A stretch of 64,000 nucleotides of DNA from Verrucomicrobiales bacterium (GTDB lineage: Bacteria; Verrucomicrobiota; Verrucomicrobiia; Verrucomicrobiales; DEV007), in assembly GCA_030730365.1 (NCBI GenBank), contig JANQVJ010000005.1:1-64000 (forward strand), read 5' to 3'. This document shows, piece by piece, positions 1 through 64,000 of this stretch. The position numbers were made by a program, and so were the translations under genes. Under the pieces are notes generated by a model. That model did not search any database. It was not told the origin of the DNA and saw nothing but the letters and a program-made list of their open reading frames with translations. Numbering within the stretch: the first letter of the stretch is position 1; each line of letters opens with the position of its first letter.

Positions 1-289
1 CACAACAGTGTAATTAGTCCAATCTGCTATCACCCGGGTTCAACGCCGATCGCTTTTGGGACTCTCTCCAGAAAACCCAATTTTCCCCGTCAGGTCAAGG
101 AATTCCCTCCAACAAGGCGAGGAAATGGCTCCGATTTCCCGTCGATTGAGTTCTTGATTTTTAGAACCGGTTGAAATTCCGATAGGATTTCTTATCCCAT
201 CGGGCTTTCAATCTCGCCTGAAGATTCACAAAAACGAAGCTCTGAATTTGTGTTTGCAATTTCGTCTTTTTTCTGGGAAAAGCGTTTTC

Positions 290-1612
290 ATGAACAGTGA
301 ACAGAAGAACATCTTTCCCTGGAGCAGTGACCTCGAGTTTTCTCGCGATGTATCCCGCTCCGACAAGTCGGGCTTTGCCATGATCCTCGGCTGGTATGAG
401 AAGTGGCGGATCTCCCAGCAACTTCCGGCTTCCCGTGAGACCGCCGCGACCTTCTGGAAACTCAAGGTCAAGGCGAAGGAGCGTCAGGATTGGCAACTGG
501 AGCAATGGGCTGAAGCTTTCCGCTGGCACCTGAACTGGCTGCGATTCGCCAAAGCTGAGGGCCGGGAGACCCGCACCCTCGAAGAACGGGTCCGCGACGC
601 GGTGAATCGGGCGGGAGGTAGACGAGGTCTCGCGCGTCGCACCCGGGAGACCTACGCGGGATGGGTCGGTCGATTTGCCCGGTGGGCTGGCGAAGCACGG
701 GCGGTGATGGACGAGGGCAAGGCGAGTCAATGGCTCTCCTGGCTGGTGACGGAGGAGAAGGTCGCCTACTCCACCCAGAAACAGGCGCTGAATGCGCTGG
801 TCTTTTTCTTCCGCGAGGTCTGTGGTCGCGAAGAGGTCCATCTGAACGTGCGGCTGCGGCAGACCCCGAAGCGGATCCCCGTCGTCCTGAGTGTCGGCGA
901 GGTCGCGGCCGTCCTCGCGAATCTGCCGGAGAAATGCCGTCTCGCCGCCGAGTTGCAATACGGGGCGGGTCTGCGGCGCAGCGAACTACTCAATCTGCGG
1001 GTGAAGGATATCGACCTCGATCGCCGGCAGGTGACGGTGAGGGCGGGCAAGGGCAATCGCGACCGGGTCACCGTCCTGCCGCAGCAGGTCGCGGTGCAAC
1101 TGATCGACTGGAAGGAGCGTCTCCACGAACAGTTTCATGCCGACCGTGCCGCGGGTGTCCCGGGCGTGGCCCTGCCGGGTGCTCTCGCCCGCAAGTTGCC
1201 AAAGGCGGGGGAGCAATGGGAATGGGCGTGGCTTTTCCCGAGCGACCATTTCTCGGTCGATCCCGAGACGGGGATACGGCGGCGACACCATCTCCACGGG
1301 CAGACCTACACGAATGCGCTGCGCGAGGCGGTCCGTGCGGCCGGGATCGAGAAACGGGTGAAGTCGCATGATCTTCGCCATTCCTTCGCGACCCATCTGC
1401 TAGAGGCGGGCACGGATATACGAACCCTGCAGGAGCTGCTGGGACACGCCGAGTTGGAGACGACGATGATCTACACGCACGTCGCGACCAATCTCAGCGC
1501 CTGCGGGGTGGCGAGTCCACTCGATCGGATCCATGCCGGGACGGGAATGATCTCAATGGGAAATCTGACACCCACATCGGCTCGGCCGTGGCCCCTTCGG
1601 GTGGTCCGGTGA
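290..1612 (+). CDS. intI: Integron integrase (IntI-type tyrosine recombinase)
   Basis: C-terminal catalytic motifs [27 protein letters not shown] and TTMIYTHV; IntI-specific region ALPGALARKLPKAGEQWEWAWLFPS...GIRRRHHLH and terminal GVASPLDRI. ORF opens at 248; ATG at 290 (MNSEQK) preferred. Confidence 0.88.
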   Translation: MNSEQKNIFPWSSDLEFSRDVSRSDKSGFAMILGWYEKWRISQQLPASRETAATFWKLKVKAKERQDWQLEQWAEAFRWHLNWLRFAKAEGRETRTLEERVRDAVNRAGGRRGLARRTRETYAGWVGRFARWAGEARAVMDEGKASQWLSWLVTEEKVAYSTQKQALNALVFFFREVCGREEVHLNVRLRQTPKRIPVVLSVGEVAAVLANLPEKCRLAAELQYGAGLRRSELLNLRVKDIDLDRRQVTVRAGKGNRDRVTVLPQQVAVQLIDWKERLHEQFHADRAAGVPGVALPGALARKLPKAGEQWEWAWLFPSDHFSVDPETGIRRRHHLHGQTYTNALREAVRAAGIEKRVKSHDLRHSFATHLLEAGTDIRTLQELLGHAELETTMIYTHVATNLSACGVASPLDRIHAGTGMISMGNLTPTSARPWPLRVVR

Positions 1613-1728
1613 TTGGCTGCCGCGGAGGGGCAGGTCCGATTGCTGCACGATGAAGAGGAGCCTGCGACATTTCCTGACGGACGTTTAGGATCGCGTGCCT
1701 GAAATGGCCTTTTTCAAACTCTCTGCCC

Positions 1729-1781
1729 TCTTGAAATCCGCTGAGCTCACGCTCGGACGGGTTCGAGTCCCGTCATCGGCA
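1729..1781 (+). pseudogene. 3' fragment of a class II tRNA (Leu/Ser-like): anticodon loop to discriminator base
   Basis: Long variable arm GAGC-TCAC-GCTC, T-arm ACGGG-TTCGAGT-CCCGT, acceptor strand CATCGGC plus A; no matching 5' half (GCCGATG) and no pairing anticodon stem upstream. Confidence 0.6.
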
Positions 1782-1930
1782 TTTCAACGGTCGCGGGTTC
1801 GCGGGCGTTTCGAACCCCCCTACGACCCCAGGCCCCCGGCTGGAAGGCGAGGTGGTGCGCTTGCGGGTGAAGGATATCGACCTCGACCGCGGCAGGGTGA
1901 CGGTGCGCCTGGGCAAGGGGGGACAAGGAT

Positions 1931-2015
1931 TGCCTCGGTCGCCGCCGCACGGCTCCCTCGCCCTCCGGGCTGCCTGCGGCAGGCTGTCTCGCCGCTTAGC
2001 CGCCGCGGCTCGGCT
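1931..2015. repeat. Hairpin-rich insert 1 in integrase pseudogene
   Basis: Interrupts ...GKG(D)KD|RMTVLP...; contains GCCC-TCC-GGGC, TGCC-TGC-GGCA and AGCCG-CCG-CGGCT mini-hairpins. Confidence 0.7.
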
Positions 2016-2179
2016 GCATGACCGTGCTCCCGAAACGCCTGCGCGACGAACTGGCGGAGCAGATCGAACGGGCGCGGGCGCTCTGGGAACAGGACCAGAG
2101 CGCCGGAGTGGCGGGCGTCTACATCCCCGGTGCCCTGGCGCGGAAGTTCCGCAGAGCCGCGGAGTCGTTTGATTGGTTT

Positions 2180-2261
2180 TGATTCGGCGGCCCCGCCCGG
2201 CCGCCTCACCCTGCGGGCTTCGCTTCGCTCCGTCCAAAACGCCTCCGGCCCTCGGCGTTTT
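2180..2261. repeat. Hairpin-rich insert 2 in integrase pseudogene
   Basis: Interrupts ...ESFDWF|WLFPAK...; contains GGCGGCC..GGCCGCC and AAAACGCC..GGCGTTTT stems. Confidence 0.7.
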
Positions 2262-2489
2262 TGGCTCTTCCCGGCGAAGCAGCTATCGGTCGATCCGGAA
2301 AGCGGCCTCCGGCGCCGTCATCACCTCCACGGGAAGGTCTACAACGAAGCGATCAAACGCGCGGCGGTGGAGGCGCGGATCGAGAGGCGGGTGACGAGCC
2401 ACGCGCTGCGTCATTCCTTTGCAACGCACCTGCTCGAAGCGGGGACCGATCTGCGAACTATCCAGGAGATCCTCGGCCACGAAGACATT

Positions 2490-2573
2490 TGCGACTTCAG
2501 TGCTCCCGCACTTCGCCCCCTTCGGGCAGCCTGTCGGCTGGCTGTCTCGGAGCGCCTGCCGCGCTCCTCGGCT
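2490..2573. repeat. Hairpin-rich insert 3 in integrase pseudogene
   Basis: Interrupts ...[15 protein letters not shown]...; contains GTGC-TCCC-GCAC, GCCC-CCTTC-GGGC, AGCC-TGTC-GGCT and GGAGCGC-CTGCC-GCGCTCC; alignable with insert 1. Confidence 0.72.
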
Positions 2574-3116
2574 CCACGACCGAGATCTACCTGCACGTGG
2601 CGACGGGGGCGAACGGGCTCGGGGTGGTGAGTCCGCTGGATCAGTTCCCGGCCGCCCCGCCCTGCGCGGTCCATTCGCTCACGCTTATGGCCACAGCGGC
2701 GGCGTGAGGCGTCGGAGGATTCTCCATTAGCCGCGAGCGGCGTAGCGTGTCGGCCTTTCCTCGGAGGTCGAATCCGCACACGAACGGGGTGAACTTTGCT
2801 CGGAGCGGACGGCGATGGTCGTGTACCGTTTCACAATCGCCGCAATCCCCGGATCCATTTCGTGTCGGCAATCGAAGCGGAGCGTAGATCGATGCCGGCG
2901 GCAGTGGATTGATGCGTTTCTACTCGAATGGCCGAGCCCCCTCCGACCCCGGGCCTTCGGCGGGAAGGGAGTCGAGGGGATGAAAAAGGAAATCCCTGCA
3001 ATCATAGGCCGCTTCGAGCAGCCCTTGCATCAATCTCTGCTGGTGCAAGCTCCCCATCGATTTGACCGTTTTTTTGGCTATTCCCTGTCTGTGCCACAGG
3101 TGGACGATCTTCAATA

Positions 3117-3153
3117 CCGCAATTGGACGGATTGACGTGCCGCAATTGGACGG
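3117..3153. promoter_or_regulatory. Direct repeat CCGCAATTGGACGG x2 just upstream of the ATPase gene
   Basis: Exact 14-mer at 3117-3130 and 3140-3153 (23-bp period), ending 15 bp before the ATG at 3169. Confidence 0.4.
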
Positions 3154-3168
3154 TATCCTATATAGCAA

Positions 3169-4416
3169 ATGGCCGAGGAAAAACGACTGGTTGCCCGCCT
3201 CCTGCAAGGCGCGCTGGAGGCAGCCCTCACCGATACCCCGGTCGTCTGCCTTCTAGGTGCCCGCCAGTCTGGGAAATCGACCCTGGCGAAAATCCTGGCT
3301 CCTGACCGGGATTACATCACCCTCGATGATCAGAACTATCTGCAGGCAGCGACTTCAGACCCGGCGGGCTTCGTCGCGCAATTGCCCGCCAAGGTCACCC
3401 TCGATGAAGTGCAGCGGGTCCCCGAACTGCTCCTCGCCATCAAGCGTGTGGTGGATTCGGACCGGCGAGCCGGACGATTTCTCCTCACGGGATCGGCGAA
3501 TCTCCTCCAACTTCCCCGCCTCGCTGATTCGCTCGCGGGTCGGATGGAATGTCTTTTCCTCCAACCGTTCACGGAAGCCGAGAAAGCGGGCACCACCGGC
3601 CATTTCCTGAAGCGCTTGTTGCGCGGCGAACTTCAAGAGCCTTTAAGCGGCGGGAAAGCTCTCAAACGCTCAACGATACCCGATCGGCTATTGATGGGGG
3701 GATATCCCGAGCCGAACCAGCGCCTACCCATCCGGGCTCGCCAGTGGCATCGGCAATACATTCGGTCGATTGTCGAGCGGGACATTCGCGACGTGGCTCG
3801 AATCAAGGATAGCAATGATGTGGCGAGACTTCTTGAACTGCTCGCCCTCCGCACCGCCGAACTCCTTAATGTCACTTCTCTCGCCGGAGATCTCCATGAA
3901 GATCGGCAGACGATCGACCGTCACCTGGCCATCCTCGAAAAGCTGTTCCTCATCCGCACGCTTCCGGCGTGGCACCGGAACTCCGCCAACCGTCTCGTCA
4001 AAGCCCCCAAGGTCCACCTTTGCGACACCGGACTGGCTGCCACCCTGGCCGACCTTCATGCCGATGATTGGAATACGAAGCGCGAACGTTTCGGCCATCT
4101 TCTCGAATCCTTCGTGTTGCAGCAGTTCATCGCCCAGGCAGGATGGACCGATCCCGATTTGCGCTTCTGGCACTACCGGGACAAGGATCAAGTCGAGGTG
4201 GACTGTGTGATCACCCGTGGCAGCGAGGTTTGGGGAATTGAGATAAAAGCAGCGGCGACGGTTAATCCGTCCGACGGCCGCGGTCTTCATCGTCTGGCGG
4301 AGCAGGCGAAAGGCGACTTTCAAGGAGGAATCGTTCTCTACGACGGAGATGCGGTCCTCCCGCTCGGGAAATCAGGATTCCTGGCCGTCCCGTTGTCGCG
4401 GCTCTGGGAGTGGTGA
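3169..4416 (+). CDS. ATP-binding protein, AAA_14/DUF4143 family
   Basis: Walker A GARQSGKSTL, TLDEVQRVPELL, LLTGSANLLQL, C-terminal DUF4143-like FWHYRDKDQVEVDCVI...GIEIKA. Confidence 0.88.
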   Translation: MAEEKRLVARLLQGALEAALTDTPVVCLLGARQSGKSTLAKILAPDRDYITLDDQNYLQAATSDPAGFVAQLPAKVTLDEVQRVPELLLAIKRVVDSDRRAGRFLLTGSANLLQLPRLADSLAGRMECLFLQPFTEAEKAGTTGHFLKRLLRGELQEPLSGGKALKRSTIPDRLLMGGYPEPNQRLPIRARQWHRQYIRSIVERDIRDVARIKDSNDVARLLELLALRTAELLNVTSLAGDLHEDRQTIDRHLAILEKLFLIRTLPAWHRNSANRLVKAPKVHLCDTGLAATLADLHADDWNTKRERFGHLLESFVLQQFIAQAGWTDPDLRFWHYRDKDQVEVDCVITRGSEVWGIEIKAAATVNPSDGRGLHRLAEQAKGDFQGGIVLYDGDAVLPLGKSGFLAVPLSRLWEW

Positions 4417-4491
4417 AGGTGATCGAACCGCGCACTTATTTCTGGCCGTTTCCCTCTCTCACACTCGAAACCCGATCTCCTGGCCACCTGC

Positions 4492-5390
4492 CTAGCGTCC
4501 CGAATGCTTCTCCTTCGCCGCCTTGGCCCGCTTGATTTCCCGAAGCAGCATCTCCTCCGTCACGAACCACTTTGCCGGATCAGGATCGCGGCTCCCGGCG
4601 TGGATGGCGTTCAGGCAAATGTTGAGGATGTCCCCGCCGCTGAGGCCCCGACTTTGATCCGCGAGATTCGTAACGCAGTGGAGAAAGCCGGAGGCAAAGC
4701 GCAGATTGGCCTTCACCCGATCGGGGTTGGGTAGATGGAGGGCGAGAAGCTCCCGGCGCATGAAAGAGTCAGGAAGGCGGAACTCGATGTGCCGCTGCAC
4801 CCGCCGCAGCAGAGCGTCGTCGTAATTGCCGAACAGGTTCGTGGTCATCACCACCACGCCCTCGAAGCGGTCGAGTTCCTGCATCAGGCAATTCCGGTTC
4901 TGGTTGATCGAGGTCGCGCAGGATTCGTCGAGGCTGACCCGCTTGGAAAGCAGGCTGTCGGCCTCGTCGAGGGAGAGGACCGCACCATGATGGGTCGCCC
5001 GCTCGAAGGCACGCTTGATGTGTTTCGCGGTATCGCCGAGATACTTCGAGATCACCGACGAATAGTCCACCTGATAAAGCGGCTGGCCGAGGCGGTGCGC
5101 CACTCCGAGGGCGGCACGGGTCTTCCCGGTGCCGGGTTGACCGCAGAAGTTGAGGATGCAGCGCCCCTGCTGCGGCTGGAGTCGGCTGATGCTCCAGACT
5201 TCTTCCAACTGGTCGCGGATCTGGATGGCGCGGAGTCCATCGAGGATCTGCTGGTTGATTCGCGCCCCTGCGCTCACCCTCCGGGTCCCGCTTCGGATCA
5301 TCCGCAACCACCTCGATCTCGAACTCGCGCTCCATCACCGCAGCAAGGTCCGCTTCGCTCCACGGGTTCAGGTTCTGGGTTGTGGTTCAT
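4492..5390 (-). pseudogene. AAA family ATPase, probably frameshifted near its 5' end
   Basis: ORF 4492-5307 carries NFCGQPGTGKTRAALGVA, AVLSLDEADSLLSKR, GLSGGDILNICLNA; the likely N-terminus MNHNPEPWSEADLAAVMEREFEIEVVADDPKRDPEG lies in another frame ending near 5275. Confidence 0.65.
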
Positions 5391-5690
5391 GGTCGGCAAT
5401 CCAGCCACGATTCGAGGTCGGCGAGCGCGGCCCTGACACAGCTACCACTGCCGACCGCGACCTGGAGGGCGGTCTGCTTCGGAACGGGTCAGTGCGCGAT
5501 GAGGAATTCGGCCAGTTCCTCGGTCTCCGGCGGTAGGATCTTCACGGTCTGGAAGCGGGTCTGGAAGCGCTCGGTGAGCAGGTCCAATTTGCGGTTGCTG
5601 GTGCCCAAGAGCGCACGGCCCGAGCGGCTGGTGAGCGAAGGGCTCTCTTGAATCGCGTGCATCGCGTGCGGTCAAGCAACGCCAGCGAAT
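5385..5690 (-). pseudogene. C-terminal remnant of another ATPase-like gene
   Basis: Reverse strand reads ESPSLTSRSGRALLGTSNRKLDLLTERFQTRFQTVKILPPETEELAEFLIAH*PVPKQTALQVAVGSGSCVRAALADLESWL, with an internal stop and no N-terminal half. Confidence 0.5.
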
Positions 5691-5815
5691 CGGGGTAAAG
5701 GCAGGATCCGCCGGTCGGGCCTATGCCGGACAAGTCCCGAACGAAATGAATTCCGACCCGATTGCCGGATCACCGCCGCTTGACGAAACGGCCGGATTGC
5801 GGTCGAGTTGACAGA

Positions 5816-6793
5816 ATGAGTAACCCCTTTTCCACCGCCTTCGCCGCTGCGTCCTGCGCTCTAATGCTCTCCGCCTGCTCCGACTCCGGACGCCCGGATT
5901 TTGTCAGCATCGGAACGGCTCCTCCGGGAGGCGCTTTCTTCGTTGTTGGCGGGGCTCTTGGAGAGGTGCTCAATGCCCATGCCGAAGGGAACAACTGGCA
6001 GGTCAACTCCGAGTCCACGATGGGTTCGCAGGAAAATATCTCGCGCCTCGCGCAGGGGGAGCTGGACCTCGCCATGTCCAATGCCGCGATCACCTATTTC
6101 GCGGTGCGGGGAGAAGGCGAGTGGCCGGCAGCGCAACCAGTCGAGGCGGTCATGACTCTGGCCCCGAACGTGGCCCTGTTTATCACCACCGCCGGATCGG
6201 GCGTGACCACGATCGCCGAACTCAAGGGCAAGCGGGTTGTGATCGGTCCTCCCGGAGCAGGATTTGAGAGCTTCGTGGCTCCGATTCTGGAAGCCCACGG
6301 AGTCAAAATGACGGACATCACACCACTGAACGCGACCCAGGCGGGGGCGGTCGACATGCTCTCGGACGGTTCTGCGGCGGCGGCCTTCCTCGGCGGTGCG
6401 ATTCCGACCGCCTCGATCAGCCAGGCGGCGGCGTCTCAGGACATCTTCTTTATTCCCTTCGATCCGGAAGTCCGGGCGGGGCTCGTCCGCGATTACTCCT
6501 TCTTCCACGACGCGACCATCCCCGGCGGAACCTATCGCGGGCAGGATGCTGATTTCCTCGGCCTCAACGTAGGCTCGATGCATCTCATCACCTCCGCCAC
6601 CCAGGATGAGGATCTGGTCTACCGGATCACGAAGACCCTTTACGAAAACCGGGAAGACGCGGCCGAGAAACACCCCGCCGGGAAAGCGATCAATCCCGCC
6701 AATGTGGTCCGTCACACGGGCACGGATTTTCATGCGGGAGCGATTCGCTATTATAAAGAGATCGGCATCTGGACGGCGGATAAGCCGGAGTAA
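5816..6793 (+). CDS. TRAP transporter solute-binding protein, TAXI family (lipoprotein signal)
   Basis: LMLSACSDS lipobox; VSIGTAPPGGAFFVVGGALGEVLN...STMGSQENISRLAQGELDLAMSN typical of TAXI receptors. Confidence 0.88.
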   Translation: MSNPFSTAFAAASCALMLSACSDSGRPDFVSIGTAPPGGAFFVVGGALGEVLNAHAEGNNWQVNSESTMGSQENISRLAQGELDLAMSNAAITYFAVRGEGEWPAAQPVEAVMTLAPNVALFITTAGSGVTTIAELKGKRVVIGPPGAGFESFVAPILEAHGVKMTDITPLNATQAGAVDMLSDGSAAAAFLGGAIPTASISQAAASQDIFFIPFDPEVRAGLVRDYSFFHDATIPGGTYRGQDADFLGLNVGSMHLITSATQDEDLVYRITKTLYENREDAAEKHPAGKAINPANVVRHTGTDFHAGAIRYYKEIGIWTADKPE

Positions 6794-6832
6794 TCCACTC
6801 CGAATCCCAAAGCAGACTACAGCACTGTCACG

Positions 6833-8881
6833 ATGCAATCCGAGCCCATCCCCGAATCCGCTTCGCTGGAGGTGAAGTCCGACACCCCTGGGACAGCGGC
6901 TCCTCGCTGGCGAGGTATTGCTTTGCTATCGGTCGGCACCATCCTCTGTCTCTTCACGCTGGCCGAGGTCAATTACCCGCAGTTATCCCCCCAGTCCCAG
7001 TTGGCGATCTTTGCGATGCTCGGGATGGTTCTCTGTTTTTTGCACCACCCTTTGCACTCCTCTTTAAAAGGACACCGCGTCGCACGGGCGAGTGATCTTG
7101 TCCTCGCCTTGCTCTCGGTGCTCGCTTGCAGCTATTTCGTGGTCCAGACCGAGCCCGCCTTTGCGAGCTTCTGGGCCGATGGGCAGTCGCTCGGCAACCG
7201 GGCCGGTCGGGAAAACTCGCTCGATTTTGCGGTCGGGGGCGTCCTCGCGATTCTCGTGCTCGAGGCGACGCGCCGCTCGATCGGTCTCGCTCTGCCCCTC
7301 CTTTCTCTTCTCTTCATCGGCTACTGCCTCTATGGCCAGGTCCTGCCCTCGTGGCTGCTCCCGCACCGCGGGTATGCACTGGATCGCACCATTTCCCAAA
7401 CCGTGTTGCAGGGGCAGGGGATCTTCGGCGTGGCGCTGCGTGTCATGTTCACCTACGTGTTCCTTTTCGTCATCTTCGGGGCTTTCCTCAAGGCGACGGG
7501 AGCGACGGGCTTCATCATCGATTTTGCCAAAAAAGTCTTCCGCAACAGTCTCGGCGGGCCGGCCAAGGTGTCAGTCCTCAGCAGCGGTCTCATGGGCTCT
7601 CTCTCCGGGAGTGCCGTGGCCAATACCGTCACGACGGGAACTTTCACCATCCCCATGATGCGGGCTTCGGGCTATTCGGCGGCGCGGGCTGCGGGGATCG
7701 AGGCGGCAGCCAGTTCGGGCGGGGCTCTCGTGCCGCCGGTAATGGGCGCGGCCGCCTACATGATGCTGGAGATCGTCACCCCGGCGGTCACTTATCTCCA
7801 GATCGTCCAGGCGGCCATTCTGCCGGCGGTGCTCTTCTACATGTCTCTTTTCCTCATCGTGCACTTCCACTCAAAACAGCTCGCGGCACGGGAGGGGAAA
7901 CTGGCCACGGTGGCGGATTTCGAATCGGATGGTAAAAAAACGGAAAAAGCGGCGGAGTTCAACATCTATGCCGGCCTAGTCTTCGTTGGTGCTTTTGCGA
8001 GTCTGCTCGGCTTTCTTTTCTTTGGTTACAGCCCCTTCCGCGCCGTGACTCTCTCGCTCGTCGTGATCCTGATCTTGAGCTGCTTCCACCCTTCGACCCG
8101 GCTAAACGTCCGTTCCCTGCTGGAGGCGCTGCGGGATTCGGCGCGCGATGTCATCCCGCTCATCTGCGCGGCCGCCTGCGTCGGCATCGTCATTGGTGTC
8201 GTCACCCTCACCGGAGCGGGGACGCGCTTCCCGTCGCTGATTATCCCGATTGCTGAAGGCAGTCTCCTCCTCGCGCTGCTCGTGATCATGCTCTCCTCCA
8301 TCGTCCTCGGGATGGGGCTGCCCTCGGTGGTGTGCTACCTCCTCCTCGCGACTCTCATCGGGGACGTCCTCGGCGATCTCGGGGTGGTGCCGCTCGCCGG
8401 GCACATGTTCATCTTCTATTTCGGCATGCTCTCCATGGTCACCCCTCCGGTCGCGCTTGCGGCTTTCGCGGCGAGTTCCATCGCGGGGGCTCCGATGATG
8501 GCCACGGCCATGCACGCCTTCCGCTCTTCTCTGGTTGGGTTTTTCCTGCCTTTCATGTTTGTCTTCCGACCCGAGTTGCTCATGCTCGCCCCGGACGGAG
8601 GACCTGCCGCCATCGGGGATATCACCCTCGCTTTTATCATTGCGGCGATCGGAACGGCGGCCTTTGCGATCGGTTTGACGGGCTACTATTTCGATGCCAT
8701 CACCAAGCGGGGACGCATCCTTTATTTTGTCGCGGCTGGTCTTCTCCTTTTCCCAGGGAATACCACGCTCTGGGAAGGCTTGGCCTTCCCCATCCACGAC
8801 CTCGGCGGCGCAATCCTCTTTGTGGTGCTCTCGGTGATTAACTTCCGAGCGGGGAAAAGATCAGCGTTGGGATCTGCGTGA
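6833..8881 (+). CDS. TRAP transporter fused permease (4TM/12TM, DctQM-type)
   Basis: Multi-TM; GLMGSLSGSAVANTVTTGTFTIPMM and ASSGGALVPPVMGAAAYMM characteristic motifs; follows TAXI receptor. Confidence 0.9.
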   Translation: MQSEPIPESASLEVKSDTPGTAAPRWRGIALLSVGTILCLFTLAEVNYPQLSPQSQLAIFAMLGMVLCFLHHPLHSSLKGHRVARASDLVLALLSVLACSYFVVQTEPAFASFWADGQSLGNRAGRENSLDFAVGGVLAILVLEATRRSIGLALPLLSLLFIGYCLYGQVLPSWLLPHRGYALDRTISQTVLQGQGIFGVALRVMFTYVFLFVIFGAFLKATGATGFIIDFAKKVFRNSLGGPAKVSVLSSGLMGSLSGSAVANTVTTGTFTIPMMRASGYSAARAAGIEAAASSGGALVPPVMGAAAYMMLEIVTPAVTYLQIVQAAILPAVLFYMSLFLIVHFHSKQLAAREGKLATVADFESDGKKTEKAAEFNIYAGLVFVGAFASLLGFLFFGYSPFRAVTLSLVVILILSCFHPSTRLNVRSLLEALRDSARDVIPLICAAACVGIVIGVVTLTGAGTRFPSLIIPIAEGSLLLALLVIMLSSIVLGMGLPSVVCYLLLATLIGDVLGDLGVVPLAGHMFIFYFGMLSMVTPPVALAAFAASSIAGAPMMATAMHAFRSSLVGFFLPFMFVFRPELLMLAPDGGPAAIGDITLAFIIAAIGTAAFAIGLTGYYFDAITKRGRILYFVAAGLLLFPGNTTLWEGLAFPIHDLGGAILFVVLSVINFRAGKRSALGSA

Positions 8882-8906
8882 TCTCTTTGCGTGTAAAGCG
8901 AGCTCC

Positions 8907-10631
8907 TCACTTCCCGTCCACTTCCTTCGCCAGCGCGAGGTATTTCACTGTCTCGCGTTTGATCACGGGCAGGAGGAAATAGACGCCGATGAGGTTAGGG
9001 ACGAGCATGGCAAAAACCATCGCATCAGAGAGCATGAGAATGTTATCGAGCGAGGCCGAGGCTCCCACGATGATGAGGAGGCAGAAGACGACCTTGTAGA
9101 CGATCACGGGGAGGTGGATGCGGTCTTCACCGAGGAAACTGAAAAGATACATCACGCCCTGCTGTCCATAGTAGGACCACGAGATCATCGTTGAAAAGGC
9201 AAAGAGGAAGACGGCGAGGCTGAGTAGGACGGGGAACCACGAAAGGACGGAGGCAAAGGCGAGCGAGGTCACCGGCACACCGGTTTTGCTCGTCACGGCG
9301 CTTTTGGCAACCCATCCGGTGATTTTTTCGGTTTCCTGGAAGGCTCCGTTGACGAGTCCGATGACCTCGACGTGATCGCCGTCCGTCTTTCGGGTATGGA
9401 GATACTGCCCGGGTTCGAGCTTTTGGACGAGCTCGGTCGAGGCCGGCGCTTTGATCAGGTCTGCCCCCGCAGGATTGACCTCGGCGCTGATTTGCCAGGT
9501 CCCGGTGATGACAAGAACGAGAGCGCTCATCGTGCAGACGACGACGGTATCCACGAATGGCTCGAGGAGCGCGACAAAACCCTCACTGGCCGGTTCGTTT
9601 GTCTTCACGGCGGAGTGGGCGATGGGGGCGGAGCCGAGCCCGGCTTCGTTCGAGAAAGCGGCCCGGCGCACCCCCTGAATGAGAACACCGATGATGCCTC
9701 CTGTCACCGCGTCGTTGCTGAAAGCCGAGCTAATGATCGTGCCAAAGGCTCCGGGCAGGGCCGTGATGTTCCCGAAAATAATGATGAGACAGGCAATCAC
9801 ATACATCCCGCACATGAAGGGGACGAGAAAGGACGTGACCCGGGCGATCGAGACGATTCCCCCGAGAATGACGAGGCCGGTGAGAATAGCCATGGCAAGA
9901 CCGAAGTAGACCGCACCGTTTCCACTTGCGCCGTTCAGGACGGGGAAAGTATTGCTCATCTGGCTGAAGGCCTGATTGGCCTGGAACATATTCCCAGCTC
10001 CAAAAGCGCCTCCGATAACAAAAACCGCGAAGATAAGCGCGAGGACTTTTCCGAGGCCGCCCAGACCGATTTCCCGGAGGCCGTCGCTGAGGTAATACAT
10101 GCCGCCTCCTTTGACGGTGCCGTTCTTCATGAACTTGCGGTATTTCACCCCGAGGGTGCATTCGGCGAACTTTGTCGTCATGCCGCAGAGGCCCATCACA
10201 ATCATCCAGAAGGTCGCGCCGGGGCCGCCGATACCGACGGCAACGGCGACTCCGCCGATGTTGCCCAGTCCCACTGTAGCCGAGAGGGCCGCGCTGAGCG
10301 CCTGGAAGTGGGTGATCTCTCCGGGCGCGTCTTTCGGTGTGTATTTGCCGCGGGCGGTGCGCAGGGCGATGCCGAAACCGCGCAGATTGATGAAGCGAAA
10401 GTAGATTGTCAGGAAAATCGCGGTGAAGGCGAGGAGAACGAGCACGATCGGCAGGACGACGCCGTCGGTGACTTCAAGGCCGAAGAAAACAATCTTATCC
10501 GCCATCACTGCAATAGGGGCGATGGTCTCGTCGATGCGTTCGGCCATCGATTTGCCGACCTCTTCACTGCGGGCGACGGATGCTGAGAAGAGCAGGGCAA
10601 AGAGGGCGAGAAAGCGGATGAGACGGGTCAT
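8907..10631 (-). CDS. Sodium:alanine/glycine symporter (AGCS family) with extra extramembrane insertion
   Basis: HFQALSAALSATVGLGNIGGVAVAVGIGGPGATFWM, FSNEAGLGSAPIAHSA, FSTMISWSYYGQQG. Confidence 0.92.
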   Translation of the reverse strand: MTRLIRFLALFALLFSASVARSEEVGKSMAERIDETIAPIAVMADKIVFFGLEVTDGVVLPIVLVLLAFTAIFLTIYFRFINLRGFGIALRTARGKYTPKDAPGEITHFQALSAALSATVGLGNIGGVAVAVGIGGPGATFWMIVMGLCGMTTKFAECTLGVKYRKFMKNGTVKGGGMYYLSDGLREIGLGGLGKVLALIFAVFVIGGAFGAGNMFQANQAFSQMSNTFPVLNGASGNGAVYFGLAMAILTGLVILGGIVSIARVTSFLVPFMCGMYVIACLIIIFGNITALPGAFGTIISSAFSNDAVTGGIIGVLIQGVRRAAFSNEAGLGSAPIAHSAVKTNEPASEGFVALLEPFVDTVVVCTMSALVLVITGTWQISAEVNPAGADLIKAPASTELVQKLEPGQYLHTRKTDGDHVEVIGLVNGAFQETEKITGWVAKSAVTSKTGVPVTSLAFASVLSWFPVLLSLAVFLFAFSTMISWSYYGQQGVMYLFSFLGEDRIHLPVIVYKVVFCLLIIVGASASLDNILMLSDAMVFAMLVPNLIGVYFLLPVIKRETVKYLALAKEVDGK

Positions 10632-10723
10632 GATTCGCGAATGCTAAGGGGACGCGGCGCGTGATTGCAACCATTATTTGAACGCCGTCCCTCCTTCTCA
10701 GCAGGGTTTCGGCCGTTTTCGCC

Positions 10724-10751
10724 GCAAATTGAAAAATTCACCTCAATTTGC
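10724..10751. promoter_or_regulatory. Inverted repeat GCAAATTGA-N10-TCAATTTGC upstream of sdhC
   Basis: Exact 9-bp arms at 10724-10732 and 10743-10751, 56 bp before the sdhC ATG. Confidence 0.4.
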
Positions 10752-10807
10752 CGAATTTAATACGCCACCTCTTGCAAAGAACCGTCGTAATGCTTAAGAA
10801 ACCGTAA

Positions 10808-11560
10808 ATGAACGCGCTTGGCAAAACACTCTGCCGATTTTGGGCTTCTTCCATTGGGAAGAAACTAGTCGTAGCTATCACAGGTATCATGCTTGTGGGA
10901 TTCCTCCTGGGACACATGACGGGGAATCTGCTCATTTATCAGGGCCGCAAGGATCTCAATGACTACGCCTATTTTCTCCACCACTTCCTTCACGGATGGG
11001 GGATCTGGCTGGCGCGTTTCGGCATCATCGTTGCTTTCGTCCTGCACATCGTCGCAACGATTTCTCTGACGCGGCAAAATCGGGTGGCGCGTTCCTCCCA
11101 GTATGCCTGCAACACCACCGTACAGGCATCGACGAGTTCGCGCATCATGATCTGGAGCGGTCTCACCGTGATTGCTTTTGTGATCTTTCACATTTTCCAC
11201 TTCACGGTCCGTGTTGACCCTGCTCTCGCGAGCATGAAAGACCCCGCAGACCCCTCGCGTCACGATGTCTACGGGATGCTGATCGCCGGGTTTAAAAATC
11301 CGCTCATTGTCCTTTTCTACCTTGTCTCCATCACCCTGCTCTGTTCACATCTCAGCCACGGGATCGCCTCGATCTTTCAAACGCTCGGGCTACGGACGGA
11401 AAAAACCCGAGTTCCCTTCGAGCGGCTCGGGCTCGCCATTTCCGTGCTGTTGTGGATCGGATTTCTGTCCATTCCTTTACTCATCCTGACCGGAGTCCTC
11501 ACAGACTCCGAACTTGCCTCGATGGCCTCTCCCGAAGCCCCTGCCGGGCTGAATCCCTGA
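10808..11560 (+). CDS. sdhC: Succinate dehydrogenase cytochrome b subunit (b558 family)
   Basis: [44 protein letters not shown]; followed by sdhA and sdhB. Confidence 0.92.
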
Positions 11561-11597
11561 ACCCTCCCTTTTTTCCGAACTCTCACCGAATCTGATC

Positions 11598-13604
<2,007 letters not shown>

Positions 13605-13650
13605 GTGCCCGGCGTAACCCTATCTGTAATCAAATTTTCGCAAAACTGTC

Positions 13651-14403
13651 ATGAACCTGACTCTCAAAGTGTGGCGCCAGAGCAGTCCGAACGCCACCGG
13701 ACGCATCGAAACCTACGAGGCCAGGGACATCCCTTCCGAGGCGTCCTTCCTCGAGATGCTCGATATCGTCAACACCGGCATCATCGAAGCGGGCAATGAC
13801 CCCATTCATTTTGACCACGACTGCCGCGAAGGCATCTGCGGGTCCTGCTCTCTCGCGATCAACGGTGTGCCGCACAGCAAAGAGAGTGGCATCACGACCT
13901 GCCAGGTCCACATGCGCAAGTTCCGCGAGGGTGACACGATCTGGATCGAACCTTTCCGCGCCCGCGCCTTTCCCGTGATCAAAGATCTCATGGTGGATCG
14001 CTCCGCCTTTGACCGCATCATCGCAGCCGGGGGCTACATCGACGTGCGGACCGGTTCCGCGCCCGAGGCGAATGCCATTGCCATCGGCAAAGAAGACGCC
14101 GACGATGCCTTTGACGCTGCTACCTGCATCGGTTGTGGTGCCTGTGTCGCCGCCTGCAAGAACGCGAGCGCCATGCTCTTTGTCGGCGCCAAGGCTTCGC
14201 ACCTCAATACTCTTCCCCAAGGCCATGCCGAAAAAGACCGTCGCGTCCTCGCCATGGTCCGCCAGATGGACACCGAAGGCTTCGGCAATTGCACCAACCA
14301 GTATGAGTGCGAGGCCGTCTGCCCCAAGGAGATCAGCGCCGACGTCATCGCCAAGCTCAACCGCGACTACGCTGCTGCTTCTGTTCGCGAAGTAGTTGAG
14401 TGA
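13651..14403 (+). CDS. sdhB: Succinate dehydrogenase iron-sulfur subunit
   Basis: [46 protein letters not shown]. Confidence 0.95.
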
Positions 14404-14821
14404 TCCTGCAACGTGCGCCCTGGGGGACGGAGGCGGACAGGGAGGTCTGCCTCACCTTTCCACTAGCCCGCATTTCTCGCACCCGTTCTACGGCGACTGG
14501 CTGCGGCCAGCCCGGCTTCGATCGCCTCAATCTTCGCTCCACGCCGGATGATCGCGATGATCCGGTTTCGCTGTTCGGCGGTAAGGTTCTCATGCATGAA
14601 AATGCGGGGCCTCTGTTTTGAGCAATCGTCACGAATTTACGGCTTTCGGCGGCAAATCCCGGAATTTGTTCAGCGTTTTCTTCCCCTGATCACGGATTGT
14701 CATTTCCATTGCATTGATTCTACTTTTCGTGACGCTTCTCTGTAGTAGAGTGAGAAGCGGCGGCAGGGGACTATATCCTGTTGAGCCGGAGACCTAACCC
14801 TTTTGAGTCGGAAACCCGAAG

Positions 14822-16576
14822 ATGTCCTCCCCAGTCGAAACCATTCAAACGATCAAGGTTCCCAAGCCGGTTCCCATCACGACGACCCGTTTCCGTCCGC
14901 CGAAGAAGAACATCCCCCAGACGAAGCCGGAGCGTGACCAGTTCCTCCGGACGATACGCAACTACGTGGCGTTATCGAATCCCGTCCCGCCGATGCCGCT
15001 TGAGGAGCTCGACGTGCACGCGCGTCGCATTCTCGCGGAGCTGGGCTACGAAGGGGACGAGACCTACCTGCACTACACCGCTGTCTGTCTCAACAACGAG
15101 ATGTGGCGCGAGACCCTCGCCGAGATTCCGTATGAGCGCCGCCTCCTCCTCATGCCGAAGTGCCTGCGCGTCGAGGACAAATGCCCGGCGCCTTTTGACG
15201 AGTTCGGCCTGCTCTGCAAGCAGTGCGGTCTCTGCTCGATCCAGGACTTCCAGAACGAGGCCGAGCGTCTCGGCTACGCCGTCCTCGTGGCCGAAGGGTC
15301 GGCCATCGTGATGTCACTCATCCAGACCGGACAGATCGAGGCCATTGTGGGGATCTCGTGCCTCGCGGTGCTGGAGCGCACCTTTCCCTACGTCGAGGCC
15401 GCGGCGATTCCGTCCATCGCCGTTCCGCTCCTGCAGGATGACTGCATCAACACCACCGTCGATATCGACTGGGTCTGGGAATATCTTCATCTCACGAGCG
15501 ATGACAACACGCGCCGTCTCGATCTCACCGCTCTCCACGAAGAGGTGAAGGGCTGGTTCACCCCCGAAAGTATCGCCGCCGTGATGGGCCCGATCGAGGG
15601 AAAACAGGAGGAGATCGCCCGCGAATGGCTCGCCCGTGACGGGAAACGCTGGCGTCCTTTCCTCACCGTCGCCGCGTTCGAAGCGCTGCGCGAAGACCGC
15701 GGCAATCCTCTCCCTGACGACATCAAAAAGATCGCCTTTGCGACCGAGCTTTTCCACAAGGCCTCGCTCATCCACGATGACATCGAAGACGAGGACCACG
15801 GCCGCTACGACCAGCCGACCCTGAATGCCGAGCACGGCGTCGCGGTGGCGCTGAATGCGGGTGACTTGCTCATTGGTGAAGGCTACCGTCTCATCGGCGA
15901 ATGTGAGGCTCCCGACGCGCGGAAGACAGAAATGCTCCTCATTTCGGCTCGCGGCCAGCGTGAGTTGTGTCGTGGTCAGGGCGCCGAGCTCGTCTGGGCA
16001 CGGAATCCCGAGCCGCTCGATTCGAAGCAGGTTCTTGAGATTTTCCGGCAGAAGACGGCTCCGGCTTTTGAAGTGGCGCTGAAGCTCGGTGCTTCCTACG
16101 CGGGGCAGCTCGATGAATTCGCCGGGGTGCTCGAAAGCTATTCCGAGAATCTCGGGATCGCCTACCAGATCCAGGACGACATGGACGATCTCGGAGCCGA
16201 TGCGGGGGACAACGAATTGGAGAAGATGCGCCCGAGCGTGCTCCTCGCTGTCGCGCGGGAGCGGGCCAAGGGTGACGACCGTGCGGTGCTTGATTCTCTC
16301 TGGAGCCACGAAGACCTCGCCGGGGTCGAGATTCACAAGATCCGCAGCCTTGCCCACGAACTCGAGGCTGACGACAAGTGCATGCTCCTCTTCGAGACCT
16401 ACAAGGAAGCGGCCGTCCGCAGTCTTGCCGATCTTGAAAACGCGAACCTGAAAGGGCTCCTTCGACGAGTCATGGGCAAGATTTTCAACGATCTCGAGAT
16501 CAAAGGCTGGTGCCGCGAGTTCGAGGTGAAGAACGGGGTGCGGGAGGAAGAGGCGGAAGCAGTGACTGCCGGCTGA
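14822..16576 (+). CDS. Fusion protein: N-terminal DUF116-like Cys-rich domain + C-terminal polyprenyl synthetase
   Basis: N-term RRLLLMPKCLRVEDKCPAPFDEFGLLCKQCGLCSIQDF...AIVGISCLAVL; C-term GKRWRPFL, HKASLIHDDIEDED (first Asp-rich motif), QIQDDMDDLGAD (second). Confidence 0.85.
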   Translation: MSSPVETIQTIKVPKPVPITTTRFRPPKKNIPQTKPERDQFLRTIRNYVALSNPVPPMPLEELDVHARRILAELGYEGDETYLHYTAVCLNNEMWRETLAEIPYERRLLLMPKCLRVEDKCPAPFDEFGLLCKQCGLCSIQDFQNEAERLGYAVLVAEGSAIVMSLIQTGQIEAIVGISCLAVLERTFPYVEAAAIPSIAVPLLQDDCINTTVDIDWVWEYLHLTSDDNTRRLDLTALHEEVKGWFTPESIAAVMGPIEGKQEEIAREWLARDGKRWRPFLTVAAFEALREDRGNPLPDDIKKIAFATELFHKASLIHDDIEDEDHGRYDQPTLNAEHGVAVALNAGDLLIGEGYRLIGECEAPDARKTEMLLISARGQRELCRGQGAELVWARNPEPLDSKQVLEIFRQKTAPAFEVALKLGASYAGQLDEFAGVLESYSENLGIAYQIQDDMDDLGADAGDNELEKMRPSVLLAVARERAKGDDRAVLDSLWSHEDLAGVEIHKIRSLAHELEADDKCMLLFETYKEAAVRSLADLENANLKGLLRRVMGKIFNDLEIKGWCREFEVKNGVREEEAEAVTAG

Positions 16577-16696
16577 TTCGGGCCGCCGCGGCGGCATCGA
16601 TCGAAGGTGTCAACTCCCTTGCGACGCGCTTTTCGGCGCGATTGGAGGGAGCGGGGCTTGTAAGAGTTTCGTCCTCCTCGACCCAATCAAACCGAC

Positions 16697-17104
16697 TCAA
16701 ACCCCCGAAAAAATCAGCCACCAGGCGATGCCGGAGGCGAGGCAGAAGAGGACGAAGAAATGGATTCCGTTCTTGTTCCGCTCGGCGTGGTAGCGGCGGC
16801 GTTCGGCGTGGGAGAGTTGCCGTTTCTTGGACGGACGCAGGGGGGGGCGATCTGGTGGAGGGAGAATGTTCTGTCCGCGCATTTGTTCGCGCCGGGCTTC
16901 GGCCGCGCTCTTTTTCTCGAGAAACGACTCGAGCGCGCCGATGCGGGCATGGAGCAGGTGGGCCTGTTCGCCTAGATCGTCGGACTTTTTTTTCTTCGCT
17001 CGGACAGGAGGCGTCCCCGGATGGAGGATAGGCAAAGTCTCTTTTGGGGGCTTCGAACTGCCGCGATGGCGACGGTTTTTCGGTCGGGAGGAGAAAAGGC
17101 TCAT
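16697..17104 (-). CDS. Hypothetical protein with C-terminal TM helix
   Basis: MSLFSSRPKNRRHRGSS...; C-terminal FFVLFCLASGIAWWLIFSGV; ATG at 17104. Confidence 0.55.
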   Translation of the reverse strand: MSLFSSRPKNRRHRGSSKPPKETLPILHPGTPPVRAKKKKSDDLGEQAHLLHARIGALESFLEKKSAAEARREQMRGQNILPPPDRPPLRPSKKRQLSHAERRRYHAERNKNGIHFFVLFCLASGIAWWLIFSGV

Positions 17105-17190
17105 GTAGGAATCGGGGAAGGGAAGTAAGGCGAGACCTCGCACTCCCCGCGCTTCATGCGGGGTGCGTTGGTCGATGGACCTGAGACATC

Positions 17191-17850
17191 TTAGAAAAAG
17201 AGGAAGCCGATGAGGGCGATCACCCCAAAGCCAACGAAGGGTAGAGAGAAGGCGAATCCGCTCTTGAGCCAGTAGGTAAAATCTCCCTGCGCGACAGCGG
17301 GTATCGATGAGATGGAACGCATCGCCGTTTTTCCTTTGAAGAGTCCCGGTTTTTTGCCGAAGCCGTTGATCATGGGGAGAGCATTGTCGATCTCGTCTTC
17401 GGCGGCTTCGATGTAGCTGAGCGCACGGGCGAGCTCGGCCTTGCGATCGGCCCGGCTCCACATCTCGGGACGAAGCCCGTTGATGTTGGCGAGGTGACCC
17501 TCGAGGCGCTCATGCGCGGTCGTGCAGTCTTCAGCAACGCGTCGTGCCTCGGTCGCCTCACGGTCGAGGACGGAGAGGTAACGATTGAGCTCTTCGCAGA
17601 CTTCGATGCGCCCGCTCTTGAACTGCTGCTCTTTTTTCGTGAGTTCTTCGAGTTCAGCGGTCTGGCGTTTGATCTGCTCTTCCTGTTGACGGAGGGCGCG
17701 GAGCTGATCCTGTGCCTGCTGATACTCGTCGTCGAGATCTTCGCTGTAGGGCGTCACCGCCTGGAACTGCTTGGGATCGAACTGAATGTTCAGATCGTCT
17801 TTGTCGTCTTCGTCGAAGAAAAAGGGATGAATTTCAGCTGTTGCAGACAT
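17191..17850 (-). CDS. Hypothetical coiled-coil protein with C-terminal TM segment
   Basis: DEYQQAQDQLRALRQQEEQIKRQTAELEELTKKEQQ; C-terminal FAFSLPFVGFGVIALIGFLFF. Confidence 0.6.
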   Translation of the reverse strand: MSATAEIHPFFFDEDDKDDLNIQFDPKQFQAVTPYSEDLDDEYQQAQDQLRALRQQEEQIKRQTAELEELTKKEQQFKSGRIEVCEELNRYLSVLDREATEARRVAEDCTTAHERLEGHLANINGLRPEMWSRADRKAELARALSYIEAAEDEIDNALPMINGFGKKPGLFKGKTAMRSISSIPAVAQGDFTYWLKSGFAFSLPFVGFGVIALIGFLFF

Positions 17851-17888
17851 GGTTCAGGAAGTTGAATTTTAATTAACCTCCATTAATA

Positions 17889-19631
17889 TTATAAATTGCT
17901 TAGAATTTCCAGTCTTTTTAGCTTTTTCCGTGAAAAAAAGAGGGGGGCCACCGTCGTCACAAAGGTGAGGGAGAGCAGGGCGAGGAAGCCGAGTTGGCTT
18001 GATGTTGAGCGGTACCAGTCGGGATCGACGGCGTTGTTTTTAAAGATATCCCACCGCAGATAGGCGAGGAGGAGGATAAAAGTCAGGATGTAGATGAAGC
18101 TCCCGACGAGACAGAGGGTGCCGCCAAAGCCACTCACGATCCTGGCGGCGTTGGACTCCTGCAGATTGGGGAAGATGACCCCGAGCCCTACCGCGAGACC
18201 GTTGAGCCCGAGGGCGAGGAAGGCTACGGCGGTAGCGAAGAAGACGGAATCGGCTAATCCGAGGCGGAGATTATAGCCGCCGATAAAAAGAATTGCGATG
18301 ACGAGGATGCCGCTGCTGAGAGTACTCGTGACGAATTTTTGGAGGACGATGGAGGGAAGCTTGAGCGGGGACATCGCGAGGATCCAGAGGCGGCGGCCCT
18401 CGAGGCTGAACTGGGGAAAAACAAAGCGGGTCGTCAGGGTCGAGAGGGCAAGGGCGCAGACAGCGAGGTTGAGAAAGGCGACAAGGTAGAGGTCGCGCGG
18501 CTGGTTCATCTCGCCGTTCATTTGCCGGAGACCGCTCGAGTAGATCGCGAGGAGCCCGAAGACGAGCGAAAACTGGACCCACTGAGCGGGTTCCCGGAAA
18601 AAGGTGAGGAAGTCTTTTCGCGAGATCGCGGCGAGGGGGCGTCCGACGAGGCGCCCGAGGAGAGACGGGTTCGGGTACTGCGCAGTGACCGAGGCGGCGG
18701 AGGGCTCGTTTCGCCGGTCGCGTCTCAGAGCGGAGACGGCGGAGTGTTGGAGGGAGCGGTTCCATGAATGGTAGAACCAGCGTCCCCCCGCATGGTAGAG
18801 CAGCAGCATCGCCATGAGGGCGTGACTGAGGAGGAGGGTGGGGTAGATGGCGGAGCCGAAGACGCGGTGGGGTCGGGTCCAGTCGACGATGGCGGCCGCC
18901 ACCCAGGTGCCGGGGAGGGCGCGATTCACGGCGATGCCGGTGTGGTGAAGGACGCGTTGGAAGGTGAGGGCAGCGCTGAGTCCGGTGTCCTCAACGATCT
19001 CGCGGTCTTCGAGCCCGGTGCGGACGGCCGAGGCGATGAGGAAAACGGTGAGGAGGCTAACCCCGATGACGATCTGGCGCCGGTTCATCCAGCGCACCGC
19101 CGTCACGAGGAGGAGCGCGCCGATCGCTGAGGCAAGGGTGAGAAAGAGGATGAGAATGAGCGAGGTCTTGATGAAAAAGTCAGGAGAGACCTCCCGTATG
19201 CGGGCAAAGGCGAGGAGGAGAGGCGCGAGGATGAAGGCGAGTCCCCAGCTCGAGAAGGCGGCTGATTCGAAGCATTTCCAAAGGAAAATGGTGCGGTGCG
19301 AGAGCGGCAGGGTGAGGAGCCAGCGGGTGTCGCGGTTTCGATAGAGCGAGATGTAGGCGGTGACGGCGACCGAGAAGATCAGCATCATCATGAAGCAGAA
19401 AAACATCACGTAGATAAGCCTGTCGCTGAGGAGTGTGCCCGCTGCAGGCAGGGCGGCGACATAGCGAAGCCCTTCGCTGAAGAGCCAGTAGGCGGCGACC
19501 ATGTAGCCGATCAGAAAGGAAGCGATCGTCGCACTCATGAGCCGCGAACGCCGCACCGCGACGGCCGTTTTCACCCGCAGCATCCGCAGATGGACGCGGA
19601 AGAGGATGAGCCATTGCGAATAGGTGGACAT
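17889..19631 (-). CDS. Large multi-TM protein, putative ABC-type exporter permease
   Basis: Many hydrophobic helices; NRDTRWLLTLPLSHRTIFLWK typical of ABC-2-like permeases; start set at MSTYSQWL (19631). Confidence 0.6.
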   Translation of the reverse strand: MSTYSQWLILFRVHLRMLRVKTAVAVRRSRLMSATIASFLIGYMVAAYWLFSEGLRYVAALPAAGTLLSDRLIYVMFFCFMMMLIFSVAVTAYISLYRNRDTRWLLTLPLSHRTIFLWKCFESAAFSSWGLAFILAPLLLAFARIREVSPDFFIKTSLILILFLTLASAIGALLLVTAVRWMNRRQIVIGVSLLTVFLIASAVRTGLEDREIVEDTGLSAALTFQRVLHHTGIAVNRALPGTWVAAAIVDWTRPHRVFGSAIYPTLLLSHALMAMLLLYHAGGRWFYHSWNRSLQHSAVSALRRDRRNEPSAASVTAQYPNPSLLGRLVGRPLAAISRKDFLTFFREPAQWVQFSLVFGLLAIYSSGLRQMNGEMNQPRDLYLVAFLNLAVCALALSTLTTRFVFPQFSLEGRRLWILAMSPLKLPSIVLQKFVTSTLSSGILVIAILFIGGYNLRLGLADSVFFATAVAFLALGLNGLAVGLGVIFPNLQESNAARIVSGFGGTLCLVGSFIYILTFILLLAYLRWDIFKNNAVDPDWYRSTSSQLGFLALLSLTFVTTVAPLFFSRKKLKRLEILSNL

Positions 19632-19825
19632 TCGGGGGGATGACTCGGCGGAATTCATTTGTGAGAGAAGATTAGCCGAATCCCCCGGGAATGTCTCGCA
19701 TTCTGAGCGGGTAGGGCAGGAATTGCCGGCGTTATTCTCCTCCTGTGGGCGCGAGCCGCTGAAAAAATTATCCGAAGGCAGGTCGAATCCTTGCCAGGCG
19801 ATTTGATCTGCTTTAAACTTATGCC

Positions 19826-20059
19826 ATGAGCGCACGGGATGTCATCATTTCCGAGATCAAAACCGCCCCGGAACCGGTCGTGCAGGAGGTCTATGATTTC
19901 ATCCTTTCCCTGAAGAGCAGGGACTCTGTCGGCGATCAGGAGTCGCGCAGCCGTTCAGACCCGCCTGATTTTCTCGCCCGGCAGAAGATTTTGTTCGGAG
20001 AAAAAGCCATTAACGACTCCGGAGAATTACTGAATGAACTCAGGTCGGAACGGTTCTGA
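19826..20059 (+). CDS. Antitoxin-like protein (DUF2281-like, VapB role)
   Basis: Short; IKTAPEPVVQEVYDFILSLK; stop overlaps downstream PIN gene start (TGATG). Confidence 0.65.
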   Translation: MSARDVIISEIKTAPEPVVQEVYDFILSLKSRDSVGDQESRSRSDPPDFLARQKILFGEKAINDSGELLNELRSERF

Positions 20060-20490
20060 TGCGATATTTTGACACCGGTGTTCTGTTGAAGCTGTATTTG
20101 CCGGAGCCCGGGGCGGACGAAGCGGTGGCGTTTGTAAAGGCAAGTGGCAACGTGCCTCCCCTGACGTTGCTGCACGAATTGGAGATGCGCTCTGCCCTGC
20201 GGCAGAAATTCGGCCGGGGTGAAATCACTGGAATCGAATGCAAGGGGGGGCTTTCGCAATTAGCAGAGGATCTCAACGCCGGTGTCCATGAAAAAGTGGC
20301 CGTGGTTTGGCCGGAGGTGTTTGCGACGGCAGAGTCGCTCTCGAGCATGCATGGAGTTGAGACGCTATGCCGATCTTTGGATACGCTGCATGTGGCCCTG
20401 GCCATCGAGTTGGGAGCAAAGGAGTTTTGCACTTTCGATCAGAGGCAATCACATATGGCAAGCGCGGCCGGGATCAGAGTTATTCAGTAG
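20059..20490 (+). CDS. PIN domain toxin (VapC family)
   Basis: MRYFDTGVLLKLYL N-terminus, RSLDTLHVALAIELGAKEFCTFDQRQ. Confidence 0.8.
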   Translation: MRYFDTGVLLKLYLPEPGADEAVAFVKASGNVPPLTLLHELEMRSALRQKFGRGEITGIECKGGLSQLAEDLNAGVHEKVAVVWPEVFATAESLSSMHGVETLCRSLDTLHVALAIELGAKEFCTFDQRQSHMASAAGIRVIQ

Positions 20491-20598
20491 CGCCCCGGCG
20501 TCGGCCCCTCGCCTATGCTGTGGGAACAATCCTCCTTCGACCACCCGACCCCGGATTTTTCGGGTTGGAATTTTGCAAGCCTCTCCTAGGTTGCCCCC

Positions 20599-21783
20599 AT
20601 GGCAAGCATAGGAACTCCCTTTACCCCCGAAGCGACTCGCGTGATGCTCTGCGGTTCGGGCGAACTCGGCAAAGAGGTCGTCATCGAGCTGCAGCGATAC
20701 GGCGTCGAGGTGATCGCGGTCGACAGCTACGAGAACGCTCCGGCGATGCAGGTGGCGGACCGTTGCCATGTCATTTCAATGCTCGACGGGGCGGCTCTGC
20801 GCGCGGTCATTGAAAAGGAAAAACCTCATCTCGTGGTCCCCGAAGTCGAGGCGATCGCGACGGACACTCTTGCCGAGATCGAGGCGGAAGGCGTTGTGAC
20901 GATCATCCCCACGGCGCGCGCGACTCAGCTCACGATGAATCGTGAGGGAATCCGGCGCCTCGCCGCCGAGGAACTGGGCCTCGCCACTTCGCCCTATCGT
21001 TTCGCTGCGACGGAGGAGGAATACCGCGCCGCCGTCGCTGAGATCGGTCTGCCGCTCGTGGTGAAGCCTATCATGAGCTCGTCAGGCAAGGGGCAGAGTA
21101 CGGTTCGCACCCCCGACCAGATCGATGCGGCCTGGCAGTATGCTCAGGAAGGCGGTCGGGCGGGAAAGGGCAAGGTCATCGTCGAGGGTTTTGTTGATTT
21201 TGACTACGAGATCACCCAGCTCACGATCCGCCATGTCGGAGGCACCTCTTTTTGCGAACCGATCGGTCACATTCAGGTTGATGGAGACTACCGGGAAAGC
21301 TGGCAGCCGCAACCGATGAGCGAGGCGGCGAAGGAAAAGGCGCGGGAATACTCGCGCGCCGTGACCGATGCCCTCGGAGGACGCGGGATCTTCGGGGTGG
21401 AGCTCTTCGTGAAGGGCGACGACATCATTTTTTCCGAGGTATCGCCCCGTCCGCACGACACGGGGATGGTCACGATGATTTCACAGGATCTCTCCCAGTT
21501 CGCTCTGCACGCCCGCGCCATCCTCGGGCTGCCGATTCCGAACATCCGCCAGCATGGTCCCTCGGCCTCAGCGGTCCTCCTTGTGGAGGGACAGTCGACC
21601 TCGATCCATTACGGCGACCTTGACCGGGCCCTCGAGGCACCCGATACTCAGATCCGTCTTTTCGGGAAGCCCCGGGTCTTCGGTAAGCGTCGCATGGGGG
21701 TCGCCATCGCCAGGGGGGAAAGCATTGCGGAAGCGCGGGAAAAAGCCCGTGCCGCCAGTGCAGCGATCAGCGTATCACTCTGA
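20599..21783 (+). CDS. purT: Formate-dependent phosphoribosylglycinamide formyltransferase
   Basis: [44 protein letters not shown]-grasp motifs [30 protein letters not shown]. Confidence 0.95.
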
Positions 21784-21855
21784 GAGGTTCAGGGTTTCAG
21801 GAATTCATCGGTTCAGGTGTTGAGGTTTTATTTATTCAATTAACGTAAATTTGGT

Positions 21856-22956
21856 ATGTCATCTATTGTCAAAGAAGCGCATCCGTGGCTTGAAAGTTTG
21901 GTGGTTTACGATCCCGGGAAACCGATTGAGGAGACGGCCCGCGAGCTGGGGCTCGATCCGTCCGAGATCATCAAGCTCGCCTCGAATGAGAATCCGCTCG
22001 GCCCTTCGCCGAAGGCGGTCGAGGCGATGAAGGTCGCTGCCGAAGGGGTCCACATCTACCCGGACGGTGGCGGCTACAAATTGCGCACGGCGATCGCGGA
22101 GAAATTCGGGATGGACCGGGACAACGTCGTCATTAGCAATGGCTCGAATGAAATCATCGAACTCGTCGGGCACGGGTTCCTGAGTCCCGGGGACAATGTC
22201 ATCGCGGCGCAGCATGCCTTCGTCGTTTACAAGTTGATGGCGACTCTTTTCGGAGCCGAGACGATCGAGGTGCCCGATCCGGGATTCACCCACGATCTCG
22301 AGGCGATGGCGGCGGCGATCACTCCGAGGACGAGGATGATCTTCATTGCCAATCCCAACAATCCCACCGGCACACTCGTGGGACAGGAGGAGATCGATCG
22401 GTTCATGGAGAAGGTCCCCGACCACGTCATGGTGATCTTTGACGAGGCCTATTACGAGTTCGTCGAGGATGCTCCCGACACGATCAAATACATCCGTGAA
22501 GGGCGCAACGTCGTCATCATGCGGACCTTTTCCAAGATCCAGGGTCTCGCCGGGCTGCGCATCGGATTCGGGCTGACGACGCCGGAGATCGCCCGGGTCC
22601 TCCAGAAATGTCGCCAGCCTTTTAACACGAACTCCATCGCCCAAGCCGGTGCCATCGCTGGTCTCGCGGATGATGAGCACCAGCAGGCCACCCGCGATCT
22701 CAACGACGAGGGCCGAGCCTATCTTCAGCAGGCCTTCGCCGATCTCGGTCTCGAGTTTGTGCCGAGCTATGCGAATTTCATCCTCGTGAAAGTCGGTGAC
22801 GGGGATGCTGTGTTCAGCGGAATGCTCAAGCAGGGCGTCATCATCCGGGCGATGCGCAGCTACAAGCTACCCGAGTGGGTGCGGATCTCCGTTGGCACAA
22901 TGCCGCAGAACGAACGCTGCATTGCCACGTTGCGGGAGGTGCTGGCGCAACTATGA
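21856..22956 (+). CDS. hisC: Histidinol-phosphate aminotransferase
   Basis: KLASNENPLGPSPKAVEAM, NPNNPTGTLV, TFSKIQGLAGLRIGFG. Confidence 0.92.
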   Translation: MSSIVKEAHPWLESLVVYDPGKPIEETARELGLDPSEIIKLASNENPLGPSPKAVEAMKVAAEGVHIYPDGGGYKLRTAIAEKFGMDRDNVVISNGSNEIIELVGHGFLSPGDNVIAAQHAFVVYKLMATLFGAETIEVPDPGFTHDLEAMAAAITPRTRMIFIANPNNPTGTLVGQEEIDRFMEKVPDHVMVIFDEAYYEFVEDAPDTIKYIREGRNVVIMRTFSKIQGLAGLRIGFGLTTPEIARVLQKCRQPFNTNSIAQAGAIAGLADDEHQQATRDLNDEGRAYLQQAFADLGLEFVPSYANFILVKVGDGDAVFSGMLKQGVIIRAMRSYKLPEWVRISVGTMPQNERCIATLREVLAQL

Positions 22957-23222
22957 CAAAACACGAATGGCACGAGCGGACCGCGGATGGCGAGCAGATT
23001 TACTATCGGGCCAACCATCATGCGGGGAAATGGGTCTTTTACTCGACGCTGAAGTCCGATCCGGACTGGAACCAGCACGAGATGCTCCCGTTAACGGTAA
23101 TGGAGTCTCTTCGTGAGGTGCTCTGGAACAAGCACCAGCGCCGTCGACTGCCGCTTAAGCACCTCGAACAGATCGACAAAATCATCGGGGTCTTGCGTGA
23201 GAAAGAGGCGGGGGAAGTGTGA
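22953..23222 (+). CDS. Hypothetical small protein, translationally coupled to hisC
   Basis: ATGA overlap with hisC stop; MTKHEWHERTADGEQIYYRANHHAGKWVFYSTLKSDPDW. Confidence 0.65.
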   Translation: MTKHEWHERTADGEQIYYRANHHAGKWVFYSTLKSDPDWNQHEMLPLTVMESLREVLWNKHQRRRLPLKHLEQIDKIIGVLREKEAGEV

Positions 23223-23316
23223 GGGATCTTTGGGATAGCTAATTGGAGTACAAGGGGTGGCGTCATTGCGTTTACTAAAGAGATGCAACTTTTAAGGGCG
23301 TTCAGGGTATTTCTAC

Positions 23317-25731
23317 GTGAGTCCCCCATTCCCGATGAAGTTGCCTTCCATCCTAACGCTTTTCGCCTTTACTATTTCAATGGCTTTGAGCCCTCTCGTC
23401 GCCGAATCGGGAGCTAAGCCTGAAGCGCGGGGAAATAAAGGTAACGCTGAGTTCGATGTCGCCAAGGCTTCAGCAGAGATTGATCGCCTTGTCGGATCGA
23501 TGCTGGAAAAGCAGGGGGTCAAACCAAACGACGACATCGACGACGCGACCTTCGTCCGGCGGGTTTACCTGGATATCGTCGGCCGCGTTCCCACGATCGA
23601 AGAGGCGGAGAACTTTCACGGGTCCACCTATCAGCGTAAGCGGGAACAACTCATTACCGACCTCCTCGAAAGTGACGGTCAGATGAGCCACGCCTACAAC
23701 TTCTGGGCGGACGTCTTGCGGATCAACAACGGGCTCGGGGTCGGCGCGACGCAGGCGGAGGCGGCCTATCAGCTCTGGGTAAAAGAAGCCCTCGACAGCA
23801 ATATGCCCTACGACAAGTTTGTTCGTGAACTCATCTCGGCTCGGGGGATGATCTGGGAGAATGGCGCAGTCGGTTACTACATCCGGGACCGTGGGATGCC
23901 GCTCGACAATATGTCCAACACGGTAAGGGTCTTCCTTGGGACACGTCTCGAATGCGCCCAGTGCCACAATCATCCCTTCGATAAGTGGACGCAGAGGGAC
24001 TACTACGAAATGGCAGCCTTTTCCTACGGGATGGATGCCCGCGGCTATGATTCCCCGAATCGACAGGCTTTCAGTAAAGTACTCAAACAGGATCGGGATG
24101 CCCTTCACCTCAAGATGGTGGGCAATGCGAAATTCCCCCAAATTCGCAGCCAGGATGACCTGAAACGCTACACCGAAGGCGAGAAATACAAAACCTACCT
24201 CGAGCGTTACAAGGTCACCGACGAGCAGTTTCGCGGTCTCGCGAAGAAATCCATTGCCGCCTACGAGGCCTACGATCACCAGAGTCGCGGTGCCAACAAC
24301 GCCCTTAACGAGATCTATAATCCGTTGCGCTACGTCAAGACTGCTGAAGTCGAAAAGACCCTCAAGCTGCCTCACGACTACCAGTACGATGATGCCAAGC
24401 CGCACGACAAGATTACCGCTCGGACCATGTTCGGTAAAGAGATCGATCTGGAGAACATTGATGACAGCACGATCGAGGCCTACGCCGACTGGATGGTTTC
24501 AAAGGAGAATCCCACTTTCACCCGAGTCATTGCCAATCGTCTCTGGAAGCGCGTCTTCGGCCACGGGGTTTTTGAGCCTATCGACGAACTCACGGAGCAA
24601 ACCCGCATCTCCAACCCGGAACTCCTGACCTATCTCGAGGCGATGATGAAGTCCCTCGACTACGATATGCGGAAGTTTCAGGAAGTCCTCTACAACACGA
24701 AGACCTACCAGCGCGCCGCCAACAGTGGTGAGATGACGATGGGCGAGGACTACTTCTTTGCCGGACCGCTCCTTCGCCGCATGAGCGCCGAGCAGATCTG
24801 GGACTCCATCGTGGCCCTCGCCCTGCCCGAGGCCGACGGTTATCGCCCGAAAGTGGCCGGTCAACTTGCCACCGTTGAAAAGGTTCGCCTCATTTACAAC
24901 GCCGTGGAAAAGCGCAGCGAGGAGGAGTTCGTTGCCATGGTCAAAGAGATAGGCGAAGCCTACGAAAGGATCCGTCCCCGCGAGGAAAAGGTCCGCAAGC
25001 AAAGTGCCGAAGCTCTCGAGGCAGGTGACAAGGAGCGCCTTGCCAAGCTGCGCAACGAATTGAACGGACTTCGAAACGAAGCGCGTAAAGTTGTCGAAGA
25101 GATCGGCTATCGGAACGTGGGTCGCAAGGTGGACGGTGGTGATCTCCTCGCCGCCATGGGCTTGACCGAGATGGAAATGGGAATGCAGGACGGCGAAGCG
25201 GTCTCCTTGAATGAGACCCCCGGCGAGCGCGCCATCCTCACCAAGTTGCCGAAACCTGAATTCACCGACCCTCCGGCTGAGATGACGGACAAGAAAGAGC
25301 GCAAGAACTGGGTCGACCTTCAGCGTCAGGACTACCGCGGCTACACCGGTCTCGTGAGCCAGATGGCACGAGCATCGGAGCTCGAATCGCCGGCCCGGCG
25401 CGGCCATTTCCTCCGCGAGTTCGGGCAGTCCGATCGCGAAGTCATTGAGAACTCCGCCAACAGCGCTTCAGTGCCGCAGGCGCTAAACCTCATGAATGGC
25501 AGCATGGTCGAGGCGCTCACGAACCGCTTCGCCGTTTTCGGACGTCGTATCCATGCGGCGGGCGATCCGGACGAAAAAATCCGCATGATTTTTCAGGCCA
25601 TGCTCACCCGCGAGCCGAACGGGCGGGAGATGAATCTTGCCCGCGCCGAGGTTGAAGTCCGGGGCGATGACGCCTATCCCGCGATAGTGTGGGCCCTTCT
25701 CAACACCCAGCAATTTATCTTTGTCCAGTAA
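23317..25731 (+). CDS. DUF1549/DUF1553 domain secreted protein (PVC type)
   Basis: DDATFVRRVYLDIVGRVPTIEEAENF; LECAQCHNHPFDKWTQRDYYEMAAFSYGM; C-term QALNLMNGSMVEALTNR. Confidence 0.9.
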   Translation: MSPPFPMKLPSILTLFAFTISMALSPLVAESGAKPEARGNKGNAEFDVAKASAEIDRLVGSMLEKQGVKPNDDIDDATFVRRVYLDIVGRVPTIEEAENFHGSTYQRKREQLITDLLESDGQMSHAYNFWADVLRINNGLGVGATQAEAAYQLWVKEALDSNMPYDKFVRELISARGMIWENGAVGYYIRDRGMPLDNMSNTVRVFLGTRLECAQCHNHPFDKWTQRDYYEMAAFSYGMDARGYDSPNRQAFSKVLKQDRDALHLKMVGNAKFPQIRSQDDLKRYTEGEKYKTYLERYKVTDEQFRGLAKKSIAAYEAYDHQSRGANNALNEIYNPLRYVKTAEVEKTLKLPHDYQYDDAKPHDKITARTMFGKEIDLENIDDSTIEAYADWMVSKENPTFTRVIANRLWKRVFGHGVFEPIDELTEQTRISNPELLTYLEAMMKSLDYDMRKFQEVLYNTKTYQRAANSGEMTMGEDYFFAGPLLRRMSAEQIWDSIVALALPEADGYRPKVAGQLATVEKVRLIYNAVEKRSEEEFVAMVKEIGEAYERIRPREEKVRKQSAEALEAGDKERLAKLRNELNGLRNEARKVVEEIGYRNVGRKVDGGDLLAAMGLTEMEMGMQDGEAVSLNETPGERAILTKLPKPEFTDPPAEMTDKKERKNWVDLQRQDYRGYTGLVSQMARASELESPARRGHFLREFGQSDREVIENSANSASVPQALNLMNGSMVEALTNRFAVFGRRIHAAGDPDEKIRMIFQAMLTREPNGREMNLARAEVEVRGDDAYPAIVWALLNTQQFIFVQ

Positions 25732-25774
25732 TTCGAACCGGCCGTCCGTTTCACCAGTATTCACGAATCACCGC

Positions 25775-27070
25775 ATGAAAACCGCATTCAAATCCGACGA
25801 ATGGAGCCGCCGCCGCTTCATGGAGGGAACCGCCCAAACCTTTCTCGGGGTAGGCGCTCTCGGCCTCACCTCAAGAGCGCGCGCTGTTACCGGAGTCAAT
25901 CCCGGTCTAGCCGAGCGCGTCGGTGCGGCCAAACACGTCATCTACCTCTACATGAATGGCGGGATGACCCATCTCGACACCTTTGACACCAAGCCCGGGC
26001 ACGAAAATCAGGGTGGGACGAAAACGATCGACACCAATGTCGATGACATTAAGATTTCTTCTCTGCTGCCCTCGCTAGCGGCCCAGGCTGACAAGCTTGC
26101 GATCATCCGCTCGCTGACCTCTACCGCCGGAGCACACGATCAGGGGAATTACCTGATGCACACCTCCTACGATCAGGGGGCCACCATCAGGCACCCTGGA
26201 ATTGGTGCCTGGTCGCTGAAGTTCAAAGGGCGCCTCAATCCTAATCTTCCCGGGTCTGTCTTCATCGGTGGAGACAGCCGCATCAATGGCGGAGGCGGAT
26301 TTTTTGAGCCTCAGTATGACCCTCTCACGATCAGTGATCCGCAGGCAGGATTGAAGAACTCAAAGCTGCGCGGGATGAAAAAAGAGGATTTTGATCAGCG
26401 CCTTGTTCTCGCGAGCGAGTTCGATGCCGATTTCCATGCACGCTACAACGTGAAGCAGGTGCGCGCCTACACCCAGATGTATGATGATGCAGTCCGCATC
26501 ATGCAGAGTCGTGACCTTGCTGCTTTTGATTTGAGCTCCGAGGACAAGATCACGAGGGAACGTTACGGAGACAACGCCTTCGGTCAGGGATGTCTCCTCG
26601 CCCGCAGGCTCATCGAGCACGATGTGCGCGCGGTCGAGGTCTCTTACGGAGGGTGGGACATGCACAACAATGTTTTTGTCGCAGCACCCGAGCGATGCGG
26701 TGTCCTCGATCAGGCCATGGGGGCTCTCCTTTCCGACCTCGAGCGGCGCGGAAAGCTCGAAGACACTCTTGTTGTCCTCACCACTGAGTTTGGACGCACT
26801 CCGCGCATCAATCAGAACGAGGGGCGCGATCATTACCCCAAAGCATTCAGCTCGGTTCTCGCTGGCGGCGGGATCAAAGGCGGCATCACCTACGGCAAGA
26901 CCGATGAAGGCGCCGAAAATGTGATCGAGAACCCGGTGAAGATTCCCGATTTCAATGCGACGATCGCCTATGCACTTGGATTGCCGCTCGATCAGGTGCT
27001 CTACAGCCCCAGCAAACGACCTTTCACCGTCGCTCACAAGGGCAAGCCGGTCCTTGATGTGTTTGCTTGA
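25775..27070 (+). CDS. DUF1501 domain-containing protein
   Basis: WSRRRFMEGTAQTFLGVGALGL; HVIYLYMNGGMTHLDTFDTKPGHE; LVVLTTEFGRTPRINQNEGRDHYPKAFSSVLAGGGIKGG. Confidence 0.9.
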   Translation: MKTAFKSDEWSRRRFMEGTAQTFLGVGALGLTSRARAVTGVNPGLAERVGAAKHVIYLYMNGGMTHLDTFDTKPGHENQGGTKTIDTNVDDIKISSLLPSLAAQADKLAIIRSLTSTAGAHDQGNYLMHTSYDQGATIRHPGIGAWSLKFKGRLNPNLPGSVFIGGDSRINGGGGFFEPQYDPLTISDPQAGLKNSKLRGMKKEDFDQRLVLASEFDADFHARYNVKQVRAYTQMYDDAVRIMQSRDLAAFDLSSEDKITRERYGDNAFGQGCLLARRLIEHDVRAVEVSYGGWDMHNNVFVAAPERCGVLDQAMGALLSDLERRGKLEDTLVVLTTEFGRTPRINQNEGRDHYPKAFSSVLAGGGIKGGITYGKTDEGAENVIENPVKIPDFNATIAYALGLPLDQVLYSPSKRPFTVAHKGKPVLDVFA

Positions 27071-27105
27071 AGCCGCCTCTCGCTTCAGAAGCAGTATTCA
27101 CCCGG

Positions 27106-27136
27106 AACAGGGCTCTCTAACGAGGGCCCTGTTTTG
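27106..27136 (+). terminator. Candidate intrinsic terminator after DUF1501 gene
   Basis: AACAGGGC-TCTCTAACGAGG-GCCCTGTT followed by TTGTTT. Confidence 0.6.
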
Positions 27137-27193
27137 TTTCGTGGCCCTGCCTGGCTCAGGCAAAAGACAGCGTGCGAAGGGTCAACCCGATTA

Positions 27194-27253
27194 GTGGAGT
27201 GGCGGAACACGCGCAGCGGGTAGCTAGAGCGAAGCGAAAGCAATGATGGAGTG
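27194..27253 (+). repeat. 60-bp dispersed repeat, copy 1
   Basis: GTGGAGTGGCGGAACACGCGCAGCGGGTAGCTAGAGCGAAGCGAAAGCAATGATGGAGTG; reverse complement at 52999-53058 with 3 mismatches. Confidence 0.85.
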
Positions 27254-27815
27254 GTTAGCGAAAGCAATGGCGGGGGAGGGAATGTTATATTTTTATTAAT
27301 TTTATAATAAAACTTAAATTAGCCCTTTTTTTTATTTTTAATTATCCGCACCCGCCTTTCTCGATCCTTTTCGCGCGTTCTTTTCCAGTCGTCGCTGCGG
27401 TTCTTCGCTTTCTGTCCGGGATGGTAAGTTCTTCTTAGGGCGGGTCTATCTGGCCTTTGATGCGGATCAGTTCCTGGGGCGACGGACCGTGAGCGCGATC
27501 CCTTGAGATGCGGGCAGGCTAACCGCCGCGGGTGGTGTGCTATCTTTCGGGACGATGGTTGGACTAAAAAAATTCGTAACCGGTCGTCTCGTCGAATTCG
27601 TTATTAGTGATCACAAGGCCGCCGTAGGTCGTCTCGTCAACTCTCCCTTGCCGCGGCCGGGGATGCCCGACGCCGCATCAATTTTAAGGGCGCTCGTCCC
27701 GTCTGGCGCGGGTGGCCGGTCGTGATTCACGGGAGAAGCCTTCGTTTTTAGAAAGTAGGGCTCGGGTGATTCATCCTGCTTGCCAAGGCGGCAGGTGCGG
27801 TGCCAACGTCTCCGC

Positions 27816-28664
27816 ATGCGTTACTCTGCTTTCTCCTGCATTTGTGCCTTCGTCTTTCTCTTCGTGAGCAATACTGTTAAGGCGCAGGAAAACACTCCTT
27901 ACTTCGAGATGGTCTACCGCACGGAGGCTCCCGAACTGCTCATGCGGATCTACCGCCCTGTTGCCTGGAAGGCAGAGGACAGCCGCCCGGCGATCGTTTT
28001 CTTTTTCGGTGGTGGTTGGAAATCAGGGACTCCCGATCAGTTTGACCCGCATTGCCGGAGGTTGAGCGAGCTGGGTTTCGTGGCGATGGCAGCCGAATAT
28101 CGGATACAGTCGAAGCATCAATCGACGCCGCTCGGATCCTTCGAGGATGCCAAGGCGGCCATTCGTTGGGTGAGGGAAAATGCCGCGACTTTCGGGATTA
28201 ATCCCGAGCGGATCGCCGCCGGCGGGGGATCTGCCGGTGGTCATCTCGCCACGGCCGTGGCGGTCTGTGACTCGAGTGTGCTCTCCGACACGCGCGATAC
28301 CCCTGATGCTATTGTTGCCTTCAATCCGGCTCTGAATCTTCTCGTTCCCAAGGTTGAGGAAGTCTGGGGAACGGAGATATACGAGCAACTGGAGGCAATC
28401 TCGCCAATGCAGAATCTCGCCGCAGGACATCCGCCGATGATCATTTTCCACGGTGAGGCAGACTCCACAGTGTCCTATGCCTCGGCAGTGTCCTATGCGG
28501 CGGAGGCGAAGTCTCTCGGTGTCGATCCTGCCCCGATCCTCATCGGTTATCCGGGGAAAGAGCACGGATTTTTCAACTTTGGCAGGAACGGCGGGGCTGA
28601 CTATGAGGATACCGTTTCCCGCATGATCGGCTTTTTCCGCACTCTCGGCTGGTTGACACAATGA
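27816..28664 (+). CDS. Alpha/beta hydrolase (esterase/lipase family), secreted
   Basis: PAIVFFFGGGWKSGTPDQF, RIAAGGGSAGGHLATAVAV (G-x-S-x-G), KEHGFFNFG; signal-like N-terminus. Confidence 0.82.
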   Translation: MRYSAFSCICAFVFLFVSNTVKAQENTPYFEMVYRTEAPELLMRIYRPVAWKAEDSRPAIVFFFGGGWKSGTPDQFDPHCRRLSELGFVAMAAEYRIQSKHQSTPLGSFEDAKAAIRWVRENAATFGINPERIAAGGGSAGGHLATAVAVCDSSVLSDTRDTPDAIVAFNPALNLLVPKVEEVWGTEIYEQLEAISPMQNLAAGHPPMIIFHGEADSTVSYASAVSYAAEAKSLGVDPAPILIGYPGKEHGFFNFGRNGGADYEDTVSRMIGFFRTLGWLTQ

Positions 28665-28777
28665 GGGGGGAGAAGTGGGTCGGGGAGCCCGACAGCCTCC
28701 CGGTGACGTAAATTTCAGTTCCGTTCCTTTACGGAAGGAGTAAAATTCCGCGGTTCCGATTCCTCTCAATACCAGAC

Positions 28778-29485
28778 ATGAACGAAATGGCACAGACCGG
28801 TAGCGGCAATCTTTTTTACATCATCATTACCGTGGGCACGATGCTCGTGAGCAAGTGGGTGGGCTCCATGTTGCAGCGGCGGTTCACCGAGTATTCGATG
28901 CGGTCGATCCCGATGTCGGGAGCCGAGGTTGCGGAAAAAATGCTGCGGGACAACGGGATCAGCGACGTCCAGGTGATCTCGACTCCCGGTCAGCTCACCG
29001 ATCACTACAACCCGCTCAAGAAGACGGTCAATCTCAGCGAAGTCGTCTTCCACGAGCGCAATGTCGCCGCCGCGGCGGTCGCCGCCCACGAGTGCGGTCA
29101 CGCGGTCCAGCACGCGCGTGCTTACGGGGCTTTGAAAATGCGCTCGGCTCTTGTCCCGATCGTAAATCTTTCCAGCAAGTTCATGAACTGGGTTCTCCTC
29201 GCGGGGCTTTTCATGGCCGCCTCGGGCAACACGACAGTCCTTTTCATTGGAGTGATCCTCTTCGCCACGACGACTCTTTTTTCCGTCATCACTCTCCCGG
29301 TCGAGTTCGATGCGAGCCGACGCGCCCTCGCCTGGCTCGACCAATCGCACTCGCTCGCGGGGCTCGATCACGACAAGGCGAAAAACGCGCTCTTCTGGGC
29401 GGCGATGACTTACACGGTTGCCGCGATCGCCTCGATCGGCCAACTCCTCTATTACGTCATGCGGCTCCTGGCGGCGCGGCGCTGA
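28778..29485 (+). CDS. Zinc metallopeptidase, YugP-like membrane protein
   Basis: AAVAAHECGHAVQHARAYGALKMRSALVPIVNLSSK; multi-TM. Confidence 0.88.
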   Translation: MNEMAQTGSGNLFYIIITVGTMLVSKWVGSMLQRRFTEYSMRSIPMSGAEVAEKMLRDNGISDVQVISTPGQLTDHYNPLKKTVNLSEVVFHERNVAAAAVAAHECGHAVQHARAYGALKMRSALVPIVNLSSKFMNWVLLAGLFMAASGNTTVLFIGVILFATTTLFSVITLPVEFDASRRALAWLDQSHSLAGLDHDKAKNALFWAAMTYTVAAIASIGQLLYYVMRLLAARR

Positions 29486-29506
29486 TAAGAGGAAATCGGA
29501 GCGGCG

Positions 29507-30859
29507 TCAGCCTTGCTCGTCTTTCGATTCGCGACCGAGCGGGAGATCTGAAGCTTTAGTTGCGGGAGGCAAGGAGACCGAGATGGTGAAGGCAGTCTTG
29601 ACGCCGGGTTGGCTTTCCACCTCTATCTTCCCGTGATGCGCTTCGACCGCTCGCTTTACGATGGAGAGACCGAGCCCGGTCCCTTTCACCTGGGATTGAG
29701 CATGGTGCTTCTGCACCCGGTAGAAGCGTTTGAAGATGAGAGGTAGATCCGCAGCCGGGATGCCGATGCCGTCGTCCGCGATGGTGACGAAATAGCGTCC
29801 ACTCTCGATACGGAAAGTAACGTTGATTTTTAAACCCGGCTCGGGATTTTCCTTTAGGGCATTCTCGATGAGATTGAAGAAAATCTGATCCCAGTAAAAG
29901 CGGTCGCCGATGAGCATCCAACTTTCGTTTGGGTCCGCCTTCACGATGACCCGGGCGTGCTTTTGCTCGATAATGGGCATGAGTTGGCTGATCATGTCGT
30001 CGAGTGAGTCGCGCAGATCAAAACGTTCGCACTTGAGCAGATCGGCTGCGCTTTCGAGCTTGGAAATGGTCAGCATGTCCTCGACGATTCGGGCAATGCG
30101 CTCGCCGTGCTTACGCATCGTGCGGATGGCGCGGCGGTAAAGCGCCTGGCTGAGATCGACCTCGGTGTCGTCCATCGTCTCGAGGTAGCCGTTGATAATA
30201 GAGAGCGGGGTCCGCAGTTCGTGCGAGGCGTTCGCGACAAAGTCGCGACGGATCTGCTCGGTCTCGAGCTGTCGCGAGATGTCCTTCATGAGCAGCCAGG
30301 AGCCGGTGTTCTCCGCGCTGCCACCGAAAGTGAGCGGCTCAGCCTCGACCAGGAGCGCGATTTCGCGAAATCCTTTTTTCGTGTCGCTGTGGACCCTTAA
30401 TGAGAGGTTGTCCGAGGCTTTCGCCCCGATCTCTTCGGCGAGACTCAGGGTATCGTAAACACGGTGGTCACGGCAGACGTCGAGAAAGGCTCTGGCGCGG
30501 TAGGGTTGATCACTGGGGAAGAGGAGTTGCGCGGCCCGGTTGACGAAGCGGATCTCCCGGTTGCGGTCGAGAATGAAAATCGCGTCTTTGATTTCATTGA
30601 GGAGTGCTTCCTGGAATTCCCGCTGTCGCCGCTCCGAGTCACGGACGAGGGCCGCCTCGCTAACGGTGTTGCCGACTGCCTTGCAGAGCAGGGCTAGTTC
30701 CCCCTGCGCGGTCGAAGGCGTCAGGGTGAGATTAAGTTCATCTGCCCCGGCAGTAAGCGCAATGGCCAATTCGCGGACGCCCTTGCGGAGACGCAGGAAC
30801 CTCAACGCGAAGTAAAACGCGAGAGCCGAGAGGATGAGAATCGGGAAAGGGGCGTCCAA
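29507..30859 (-). CDS. phoR: Sensor histidine kinase (PhoR-like)
   Basis: FVANASHELRTPLSIINGYLETM, NLIENALKENPEPGL, ADDGIGIPAADLPLIFKRFYRV, GTGLGLSIVKRAVEAHHG. Start unresolved; ORF open to 31048, TTG at 30859 is one candidate. Confidence 0.85.
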   Translation of the reverse strand: MDAPFPILILSALAFYFALRFLRLRKGVRELAIALTAGADELNLTLTPSTAQGELALLCKAVGNTVSEAALVRDSERRQREFQEALLNEIKDAIFILDRNREIRFVNRAAQLLFPSDQPYRARAFLDVCRDHRVYDTLSLAEEIGAKASDNLSLRVHSDTKKGFREIALLVEAEPLTFGGSAENTGSWLLMKDISRQLETEQIRRDFVANASHELRTPLSIINGYLETMDDTEVDLSQALYRRAIRTMRKHGERIARIVEDMLTISKLESAADLLKCERFDLRDSLDDMISQLMPIIEQKHARVIVKADPNESWMLIGDRFYWDQIFFNLIENALKENPEPGLKINVTFRIESGRYFVTIADDGIGIPAADLPLIFKRFYRVQKHHAQSQVKGTGLGLSIVKRAVEAHHGKIEVESQPGVKTAFTISVSLPPATKASDLPLGRESKDEQG

Positions 30860-30893
30860 GGTTAGGTCTCCACGGTGAGAACGTGAGAGGGGA

Positions 30894-31574
30894 TCACGCT
30901 TCCAGAAAACGATAGCCCACCCCGCGGACAGTTTCGATGGAATTTCCATGCTGTCCGAGTTTTTCCCGGAGCCTTTTGATATGGGTATCAAGCGTGCGAG
31001 TCTGGATGAGGTCGCTGTAGCCCCATACTTTTTTGAGGAGATCGCCACGCTCCTGCGTGATGCCGGGAGATTCGATCATGCTCAGGAGGAGCTTGAACTC
31101 GGTCGAGGTCAGGTCGATCGCGCTGCCTTCGAGGTCCAGCCTCAGGGCATTCTTATCGAGACTGAAAGGACCCGAGACGATCACGCTGCTGCCCCGGTTC
31201 GGGTTCGCCCGTCGCAGGAGATTGCGCACGCGCAACATCAGTTCTTTCGGGCTGAAGGGCTTCGCCATGTAGTCGTCGGCACCAAGCTCGAGCCCGGTGA
31301 TTTTTTCCTCGAGTCTCCCGCGGGCCGTGAGCATGATCACCGGAATGAATTTGGTGCGGGCGTCATCGCGCAAATTACGAAAGACGGTGAGACCATCCAT
31401 CTCCGGCAGCATCAGATCGAGGAGGATGACGTCGGGTCTTCTCTCTCTGGCAATCCGCAGTGCCGTGAGGCCATCCATCGCCTCGAGCAGTTTGTAGTCC
31501 TCCTCCCGCATGAGGGTGACTGATATCAGTTCTCTGATATCTTTTTCATCATCAACGATAAGGATGGTGGGCAT
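30894..31574 (-). CDS. phoB: Response regulator, OmpR/PhoB family
   Basis: ILIVDDEKDIRELISVTL, DVILLDLMLPEMDGLTV, winged-helix YSDLIQTRTLDTHIKRLREKLGQHGNSIETVRGVGYRF. Confidence 0.92.
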   Translation of the reverse strand: MPTILIVDDEKDIRELISVTLMREEDYKLLEAMDGLTALRIARERRPDVILLDLMLPEMDGLTVFRNLRDDARTKFIPVIMLTARGRLEEKITGLELGADDYMAKPFSPKELMLRVRNLLRRANPNRGSSVIVSGPFSLDKNALRLDLEGSAIDLTSTEFKLLLSMIESPGITQERGDLLKKVWGYSDLIQTRTLDTHIKRLREKLGQHGNSIETVRGVGYRFLEA

Positions 31575-31751
31575 GGATTAGTTCGACAGGGGTGGGGAAA
31601 CAGTTTAAACCTCCTAATAGTCAGGCCGCTTTGCCTGATGAAAAGTGAACTGCTGTGACAAAGTCGTAACAGTGGAGAGACTTTACATCAGCACTGGAGA
31701 ACGAGACAAATCCGTGTGATTGTTGCGCCATTAAACAAGGAATCCCCCCGG

Positions 31752-32702
31752 ATGGCAATAAAGTCTGACAATACGACGGTGCACGCGAAGCCCAAATCGC
31801 TCCATGTGATTGTGAATCCGGCCCCTTCCCGCCGCATCCCGCTCCTCGCGATCCTCAATCAGGCATTCCGCGATGCCGGGATCCATTGGGATATCTCAAT
31901 CACTCACGGAACCGGTGACGGATCGATGCTCGCCCGCAAGGCTGTCGAGGCCGGCGCAGGTGTGGTGGCGGTCTATGGAGGTGACGGAACTGTCATGGAA
32001 GTGGCGGCGGGACTCGTCGGGACCGACACTCCTATGCTCATTCTCGGTGGAGGCACCGGGAACCTCGTCGCCTCGGAATTGCGGCTCCCGACAAACCTGG
32101 AAAAAGCCTGTGAACTCGTCTGCCGCGACCGGTTTTCGACCCGTCGTATCGACGTTGGCATGATGGGGGATCATCCGTTTCTCCTGCGCGTTGGCTGTGG
32201 GATCGAGGTGGGGGTGGTGCAGGAGGCGACGCGAGAGCTAAAGGACCAGGTCGGAAAATTTGCCTACGTCTGGGCCGGGATTAAAACCCTGCAGGAAATC
32301 CCCGAGGCTGACTACGAAATTATTCTCGACGGGAAAGAGACGATCCGGGCGACCGGTTTCGCCTGCATTGTGGCCAATGCCGGAACCGTGGGGATGGGGC
32401 GGCTCACGCTTGCGCCCGAAATCGATGTAAATGACGGTCGACTCGATGTCTTCTTGTTAAAGAGAGCCAATCTCGATGTCATTGTCCAGATGGCGAGGAA
32501 AATGACAGGGCTCGACCGTTTCCTCCGGGACGAAGAGCCCGCGCTAGATGCTTCGGAAGCGGTGACCCACTGGACGGTCGAGTCCGTCGAGATTCGGACG
32601 AATCCCGTGCTCGATATTCAGGTCGATGGCGACGTCGTCGCGAAGACACCCCAGTTGATTCGGGTGCTGCCGTCCGCCCTGAGCGTGGTCGTTCCAGAGT
32701 AA
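31752..32702 (+). CDS. Diacylglycerol/lipid kinase family protein
   Basis: VVAVYGGDGTVMEVAAGLVGTDTPMLILGGGTGNLVASELRLP. Confidence 0.85.
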   Translation: MAIKSDNTTVHAKPKSLHVIVNPAPSRRIPLLAILNQAFRDAGIHWDISITHGTGDGSMLARKAVEAGAGVVAVYGGDGTVMEVAAGLVGTDTPMLILGGGTGNLVASELRLPTNLEKACELVCRDRFSTRRIDVGMMGDHPFLLRVGCGIEVGVVQEATRELKDQVGKFAYVWAGIKTLQEIPEADYEIILDGKETIRATGFACIVANAGTVGMGRLTLAPEIDVNDGRLDVFLLKRANLDVIVQMARKMTGLDRFLRDEEPALDASEAVTHWTVESVEIRTNPVLDIQVDGDVVAKTPQLIRVLPSALSVVVPE

Positions 32703-32824
32703 TTCTTTCGCCTCGGTGCCAGATCAGAGCTTGTGTTTTCATTCCGCGGGGAAAAAATGTGACCTTTCTTGAGTTCAATAAGTTGAAATTAGAATGAATT
32801 CACGCAAGATCTGATACTTACCAA

Positions 32825-33931
32825 ATGTTAACTATTTCCGAGAAACGTCTCGTTATTGCCTGCGGCGGGACGGGTGGGCATCTTTTCCCCGGCATCGCCG
32901 TGGCCGAGGCGTGGACCCGGCAGGGCGGGGAGGTTCTCCTTTTGATTTCGGAGAAGCAGATCGATACTCTCGCGACCGAGGGCTATGACCATCTCCGTTT
33001 CGAAAAGATGCCTTCGATCGCGATGCCAGGGCTCTTTTCAGTGGAAATGCCGGGTTTTCTCCTCGCCTTCTTTCGTTCGCTGAGGGCTTGTCGACGGTTG
33101 TTGAAGGACTTTCGGGCCGATGCCGTTCTCGGGATGGGTGGTTTCACCTCAGCGGCCCCTCTGGCGGCCGGTAAAATGGCGGGCCTGCCGACGTTCATTC
33201 ACGAATCAAACGCCATTCCCGGTAAGGCCAACCGGCTCAACGCCGTCTTTTCCCGTGCGGTTCTTGTCGGGTTCGCCGAGTGCGCGCCTCACTTTGGAAA
33301 AGGGAAGCCGGTCGAATTCGTCGGGACCCCGTTGCGCCCCTCACTGACGAATCGTCCTTCACGAGAGGAGTCTCTGGCCCGGTTCGGGCTCGATCCCTCA
33401 AAAAAGACGGTCATGGTGATGGGGGGAAGCCAGGGCGCGCGCCGGGTCAATGAACTGGTCGCCGCCAGCCTGCCGGCCTTTGCCGGGGCTGGAATTCAGG
33501 TCTTACACATCAGTGGTCCCGGAGATTACGAACTCGTCAAGCCGGCCTATGACGCCTCTCCCTCGGCCGGGGTCCTGCGTGATTTTTGCAGCGAGATTCA
33601 GTATGCTTATGCCGCGGCCGATCTCGCTGTCTGTCGCTCAGGTGCGTCGACGCTGACAGAACTGGGTTATTTTGAAATACCCTCGGTCTTAATCCCGTAT
33701 CCCTTTGCGGCGGATGATCATCAGATGAGCAACGCCAAGATCTTTTCCGTTCCCGGAGCCGCCGAATTGTGGCCCCAGGGTGAGTTGGATGAAGAAAGTT
33801 TTTCGGATAAAATACTAAGCTTAATCAATGATTATGAAAGACTTGCAGATATGAAGGTGGCGTCTGAGGGGATGGCCGTGCCGGATGCGTCGGGGCGCGT
33901 TTGCGAAGTTGTCGCTGCCGCATTGGTCTGA
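32825..33931 (+). CDS. murG: UDP-N-acetylglucosamine--N-acetylmuramyl-(pentapeptide) pyrophosphoryl-undecaprenol GlcNAc transferase
   Basis: VIACGGTGGHLFPGIAVAEAW, HESNAIPGKANRL, CRSGASTLTELGYFEIPSVLIPYPFAADDHQ. Confidence 0.95.
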   Translation: MLTISEKRLVIACGGTGGHLFPGIAVAEAWTRQGGEVLLLISEKQIDTLATEGYDHLRFEKMPSIAMPGLFSVEMPGFLLAFFRSLRACRRLLKDFRADAVLGMGGFTSAAPLAAGKMAGLPTFIHESNAIPGKANRLNAVFSRAVLVGFAECAPHFGKGKPVEFVGTPLRPSLTNRPSREESLARFGLDPSKKTVMVMGGSQGARRVNELVAASLPAFAGAGIQVLHISGPGDYELVKPAYDASPSAGVLRDFCSEIQYAYAAADLAVCRSGASTLTELGYFEIPSVLIPYPFAADDHQMSNAKIFSVPGAAELWPQGELDEESFSDKILSLINDYERLADMKVASEGMAVPDASGRVCEVVAAALV

Positions 33932-33977
33932 CCCGGAGGATACCCTGTAATATAGAATTTCTGATTACCACCGATAC

Positions 33978-36290
33978 ATGAGTGACCTTTGCAAGGAATG
34001 GGGGAGGCGATTTGCAGGCCGTGAGGATCGTCTCCGCGTCCATCTCATCGGAGTGGCGGGCTCCGGCATGAGCGGACTTGGCTCGCTTCTTCTGGGTCTC
34101 GGGCATCGTGTCTCCGGGTCCGACCGGGTGACTTCGCGAGAGACCGGGCGTCTCGAAAAGGCCGGGCTTGCTTTTTCCAGTCCGCACTCTGCCGAAGCAG
34201 TCGCCGATGCTGATGTGGTCGTCTATTCCAGTGCGATCAAGCCCGGGAATGCCGCCTTCGACGAGGCGATCCGACGCGGAATCCCGCTCCTGCGCCGCGC
34301 CGAAGCACTCTCGGCCATCATGCAGGGCAAAAAGGGCATCGTCGTCGCGGGCACTCATGGCAAGACGACGACTTCCTCTCTCGCGGCTCATGTCCTCAAG
34401 GTTGGGGCGAAATCCCCCTCGCATTATGTCGGAGCCGAGATCCCCATCCTCGGGACCAACGCTAACTGGGACGAGAAAGGGGAATATTTCGTCGCCGAAG
34501 GCGATGAGAGCGACGGGACACTGGTGAATTTCCACTCCGAACACGCCATTTTGCTGAATGTCGAAGCCGAGCACCTCGATTTTTACGAGGGAATTGACGC
34601 CATTTGCGCCGTATTCAGGCAGTTTTGTGATCAAACGGCCGGGAAGATCTTCTACTGCGGTGAGGACACTAATGCTCGTCTCCTCTGCGAAGGAAGACCG
34701 AATGCAGTCAGTTATGGCTGGAGCGATGAGTGTGATTTTTCCGCGACCAATCTGTCCCCGCGGGGGGCGGGGACAGAATTCACGGTGATCTGCCGCGGGC
34801 AGGAGGTCGGGCGTGTCCGACTCGGCATCCCGGGGCGGCATAATGTTCTCAACTCACTCGCTGTGATTGCTTTAGCAACCGAGGTGGGAGTCTCCTTTGA
34901 CCGTATTGACGAGGCCTTGACCTCATTTCGGGGGGCTAAACGACGCTTTGAAATGAAGCGCCATAGCGACCGGGTCACGATCGTCGACGACTACGGGCAT
35001 CATCCCACCGAGATCGCCGCGACGATACAGACGGCACGGTCACAGCATGCGGGGAGGCTCATTTGTCTTTTCCAGCCCCATCGATATTCGAGGACACAAC
35101 TCCTCCGTGATGAGTTCGGCTCTTGTTTCGAAGGCGTCGACGAGCTTTGGGTGACCGATGTTTATGCGGCGAGCGAAGCTCCTATCCCGGGCATTTCGGG
35201 ACAAACTATTGTTGATGCGGTCCTCGAACACGGAGAGGTGGAGAAAGTCACCTTCCACCCTCTTCTGGCTACTCTGCATCTCGCCGTGGGCGGCAAACTT
35301 GAGCCCGGCGACTGGGTTATTACGCTGGGAGCGGGAAATATTCACGAGGTCGGATCTCGTCTCGCGAGAGATCTGGCGGCACTTGATATTCTGACCGGAG
35401 CTCTCGGTGAATCCGGCGGCATCACGCGCCTCTACGAGCCAATGCGTCGGCACACAACGATGAAGGTGGGTGGCCCCGCCCAGTTCTGGATCGAGCCGAC
35501 TACTGTTGACGGCCTTGCCCGGGTCGTGAAACATTGCACCGACAGCGGCACGCCGCTGCGGGTGATCGGACGAGGTTCGAACCTCCTCGTTCGCGATGGA
35601 GGAATTCCAGGGGTTGTCGCAAATCCTGTGAAAGGGGAATTTGGAGTGATTCATGTGGAGGGGACTACCATCACGGCCGGCGCCGGGGTCAAATTCAAGG
35701 CGCTCGCCGCCGCCGCACAATCCGCCGGACTTGGGGATTTCGAATGGATGGAGGGCATCCCCGGGAACGTGGGGGGCAGTTTGCGCATGAACGCCGGGGC
35801 GATGGGCTGGGAGACTTTTGATCAGGTCGTCAGTGTCACGATGATCGATGCCGAGGGACAGGTCTCCACCAGGCCGGTCGGGGAGATTCGCCACCACTAC
35901 CGCAATGTCCCCGAACTTGCTCACAACATTGCGGTCGCAGCTGTTTTCAAAGGCACTCCCGCGTCGGATGAGGTCATTGCCGGGCGCATGGCCGCCTCCA
36001 GGGAGAAGCGACGCGCCTCACAACCTGTAGCTGCCAGTGCCGGCTGTATTTTCAAGAATCCCGGTCCGATCGGGGCAGGAAAACTCCTCGACGAGATGGG
36101 CTTGAAAAACTCCGGAGTGGGCGCGGCGAAAGTTAGCGAGGTCCACGGAAATTTCATCGTCAACGACGGCACCGCCACCGCATCTGACGTCCTCGAACTA
36201 ATTGCGAGGATCAAAGAAGCGGCTCTTCGTGATCGTGAGGTCGAGCTGGAAACTGAAGTCCAGATCATCGGCCAGGACGAGCCTGTCTGA
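33978..36290 (+). CDS. murC/murB: MurC-MurB fusion (UDP-MurNAc--L-alanine ligase / UDP-N-acetylenolpyruvoylglucosamine reductase)
   Basis: MurC: HLIGVAGSGMSGLGSLLLGLGHRVSGSD, GTHGKTTTSSLAAHVL, DDYGHHPTEI; MurB: MKVGGPAQFWIEPTT, RVIGRGSNLLVRDGGIPGVV, GIPGNVGGSLRMNAGAMG, ASAGCIFKNP. Single ORF, no stop between. Confidence 0.95.
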   Translation: MSDLCKEWGRRFAGREDRLRVHLIGVAGSGMSGLGSLLLGLGHRVSGSDRVTSRETGRLEKAGLAFSSPHSAEAVADADVVVYSSAIKPGNAAFDEAIRRGIPLLRRAEALSAIMQGKKGIVVAGTHGKTTTSSLAAHVLKVGAKSPSHYVGAEIPILGTNANWDEKGEYFVAEGDESDGTLVNFHSEHAILLNVEAEHLDFYEGIDAICAVFRQFCDQTAGKIFYCGEDTNARLLCEGRPNAVSYGWSDECDFSATNLSPRGAGTEFTVICRGQEVGRVRLGIPGRHNVLNSLAVIALATEVGVSFDRIDEALTSFRGAKRRFEMKRHSDRVTIVDDYGHHPTEIAATIQTARSQHAGRLICLFQPHRYSRTQLLRDEFGSCFEGVDELWVTDVYAASEAPIPGISGQTIVDAVLEHGEVEKVTFHPLLATLHLAVGGKLEPGDWVITLGAGNIHEVGSRLARDLAALDILTGALGESGGITRLYEPMRRHTTMKVGGPAQFWIEPTTVDGLARVVKHCTDSGTPLRVIGRGSNLLVRDGGIPGVVANPVKGEFGVIHVEGTTITAGAGVKFKALAAAAQSAGLGDFEWMEGIPGNVGGSLRMNAGAMGWETFDQVVSVTMIDAEGQVSTRPVGEIRHHYRNVPELAHNIAVAAVFKGTPASDEVIAGRMAASREKRRASQPVAASAGCIFKNPGPIGAGKLLDEMGLKNSGVGAAKVSEVHGNFIVNDGTATASDVLELIARIKEAALRDREVELETEVQIIGQDEPV

Positions 36291-36353
36291 TCTATATCGT
36301 GTGGGATTAGCCCCCATTTACTCTCTCATTTAACCCTGTTTGCCCCGTTTTTC

Positions 36354-37283
36354 ATGATAAAGCCCATCGAAGAGATGCATATCGCCGTCCTTGCCGGCGG
36401 CCCCGGATCCGAGCGCGAGGTCTCACTGGCATCGGCGCGAGGGGTCGTCAAGGCCCTCGAGGGGAAGGTTGGCAGGGTGAGTTTTGTCGACGTCTACGGG
36501 ATTGATTTCGAGCTACCCGAAGGGACTGACCTCGGATTTAACGTGATCCATGGCACGTTCGGTGAAGATGGGGTGCTCCAGGCGGAAATGGAGCGCCGCG
36601 GGGTGGGTTATACGGGGGCGAGACGCGTCAGTTCCGAGGTAGCTTTCGACAAAGTCCTCAGCAAAAAGCGTTTTATTGAGGCGGGGGTGATCACTCCGGC
36701 CTCCGCTGTTGTCATGGTCGATGGGAGCGGCGAGCCGCCGGCATCGGTTGGTCTACCCTGCGTGGTGAAACCTCCGCGTGAGGGTTCGAGCGTCGGGGTT
36801 CATCTCGTTCACACTCTCGACGAGTGGGAGGCGGCGATCGCCGATGCTTCCAGGTATTCGCCCGACATCCTGGTCGAAGAGCTCATTACGGGGAAGGAAC
36901 TTACTGTCGGAGTGCTCGGTGACGTTGTTTTTCCGGTGATTCATATTCAGCCTCGTTCCGGATTCTACGATATTTCCAACAAATATCCCTGGATGACCGG
37001 GGCCGGTGGGACGGATTACTTTTGTCCGGCTGATCTTCCCGAGGAAGTGACCCGGGCGGTGCAGGAGCAGGCGCTCAAAGCCCATCGTGCGGTGGGCGCC
37101 GAGGTCTATTCTCGGGTTGATGTGCTCTTGCGAGGTTCGGACGCGAAACCCTTCGTCCTCGAAGTGAACACCATCCCCGGTATGACCGAAAGCAGCTTGC
37201 TTCCGAAAGCGGCAGCGGCGGCGGGAATAGATTACGCAACTCTTTGTTTGAAAATTATTAAACTTTCGCTTAATTTCAATTAA
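36354..37283 (+). CDS. ddl: D-alanine--D-alanine ligase
   Basis: VLAGGPGSEREVSLASA, CVVKPPREGSSVGVHLV, FVLEVNTIPGMTESSLLPKAA. Confidence 0.94.
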   Translation: MIKPIEEMHIAVLAGGPGSEREVSLASARGVVKALEGKVGRVSFVDVYGIDFELPEGTDLGFNVIHGTFGEDGVLQAEMERRGVGYTGARRVSSEVAFDKVLSKKRFIEAGVITPASAVVMVDGSGEPPASVGLPCVVKPPREGSSVGVHLVHTLDEWEAAIADASRYSPDILVEELITGKELTVGVLGDVVFPVIHIQPRSGFYDISNKYPWMTGAGGTDYFCPADLPEEVTRAVQEQALKAHRAVGAEVYSRVDVLLRGSDAKPFVLEVNTIPGMTESSLLPKAAAAAGIDYATLCLKIIKLSLNFN

Positions 37284-38332
37284 TGCGAAAGAGAGTAGGG
37301 CGAACCAATCATCGGAAGTTCAAATTCAAGGAAGTTTTCTCCTCTGGGCGGGTTTCAGATGATGATGGGGGGTGGATTTACCTCGGAGAGGGGGTCGAGC
37401 CCGCAAAAGGCCCCGCGCGTAATCGGGCGAAGCGGGGGACGCTTGTGATTCGTTCTCTTGCGATCCTGTGTCTCTGCGTCACGCTTCCTCTCGGCGCCAA
37501 GTGGAGCTACGACAACGTATTCTATGAAAACGAGGAATTCGTCCTGCGTCGACTCAACATCCAGACTGACGGTGTGCTCAGTGAGTCAAGACTTTCCGAG
37601 ATAGCCAACGTAGCTGCTGGCATGAACCTGATGGAGTTGGACCTCGATGCGGTTCGAAGCCAGATCGAAAAGCTTCCTCAAGTTGAGAAAGCATCGGTGA
37701 CCCGGGAGTTGCCCGACCGGATTAATCTCATCGTTCGCGAGCGCATACCGGTGGCCTGGCTCTCCTCGCCTCCACTGGGAATACGTCCGTGGGATATGGA
37801 GAGAGGGTATCTCCTTGATTCCGAGGGGGTTTTGTTTCGGTGCCTCGACCTCAATGACGGGATGAAGTCGTTACCTGTGGTCGAGTCTTTCAAGATCACC
37901 GAGCCGGTTGAGGGCGGACGCATCGACTCCGAGGGGGTTCGTTCAGGCTTGAAGTTGATCATCAAAAGTGACCAGAGGTTTCTCGAGCAGGGTCTCAGTA
38001 TTTCCGAGGTGCGGGTGCGCGACGAGTGGGCGGTCGAGGCCGTTTACCAAAACCGCCTTCTGGTGACGTTCGGTATTTTTGACTATTCGCGCGGTATTGA
38101 AGATCTAGCACTGATTCTCAAAAAAGCGGAGGGCTCCGGACAGCAGCTTGCGACAGTGAATGTGGCGGCGATAAAGAATATCCCAGTGACTTTCGCCGGA
38201 CCGGTCGAAGTCATTGACGCAGGTGGTGCCTCGGTGGGCCCCGCCGGCGAAGCATCGACAACAAACGACGCCGCGTTTTCTTCCGGGAAAGAGCAGGAAA
38301 AACACTTGCGCTCTATTTTGAACGGAGGATAA
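37283..38332 (+). CDS. ftsQ: FtsQ-type POTRA domain cell division protein
   Basis: Position between ddl and ftsA; single TM then LRRLNIQTDGVLSESRLSEIANVAAGMNLMELDLDAVRSQIEKLPQVEKASVTRELPDRINLIVRERIPVAW. Confidence 0.85.
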   Translation: MRKRVGRTNHRKFKFKEVFSSGRVSDDDGGWIYLGEGVEPAKGPARNRAKRGTLVIRSLAILCLCVTLPLGAKWSYDNVFYENEEFVLRRLNIQTDGVLSESRLSEIANVAAGMNLMELDLDAVRSQIEKLPQVEKASVTRELPDRINLIVRERIPVAWLSSPPLGIRPWDMERGYLLDSEGVLFRCLDLNDGMKSLPVVESFKITEPVEGGRIDSEGVRSGLKLIIKSDQRFLEQGLSISEVRVRDEWAVEAVYQNRLLVTFGIFDYSRGIEDLALILKKAEGSGQQLATVNVAAIKNIPVTFAGPVEVIDAGGASVGPAGEASTTNDAAFSSGKEQEKHLRSILNGG

Positions 38333-38356
38333 GGTTCCTAGGAGATCCTGAATTTA

Positions 38357-39565
38357 ATGGCTGCCTCGAATATTTACGTTGGCTTGGAGATCGGTACTTC
38401 AAAGGTTTGCATCGTTGTCGGTGAAGTCCGCAGCGACGGGGCCATCAAAATACTAGGGGTGGGACAGCATCCGTCCGCCGGGGTGAGAAAAGGGGAGATA
38501 GTCGATCCCGAGACCGTGCAAACTTGCCTCCACGATGCTCTCATGCGTGCCGAGGAGCGGAGTGACGTTGAGGTGAACACCGTTTTTTTGGCAGTTACAG
38601 GTTCCCACATCCAGAGTCTCAACAACCGCGGCACGATCCGTGTGGCGGACGAACAGATGGAGATCACAACGGAAGATCTCGACGAGGTCAAACAGATCGC
38701 GCGCGATGTTCCTCTCCCGAAGGAAAACGGGTATATCCATTCCATCATCCAGCATTACTACGTCGATGGTCAGGACAAGATCCCGAACCCGGTTGGAATG
38801 CTCGGCCAAAAGCTTGAGGCCGATTATCACATTATTCACGGGATAAAAACGCGCATCCAGAATGCCATCAAATGCGTCCGTGAGGTCCCTCTTGAAGTGG
38901 AGGATATTGTTTTTTCGCCTGTTGCTGCTGCGCAAGTGGTCCTTAATCGTGAAGCGAAAAACGAGGGATCGCTCCTCCTTGATATTGGCGGCGGCACGAC
39001 GGATTACATCTGTTTTGTCGATGGGGCGGTCGTCGCCTCGGGATGCGTCGCGATCGGGGGGGATCACATCACTAACGATATTGCTCTGGTTCTGAAGATT
39101 CCTCTGGCCCGGGCTGAAAAGCTTAAGGTTGCACACGGGAGCGCTTCGCTCAAAGGAGTCATCGACGTCGAGATCCCGGTTGAAGGGGACTCGGGTAAGA
39201 AAGTGAGCCAGGGACTGCTCAATCAAATCATGAACGCACGGGTCACTGAACTGCTCACCGTCGTTTATGAACCGCTCGCAAAACAGGGCTATCTCGACAA
39301 GCTCGGGAAGGGGATTTTTCTCACCGGTGGTTCCAGTTTGATGAAGGGAATTGCGGATGTGACTGAAGAAATTTTTAATATACCGGTGCAAAAGGCAGGA
39401 TCAGCGTCTATGTCCGGACCCTCCGCCCTCTTTGAAAACCCCCAGTATGCCACCCCGGTGGGACTCATTCGGTATGCCCAACTACTTGATGAGCAGAGGC
39501 CTAAGAAAGGCGCGTTAAGTAAATTGGGGGAAAAGTTGGAGAAAATCTTTGGATCGGGTCGTTAA
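38357..39565 (+). CDS. ftsA: Cell division protein FtsA
   Basis: YVGLEIGTSKVCIVVGEV, LLLDIGGGTTDYICFVDGAVVASG, GIFLTGGSSLMKGI. Confidence 0.94.
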   Translation: MAASNIYVGLEIGTSKVCIVVGEVRSDGAIKILGVGQHPSAGVRKGEIVDPETVQTCLHDALMRAEERSDVEVNTVFLAVTGSHIQSLNNRGTIRVADEQMEITTEDLDEVKQIARDVPLPKENGYIHSIIQHYYVDGQDKIPNPVGMLGQKLEADYHIIHGIKTRIQNAIKCVREVPLEVEDIVFSPVAAAQVVLNREAKNEGSLLLDIGGGTTDYICFVDGAVVASGCVAIGGDHITNDIALVLKIPLARAEKLKVAHGSASLKGVIDVEIPVEGDSGKKVSQGLLNQIMNARVTELLTVVYEPLAKQGYLDKLGKGIFLTGGSSLMKGIADVTEEIFNIPVQKAGSASMSGPSALFENPQYATPVGLIRYAQLLDEQRPKKGALSKLGEKLEKIFGSGR

Positions 39566-39624
39566 TCTTCGATACCTTTCTAATTGTTTGACAATAACGG
39601 TGCTTTAAGCAAGATAGGTGTCTA

Positions 39625-41397
39625 ATGATCGAGTATAACCAGTTAGAACAAAGCGAACTCGCGAATCTTTCCGAGTTCGGGGTAAAAGTCATCGGTGTCG
39701 GCGGAGCCGGTGCCAACGTGCTTGATCGTATGGCTTTAGAAGGGAGCGATGATGCGGAGCTTCTCACCTTGAATACGGATGTTAGGGCGCTGTCCACTTC
39801 CGTCTCTAGTGAAAAGATTCAACTCGGGGCGACTCTCCTCAAGGGGATGGGCACCGGTGGTGATCCGTCCCTCGGTAAACAGGCGGCAATCGAAGCGGTC
39901 GACGAAATTCGTAAAGCGGTTCGCGGCTGCCAGATGGTTTTTGTCTGTGTCGGCCTTGGCGGTGGCACCGGTTCGGGTGCTGCACCCGAGGTGTGCCGCA
40001 TCGCTCGTGAGGAGGGGGTCTTCCTTGTCGTGTTTGCAACGATACCCTTCTCGTTTGAGGGCGATCGTCGCATGGATCAGGCGAGGACAGCCCTTGAACA
40101 AATCGCCCGTTACGCGAACGCCGTAATTACCTTCGATAATGACCGCATGGGCGAGCTTATCGTGCCCAAGGACGGGGTGGCGCAGGCCTTTGCCGCCGCC
40201 GACAAAATCATTAGCCAGAGCATCCGTGCGACGATGAATGTGGTCTTCCGACCCGGCATCATCCGCATTGGGATGGATGATTTGCTTTCCGCGATTGCCT
40301 CCGACGATTCACGTTGCCTCTTCGGTTACGGTGTCGCCAAGGGGGATAATCGCTCCCACGAAGCTCTGGAGCAGGCTCTCAAGTGCCCGCTCCTCGATCG
40401 AGGGAAGTTACTTAACGAGGCGACTGCAGTGCTCGTTCAGGTTGCCGGTGGTGATACGATGACTCTTTTCGAGGTCCAGTTGGTGATGGAAGAGGTCGCG
40501 AAGCACGTCGGGAAACAAACGCAGATCCTTTTCGGAACAGGAACGGACAAGCGCCTCGGCAACAGTCTTACCGTAACGATTATCAGCTCCATTGCCGGTC
40601 CGAGTGCCGCCGCGATTCGCTCTGCTCAGGTCGAGGAAGTCGATGCTCCGCCGACCATTAGCCTTGGCATGCCTGCCATCGCTGAGCCGATTTATACGCA
40701 GCCCAGCAGCCCCGCATCGCAATTTGTGGAGGACGAAGCGGCTGAGGAGGCTGAGGAAACTGAGCAAACTGAAGAGGCTATGCCCGTTTCAGGAATTTTC
40801 GAAGAAGAGTCGGAGGACGATGTCTTCTCCTACGACGGGGAGGAGGAAAACGGAGACGATGCATCGGTTTTTGAACCGCTCGATGATTCAAATGACGATG
40901 ATGCTGAGCTTCCGGCATACGCCCCGGCACCGGTTCCGTCTCTGCTTAGAAGTAATGTTCCGTCTCCTGATGATTCTGAAGCCGGTGTTTCAGAGGAGGA
41001 TGACTTTCGCAACCCCATCGCCCGGGCGTTGAACTTGGATTCCGCTCAGGATGATGCCTCGGCTAATCCAGGGCAGGACACTCCTGATCTTGACCGTGTC
41101 GAGGCCGTCACCGAGTCTTCGCAGAAGATCACACTCTCCCGGTTGCTGGGCGGTGGCAACACGGGGCGTTTCCGCACCCGCGACCCGCTTGCTCCGTCGA
41201 CCGACGGACCGGTTATCCCCGCGAGTGGTTCCCGTGAGGAAGTCGAGCCTACCGAAATGTCCGAAGAGGCTCGTCAGCAGCAGGAGTTGCTCCAACTCGA
41301 GCCCGCTCCTGGAAAGGGCCGTTTCGCCAAGACTGATCCAACGATCGTAGACGGCGAAGATCTCGATGTTCCTACCTTTCTCCGGAAAAAGAAGTAA
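39625..41397 (+). CDS. ftsZ: Cell division protein FtsZ with long acidic C-terminal linker
   Basis: VIGVGGAGANVLDRM, VCVGLGGGTGSGAAPEVCRIAREEG; C-terminal peptide DLDVPTFLRKKK. Confidence 0.96.
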   Translation: MIEYNQLEQSELANLSEFGVKVIGVGGAGANVLDRMALEGSDDAELLTLNTDVRALSTSVSSEKIQLGATLLKGMGTGGDPSLGKQAAIEAVDEIRKAVRGCQMVFVCVGLGGGTGSGAAPEVCRIAREEGVFLVVFATIPFSFEGDRRMDQARTALEQIARYANAVITFDNDRMGELIVPKDGVAQAFAAADKIISQSIRATMNVVFRPGIIRIGMDDLLSAIASDDSRCLFGYGVAKGDNRSHEALEQALKCPLLDRGKLLNEATAVLVQVAGGDTMTLFEVQLVMEEVAKHVGKQTQILFGTGTDKRLGNSLTVTIISSIAGPSAAAIRSAQVEEVDAPPTISLGMPAIAEPIYTQPSSPASQFVEDEAAEEAEETEQTEEAMPVSGIFEEESEDDVFSYDGEEENGDDASVFEPLDDSNDDDAELPAYAPAPVPSLLRSNVPSPDDSEAGVSEEDDFRNPIARALNLDSAQDDASANPGQDTPDLDRVEAVTESSQKITLSRLLGGGNTGRFRTRDPLAPSTDGPVIPASGSREEVEPTEMSEEARQQQELLQLEPAPGKGRFAKTDPTIVDGEDLDVPTFLRKKK

Positions 41398-41411
41398 GGA
41401 CCTGTTTTTAG

Positions 41412-41449
41412 AAAAGCCCCGAAGAGCCCCGGTTTTTCGGGGCTTTTTT
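41412..41449 (+). terminator. Intrinsic terminator after ftsZ
   Basis: AAAAGCCCCGAAGAGCCCCGGTTTTTCGGGGCTTTTTTG: GC stem and T-run. Confidence 0.85.
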
Positions 41450-41600
41450 GCGTTCACCATTCGGGAATCCAGTTCAGGCGGACTCTGAACTGGAACGGAC
41501 TCTGGACTGGAAAGGACCGGCGGCGACCGCGTCCTTCTTTAGACTGCTTCTCTAATGGAGAATTGGGCTAAGGGCATCTTTAGCTTGATCCGGTGGCTTG

Positions 41601-42209
41601 TCAGTCAGCTCCGGTTCCGTCCGGACTGTTGAGGAAGTCGCTCGCGAGCGCGATGAGATCTTCGCCAATACTGAGGTAGCGGTCGCGGTATTCACTCACC
41701 GCATTCCCGTGGCTGTCGAGGAAACGTTCAATCCCGCTGCCGGCCCGGCTCTCGCTCCGAGCCCACTGGAGAAACTCAGCGACACAGCGATGCTTCGAAC
41801 CAGCCCCGATCGCGTTCAGCGTGTCGCGGAATCGGGTTGCATTGTCCCAATCAAGTTCAGAGATGAGAAACTCCACCCCCACTTCGCGAATGCCGGAGTC
41901 AATCTCCTGCAATTCTTCGATCTTCAAATCGCGCGGATTGAAAGGGGCGCAGGAGACCAGTTCCTCGATGAGATCCTCCCGTGAGCGAATCTGCTTCAGT
42001 TTTTTCCCAGGAATGAAGCGCTCGCTGTCGGCGCCGTTGTCGAGGAGGAAGTTGATGATGGGGCGATTGCGGTTAACAATCGCAAGAAAGAGCGGGGCAC
42101 CTGAGCGAAAGTTGACGTCGGCTCCATCTTCGAGAGCCTCTCTCGCATCGTCGAGGGATCCAACGGTAGAAGCGAGTTCGAGGGTGCGGCTCGCGATGGG
42201 ATCAGTCAT
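41601..42209 (-). CDS. Ankyrin-repeat-like protein
   Basis: LELASTVGSLDDAREALEDGADVNFRSGAPLFLAIVNRNRPIINFLLDNGAD. Confidence 0.65.
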   Translation of the reverse strand: MTDPIASRTLELASTVGSLDDAREALEDGADVNFRSGAPLFLAIVNRNRPIINFLLDNGADSERFIPGKKLKQIRSREDLIEELVSCAPFNPRDLKIEELQEIDSGIREVGVEFLISELDWDNATRFRDTLNAIGAGSKHRCVAEFLQWARSESRAGSGIERFLDSHGNAVSEYRDRYLSIGEDLIALASDFLNSPDGTGAD

Positions 42210-42331
42210 GCAAAAATCGGGTGAAATATTGATTCTTTTAAATATGGGTAACTCAAGAATTTTAACATCTTAAAATCTTAATGGCAAATGCGGAAAATAC
42301 AGAGAGTTCAAAAGGGTGGAACCCTCAGCCC

Positions 42332-42964
42332 TCAGCCATTTGCTACTGAGGCGGCCTCCCGATACCGGAGGAGCCCCTGAACGATCTCCTCAGCCAGAAT
42401 CTGGCGGAACCATTCCGCTCCGCAGCGTTGGTTCTCCCAGCGATTCGAAATAAACCCGCACTCGATAAGAATGCCCGTTGCCTTTGTTAGTTCGAGTACT
42501 TTGAGTCTTTCGGGGCGAAATCCTCGATTTCGAGTGACGAGTCGGCGACCGAGTTCGCTCTGAACATAGCTGGCCAGTTCGCGACCCGTCTCACTGCCGG
42601 GCCAGTAGAGCGTCTCGGTTCCGCTGATGCTGCGATCGCTGTGAGCGTTAAAATGCAGACTCACCAGGATCGTCTCGGGAGAGGCGTTCACGATGCGGGC
42701 TCTCTCCTCGAATTCTACAAAATCGTCGGTTCGACGGGTCAGGTCGACACTGATTCCCTTGCCGACGAGGATTTTTTCAACCCGTTGCGCGAGATCGAGT
42801 GTGAGATGTTTCTCGACCAGTCCGAAACCCGAGGAGCCGGGGTCTCTGCCGCCGTGTCCTGGATCGAGGACGACACGGGTGAATTTCTCACCGGCTTCGA
42901 GGGAGCTAGCCCAAACTAAACCCGAGACAAGGATGGCAGAAATAATGGAAAATCCGAGGCGCAT
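42332..42964 (-). CDS. N-acetylmuramoyl-L-alanine amidase
   Basis: VVLDPGHGGRDPGSSGFGLVEKHLTLDLAQRV, LVSLHFNAHSD, ILIECGFISNRWE. Confidence 0.92.
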   Translation of the reverse strand: MRLGFSIISAILVSGLVWASSLEAGEKFTRVVLDPGHGGRDPGSSGFGLVEKHLTLDLAQRVEKILVGKGISVDLTRRTDDFVEFEERARIVNASPETILVSLHFNAHSDRSISGTETLYWPGSETGRELASYVQSELGRRLVTRNRGFRPERLKVLELTKATGILIECGFISNRWENQRCGAEWFRQILAEEIVQGLLRYREAASVANG

Positions 42965-43032
42965 CGAAGTTCAGAGTAGACACGGTTTATGCATCTGTCG
43001 AGAAACTGTTAACCATTCTTAAATAAATTTAC

Positions 43033-43668
43033 TTACACTTTGATGCCTTTCATTCCGAACCACCGGATGATAACGGTCAGCGCACAGCCGAAGATGATGA
43101 CCCAGAGGGCGATTTGCGGAATGGAGGTGGTGAAGTGGTCGCTCGGCACTTCGATGATCATGAGGATGGAGGTGAGGGAGAGGAGCACAAGTCGGTGGAT
43201 CCGAGTCATCGGGCCGGAAGAAGCGGATTTACGCCCGGCTCCACGGGAGAAGGCGATCGAGCGAATGTAGGCGGAAAAGATCGCGAGGAGTGCGGCGGCG
43301 AGCCCCAGCCAGGGACTGGACTGAATTGCGAATCCTAAGCCGATGAGAGTCACCGCATCCGAGACTCGTTCGGGTAACTCGTTGAAAAAAATTTCTTCGA
43401 GCGATTGCCGTGTCGAGCTTGGCTGGAGCATGCGATCGAGCCGGATGCAGAGCATGCGCAGCACGCAGAAGGTGAGACCAAGGCTCCAGAAAAGGACGGG
43501 GTGGATCGATTCGCCCGTCGCCATGAACGAAACCCCTGCGAGAATGCCGAGCAGCATTCCGATAATCGCGACCGCTTCGCTGCTGATCCCCATTCCCATG
43601 AGGAGTAGGGTGAAGCGTCGGGTTAACTGGAGGCGGCGGCGGGATTTGGTCCTGGAGAGTTCGGTCAT
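43033..43668 (-). CDS. CDP-alcohol phosphatidyltransferase-like membrane protein
   Basis: Multi-TM; RMLCIRLDRMLQ...FFNELPERVSDAVTLIGLGFA resembles a divergent CDP-alcohol phosphatidyltransferase motif. Confidence 0.6.
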   Translation of the reverse strand: MTELSRTKSRRRLQLTRRFTLLLMGMGISSEAVAIIGMLLGILAGVSFMATGESIHPVLFWSLGLTFCVLRMLCIRLDRMLQPSSTRQSLEEIFFNELPERVSDAVTLIGLGFAIQSSPWLGLAAALLAIFSAYIRSIAFSRGAGRKSASSGPMTRIHRLVLLSLTSILMIIEVPSDHFTTSIPQIALWVIIFGCALTVIIRWFGMKGIKV

Positions 43669-43787
43669 TGGGAACGAAGAAGAAAAAGAAAGTGGCGCGG
43701 CGAGGATGAAACATTCGCGTCTTGCCGGGGTTGAGTTTACTTGTTATTGCAGATTTTGATTCAGGAATTTCCGGATAAATCCCCTAT

Positions 43788-44411
43788 ATGATCCATTTTG
43801 ACCCGACGCCTCCATCCCAAGATGAAGTGGCGGGCAGGCTTGAGAGTAATGAGCGCGACGTGGAGCTGATGGGAAAAGTTGGCGCGGGGGATATTCGTGC
43901 CTTTGAGGAACTGGTCGAGCGGCACCAGCGCGCGGTCATCGGTACGGTCGCCAAAATGCTTGGAAATGCCTCTGATGCTGAAGATATTGCTCAGCAGGTC
44001 TTTGTGCGAATCTGGAAGTCGGCCGTCCGATATGAGGCGCAGGCGAAATTCACCACCTGGCTCTTCACTATTACCCGTAATCTCGTTTTCAACGAGGTGC
44101 GCCGACGCCAGCGTAAACCGACCGTATCGGTCGATGAACGGGAAGAGACGACTCATCGCACCGTCGAGGATCTCCAGGCGGTCTCGCCTGACGACGAGAT
44201 GTTGCAGACCGAACTCGAGGAGGCAATCGACCGCGCCATTCAGGGGCTCCCCGATAAGCAGCGCATGGCCGTTGTTCTCCGCCGCTATGAGGAGATGCCC
44301 TACGAAGAGATCGCCGCGGTTCTGGAGATGTCCATCCCCGCGGTAAAGAGTCTCCTCTTCCGGGCACGGGCTCACTTGAAAGAGGCACTCCAGCGTTATC
44401 TTGACGCTTGA
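43788..44411 (+). CDS. RNA polymerase sigma factor, sigma-70/ECF family
   Basis: DIRAFEELVERHQRAVIGTVAKMLGNASDAEDIAQQVFVRIWKSA; GLPDKQRMAVVLRRYEEMPYEEIAAVLEMSIPAVKSLLFRARAHLKEAL. Confidence 0.92.
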   Translation: MIHFDPTPPSQDEVAGRLESNERDVELMGKVGAGDIRAFEELVERHQRAVIGTVAKMLGNASDAEDIAQQVFVRIWKSAVRYEAQAKFTTWLFTITRNLVFNEVRRRQRKPTVSVDEREETTHRTVEDLQAVSPDDEMLQTELEEAIDRAIQGLPDKQRMAVVLRRYEEMPYEEIAAVLEMSIPAVKSLLFRARAHLKEALQRYLDA

Positions 44412-44430
44412 GGCAATTTCACGATCCAAT

Positions 44431-45672
44431 CTACTCACCGATGCGGACGAGGTGTCCCTCGGTGCGGACGATGAATCCGTCCGAAACGACAGCGAAGGAG
44501 GACAATCCTGCCTCGCTAAGGGAGTTCTCGGCCACTCTGGTGAAGGTTCGGCCCGGTTTTACCACTGTCGTGATACCGCTGCCATTATGGAAAAAAAGGT
44601 GGCCGGCGGCATAAACAGGCGAGGCCGAGTAGCCCCCCTGACCTTCGAGGCGCTCGCGGTAGAGCTCCTCGCCGGTCGCCGCGACGAAGCAGCTGAGGAC
44701 GCCTTTGTCATCGTTCAGGTAGATGAGATCATCGACGATGATGGGGGAGCTCTCCTTCGGCACCGCCTTGTCGTCTTTCCAGACGAGGTGGGTATCAGTG
44801 ACATCACCCTCACCGTCTGCCTTTATCGCGAAAAGAACGGCACGATTGAAGCCCGAGCAGACGTAGATCTTCCCGTCGTGGAAGAGCGGGCGCGGGACAA
44901 CGGAATAGCCATCGGCATATCTGAATCGCCAGATCTCCTGCCCATTGGCGGGATCGTAGGAGACGACGGCTCCGGAACCGGGGATGATGGCCTGATCGGC
45001 TCCTTTTACCTGCACCATGAGCGGGGTGGAAAAAGAAAATTGACGGCTGACTTCGACATTGCGCGGGGTTTTCCAGAGAATGGCTCCGCTCTCCTTGTTG
45101 AGTGCCGCGACAAAGGGATCTTTCTCCCCGTCCGAGGCGAAGATTAGCCTGTCCCCGTGCAGGGCGGGCGACCCGCCGTTCCCGTGGACGGGCGAGTAGG
45201 GAAGACCGGTCTGGGTCCAGATGACCTTGCCGTCTGCCGCGTCAAGGGCGGCGGTGCCATCGTGGCCGAAGTGCACATAGAGTCGACCGTCAGCGATCAG
45301 CGGAGTTGGAGAGGCGTGACTGTTTTTCTGGTGAATAGGCCCCGCCGGTTTTTCAAAAACAATCTGTTTCCAGATCTCTTTTCCATCGGCTAGCTGGTAG
45401 GCGTGGGCCTCGAGTTTTAGCAATTCGCCCTCGACCACCGCCGTTGTGAGGTAGGCGCGATCGCCCTCGACTACCGGGGATGACCAGGCTTTCCCGTCAA
45501 CCTTGACCTTCCATCGGATGTTCTTCGTGGCGGACCAGAACAGGGGAACCTGCGCGCCTGGAGCGTGCCCGTTTGCCATAGGGCCGCGGAACTCAGGCCA
45601 GGAATCGGCCCGGATGGAGAACGTGAAGCAGCCGAGACCGGCGAGGACGAGGAAAGAAAGGCATCGGTTCAT
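44431..45672 (-). CDS. PQQ-binding-like beta-propeller repeat protein, secreted
   Basis: Signal MNRCLSFLVLAGLGCFTFSIRA; WPEFRGPMANGHAPG; repeats GDRAYLTTAVVEGELLKLEAHAYQLADGKEIWKQ and similar. Confidence 0.88.
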   Translation of the reverse strand: MNRCLSFLVLAGLGCFTFSIRADSWPEFRGPMANGHAPGAQVPLFWSATKNIRWKVKVDGKAWSSPVVEGDRAYLTTAVVEGELLKLEAHAYQLADGKEIWKQIVFEKPAGPIHQKNSHASPTPLIADGRLYVHFGHDGTAALDAADGKVIWTQTGLPYSPVHGNGGSPALHGDRLIFASDGEKDPFVAALNKESGAILWKTPRNVEVSRQFSFSTPLMVQVKGADQAIIPGSGAVVSYDPANGQEIWRFRYADGYSVVPRPLFHDGKIYVCSGFNRAVLFAIKADGEGDVTDTHLVWKDDKAVPKESSPIIVDDLIYLNDDKGVLSCFVAATGEELYRERLEGQGGYSASPVYAAGHLFFHNGSGITTVVKPGRTFTRVAENSLSEAGLSSFAVVSDGFIVRTEGHLVRIGE

Positions 45673-46041
45673 GTATGGGAGTGATAAAGCAGCACCGCCG
45701 GAACTGCAAGTGGCGACGGGCATCGGACGCGACGGGATGATGCGATGGCGCGGGGCAAAATGGACGATGTTCACGGGAACGAATTCGAGCAATAACCGCA
45801 TCCGGAAAACAACACTTCCAAAATGCCTGATGGGTGAGGATGCCCGAGCACTTTTTGTCGCTCTCTCCTCCGCGACAGCCGGTTCGTTTTCTTCTTCTGT
45901 AAAATCGGCGATCAGGCTCGGGAAGGATCGCTGAGGTTCATGGAGAGGTGGAATGCTGACGCGCTGCATGGCGCGAATGGGTGGATTGGCCAGGAGCAAA
46001 AGTCCCGTATGCTATTAAAGCTCGCTCCTTCCGCTTTCCGC

Positions 46042-48258
46042 ATGACTTTACTTTTCCGTAAGCTCTTCTTTCCGTGCCTCCTTGCTTCTCTGTTTTTTTC
46101 TGTCAGGGCTGAGGAAACCTCGAAACCGCTCAATTTCGTCAACGACATCGCCCCTATCCTCACGAAGGCTGATTGCAACACGGGCGGCTGCCACGCAAAG
46201 GCGATTACGGGACAGCGCGGTTTTCGCCTCTCGCTCCTTGGCTTCGAGCCCGAGGATGACTATGAGCACATCGTGAAAGAGGGTAGGGGGCGTCGCGTTT
46301 TTCCTCAGGCACCGGATCAGAGTCTGCTACTTTTAAAAGCGGCGAACATCGTTCCCCACGGTGGTGGGAAGAAGCTGGATCCGCAGTCCGAGGGCTATCA
46401 GACTCTCGTTCGCTGGATTGGCGAGGGCATGCCCTACAGCTCGGAAAATGATGCGACCCTCACCGCCATCGAGGTGGAGCCGAAAAAACTGGCGATGAAG
46501 GTCAACACGACCCAGGCCCTCAAGGTCGTGGCCCGCTACTCCGACGGCAGCACGCGCGATGTCACGGCGATGTCGCTTTTCGAAGCGAATGATCGCAGCA
46601 TGGCCGAGGCCGATGCGACCGGACTGGTGAAGACGCTCGGTCTCCCCGGCAATGTCGCGGTGATGGTGCGTTACTCGGGAAAGGTCTCGACTTTCAGCAT
46701 ATCCATCCCGCTGGGGGCACCGGTGGATGCCCTACCCCCGTCGAAGAACTTTATCGATGATCTCGTCTTCGCTAATCTGAAGGAAATCGGCGTGCCGCCT
46801 TCGCCGGTGATCGACGACGCGACTTTTCTGCGCCGCGTCACGCTCGATATTGCGGGACGCCTCCCGACGATAGCGGAGACCGAGGCTTTTCTCGCCAGCA
46901 CCGATCCGAAGAAGCGCGACCTCGCTATCAACCAACTCCTGACGACGCCCGACTATGCGGACTACTTCGCGAACAAGTGGACCGCACTGCTGAAGAACAA
47001 GCGCGAGGACGCCGCCGACATCACCGCGAACTTCGCCTTCCACGCATGGATGCGGGACAGTCTGCTCGCGAATCTGCCCTACGACGCCCTCGTGCGCCAG
47101 ATCCTCGGGGCGACTGGTACGATCGTCTCGAATCCCCCGGTGGCCTGGTATAAGCGGGTCAAAGAGCCGAACTTGCAGCAGGAGGATGTGGCCCAACTCT
47201 TCCTCGGCGTGCGAATGCAGTGCGCGCAGTGCCATCATCATCCCTTCGAGCGCTGGAGCCAGCGGGACTACCACGCCCTCACCGCTTTTTTCACCCAGGT
47301 CGGCCGCAAGCCGACGGCGATCGCGGGCGAGGATCTCATCTTTCACAAACGCGGCACCGCTCTGGTCGAAAACAAGAAGACGATGGAAAAGGTCATGCCG
47401 GCCGCGCTCGGGCAGACGCCTCCGAAGATCCTGCCCGACGAGGACCCGCGTCTCCTCCTCGCCGATTGGATGGGTGAATCATCGAATCCATTTTTCGCGA
47501 AAGCGCTCGTGAACCGCTATTGGAAGCACTTCTTCAAACGCGGTCTCGTCGAGCCCGAGGATGACATTCGCGACACGAATCCCGCGACGAATCCCGAACT
47601 GCTCGATGCCCTGGCAAAACACTTCATCGAGAGCGACTTTGATCTCAAGGCCGTCATCCGTGTCATCACGCAGAGCCAGACCTATCAGCTCAGCGCCATG
47701 CCGAACGAGCACAACGCGGTCGATCGGCAGAACTTCTCCCACTTTTATCCGAAGCGTCTCCAGGCCGAGGTGCTCCTCGACTCCATCGACATGCTCACGG
47801 GGGCAAAGACCGACTTTGCTGACCTCCCGGCCGGGACTCGTGCGATCTCGCTTCCGGACAACAGCTACAACCGCGCGGCACCGTTCCTGAAAGTGTTCGG
47901 CCGTCCCGAGGGTGCGAGCGTCTGCGAGTGCGAGCGGGTCCAGTCGAGCAGTCTCGCCCAGAGCCTGCATTTGATGAATTCCGCGGAGGTAAAGGGCAAG
48001 CTCGCCTTTGCCGGAGGGCGCGCCGATCGACTCAGCAAGTCTGAGGCTCCTGTCGCCGAGACGATTCGCGAAATCTACCTTGCGGCCTTCAATCGCGAGC
48101 CCTCCGGCGAGGAGTTGAGCATCGCCGAGGACCACATCGTCAAAGAGCGTCTCGATGCTGCGGGCAAGCCGATAGCTCCTGCCGTCGCGAAGAAGCTGGC
48201 CTACGAGGATCTGCTCTGGGCGATTCTGAGCACGAAAGAATTTTTGTATAACCACTAA
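46042..48258 (+). CDS. DUF1549/DUF1553 protein with N-terminal cytochrome-like and BIG2/Ig-like regions
   Basis: NFVNDIAPILTKADCNTGGCHAKAITGQRGFRLSLLGFEPEDDY; LAMKVNTTQALKVVARYSDGSTRDVT; CAQCHHHPFERWSQRDYHALTAFF; SLAQSLHLMNSAEVKGK. Alternative ATG at 46009. Confidence 0.9.
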   Translation: MTLLFRKLFFPCLLASLFFSVRAEETSKPLNFVNDIAPILTKADCNTGGCHAKAITGQRGFRLSLLGFEPEDDYEHIVKEGRGRRVFPQAPDQSLLLLKAANIVPHGGGKKLDPQSEGYQTLVRWIGEGMPYSSENDATLTAIEVEPKKLAMKVNTTQALKVVARYSDGSTRDVTAMSLFEANDRSMAEADATGLVKTLGLPGNVAVMVRYSGKVSTFSISIPLGAPVDALPPSKNFIDDLVFANLKEIGVPPSPVIDDATFLRRVTLDIAGRLPTIAETEAFLASTDPKKRDLAINQLLTTPDYADYFANKWTALLKNKREDAADITANFAFHAWMRDSLLANLPYDALVRQILGATGTIVSNPPVAWYKRVKEPNLQQEDVAQLFLGVRMQCAQCHHHPFERWSQRDYHALTAFFTQVGRKPTAIAGEDLIFHKRGTALVENKKTMEKVMPAALGQTPPKILPDEDPRLLLADWMGESSNPFFAKALVNRYWKHFFKRGLVEPEDDIRDTNPATNPELLDALAKHFIESDFDLKAVIRVITQSQTYQLSAMPNEHNAVDRQNFSHFYPKRLQAEVLLDSIDMLTGAKTDFADLPAGTRAISLPDNSYNRAAPFLKVFGRPEGASVCECERVQSSSLAQSLHLMNSAEVKGKLAFAGGRADRLSKSEAPVAETIREIYLAAFNREPSGEELSIAEDHIVKERLDAAGKPIAPAVAKKLAYEDLLWAILSTKEFLYNH

Positions 48259-48261
48259 GCC

Positions 48262-50550
48262 ATGATCTCCCGAGCCTTTTCCCTTTCTTCACCTCTGGTC
48301 GCGTTGGTGCTGGCGTGTGCGGCGACCGCAAGCGCTCAGCTCGTCGTGCTGCCAGCTCCGCGTCTCCTCACGACCATGCCTATGGGCGGTCAGGTCGGCT
48401 CGACGATCGAGGTCACGATCACGGGGGAGAATGTCGAGAACGTGACCGAGTTGCTCTTTTCGACCCCGAAGATCCAGGCCAAGCCATTCACGGGCGCAGA
48501 CGGCAAACCGGTCGAGAACAAATTCCTCGTCACCATCGCACCCGATGCTCCCGTCGGCGTGCATGACGCGCGGGTCATGTCGCGGCTGGGGATGTCCTCG
48601 GCCCGGGCTTTTTCGGTGAACACGCTGGCCGAGCTGACTCGCACGGCGGCGAACAACTCCATCGAGACCGCTCTGAAGCTGCCCGCAAACACGATCTGTA
48701 ACGCGGTCATGACAAAGCGGGCCGTCGATTTTTACTCCTTCGAGGGGAAAAAAGGCCAGCGTGTCGCGGTTGATTGCGCTGCGGCGGGGATCGATTCGAG
48801 ACTGACACCCGTCGTGATCATCGCCGATGCGAAAGGGCAGGATCTCCTCGTCAATCGCACCGGCGGCCTCATCGACTTCACGCCCCCGGCGGACGGGACT
48901 TATCTGGTGAAGGTCAATGACCTCACCTATCAGGGCGGCGAACGTCATTTTTACCGACTCGCTCTGCAGGAGGTGGCGGGAGACGGACCCGCGCCGCAGC
49001 AGCCGGCGACGACCACGGTCAGCGCCGTCTCATGGCCGCCGCAGGGACTCGCGCCGAATCCCAAAGGCCCCGAGACCGAACCGAACAACTCCGCCGCCGA
49101 GGCGCAGAAGGTGACCCTGCCGCTCGATGTGGCCGGTAGCTTTTACCCGGCCGCCGATGTCGATACCTACGAGTTTACGGCAAAGAAGGGCGAAGTCTGG
49201 TGGGTTGAGGTGGCTTCGGAGAGGCTGGGCCTAAATACCGATCCCTTTGTCCTCGTGCAAAAGGTCACCAAAACCGGCGAAGAGGAAACTCTCACCGATG
49301 TCACCGAACTCTACGATATCGCCAGCCCGATGAAAGTTTCGACAAACGGGTATTCCTATGACGGTCCGCCCTACGACGCGGGCTCGCCCGATGTCCTCGG
49401 GAAGGTCGAGATCAAGGAGGACGGTCTCTACCGGCTTCAGGTGCGCGACCTCTTCGGCGGCACCCGCAATGAACCCGGCAATAGTTACCGGCTCCTCGTG
49501 CGCCAGGCGCAGCCCGACTTTGCCCTTGCGACCTGGGCCGTCCACATGACCCTGCGCAACGGGGACCGCGCCGCTTTTTCCAAGCCTATCTCTCTGCGCG
49601 CCGGCGCCGCGATGGTCTTCGAGGTGGCCGTGGTTCGTCGCGACGGATTCGACGGCGAGATCGAGCTGAGCATGGACGGTCTCCCCGCTGGGGTGACCGC
49701 GAGCGGCTTGAAGATTCCCGCCGGGAAAAATGTCGGACACCTCATCATCAGCGCCGAAGCTGCGGCAAAACGCGGAGCCTCACTCGCGAGCGTAGTTGGT
49801 CGTGCGACGATCAATGGTGCGGTCGTGACGCGGTCCTGCCGCCTCGCTTCGATGGAGTGGCCGGTCAAAGACGCGAAGGGCGAGATCCCGAGCCCGCGTC
49901 TTTTTGCCGACATTCCCGTCTCCGTCAGTGATGCCGAACCTTCGCCGCTGACGATCACCGCCGCCGAGGACAAAGTCTGGGAGGCCGGAGTGGGCGAGAC
50001 GCTCAAAATCCCGCTCAAAGCCGAATGGCGGGGCGAGTTTTCCGGCACTTCGATGAAGCTCAAGGCCTATGGAACCGGCTTCGAAGGAGTCAAGGAGTTT
50101 GATCTGCCGGTCAAAGCCACCTCGACCGAGGCAATCATCGACCTCGCTGCCCTGAAAACGCCCCCCGGCGAATACACGATCGCTTTTTACGGTAGCGCCG
50201 TGGCAAAATATTCTTACAATCCCGACGCCGTGAAGGCCGCCGAAGAACTGAAGAAAAAGGCCGAGGCCGAAGCCGCTGCTGTCGCACTGGAAGCGAAAAA
50301 GCTCGCTGGCGATGCCGCCAATGCGCCGACCGAGAAGAAAGCCGAGATGGCCAATGCCGCGAAGATCGCCGCCGAAAAACAGAAGGCCGCCGAAGCGGTC
50401 ATGGCCAAAGCGGTTGAAAAAATGAAGGTCGTCACTGATGCCGCCGCCCCCAAGGACATCGTCGACATCTACGTCTCCACGCCGATCCGCGTCTCCGTGA
50501 AGGCCGCCGAACCTGCTCCGACCGCAGCAGTCACCACAGCAAAGGAATGA
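48262..50550 (+). CDS. Secreted protein with PPC-like (pre-peptidase C-terminal) repeats and Ala/Lys-rich segment
   Basis: KRAVDFYSFEGKKGQRVAVDCAAAGIDSRLTPVVIIADAKGQDLL; ETEPNNSAAEAQKVTLPLDVAGSFYPAADVDTYEFTAKKGEVWWVEV. Confidence 0.78.
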   Translation: MISRAFSLSSPLVALVLACAATASAQLVVLPAPRLLTTMPMGGQVGSTIEVTITGENVENVTELLFSTPKIQAKPFTGADGKPVENKFLVTIAPDAPVGVHDARVMSRLGMSSARAFSVNTLAELTRTAANNSIETALKLPANTICNAVMTKRAVDFYSFEGKKGQRVAVDCAAAGIDSRLTPVVIIADAKGQDLLVNRTGGLIDFTPPADGTYLVKVNDLTYQGGERHFYRLALQEVAGDGPAPQQPATTTVSAVSWPPQGLAPNPKGPETEPNNSAAEAQKVTLPLDVAGSFYPAADVDTYEFTAKKGEVWWVEVASERLGLNTDPFVLVQKVTKTGEEETLTDVTELYDIASPMKVSTNGYSYDGPPYDAGSPDVLGKVEIKEDGLYRLQVRDLFGGTRNEPGNSYRLLVRQAQPDFALATWAVHMTLRNGDRAAFSKPISLRAGAAMVFEVAVVRRDGFDGEIELSMDGLPAGVTASGLKIPAGKNVGHLIISAEAAAKRGASLASVVGRATINGAVVTRSCRLASMEWPVKDAKGEIPSPRLFADIPVSVSDAEPSPLTITAAEDKVWEAGVGETLKIPLKAEWRGEFSGTSMKLKAYGTGFEGVKEFDLPVKATSTEAIIDLAALKTPPGEYTIAFYGSAVAKYSYNPDAVKAAEELKKKAEAEAAAVALEAKKLAGDAANAPTEKKAEMANAAKIAAEKQKAAEAVMAKAVEKMKVVTDAAAPKDIVDIYVSTPIRVSVKAAEPAPTAAVTTAKE

Positions 50551-52889
50551 TGCTTCACCGGTCAAACATCTCTTCAAGGTCTGTGAAAGTAGCCGTGTTG
50601 GCTCTGTCTGGCGTCGTCCTGTCGGCTCAGGCTGCGGAAAACCCCGATTTCTATCAGGACGTCTTTCCCTTCCTCAAGGCGAACTGCATCGCCTGCCACA
50701 ACAAAACGACGACCAAGGCCGGGCTGAACATGGAGACGCCCGAGTTGATGGAAAAAGGGGGCGACTCGGGACCGGGTATCGTTCCCGGGAAAAGTGCCGG
50801 AAGTCTCATTGTCGAGGCGTCTGTTCACTCGCTGGACATGGAGATGCCGCCGCCGAACAACAAATCCGGTGCGGTGAAGCTGACCGATGCCGAGATCGCC
50901 GTCCTCAAGACCTGGATCGATCAGGGCGCCAAGGCCTCGGTTCAACAGGAGCGGCAGGTCACTTGGAAGCCTCTCGCCCCCGGTGTCGATCCTATCTACA
51001 GCATCGCCTTGTCAACGGATGGACGTTTCGCCGCCTGCGGGCGCTCGAATCGCATCCATCTCTACGACCTCGCGACGCGCCAGTTTATCGGCGAGATCGC
51101 GGATCCGGCGGAAAAGGCAGGTGGGGCGCATCGTGCGATGGTGCAGTCGCTCGCCTTCAGCCCCGATGGCACCCGGCTCGCGAGCGGCAGCTATCGCGAG
51201 GTGAAAGTGTGGAAGCTCAGTCCGGGCAAAGCCGGTGAGGCCGCGGCGGCACCCGCTTCCGCGACTCCCGCCGATGACGTTCTCCTTAAAAAGATCGCTG
51301 AGGCCGCGAAGGTGGCGGTGGTGAGTCATTCACTCTCACCCGACGGCAAACGGATCGTGACCGGTTGCGCTGATGGTTCAGTGCGGGTCTGGGACGTGGC
51401 AACGGTGAAGTCCGTCGCCGAGTTGCGCGGCAGTCTCGCCCTCAGCCGACAGATTGCCGCCTTTGAATGGACCATCGCCCGGGAGACTCTCGAGCAGGCC
51501 TTCCAAAAAGCCGAAGTCGCCCGGATCGAAGCGCAGAACAAGGCCCTCGACGAACTTCTCAAAAAGGCCAACGACGCCATCGTGGAGATGAAGAAGCTCC
51601 TCCCCGAAAAGGAGAAGGCGGTGAAGCCGACTCAGGATGAAAAGGCGGTCGCCCAAAAGGCGGTCGATGAAGTGCTCGCCCTCATTGCCAAAGCTCCTGA
51701 AGGCAAAGCCGACGCCGCTCTCGAGAAAAAGCTCAAGGACGCCCAGGAAAAACTGGCTCCCGTTGCGATGAAAGAGACCTCGGCCCTCGCCGCCGTCTCC
51801 GCGACGGAGAACAACATCAAGGATGCCGAAGCCGACGTGAAACGCATCACCGATTCAAAGGCGAAAAACACCGAACTCCTCGCCGCCGCCAATGCCGCGA
51901 CCGAAGCCGCCAAAAAATTGCAGGACAAAGCCACCGCCGACCTCGCCGCCGCAAAAGAGAGCGTCGCCAAGCCCAAAGGCAAACCGGTCGCCGTGGCTCT
52001 CGCGCCCGATGGTCAGAGCGCCGCCACGGTCTTTGACGATGGCCGCCTCACCGTCTGGGCCGTTGCCACGGGCACACCGGTCGAGGAAGTGGCCGGCACT
52101 GTCGCACCAACAGCAGTGCTGACCGCCCGGACCGACGGCCTTTTCTCAGCGACATTGCCCGACGGCAAGGTCATCACTTCCGCCCCGGCTCAGGTCTGGT
52201 CACTCGAACGGACCCTTGGCGGTGAGAAGGATTCGTCTCTCTTCATCGACCGGGTGAACGCAGTGCGATTCAGTCCCGATGGCAAGCTACTCGCCACCGG
52301 CGGGGGTGAACCCTCTCGTAGCGGCGACCTGACCCTTTTTGATCTTGCGACCGGCAAGGCCACCGCGAACTGGAAAGACCGGCACGACGATATTGTCATG
52401 TGCCTCGACTTTTCACCCGACGGTAAGCTGCTCGCCTCGGGCGCGGCGGATAAGATCGCCCGCGTCATCGAGATTGCTTCGGGCAAGCAGGTGAATCTTT
52501 TCGAAGGGCATACCCATTATGTCATGGGTGTCGCCTTCCGTGCAGATGGACGGGTCCTCGCGACGGGTGGGGCGGATGGGCTCGTGACCTCGTGGGACAT
52601 GCTTCTCGGCGAGCGTAAAAAGAAAATCGAAGGCTGGACCAAAGAAGTCACCTCGCTGCAGTTCATCGGCGCGACGAATCAGATCGTGACCTCGTCGGGT
52701 GACAACCGCGTCCGCATCGTGCGCGACGACGGCTCCGAGGTCCGCACCATCGCCGGTCTCCCCGACTTCATGCAGGCCGCCGCCAGTAATCCAAGCGGCA
52801 CGACCCTCGTCGGCGGCGGCGAAGACAGCACCCTCCGCGTCTGGAACGGCGCCGATGGCAAAGAGATCGCCGCCTTTGCCGCAAAGTAA
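50547..52889 (+). CDS. c-type cytochrome domain + WD40 repeat protein with internal coiled coil
   Basis: VFPFLKANCIACHNKTTTKAGLNMETPELM...MPPPNNKSGAVKLTDAEIAVLKTWIDQGAK; WD40 repeats before and after a long Ala/Lys/Glu-rich helical segment. Confidence 0.9.
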   Translation: MMLHRSNISSRSVKVAVLALSGVVLSAQAAENPDFYQDVFPFLKANCIACHNKTTTKAGLNMETPELMEKGGDSGPGIVPGKSAGSLIVEASVHSLDMEMPPPNNKSGAVKLTDAEIAVLKTWIDQGAKASVQQERQVTWKPLAPGVDPIYSIALSTDGRFAACGRSNRIHLYDLATRQFIGEIADPAEKAGGAHRAMVQSLAFSPDGTRLASGSYREVKVWKLSPGKAGEAAAAPASATPADDVLLKKIAEAAKVAVVSHSLSPDGKRIVTGCADGSVRVWDVATVKSVAELRGSLALSRQIAAFEWTIARETLEQAFQKAEVARIEAQNKALDELLKKANDAIVEMKKLLPEKEKAVKPTQDEKAVAQKAVDEVLALIAKAPEGKADAALEKKLKDAQEKLAPVAMKETSALAAVSATENNIKDAEADVKRITDSKAKNTELLAAANAATEAAKKLQDKATADLAAAKESVAKPKGKPVAVALAPDGQSAATVFDDGRLTVWAVATGTPVEEVAGTVAPTAVLTARTDGLFSATLPDGKVITSAPAQVWSLERTLGGEKDSSLFIDRVNAVRFSPDGKLLATGGGEPSRSGDLTLFDLATGKATANWKDRHDDIVMCLDFSPDGKLLASGAADKIARVIEIASGKQVNLFEGHTHYVMGVAFRADGRVLATGGADGLVTSWDMLLGERKKKIEGWTKEVTSLQFIGATNQIVTSSGDNRVRIVRDDGSEVRTIAGLPDFMQAAASNPSGTTLVGGGEDSTLRVWNGADGKEIAAFAAK

Positions 52890-52928
52890 TTCATTTCGAC
52901 CACACGAAACCTCACCCATCACTCATCC

Positions 52929-52959
52929 ATTTGTGCGGACCCCGCAAATAGCCACAAAT
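52929..52959. repeat. Palindrome ATTTGTG...CACAAAT with internal TGCGG-ACC-CCGCA
   Basis: Two nested/alternative stems in the WD40-DUF1501 intergenic spacer. Confidence 0.5.
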
Positions 52960-52998
52960 CCCAATACCGGAAGTCCTGACAAAACTCCGATTCTCCAG

Positions 52999-53058
52999 CA
53001 CTCCATCATTGCTTTCGCTTCGCTCCAGCTACCCGCTGCGCTTGTTCCACCACTCCAC
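52999..53058 (-). repeat. 60-bp dispersed repeat, copy 2 (inverted relative to 27194-27253)
   Basis: CACTCCATCATTGCTTTCGCTTCGCTCCAGCTACCCGCTGCGCTTGTTCCACCACTCCAC; 57/60 identical to copy 1 reverse complement by eye. Confidence 0.85.
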
Positions 53059-53070
53059 TCGCCACTCACC

Positions 53071-54483
53071 ATGTCCACGCATCCTTCACCCTTCCGTTGC
53101 TCCGGTCCGCTCGACCGCCGCAGTTTCATGCAGATCGGTCTCACCGGCATGGCGACCTTGTCGTGGCCGGCCCTGCTGAAGATCCGCGCCGAGAATGCGC
53201 TGAAGCCGAACAGTGAGAAAAAGGCCATCATTATGGTGTGGCTTCCCGGTGGCCAGTCGCACGTCGATACCTACGATCCCAAGCCCGAGATCGGCAGCGA
53301 ATACCGCGGTCCGTTCAAGACAATCTCCACGAATGTGCCGGGCATGCAACTGACCGAACTGCTCCCGATGAACGCGAAGATCGCCGACAAGTTCACGATC
53401 CTGCGGTCCATGAATCAAAAGGCTGGGGGACACCCTGCCGGCTCGATGCAGATGCTCTCGGGCGACTCGGACGAACGCGACAAACCCAAGCCGCGCCTCC
53501 CTGATTGGATGTCAGTGGCTCATTACCTGCGCGGTCAGGGGGAAAAGCGCCAAAATCCGCTGCCGAACTACATTGGGGTGAATCCGCCACTGGAATACAA
53601 CGGCCCCGCCTACCTCGGGGACGCCTACGCGCCTTTCGCGGTTAGTGACGACCCGAACCGTCCCAATTTCCAGGTGCCGAACATCGGCCTCTCAGATCCG
53701 GCGGAGATGAAACGTCTAAGCGATCGTTTAGCCCTGCGCCGCAGTCTTGACAAGCTGGAGCGTGCTTTTGATAAAGAGGGCGAGCTCGGTGCCCTCGATG
53801 AATTTGAATCGCAGGCCATGACCCTGCTCACGAACCCGCAGACCCGGGATGCCTTCGACCTTGGCAAAGAAGACGCGGCGACCCGCGATCGTTACGGGCG
53901 CAACCGATGGGGACAGCAACTCCTCCTCGCCCGCCGCCTCGTCGAGTCAGGGGTGGAAATCGTCACCAGCAGTCTCAGCGGACCTCTTTGCGGCCGGGTC
54001 GGCAACTGGGATGACCATGCCGTGAACCAGCATCAGTTCGAAGCCCTGCGTTTCCGCATGCCGAACTATGACCGCGCCGTTTCCGCTCTGATCGAGGACA
54101 TTTACGCCCGCGGACTCGACAAACGTGTCCTCGTCGTCGTCACCGGCGAGTTCGGCCGAACACCGAAGATCAGTTTTGAGCGGAGCACTGGTGCAGGCGA
54201 CGCGAGTGCGGCCGCGGGCGTTTTGCAGCCAGGCCGTGACCACTGGCCCCGTGCCTTTTCCAATATCTGGGCCGGCGGCGGCCTCCAGACCGGAGGCATC
54301 ATCGGAGCGAGCGACAAACGCGGTGAGGATGTCATCGAGCGTCCCTGCGGTCCCGGCGATTTTCTCGCAACGATTTATCATCATCTGGGGATTGATTCGT
54401 CGAAAATCACTATTGATGACTTTAATGGAAGACCAACCCCTATCGTCGATCACGGAAAGCCGATTCCTGAGCTGATTGTGTAA
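53071..54483 (+). CDS. DUF1501 domain-containing protein
   Basis: DRRSFMQIGLTGMATLSWPALL; IIMVWLPGGQSHVDTYDPKPE; LVVVTGEFGRTPKI...GRDHWPRAFSNIWAGGGLQTG. Confidence 0.9.
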   Translation: MSTHPSPFRCSGPLDRRSFMQIGLTGMATLSWPALLKIRAENALKPNSEKKAIIMVWLPGGQSHVDTYDPKPEIGSEYRGPFKTISTNVPGMQLTELLPMNAKIADKFTILRSMNQKAGGHPAGSMQMLSGDSDERDKPKPRLPDWMSVAHYLRGQGEKRQNPLPNYIGVNPPLEYNGPAYLGDAYAPFAVSDDPNRPNFQVPNIGLSDPAEMKRLSDRLALRRSLDKLERAFDKEGELGALDEFESQAMTLLTNPQTRDAFDLGKEDAATRDRYGRNRWGQQLLLARRLVESGVEIVTSSLSGPLCGRVGNWDDHAVNQHQFEALRFRMPNYDRAVSALIEDIYARGLDKRVLVVVTGEFGRTPKISFERSTGAGDASAAAGVLQPGRDHWPRAFSNIWAGGGLQTGGIIGASDKRGEDVIERPCGPGDFLATIYHHLGIDSSKITIDDFNGRPTPIVDHGKPIPELIV

Positions 54484-54602
54484 AAAGTGACTGCCGCTTA
54501 GGGGAAGATTCCGGACCTTTCGCGTTGACAAGGCGACATCCGGGAGAGATGAAAGGTTCGCTTTTCAGAGCCCTCCGGGCGGGGTGTTTTTGTTCAGATT
54601 TT

Positions 54603-55175
54603 ATGAAGCTGTCTCGGTTTTTTGTTTCCCTCTTTTGCCTTTTCTCCGCGCTCGCCTTATCCGTCGGCAGCGCTCGCGCCGAAGAGGTTTACCTTATCCG
54701 TGGTGGATTCGACATTTTCTCGTTAGGCATGAACGACATGGCGAAGGCCCTGCAGGCAAAAGGCGTCAAGGCCAGCGTTAACGGTATCCTCGCCTGGAAA
54801 GGCATTGCCGATGACATCATTAAGCGATCCAAGGTCAAAAAGGGGGTTTCCTATCCGATCATTTTCCTCGGACACTCTCTCGGGGCCGATGCGGCTCCCG
54901 AGTTTGCCAATTACCTTGGTGAGAATGGAGTCATCGTTGATCTGGTGATCGGTTTCGATGCGACGGGTCGTCGTGTTTTTAATAAGGGTGCGAAAAAAGT
55001 GATCAACTACCACTCTTCGGCGATGGGCCCCTACGTGGAAGGCCCCGGGTTCCGGGGAACAATCACTGCGGTTGATGTATCGAAGTTCGGAGCAACCCAT
55101 TTTACCGTCGAAAAGATTAAAGGGGTGCAAGATCTTGCGTTGGCGGCAGTGATGTCGCAACTGCGCCGCCGCTAG
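54603..55175 (+). CDS. Secreted alpha/beta hydrolase-like protein
   Basis: Signal MKLSRFFVSLFCLFSALALSVGSARA; IIFLGHSLGADAAPEFANYL (G-x-S-x-G). Upstream ATG at 54549 also possible. Confidence 0.6.
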   Translation: MKLSRFFVSLFCLFSALALSVGSARAEEVYLIRGGFDIFSLGMNDMAKALQAKGVKASVNGILAWKGIADDIIKRSKVKKGVSYPIIFLGHSLGADAAPEFANYLGENGVIVDLVIGFDATGRRVFNKGAKKVINYHSSAMGPYVEGPGFRGTITAVDVSKFGATHFTVEKIKGVQDLALAAVMSQLRRR

Positions 55176-55208
55176 TCGTGTAAACTGACTGGAAACGAAT
55201 CCATTCCC

Positions 55209-56570
55209 ATGGAAAAATCTCCCGATAGTTCCGCCGGTAAGGGCGCAAAGGGGTCGGGAGTGGCGCCACAATTTGCGGGGCGCTTCAATCAGTTCCAGCG
55301 CACCATGCTGCAATGGAGTGGTCTTCATCCCTATCATGCGGTGCATGTTCTGAAAGTGGAGCAACCTCTCTCCGGCGGTCGTTACGAAGAGCGTCTGAAT
55401 CTCGTGATCGAGCAGTGCGGGCTCGCCGCGCTGTCCCTGGATGAAGCGGGTGGAAGCTATCGCTATGACGGAGGCTATCCGGGATTACGCATTCGCGAGG
55501 TTGCGGATCAAGGCGACCCGATGGCGGCTCTTGACCGGGAAATCATGTGGCAGCTCAATGAGCCGATCGTGAGGGAAGGAGCGTTCACCCCATTTCGCTT
55601 TTTCCTGATGAACACCGGGGGGGCTTCCTACCTGGGCATCACCTATTTCCATGCCGTCGCCGATGCCGAGGCGATCAGCCGCCTCCTTTTTGCGGTCGCC
55701 CGCGCCAGTTTTGCGCCGGAATTGCCGCCTCTGGCGGACGAGTCGCTATGTCCCGGCCGCATCTCGCCGATGCTGGCGGGAAATCCCTTGCATTTTCTGC
55801 ATCGCGCCCGGGCAGCCCTGAACAGTTTCCGGGCCATGCGGAAATCCATCCGGCCGCCCTTGTGCGAGGAGAATGAGTTCAGCACCGCCTACTTCGGAGT
55901 CCATTTCGACGAGGAGCAGACCAGAACAGTTATCGCGCGGGCGAAGGGTTGGGGGCTGACCGTGAATGATCTCTGTATCGCGGCTCTGCTCAAGGCGATT
56001 TCGACGAGGGCGAGAGAAGTTCACTGGCATAAGAGTAACCGTCCGCTCCTTGCGGTCGGTTGTGTGGTGAATGTGCGGCGCGATCTCCCGGAAAAGCGAC
56101 GTCGGGACTTCGGTCTCTTTCTTGGCTCTTTTGCGGTGACGCAGGATGTCTCGGGCGAGGTCCCCATGCACGAACTCGCCCGAACTGTGAGGGAGCGAAC
56201 TCTGGCGGTAAAACGACACAAGCTTTATCTCGCCGCGCCGCTTGAATTCATGGTTTCCCGCTTCATGTTTGGCCGTATGCCTCTTGAAAAGCAGCGCAAT
56301 TTTTACCGAAAGACTTACCCCCTCTGGGGCGGGATCACGAATATGAACATGGGCACGCTCCAGGCGGATGAAAATGACCCCCCGATGGTCGATTATTACC
56401 GGGCTGTCTCCGTCGGACCGGCGATGCCCATGGTGATCGGGGTGACCGGTGTCGAGGGAGTTCTGAATCTCGGGATCAGTTACCGTCCGACGGTGCTTTC
56501 GGAGGGCGATGTTCGTGGAATCGTTGCCCGTTTCACGGCTCTGTTGACGGGATCGGAGGAAGCGGCATGA
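55209..56570 (+). CDS. Condensation-domain/wax-ester-synthase-like acyltransferase
   Basis: LGITYFHAVADAEAISRLLF (HxxxDA motif), VNDLCIAALLKAISTRA, CVVNVRRDLP. Confidence 0.65.
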   Translation: MEKSPDSSAGKGAKGSGVAPQFAGRFNQFQRTMLQWSGLHPYHAVHVLKVEQPLSGGRYEERLNLVIEQCGLAALSLDEAGGSYRYDGGYPGLRIREVADQGDPMAALDREIMWQLNEPIVREGAFTPFRFFLMNTGGASYLGITYFHAVADAEAISRLLFAVARASFAPELPPLADESLCPGRISPMLAGNPLHFLHRARAALNSFRAMRKSIRPPLCEENEFSTAYFGVHFDEEQTRTVIARAKGWGLTVNDLCIAALLKAISTRAREVHWHKSNRPLLAVGCVVNVRRDLPEKRRRDFGLFLGSFAVTQDVSGEVPMHELARTVRERTLAVKRHKLYLAAPLEFMVSRFMFGRMPLEKQRNFYRKTYPLWGGITNMNMGTLQADENDPPMVDYYRAVSVGPAMPMVIGVTGVEGVLNLGISYRPTVLSEGDVRGIVARFTALLTGSEEAA

Positions 56571-57274
56571 GGTCACCAATTTTTCTCATTACCATCGCGA
56601 TCGTCTTTTTCATTGTTTCCCTCGGATCTGGCGCGGTCGCGGCCGAGTCTTCTCTCTCCGCGGTCGGACCGGAGTCGATTTCCCCGGGCGAGCTGATGTT
56701 GCGCCGGCTCCTCGTTAGCGCCTCGGGCCTGATCTACTGGGGCGGGGTGATCGTGCAGGCCCGGAGGGTGCGAAAAAAAATCGGCCGAATCCCGAATTTG
56801 AAGCCCAAGGGGAGGAAGGAGCGGGTGCTCTGGGTGGGCTGGATGATCGTCGTCTTCGGCTGGATCGTGCAGCCCGTTTTCGTGAACGAGACGGCGTTTG
56901 TCCCGGCTCTGGCGCATCGGGCGGCTCTGATCAGCGGGGTGGCGCTCATCGTGCTCGGTTACCTCGCGACGCTCTGGTGTTATGCCGCAATGGGCGCGGC
57001 GTGGCGTATCGGGATCGATACAGGTGGCACCTCGTCGCTCGTCCAGGCGGGACCGTATCGCCTGATTCGGCATCCCATTTACTCTTTCCAGATGGTGATG
57101 CTCGTGGGCGCTGCTCTATTACTGCCGACGCTAGCATCGCTCATGATCCTCGCGCTGCACTTTATCTGCGCCTCGATTAAGTCGGGTGATGAAGAGGTCC
57201 ATCTCACGAAAGTCTTTGGCGGGGAATACCGCGAATACATGACCCGAAGCGGGCGGTTTTTCCCGCGGATCTGA
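56567..57274 (+). CDS. Isoprenylcysteine carboxyl methyltransferase (ICMT)-like membrane protein
   Basis: WRIGIDTGGTSSLVQAGPYRLIRHPIYSFQMVMLVGAALL; start overlaps preceding stop (ATGA). Confidence 0.8.
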   Translation: MRSPIFLITIAIVFFIVSLGSGAVAAESSLSAVGPESISPGELMLRRLLVSASGLIYWGGVIVQARRVRKKIGRIPNLKPKGRKERVLWVGWMIVVFGWIVQPVFVNETAFVPALAHRAALISGVALIVLGYLATLWCYAAMGAAWRIGIDTGGTSSLVQAGPYRLIRHPIYSFQMVMLVGAALLLPTLASLMILALHFICASIKSGDEEVHLTKVFGGEYREYMTRSGRFFPRI

Positions 57275-57283
57275 TCGGTCTCG

Positions 57284-57712
57284 TCAGGGTCGCTCTGCTC
57301 CGCTCGCCACAAAAAGCTCATTTACAATAGGGCGGGTTCCGGTGACGAGTTCTCCCACGATCCCGGAATCGAGCGAGGGCGCGGCGAGACCGTTCAGTTT
57401 GCTGACGAGGTCGCCAAGGAGTGGCCGAACTTTATCCATCCCGGCCACGTTTTCCGGAACGCTGGACGGGGCTACCGCCCACCCGGCATTGAGGAAGGTG
57501 TTGCGTTTTTCAAGAACCTCGAGCAATCGGCCCTCCGCGACGAGGGCCTCGGCTTCGCGAAGGCGCTTGTCAAACTCGACGAGTTCCGGCCAGGTCACGA
57601 CGGAGGCGGACTTTCCCTCTTTTTTCCCGCAACCCGAGCAGATCAGAATCGCGATGGTCGTGACGAGAATAAGGGAAAAAAGCCGGTGAAGGAGTGACGC
57701 GCCTGTTTTCAT
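57284..57712 (-). CDS. Hypothetical lipoprotein
   Basis: MKTGASLLHRLFSLILVTTIAILICSGCGKKEG: signal with lipobox-like CSGC. Confidence 0.6.
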   Translation of the reverse strand: MKTGASLLHRLFSLILVTTIAILICSGCGKKEGKSASVVTWPELVEFDKRLREAEALVAEGRLLEVLEKRNTFLNAGWAVAPSSVPENVAGMDKVRPLLGDLVSKLNGLAAPSLDSGIVGELVTGTRPIVNELFVASGAERP

Positions 57713-57846
57713 GGAGGTGGACGATAGGAGTGATTGAATTAAACGCAACGAATTTGCGTTAGTTGTTTTGATCAAATGGGAGTTCTTCTGCACAGGTCCC
57801 TTTTCGCCCTTGCTTAGGCCGGTGTTTCAGTGAAAGGCTGAGAACC

Positions 57847-59832
57847 GTGATCTCGCTGACAGAGTTCGGGAGCGCCGCCGACTCCCTGGTCCACTTCACT
57901 TCCGACTTTTTCGGGAAAAGTGGAGCCTTGTCGCGTCTGAAAGACTTCGAGTTCCGCCCCGAACAGCAGCAGATGGCCGTGGCCGTCGCCAGCGCGCTGG
58001 AGGAGGAAAGACCCCTCGTGGTCGAGGCGGGGACCGGGGTCGGGAAGTCGCTCGCCTACCTTGCTCCGGCGGTCCGCAAGGCAATGGGAGAGGGCCGCAA
58101 GGCGATCATCTCGACGCACACGATCAACCTGCAGGAGCAACTCATCGAAAAGGACATCCCCTTGCTGCAGTCGGTCATCGGGGAGCCTTTTCGAGCGCTT
58201 CTCCTGAAGGGGCGACGCAACTACCTTTGTCCGCAGCGACTCCATATCGCCATGTCGGGAGGAGGGGAACTCTTCACCACGTCCGAGCTCGAGGAGCTGA
58301 AGGGGATCTGGGAGTGGGCCGAACGGACGAAGGACGGGACTCTGAGTGATCTTGATTTTGCTCCCTCGCCGCGGATCTGGTCGCATGTTTGCAGCGAGAC
58401 TCACGCCTGCACCCCGAAACGGTGCGCCCCTTCGGGCAAATGCTTTTATCAGGAGGTCCGCAAGCAGATTGCTGATGCGAACATCCTTGTCGTGAATCAC
58501 ACTCTCTTTTTCACCCTGCTCAACAGCCAGAGTGAATTCAATGAGTCGGGCGAGGGGTTTCTCTTCGCGAAAGACTTCCTTATCTTCGACGAAGCGCACA
58601 CTCTTGAGCAGGTTGCGGCGCGGCAGTTGGGGATTTCGCTGTCGCAAACGGGGATGAAGTTTGATCTTCACCGCTTGTTCAATCCCAAGAACAAAAAGGG
58701 CCTTTTTCAACTTACAGGAGACATAGAAGGGCGGCGCATCACGATGAAGTTGCTCGACGAAATCGACGATTTTTTTCAGTCTGTCGAGGGCCGCTGCCGA
58801 TGGGGCGAGTATGGTCGCGAATATCGCATCCGTGAACCGGAGTTCGTCGAGGATACCCTCGGCGGAGGCCTCATCGAGGTGAGCCGACGCGCCCGTGCTA
58901 TCGCTGACCTGGCGGAGGAATCGACGAAGAGCGAGTTGACCGAGCTCGCGCGCCGCCTCGCCGATTGCCGGGCCGCTCTCGGGACTTTTCTCGATCAGCG
59001 CGACGACGGGCTCGTTTACTGGGTCGAGAAAAACGAGCGTGAGTCGTTGACCCTGAATGCGGCGCCGATCAATGTAGCCGAGTTACTCCGCCCCGTCTTC
59101 TTCGAACGGGATAGGCCGTGTGTTTTCACGAGCGCCACCCTCGGGATCGGGGAACGCGACCTCAGCTACTTCCGCGGTCGGGTCGGGGCGGGGGATGTCG
59201 AAGCGATCCGCATCGGAAGCCCCTTCGACTACGCGAAACAGATGAAAATTCATCTCGTCCGTAAGATGCCCGAGCCGTCGGAGAGCGGCTACGACGCGGC
59301 TCTCGCGAAGTGGATCCGCCATTTCGTGCGAAAGTCGGGCGGTCGGGCCTTTGTCCTGTTTACCAGTTACAAGCTGCTCCAGCGCATGGTCGTGGAGCTC
59401 TCGGACTTTTTCCAAACGGAGGGAATCCGGCTCCTCGCCCAGGGATCGGGCGTGTCCCGGAATCAGCTCATCGAAGATTTTAAGACGGACGAAACGAGCG
59501 TGCTCTTTGGGACCGATAGCTTCTGGACCGGAGTCGATGTGCCCGGCCGTGCCCTTACCAATGTGATCATCACCCGGCTCCCTTTTGCGGTGCCCGATCA
59601 TCCGCTTACCCAGGCGAGGCTCGAGTTCATCGAAGAGCGCGGCGGTAATGCCTTCATGGATTACAGCGTGCCCGAGGCGATTCTCAAGTTGCGCCAGGGC
59701 GTCGGACGACTCATTCGCAATGGTGATGATAAAGGGATGGTTGTGATTCTCGACAATCGGGTCTTGAGCAAACGCTACGGGAAGATTTTTCTCGATGCGA
59801 TGCCCGATGCTCCGGTAGAGATAGAGGAGTAA
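57847..59832 (+). CDS. dinG: ATP-dependent DNA helicase, DinG/XPD-like
   Basis: VVEAGTGVGKSLAYLAPA, FLIFDEAHTLEQVA, Fe-S type cysteines CSETHACTPKRCAPSGKCFY, FTSATLG, LRQGVGRLIRNGDDKGMVVILDNR. Confidence 0.9.
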   Translation: MISLTEFGSAADSLVHFTSDFFGKSGALSRLKDFEFRPEQQQMAVAVASALEEERPLVVEAGTGVGKSLAYLAPAVRKAMGEGRKAIISTHTINLQEQLIEKDIPLLQSVIGEPFRALLLKGRRNYLCPQRLHIAMSGGGELFTTSELEELKGIWEWAERTKDGTLSDLDFAPSPRIWSHVCSETHACTPKRCAPSGKCFYQEVRKQIADANILVVNHTLFFTLLNSQSEFNESGEGFLFAKDFLIFDEAHTLEQVAARQLGISLSQTGMKFDLHRLFNPKNKKGLFQLTGDIEGRRITMKLLDEIDDFFQSVEGRCRWGEYGREYRIREPEFVEDTLGGGLIEVSRRARAIADLAEESTKSELTELARRLADCRAALGTFLDQRDDGLVYWVEKNERESLTLNAAPINVAELLRPVFFERDRPCVFTSATLGIGERDLSYFRGRVGAGDVEAIRIGSPFDYAKQMKIHLVRKMPEPSESGYDAALAKWIRHFVRKSGGRAFVLFTSYKLLQRMVVELSDFFQTEGIRLLAQGSGVSRNQLIEDFKTDETSVLFGTDSFWTGVDVPGRALTNVIITRLPFAVPDHPLTQARLEFIEERGGNAFMDYSVPEAILKLRQGVGRLIRNGDDKGMVVILDNRVLSKRYGKIFLDAMPDAPVEIEE

Positions 59833-59841
59833 GACGAGACC

Positions 59842-60756
59842 ATGTCCTATTTCGACCTTCAAATAAACGGCTACGTGGGGACGGATTTCTGTTCCCGCGA
59901 CATGACGATCGAGCAGATGCACCACGCCTGTGAGGCGCTGCGAGCCGACGGGGTCGAAGGGATCCTCGCGACGATGATCACCGACTCGGTCGAGGCACTT
60001 TCGGCGAGGTTGGAGAAGATGGTGCGTTTTCGCGAAGAGGATGCTCTCATCCGCGAGGTGGTGAAGGGTTTTCACGTCGAGGGGCCATTCATCAGTCCTG
60101 AGGTCGGTTATGTCGGGGCGCATCCGGCGAAATGGGTGCGTCCGGCCAATGTGGAGGATAGCAAACGGCTCCTCGAGGCGGGGGGCGGGCTCGTGCGTCT
60201 GATCACCCTCGCACCGGAGTTCGATGAAGGCGCGGCGACCACGAGGTTCCTCGTCGGGCAGGGCGTCACGGTCTCGGCGGGGCATTGCGACCCCGATCTC
60301 GGGACGCTCGAAAGGTCCATAGATGCCGGCCTTTCCATGATCACCCACGTGGGAAACGGGTGTCCCGTGACTCTGCCGCGGCACGACAATTTTATCCAGC
60401 GTGTCCTCTCTCTCTCTGGCCGGCTCTGGCTCTGCTTCATCCCCGACGGGGCGCACGTGCCTTTTTTCGCCCTGAAAAACTACCTCAAAGTTGCGGGGCT
60501 GGAACGAACCATTTTTACCACCGATGCGATCATGGCTGCCGGACTCGGCCCGGGAACCTACGAACTCTCCGGAGAGCCGGTCGAGATCGATGAATCCGGA
60601 GTCGCCCGCCGACCCGGATCGCCCAATCTCGCCGGATCAACGATACGCGGTTACGAGGTCGCGGCGAATCTGCGTGAACACCTCGGTCTGAGCGAGGCGG
60701 AGGTGCAGCAGGTCTACCACGACAACCCGATGCGGGCTCTCGGCCTCAAGCGCTGA
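59842..60756 (+). CDS. nagA: N-acetylglucosamine-6-phosphate deacetylase
   Basis: YFDLQINGYVGTDF, GFHVEGPFISPEVGYVGAHP, VSAGHCDPDL, THVGNGCP, FTTDAIMAAG. Confidence 0.85.
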   Translation: MSYFDLQINGYVGTDFCSRDMTIEQMHHACEALRADGVEGILATMITDSVEALSARLEKMVRFREEDALIREVVKGFHVEGPFISPEVGYVGAHPAKWVRPANVEDSKRLLEAGGGLVRLITLAPEFDEGAATTRFLVGQGVTVSAGHCDPDLGTLERSIDAGLSMITHVGNGCPVTLPRHDNFIQRVLSLSGRLWLCFIPDGAHVPFFALKNYLKVAGLERTIFTTDAIMAAGLGPGTYELSGEPVEIDESGVARRPGSPNLAGSTIRGYEVAANLREHLGLSEAEVQQVYHDNPMRALGLKR

Positions 60757-60806
60757 GAAAAAATCGGTCTCGCCAAGGGTGTCAGTTGTGCTACCTGTAA
60801 ATCTCT

Positions 60807-61775
60807 ATGGCGCAAGTATCAGATCGAGTAACAGCCGACCGTCCCTGTCCTCTCACGGGGACGCGGGAGGCGGAGGTGATTGCGACTCGTTCCCGCGATG
60901 GCGGGGAACTTCGCAACGTGATCTCGCTGGCCAGTGGAATCATCTACGTCGATCCGCTCCCGGTTGAGGATCTCGCCAGGTTCTATCGTGAGGACTACCG
61001 TGTTTCCTATAAACAAACGATCACGCCAAAACCGAAGCACATCCTCCGGGCCGCGCGGGTTTGCGCGGATCGCCTGAAACATTCGGGCCATGTCGTGAAG
61101 TCGGGGATGCGCTGTCTCGACATTGGGGCCGGAGGCGGGGAGTGGGTCTATTACATGAAAACCCTCGGCTGCGAGTCCTTTGGGATCGAGCCGAATCAGG
61201 GTTACGGGACCTTCGCGAAGGACAGCTACGACGTCGACGTTTTCCTCGGGATGTATCAGGACAGCGACCTGCCACTGGCCTCGTTTGATATCATCTCCCT
61301 CTTTCAGGTATTAGAGCACCTCGCCGATCCGGTCGAGGATTTGCGACGCATGAGCGCCTACCTCAAACCGGGCGGACGTTTTCTGATCGAGGTGCCCGAC
61401 ATCCTTTTTCCCGGGATGCGAATGGATCACAAGTGGCACGACGGCCATCTCTACGGCTTCGATGCGCTCACCTTTGAGGCGGTCGCGGCCAAGGCGGGGC
61501 TGCAAAAGGTCGCTCTCGAAGTCCTGCCGGGCAACCTCTTCGGGGTGTTTGAAAAGACCGGCGAGGACTCGCTCGCCCCCCCCGATTTGAGCGGTCATTT
61601 CGAAGAGGCAAAGACCGCGCTCCTCGCAGGTCAGGCCGGGTATTGGTCGCTGCCCGAGACTTATCTAAAAGTGCCCCGTCGTCTCGTGAATCGCCTCGCC
61701 GAGAAGTGGTCCAGCAGCCTCAAGAGCGGACCGAAGGCGATCCTCGATTCGGTTTTCAAGCCTGACGTTTCCTAA
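60807..61775 (+). CDS. Class I SAM-dependent methyltransferase
   Basis: MRCLDIGAGGGEWVYYMKTLGCESFGIEPN; FDIISLFQVLEHLADPVEDLRRMSAYLKPGGRFLIEVPD. Confidence 0.88.
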   Translation: MAQVSDRVTADRPCPLTGTREAEVIATRSRDGGELRNVISLASGIIYVDPLPVEDLARFYREDYRVSYKQTITPKPKHILRAARVCADRLKHSGHVVKSGMRCLDIGAGGGEWVYYMKTLGCESFGIEPNQGYGTFAKDSYDVDVFLGMYQDSDLPLASFDIISLFQVLEHLADPVEDLRRMSAYLKPGGRFLIEVPDILFPGMRMDHKWHDGHLYGFDALTFEAVAAKAGLQKVALEVLPGNLFGVFEKTGEDSLAPPDLSGHFEEAKTALLAGQAGYWSLPETYLKVPRRLVNRLAEKWSSSLKSGPKAILDSVFKPDVS

Positions 61776-61851
61776 GAGTCTGTCGGATCAGAAATGTGGC
61801 TCTTTTGAGTGGTTTTCCTCATGAAGTTGGCTACCTTGCGGCAAGGGCTAA

Positions 61852-63612
61852 ATGGCAGGGATCCGACAAAGTATGAATTGCAGACTCGCCGGGATTCTCG
61901 TTCCGGTATTTTCCATCCGGAGTGAGAACGATCTTGGGATCGGCGATGTCAGCTCGCTCCACGAATTCGTCAATTTCGCCGCAGAGACCGGTTTCGGATT
62001 CGTCCAGCTCCTTCCGGTGAACGAGACGGGGCCCGACAATAGTCCTTACAATGCGATCAGCTCAGTCGCGATCGAGCCGATGACGCTGGATTGCTCGACA
62101 CACGGGCTCAAAGACCTCACGAAAGAGGCTTTTGAAGAGGTCCTCGCCTCTTACGACATGGATTCGCTCCGCAGTGGGGCGGTCAAGTATGCGGAGGTTC
62201 GCCGACTCAAGCACGACCTCCTGCGGCGCTCCTATTGCCGATTTTGTGAGACGGTCCTCAACAAGGTCGATACCCGTGCGGAGGCATTTGATGCCTTTCG
62301 CCGGGACGAAGCGGAGTGGCTGAACGATTATTGCCTTTTCCGCCTTCTCATGGACAGGGCAGGCGGCAGTCAGGTGTGGCAATTATGGCCAACCAACTGC
62401 CAGAACCGCGACAGCGCGCTCTCTGTCATCATGGAAGAGGCGAAAAGCCATCCTGATGAGATCGATCGTGAGCTGCGCTACTACGCTTATGTGCAGTGGG
62501 TCGCCTTCACCCAGTGGGGCGAGGTCTCGGACTATGCGAAAGCGAAGGGCGTCTCGTTAATGGGGGACATTCCCTTTGGTGTCAGCCTTTACAGCGTCGA
62601 TGTCTGGGCGAATCTGGAGATCTTCGACCTCGATTGGTACGGCGGGGCGCCGCCCGAGCACCTTTTCAAAGACGATGAGTTCGTCCAGAAATGGGGGCAG
62701 AACTGGGGCATCCCGCTCTACCGGTGGGACGTCCTCGAGGAGCGTGATTTTGACTGGTGGCGGCAGCGAATTGCCAAAACAACTCAAATTTTCGACATGT
62801 TTCGTGTTGACCATGCCCTCGGTTTTTACCGCATTTACTCTTTCCCGTGGAATCCGGTGCGGAACACTGAATTCCTCCTTCTCAGTCACGACGAAGCGGC
62901 AGGCCATTGCGGTGGACACCTGCCGGGCTTCCGTCCCCGCGCCGACTCCTCGGAAGAATTCAAGGCGGCAAATCGATCCGAAGGCGAGAAATACCTGCGC
63001 ATGATCCTCGAAGCGGCGGGGGACTCCGAAGTCATCGCTGAAGATCTCGGGACCGTGCCCGATTACGTGCGCCCTTCGCTCGCCCTACTCGGGATCGCAG
63101 GCATGAAAGTGCCGCAGTGGGAGTTCACCGATGGCCATGTCACCTCAGGGCTTCACTATCCCGAGCTGTCTTTTGCCACCTACGCCTCGCACGACCACGC
63201 CCCCATGCGGGCGCAGTGGGAGCAGCAGCGCCAGCAGATGCATGAGCACGGGGAGGAAAGCCACGAGCATTGGGAGTCGAAAAATTTCCTTCTGACCCTC
63301 TGCGCTTTCGCCGGTATTGAACCGCACGGAGGCAAGGTCCCTGAATACTCTCCCGAGCTCTGGGAAAAGCTCATGCGGCAGCTTTGCTTCTCACACTCGG
63401 ACCGCGTCGCGATCCTCATTAATGATCTCCTCTACGACACGGACCGCATCAATATCCCCGGGGTGATGGGCGGGATCAACTGGAGCTACCGTCTCGAGAT
63501 GACGGCGAAAGAGCTCACCACGGGCAAGCAGTTCCGGGAACTCCGCGAGATGCTCAAAAAGATCTTGAACGAGACGGGCCGTTCGCGAAGGGTGCAGCCC
63601 TGTTCCACCTGA
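61852..63612 (+). CDS. malQ: 4-alpha-glucanotransferase
   Basis: RLAGILVPVFSIRSENDLGIGDVSSLHEFVNFAAETGFGFVQLLPVNETGPDNSPYNAISSVAIEPM; FRVDHALGFYRIYSFP; IAEDLGTVPDYVRPSLALLGIAGMKV. Confidence 0.93.
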   Translation: MAGIRQSMNCRLAGILVPVFSIRSENDLGIGDVSSLHEFVNFAAETGFGFVQLLPVNETGPDNSPYNAISSVAIEPMTLDCSTHGLKDLTKEAFEEVLASYDMDSLRSGAVKYAEVRRLKHDLLRRSYCRFCETVLNKVDTRAEAFDAFRRDEAEWLNDYCLFRLLMDRAGGSQVWQLWPTNCQNRDSALSVIMEEAKSHPDEIDRELRYYAYVQWVAFTQWGEVSDYAKAKGVSLMGDIPFGVSLYSVDVWANLEIFDLDWYGGAPPEHLFKDDEFVQKWGQNWGIPLYRWDVLEERDFDWWRQRIAKTTQIFDMFRVDHALGFYRIYSFPWNPVRNTEFLLLSHDEAAGHCGGHLPGFRPRADSSEEFKAANRSEGEKYLRMILEAAGDSEVIAEDLGTVPDYVRPSLALLGIAGMKVPQWEFTDGHVTSGLHYPELSFATYASHDHAPMRAQWEQQRQQMHEHGEESHEHWESKNFLLTLCAFAGIEPHGGKVPEYSPELWEKLMRQLCFSHSDRVAILINDLLYDTDRINIPGVMGGINWSYRLEMTAKELTTGKQFRELREMLKKILNETGRSRRVQPCST

Positions 63613-63683
63613 GACGAATCGTCCTGATCCTGAGTCGTCAACGGCAATAGTATTTCCAAAAACATACCTTAAATTCCACTATT

Positions 63684-64000
63684 ATGAGCAAACCTATTCG
63701 CGTTGCGGTGACCGGTGCCGCAGGCCAGATCGGCTATTCCCTTCTTTTTCGCATCGCCAGCGGCGCGATGTTCGGCCCTGGGCAGAAAGTGGCGCTCAAT
63801 TTGATCGAGATCGAGCCCGGCATGAAAGCGCTCGAAGGCGTCGTGATGGAACTCGACGACTGCGCTTTCCCGCTCCTGACGGATATCGTGGCAACTTCTG
63901 ATCTCAACACCGGCTTTACCGATGTGAACTGGGCCCTCCTCGTCGGCAGTGTCCCGCGCAAGCAGGGGATGGAGCGTAAAGATCTTCTTAGCATCAACGG
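63684..64000 (+). CDS. mdh: Malate dehydrogenase (N-terminal part, continues past window)
   Basis: [65 protein letters not shown]; open to window end. Confidence 0.92.

Follow-up and report, generated by a model that had tools for sequence, protein, structure and literature searches.

A DUF116-polyprenyl synthetase fusion as the probable prenyl-chain supplier of an apparently undescribed isoprenoid pathway in Verrucomicrobiota

The window analysed here, a stretch of 64,000 nucleotides from a Verrucomicrobiales bacterium (contig JANQVJ010000005.1), carries a gene whose product joins an N-terminal DUF116 domain to a C-terminal isoprenyl diphosphate synthase (IPPS) domain, downstream of the succinate dehydrogenase genes sdhCAB (Table 1). 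Both domains are well above their Pfam gathering cut-offs, with 123 bits against 25 for DUF116 and 140 bits against 27 for polyprenyl_synt, and both lie in one uninterrupted open reading frame (ORF), so the fusion read in the first-pass annotation was borne out. The same holds for its other structural claims: the synthase has both Asp-rich motifs, and the Cys-rich stretch quoted for DUF116 corresponds to residues 114-140, in which the cysteines are conserved and probably form an Fe-S site.

Table 1. Features of the fusion gene and its upstream neighbourhood (positions in the window)
Feature	Position	Strand	Remarks
DUF116::polyprenyl synthetase fusion gene, 584 aa	14822..16576	+	single unbroken ORF, ATG start
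DUF116 domain (PF01976), residues 79-221	15056..15484	+	Pfam, E 8.5e-36
Cys cluster C114, C121, C132xxC135xxC138	15161..15235	+	probable Fe-S or metal site, from sequence
C180	15359-15361	+	grouped with the Cys cluster
C208	15443-15445	+	grouped with the Cys cluster
Polyprenyl synthetase domain (PF00348), residues 264-497	15611..16312	+	Pfam, E 1e-40
First Asp-rich motif DDIED, residues 319-323	15776..15790	+	Ala314 at -5, kept in the family
Second Asp-rich motif DDMDD, residues 452-456	16175..16189	+	third Asp not invariant across relatives
sdhB-fusion intergenic stretch, 418 bp	14404..14821	+	not operon-like
sdhCAB (b558-type)	10808..14403	+	neighbour in the window's clade only; judged no functional part of the system

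Relatives of the fusion were collected as 80 genome_contigs loci from named genomes, the genomes searched being those of Verrucomicrobiota. In all 80 loci, the two domains stand in tandem and essentially at full length (60-97% identity by tblastn), which provides the taxonomic survey that had been proposed for the fusion and indicates that two frames have not been joined here by accident. The possibility of two separately translated proteins is thereby ruled against, and the window ORF is confirmed as a genuine single-chain fusion. In one MAG contig the frame is broken into two overlapping frames (L041:3993-5850), probably by an assembly error. No relative was found in viral contigs, and a large group of ORFs ("cluster 5") was discarded because it runs on the opposite strand of the fusion gene.

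This domain fusion has been reported before, in a single sentence by Makarova, Galperin and Koonin (2015, section 3.6; PMC5898192) on Psta_0175 of Pirellula staleyi. There DUF116 is fused to polyprenyl synthetase, the same two-domain architecture as in the window, but their paper is silent on an operon, a pathway, a cyclase link, an ispH or crtI link and the distribution of the fusion. The same authors proposed by HHpred a flavodoxin/receiver-like fold for DUF116, with a flavodoxin-like, metal-binding role in electron transfer; they projected the family back to the archaeal ancestor and described archaeal DUF116 proteins with two membrane helices, encoded beside sulfite reductase or ATPase genes. 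This was the only paper on COG1852/arCOG02078/PF01976 found in the open-access literature, in which no assigned function for DUF116 was found.

We examined the conservation of the cysteines in an alignment of 49 fusions from about two dozen families. Seven of them (114, 121, 132, 135, 138, 180 and 208) are kept in at least 93% of the fusions, and the same seven, including the CxxCxxC pattern, are also kept in DUF116 proteins encoded as separate genes. This conservation suggests that the domain holds a metal or Fe-S site. The full-length AF2 prediction leaves DUF116 poorly modelled (pLDDT 40-50), while the domain modelled alone shows alternating strands and helices with a mean pLDDT of 75.6, in agreement with the fold proposed in PMC5898192. 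Foldseek returned no match to this model at E 0.001 or better, its best, non-significant matches being B12-sensor and receiver folds, and a search of PDB sequences with the DUF116 region gave no match. Structure prediction of the Cys site, which the first-pass annotation had suggested, thus yielded the alternating beta/alpha arrangement and no significant fold match. The conserved cysteines are consistent with a DUF116 domain that would bind an Fe-S cluster and move electrons, and such a redox role appears reasonably probable to us.

Most of the C-terminal domain was modelled with pLDDT > 90, and Foldseek places the domain on archaeal geranylgeranyl diphosphate (GGPP) and polyprenyl synthases (TM 0.82 to 1wy0). 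It shares with archaeal short-chain/GGPP synthases and polyprenyl synthases (e.g., 1wy0, 3mzv, 4jyx) both fold and sequence (E 4e-29), as well as a DDxxD first motif without insertion, and differs from them in the N-terminal DUF116 and in an altered GKxT region. No named NCBIfam IPPS equivalog (FPPS, GGPPS, OPPS or encapsulin cargo) reaches its cut-off for the fusion; the top NCBIfam score, 118 bits for the Family 2 encapsulin cargo polyprenyl transferase (NF041169), is far below the 450 bits required. In the 49 aligned fusions, Ala314 is conserved at position -5 from the first Asp-rich motif. By the general chain-length rule, alanine at this position fits products longer than C20.

Past the second Asp-rich motif, the canonical GKxT of the diphosphate-binding segment (GK..D..GKxT), which is no part of the Pfam PF00348 definition, is missing family-wide and is replaced by R/P/S residues of the (R)PS type. 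Owing to this loss, the synthase could have altered or no activity. One may thus picture the prenyl synthase domain as a binding or regulatory subunit, with DUF116 as a redox sensor gating isoprenoid flux; the relaxed third Asp of the second motif would fit such a role, as would the sensor and receiver folds among the non-significant matches of the DUF116 model. However, nearly all of the 49 diverse members retain DDIED, the K/R of GKRxRP, KT, GQ and the first two Asp of the second motif, and loss of the first motif is what one would expect of an inactive domain. We therefore hold a purely regulatory domain to be improbable, and the retained motifs argue for a synthase that is catalytically active. 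When the genome was searched for another polyprenyl synthase, as had been advised, two further IPPS genes of ordinary type were found, one type-II FPPS-like on contig C55 and one long-chain-like on C25, and these cover housekeeping.

The fusion had been described as lying directly downstream of sdhCAB, and a redox-linked step in quinone side-chain or lipid synthesis had been suggested from this position. The upstream genes are indeed sdhCAB (SdhC of b558 type, 166 bits against a cut-off of 96; SdhA and SdhB pass their own cut-offs), but the sdhB stop and the fusion ATG are separated by 418 bp, so that "directly downstream" is only partly correct. No pattern was found in a promoter and terminator scan of 14380-14860. 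Across the 80 genome_contigs loci, sdhB is near the fusion in 13, with a spacing of 192 to 5575 bp, and it is absent from 48 loci with 6 kb or more of sequence upstream of the fusion. A maximum-likelihood tree of 65 fusions groups the sdh-linked members, together with three unlinked ones, in a single clade of 14 with good support (100/99); the nearest outgroups of this clade (L035, L033, L034/L029/L030, L037) carry the fusion in another gene cluster. Since the clade is nested among lineages with the fusion elsewhere, the sdh position is derived, and the adjacency is incidental, a recent rearrangement of one terminal clade. On the 3' side, many close relatives keep the genes found at 17191-22956 of the window (a hypothetical protein, an ABC-2-type membrane protein (PF16949), and purT-like and hisC-like genes).

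These data bear on the idea that the fusion, as a polyprenyl synthase under redox control, supplies side chains for the quinone used by the adjacent succinate dehydrogenase. The adjacency itself, in the window and near relatives, speaks for it and so does the alanine at -5, which fits a longer-chain product, but the adjacency is recent, variable in spacing and restricted to one terminal clade. Moreover, the fusion is not the sole long-chain IPPS of the genome, as one of the two other synthases is of long-chain type, and making a quinone side chain calls for neither a terpene cyclase nor a toroid protein, both of which co-occur with the fusion (see below). We consequently rejected the link to sdh and quinone, given sdhB near the fusion in only 13 of 80 loci and a clade nested in non-sdh lineages, and regard a quinone side-chain role as very improbable. 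What stands of the suggestion is its general part, a redox step in the synthesis of isoprenoids or lipids.

A different neighbourhood recurs, a terpenoid-like operon that we take to be the ancestral one. In loci from many of 24 families, same-strand genes flank the fusion, usually overlapping or a few bp apart; they encode a ferredoxin (FdL) and a radical-SAM protein and, further downstream, an alpha/alpha-toroid protein and a squalene-hopene-cyclase-like protein. Counting genes on the same strand within 6 kb of the fusion in 33 loci of these 24 families, we found the toroid in 23 loci (19 families), the ferredoxin in 22 (17 families), the radical-SAM gene in 19 (16 families) and the cyclase in 14 (11 families). 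Some operons also include genes for a GcvH-like lipoyl protein, a CobW GTPase, a cysteine desulfurase or a small Cys protein.

Among the partner proteins, the ferredoxin is of the two-cluster type, and the N-terminus of FdL, or a separate protein of ~130 aa, carries CxC...DLC...ACxPRAV (e.g., L034:7056-7949 and L056:6611-7042), a pattern that may resemble the N-terminus of the heterodisulfide reductase HdrA. The radical-SAM partner has CxxxCxxC and three further invariant cysteines; its profile matches SkfB at E 3e-22, against a weak match to the archaeal GDGT-MAS synthase (7tol) at E 5e-7. The GcvH-like proteins retain the lipoyl-lysine motif. The toroid protein (PF00432, about 290 aa) shows, by eye, D-x-Y and D-x-E-Y where the D-x-C and His zinc ligands of protein prenyltransferase beta would be. 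The cyclase partner, about 600 aa, has the N and C domains of squalene-hopene cyclase (PF13243/PF13249) and an invariant D-x-D-D that aligns with PDVDDTA of squalene-hopene cyclase 1gsz (E 4e-39), and thus has the features of a class-II terpene cyclase. It shares these domains and the DxDD motif with the squalene-hopene/oxidosqualene cyclase family, but is far below the equivalog cut-off, with 100.5 against 431.1 bits for squalene-hopene cyclase sensu stricto (NCBIfam TIGR01507), and most of the genomes that carry it lack squalene synthase.

The genome from which the window comes has five of these partner families, scattered over its contigs: the radical-SAM gene on C11 (632 bits), the toroid and cyclase genes about 10 bp apart on C74, the ferredoxin with a small Cys protein on C52, and, on C39, a GcvH-like paralogue (229 bits), an ordinary GcvH being encoded on C69. 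The operon would thus have been scattered in the window's clade, the fusion having landed near sdhCAB by chance. Four genomes of the same order that lack the fusion also lack the toroid, cyclase-like and FdL genes and the orthologous radical-SAM gene. Two further arrangements were observed in the window's genome. On C39, a gene for an HpnD-like presqualene diphosphate synthase is followed about 20 bp on by the GcvH-like gene (L220:9087-10395), a pair that lies on different contigs or far apart in the other genomes of the order. On C74, a divergent gene upstream of the toroid-cyclase pair encodes a flavoprotein resembling dihydrolipoyl dehydrogenase or mercuric reductase (L189:6897-8321), which is a possible partner of the lipoyl GcvH-like protein.

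To follow these genes through the phylum, we scored 388 Verrucomicrobiota genomes, 63 of which have a DUF116 frame of fusion length. With fusion-bearing genomes called by the length of this open frame, the cyclase-like gene occurs in 60/63 of them and in 2/325 others (one of these two, G219, has a fusion cut by the contig end), the radical-SAM gene in 60/63 and 0/325, and the toroid gene in 61/63 and 5/325. Each of the three associations gives Fisher p < 1e-60, uncorrected for phylogeny; as the distribution is patchy and extends over many families, common ancestry by itself is unlikely to explain the co-occurrence. We are thus highly confident that the fusion belongs to the cyclase/toroid/radical-SAM/ferredoxin gene set. 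Four genomes have the toroid (G086, G195, G212, G318) and one the cyclase-like gene (G248) without any DUF116 match; they possibly represent variant or decaying pathways.

The distribution of squalene/phytoene synthase (PF00494) bears on the substrate of the cyclase. This family is absent from 49 of the 53 fusion-bearing genomes outside the window's order, indicating that the cyclase generally cannot depend on a known squalene synthase. The prenyl chain must then come from elsewhere in most carriers, the fused IPPS being the obvious source. Every tested genome of the window's order, with or without the fusion, has two PF00494 genes, so that squalene may be the substrate there.

The lack of squalene synthase in most carriers would also suit a route in which the fusion makes farnesyl diphosphate, DUF116, the radical-SAM protein and the ferredoxin couple it reductively to a squalene-like C30 chain, and the class-II cyclase turns this into a hopanoid-like product. 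Squalene-hopene cyclase is indeed the closest solved structure to the operon cyclase, the gene set offers reductive Fe-S and radical chemistry, and GDGT-MAS synthase, which the radical-SAM partner weakly matches, couples isoprenoid chains. However, this scheme is purely inferential, the radical-SAM family is closer to peptide- and sugar-modifying enzymes such as SkfB, and the conserved alanine at -5 points to a product beyond C15/C20. We therefore consider this particular route unlikely, while giving it some weight.

Moreover, DUF116 is linked to isoprenoid genes where it is not fused. We read 20 loci with a separate DUF116 gene, after setting aside a further one (L240) as a cut fusion. A divergent ispH lies at 40-141 bp in 7 of the 20 (L147, L149, L232, L234-L237), ispH is 0.8 to 3.9 kb away in 3 more, and a divergent gene of the crtI (phytoene desaturase) family lies at 21-133 bp in 5 (L148, L151, L152, L228, L229); the IspH and CrtI identities of examples are supported by HMMs. 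A rough binomial estimate, with L240 and L150 counted and to be read as an order of magnitude only, puts the chance of at least 8 of 21 loci being adjacent at about 3e-20. DUF116 is thus tied twice, independently, to isoprenoid metabolism, by its fusion to an IPPS within a cyclase operon and by its ispH and crtI neighbours.

Taken together, the fusion is probably the prenyl-chain supplier of a conserved isoprenoid pathway of Verrucomicrobiota, with DUF116 as its redox module. In the pathway that we propose, the C-terminal domain would extend an allylic diphosphate with IPP into a linear polyprenyl diphosphate, and the class-II DxDD cyclase and the single-toroid protein would cyclise this chain or a product of it, the IPPS product thereby serving as the cyclase substrate. 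DUF116, with its seven-Cys Fe-S or metal site and probable alternating alpha/beta fold, would act on isoprenoids as a redox module together with the pathway's ferredoxin, radical-SAM enzyme and lipoyl GcvH-like protein, these four contributing reducing or radical steps that modify the chain. A cyclic isoprenoid is rather likely to be the product, and the end product may be a hopanoid-like cyclic lipid.

No description of the operon, of the co-occurrence pattern or of the ispH/crtI linkage was found among the titles listed in searches of open-access papers, and we accordingly call the pathway apparently undescribed. A broader view, which we put forward as speculative and rather doubtful, is that Verrucomicrobiota, and probably Planctomycetota too, would have a squalene-synthase-independent route to polycyclic membrane isoprenoids, in which the DUF116-IPPS fusion and the radical-SAM, ferredoxin and lipoyl proteins reduce or couple chains that a divergent class-II cyclase then folds, DUF116 being a general Fe-S partner of IspH, CrtI and IPPS. 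An undescribed cyclic-isoprenoid pathway in a large phylum whose carriers mostly lack squalene synthase would bear on the reading of hopanoid and sterol biomarkers and on terpene enzymology.
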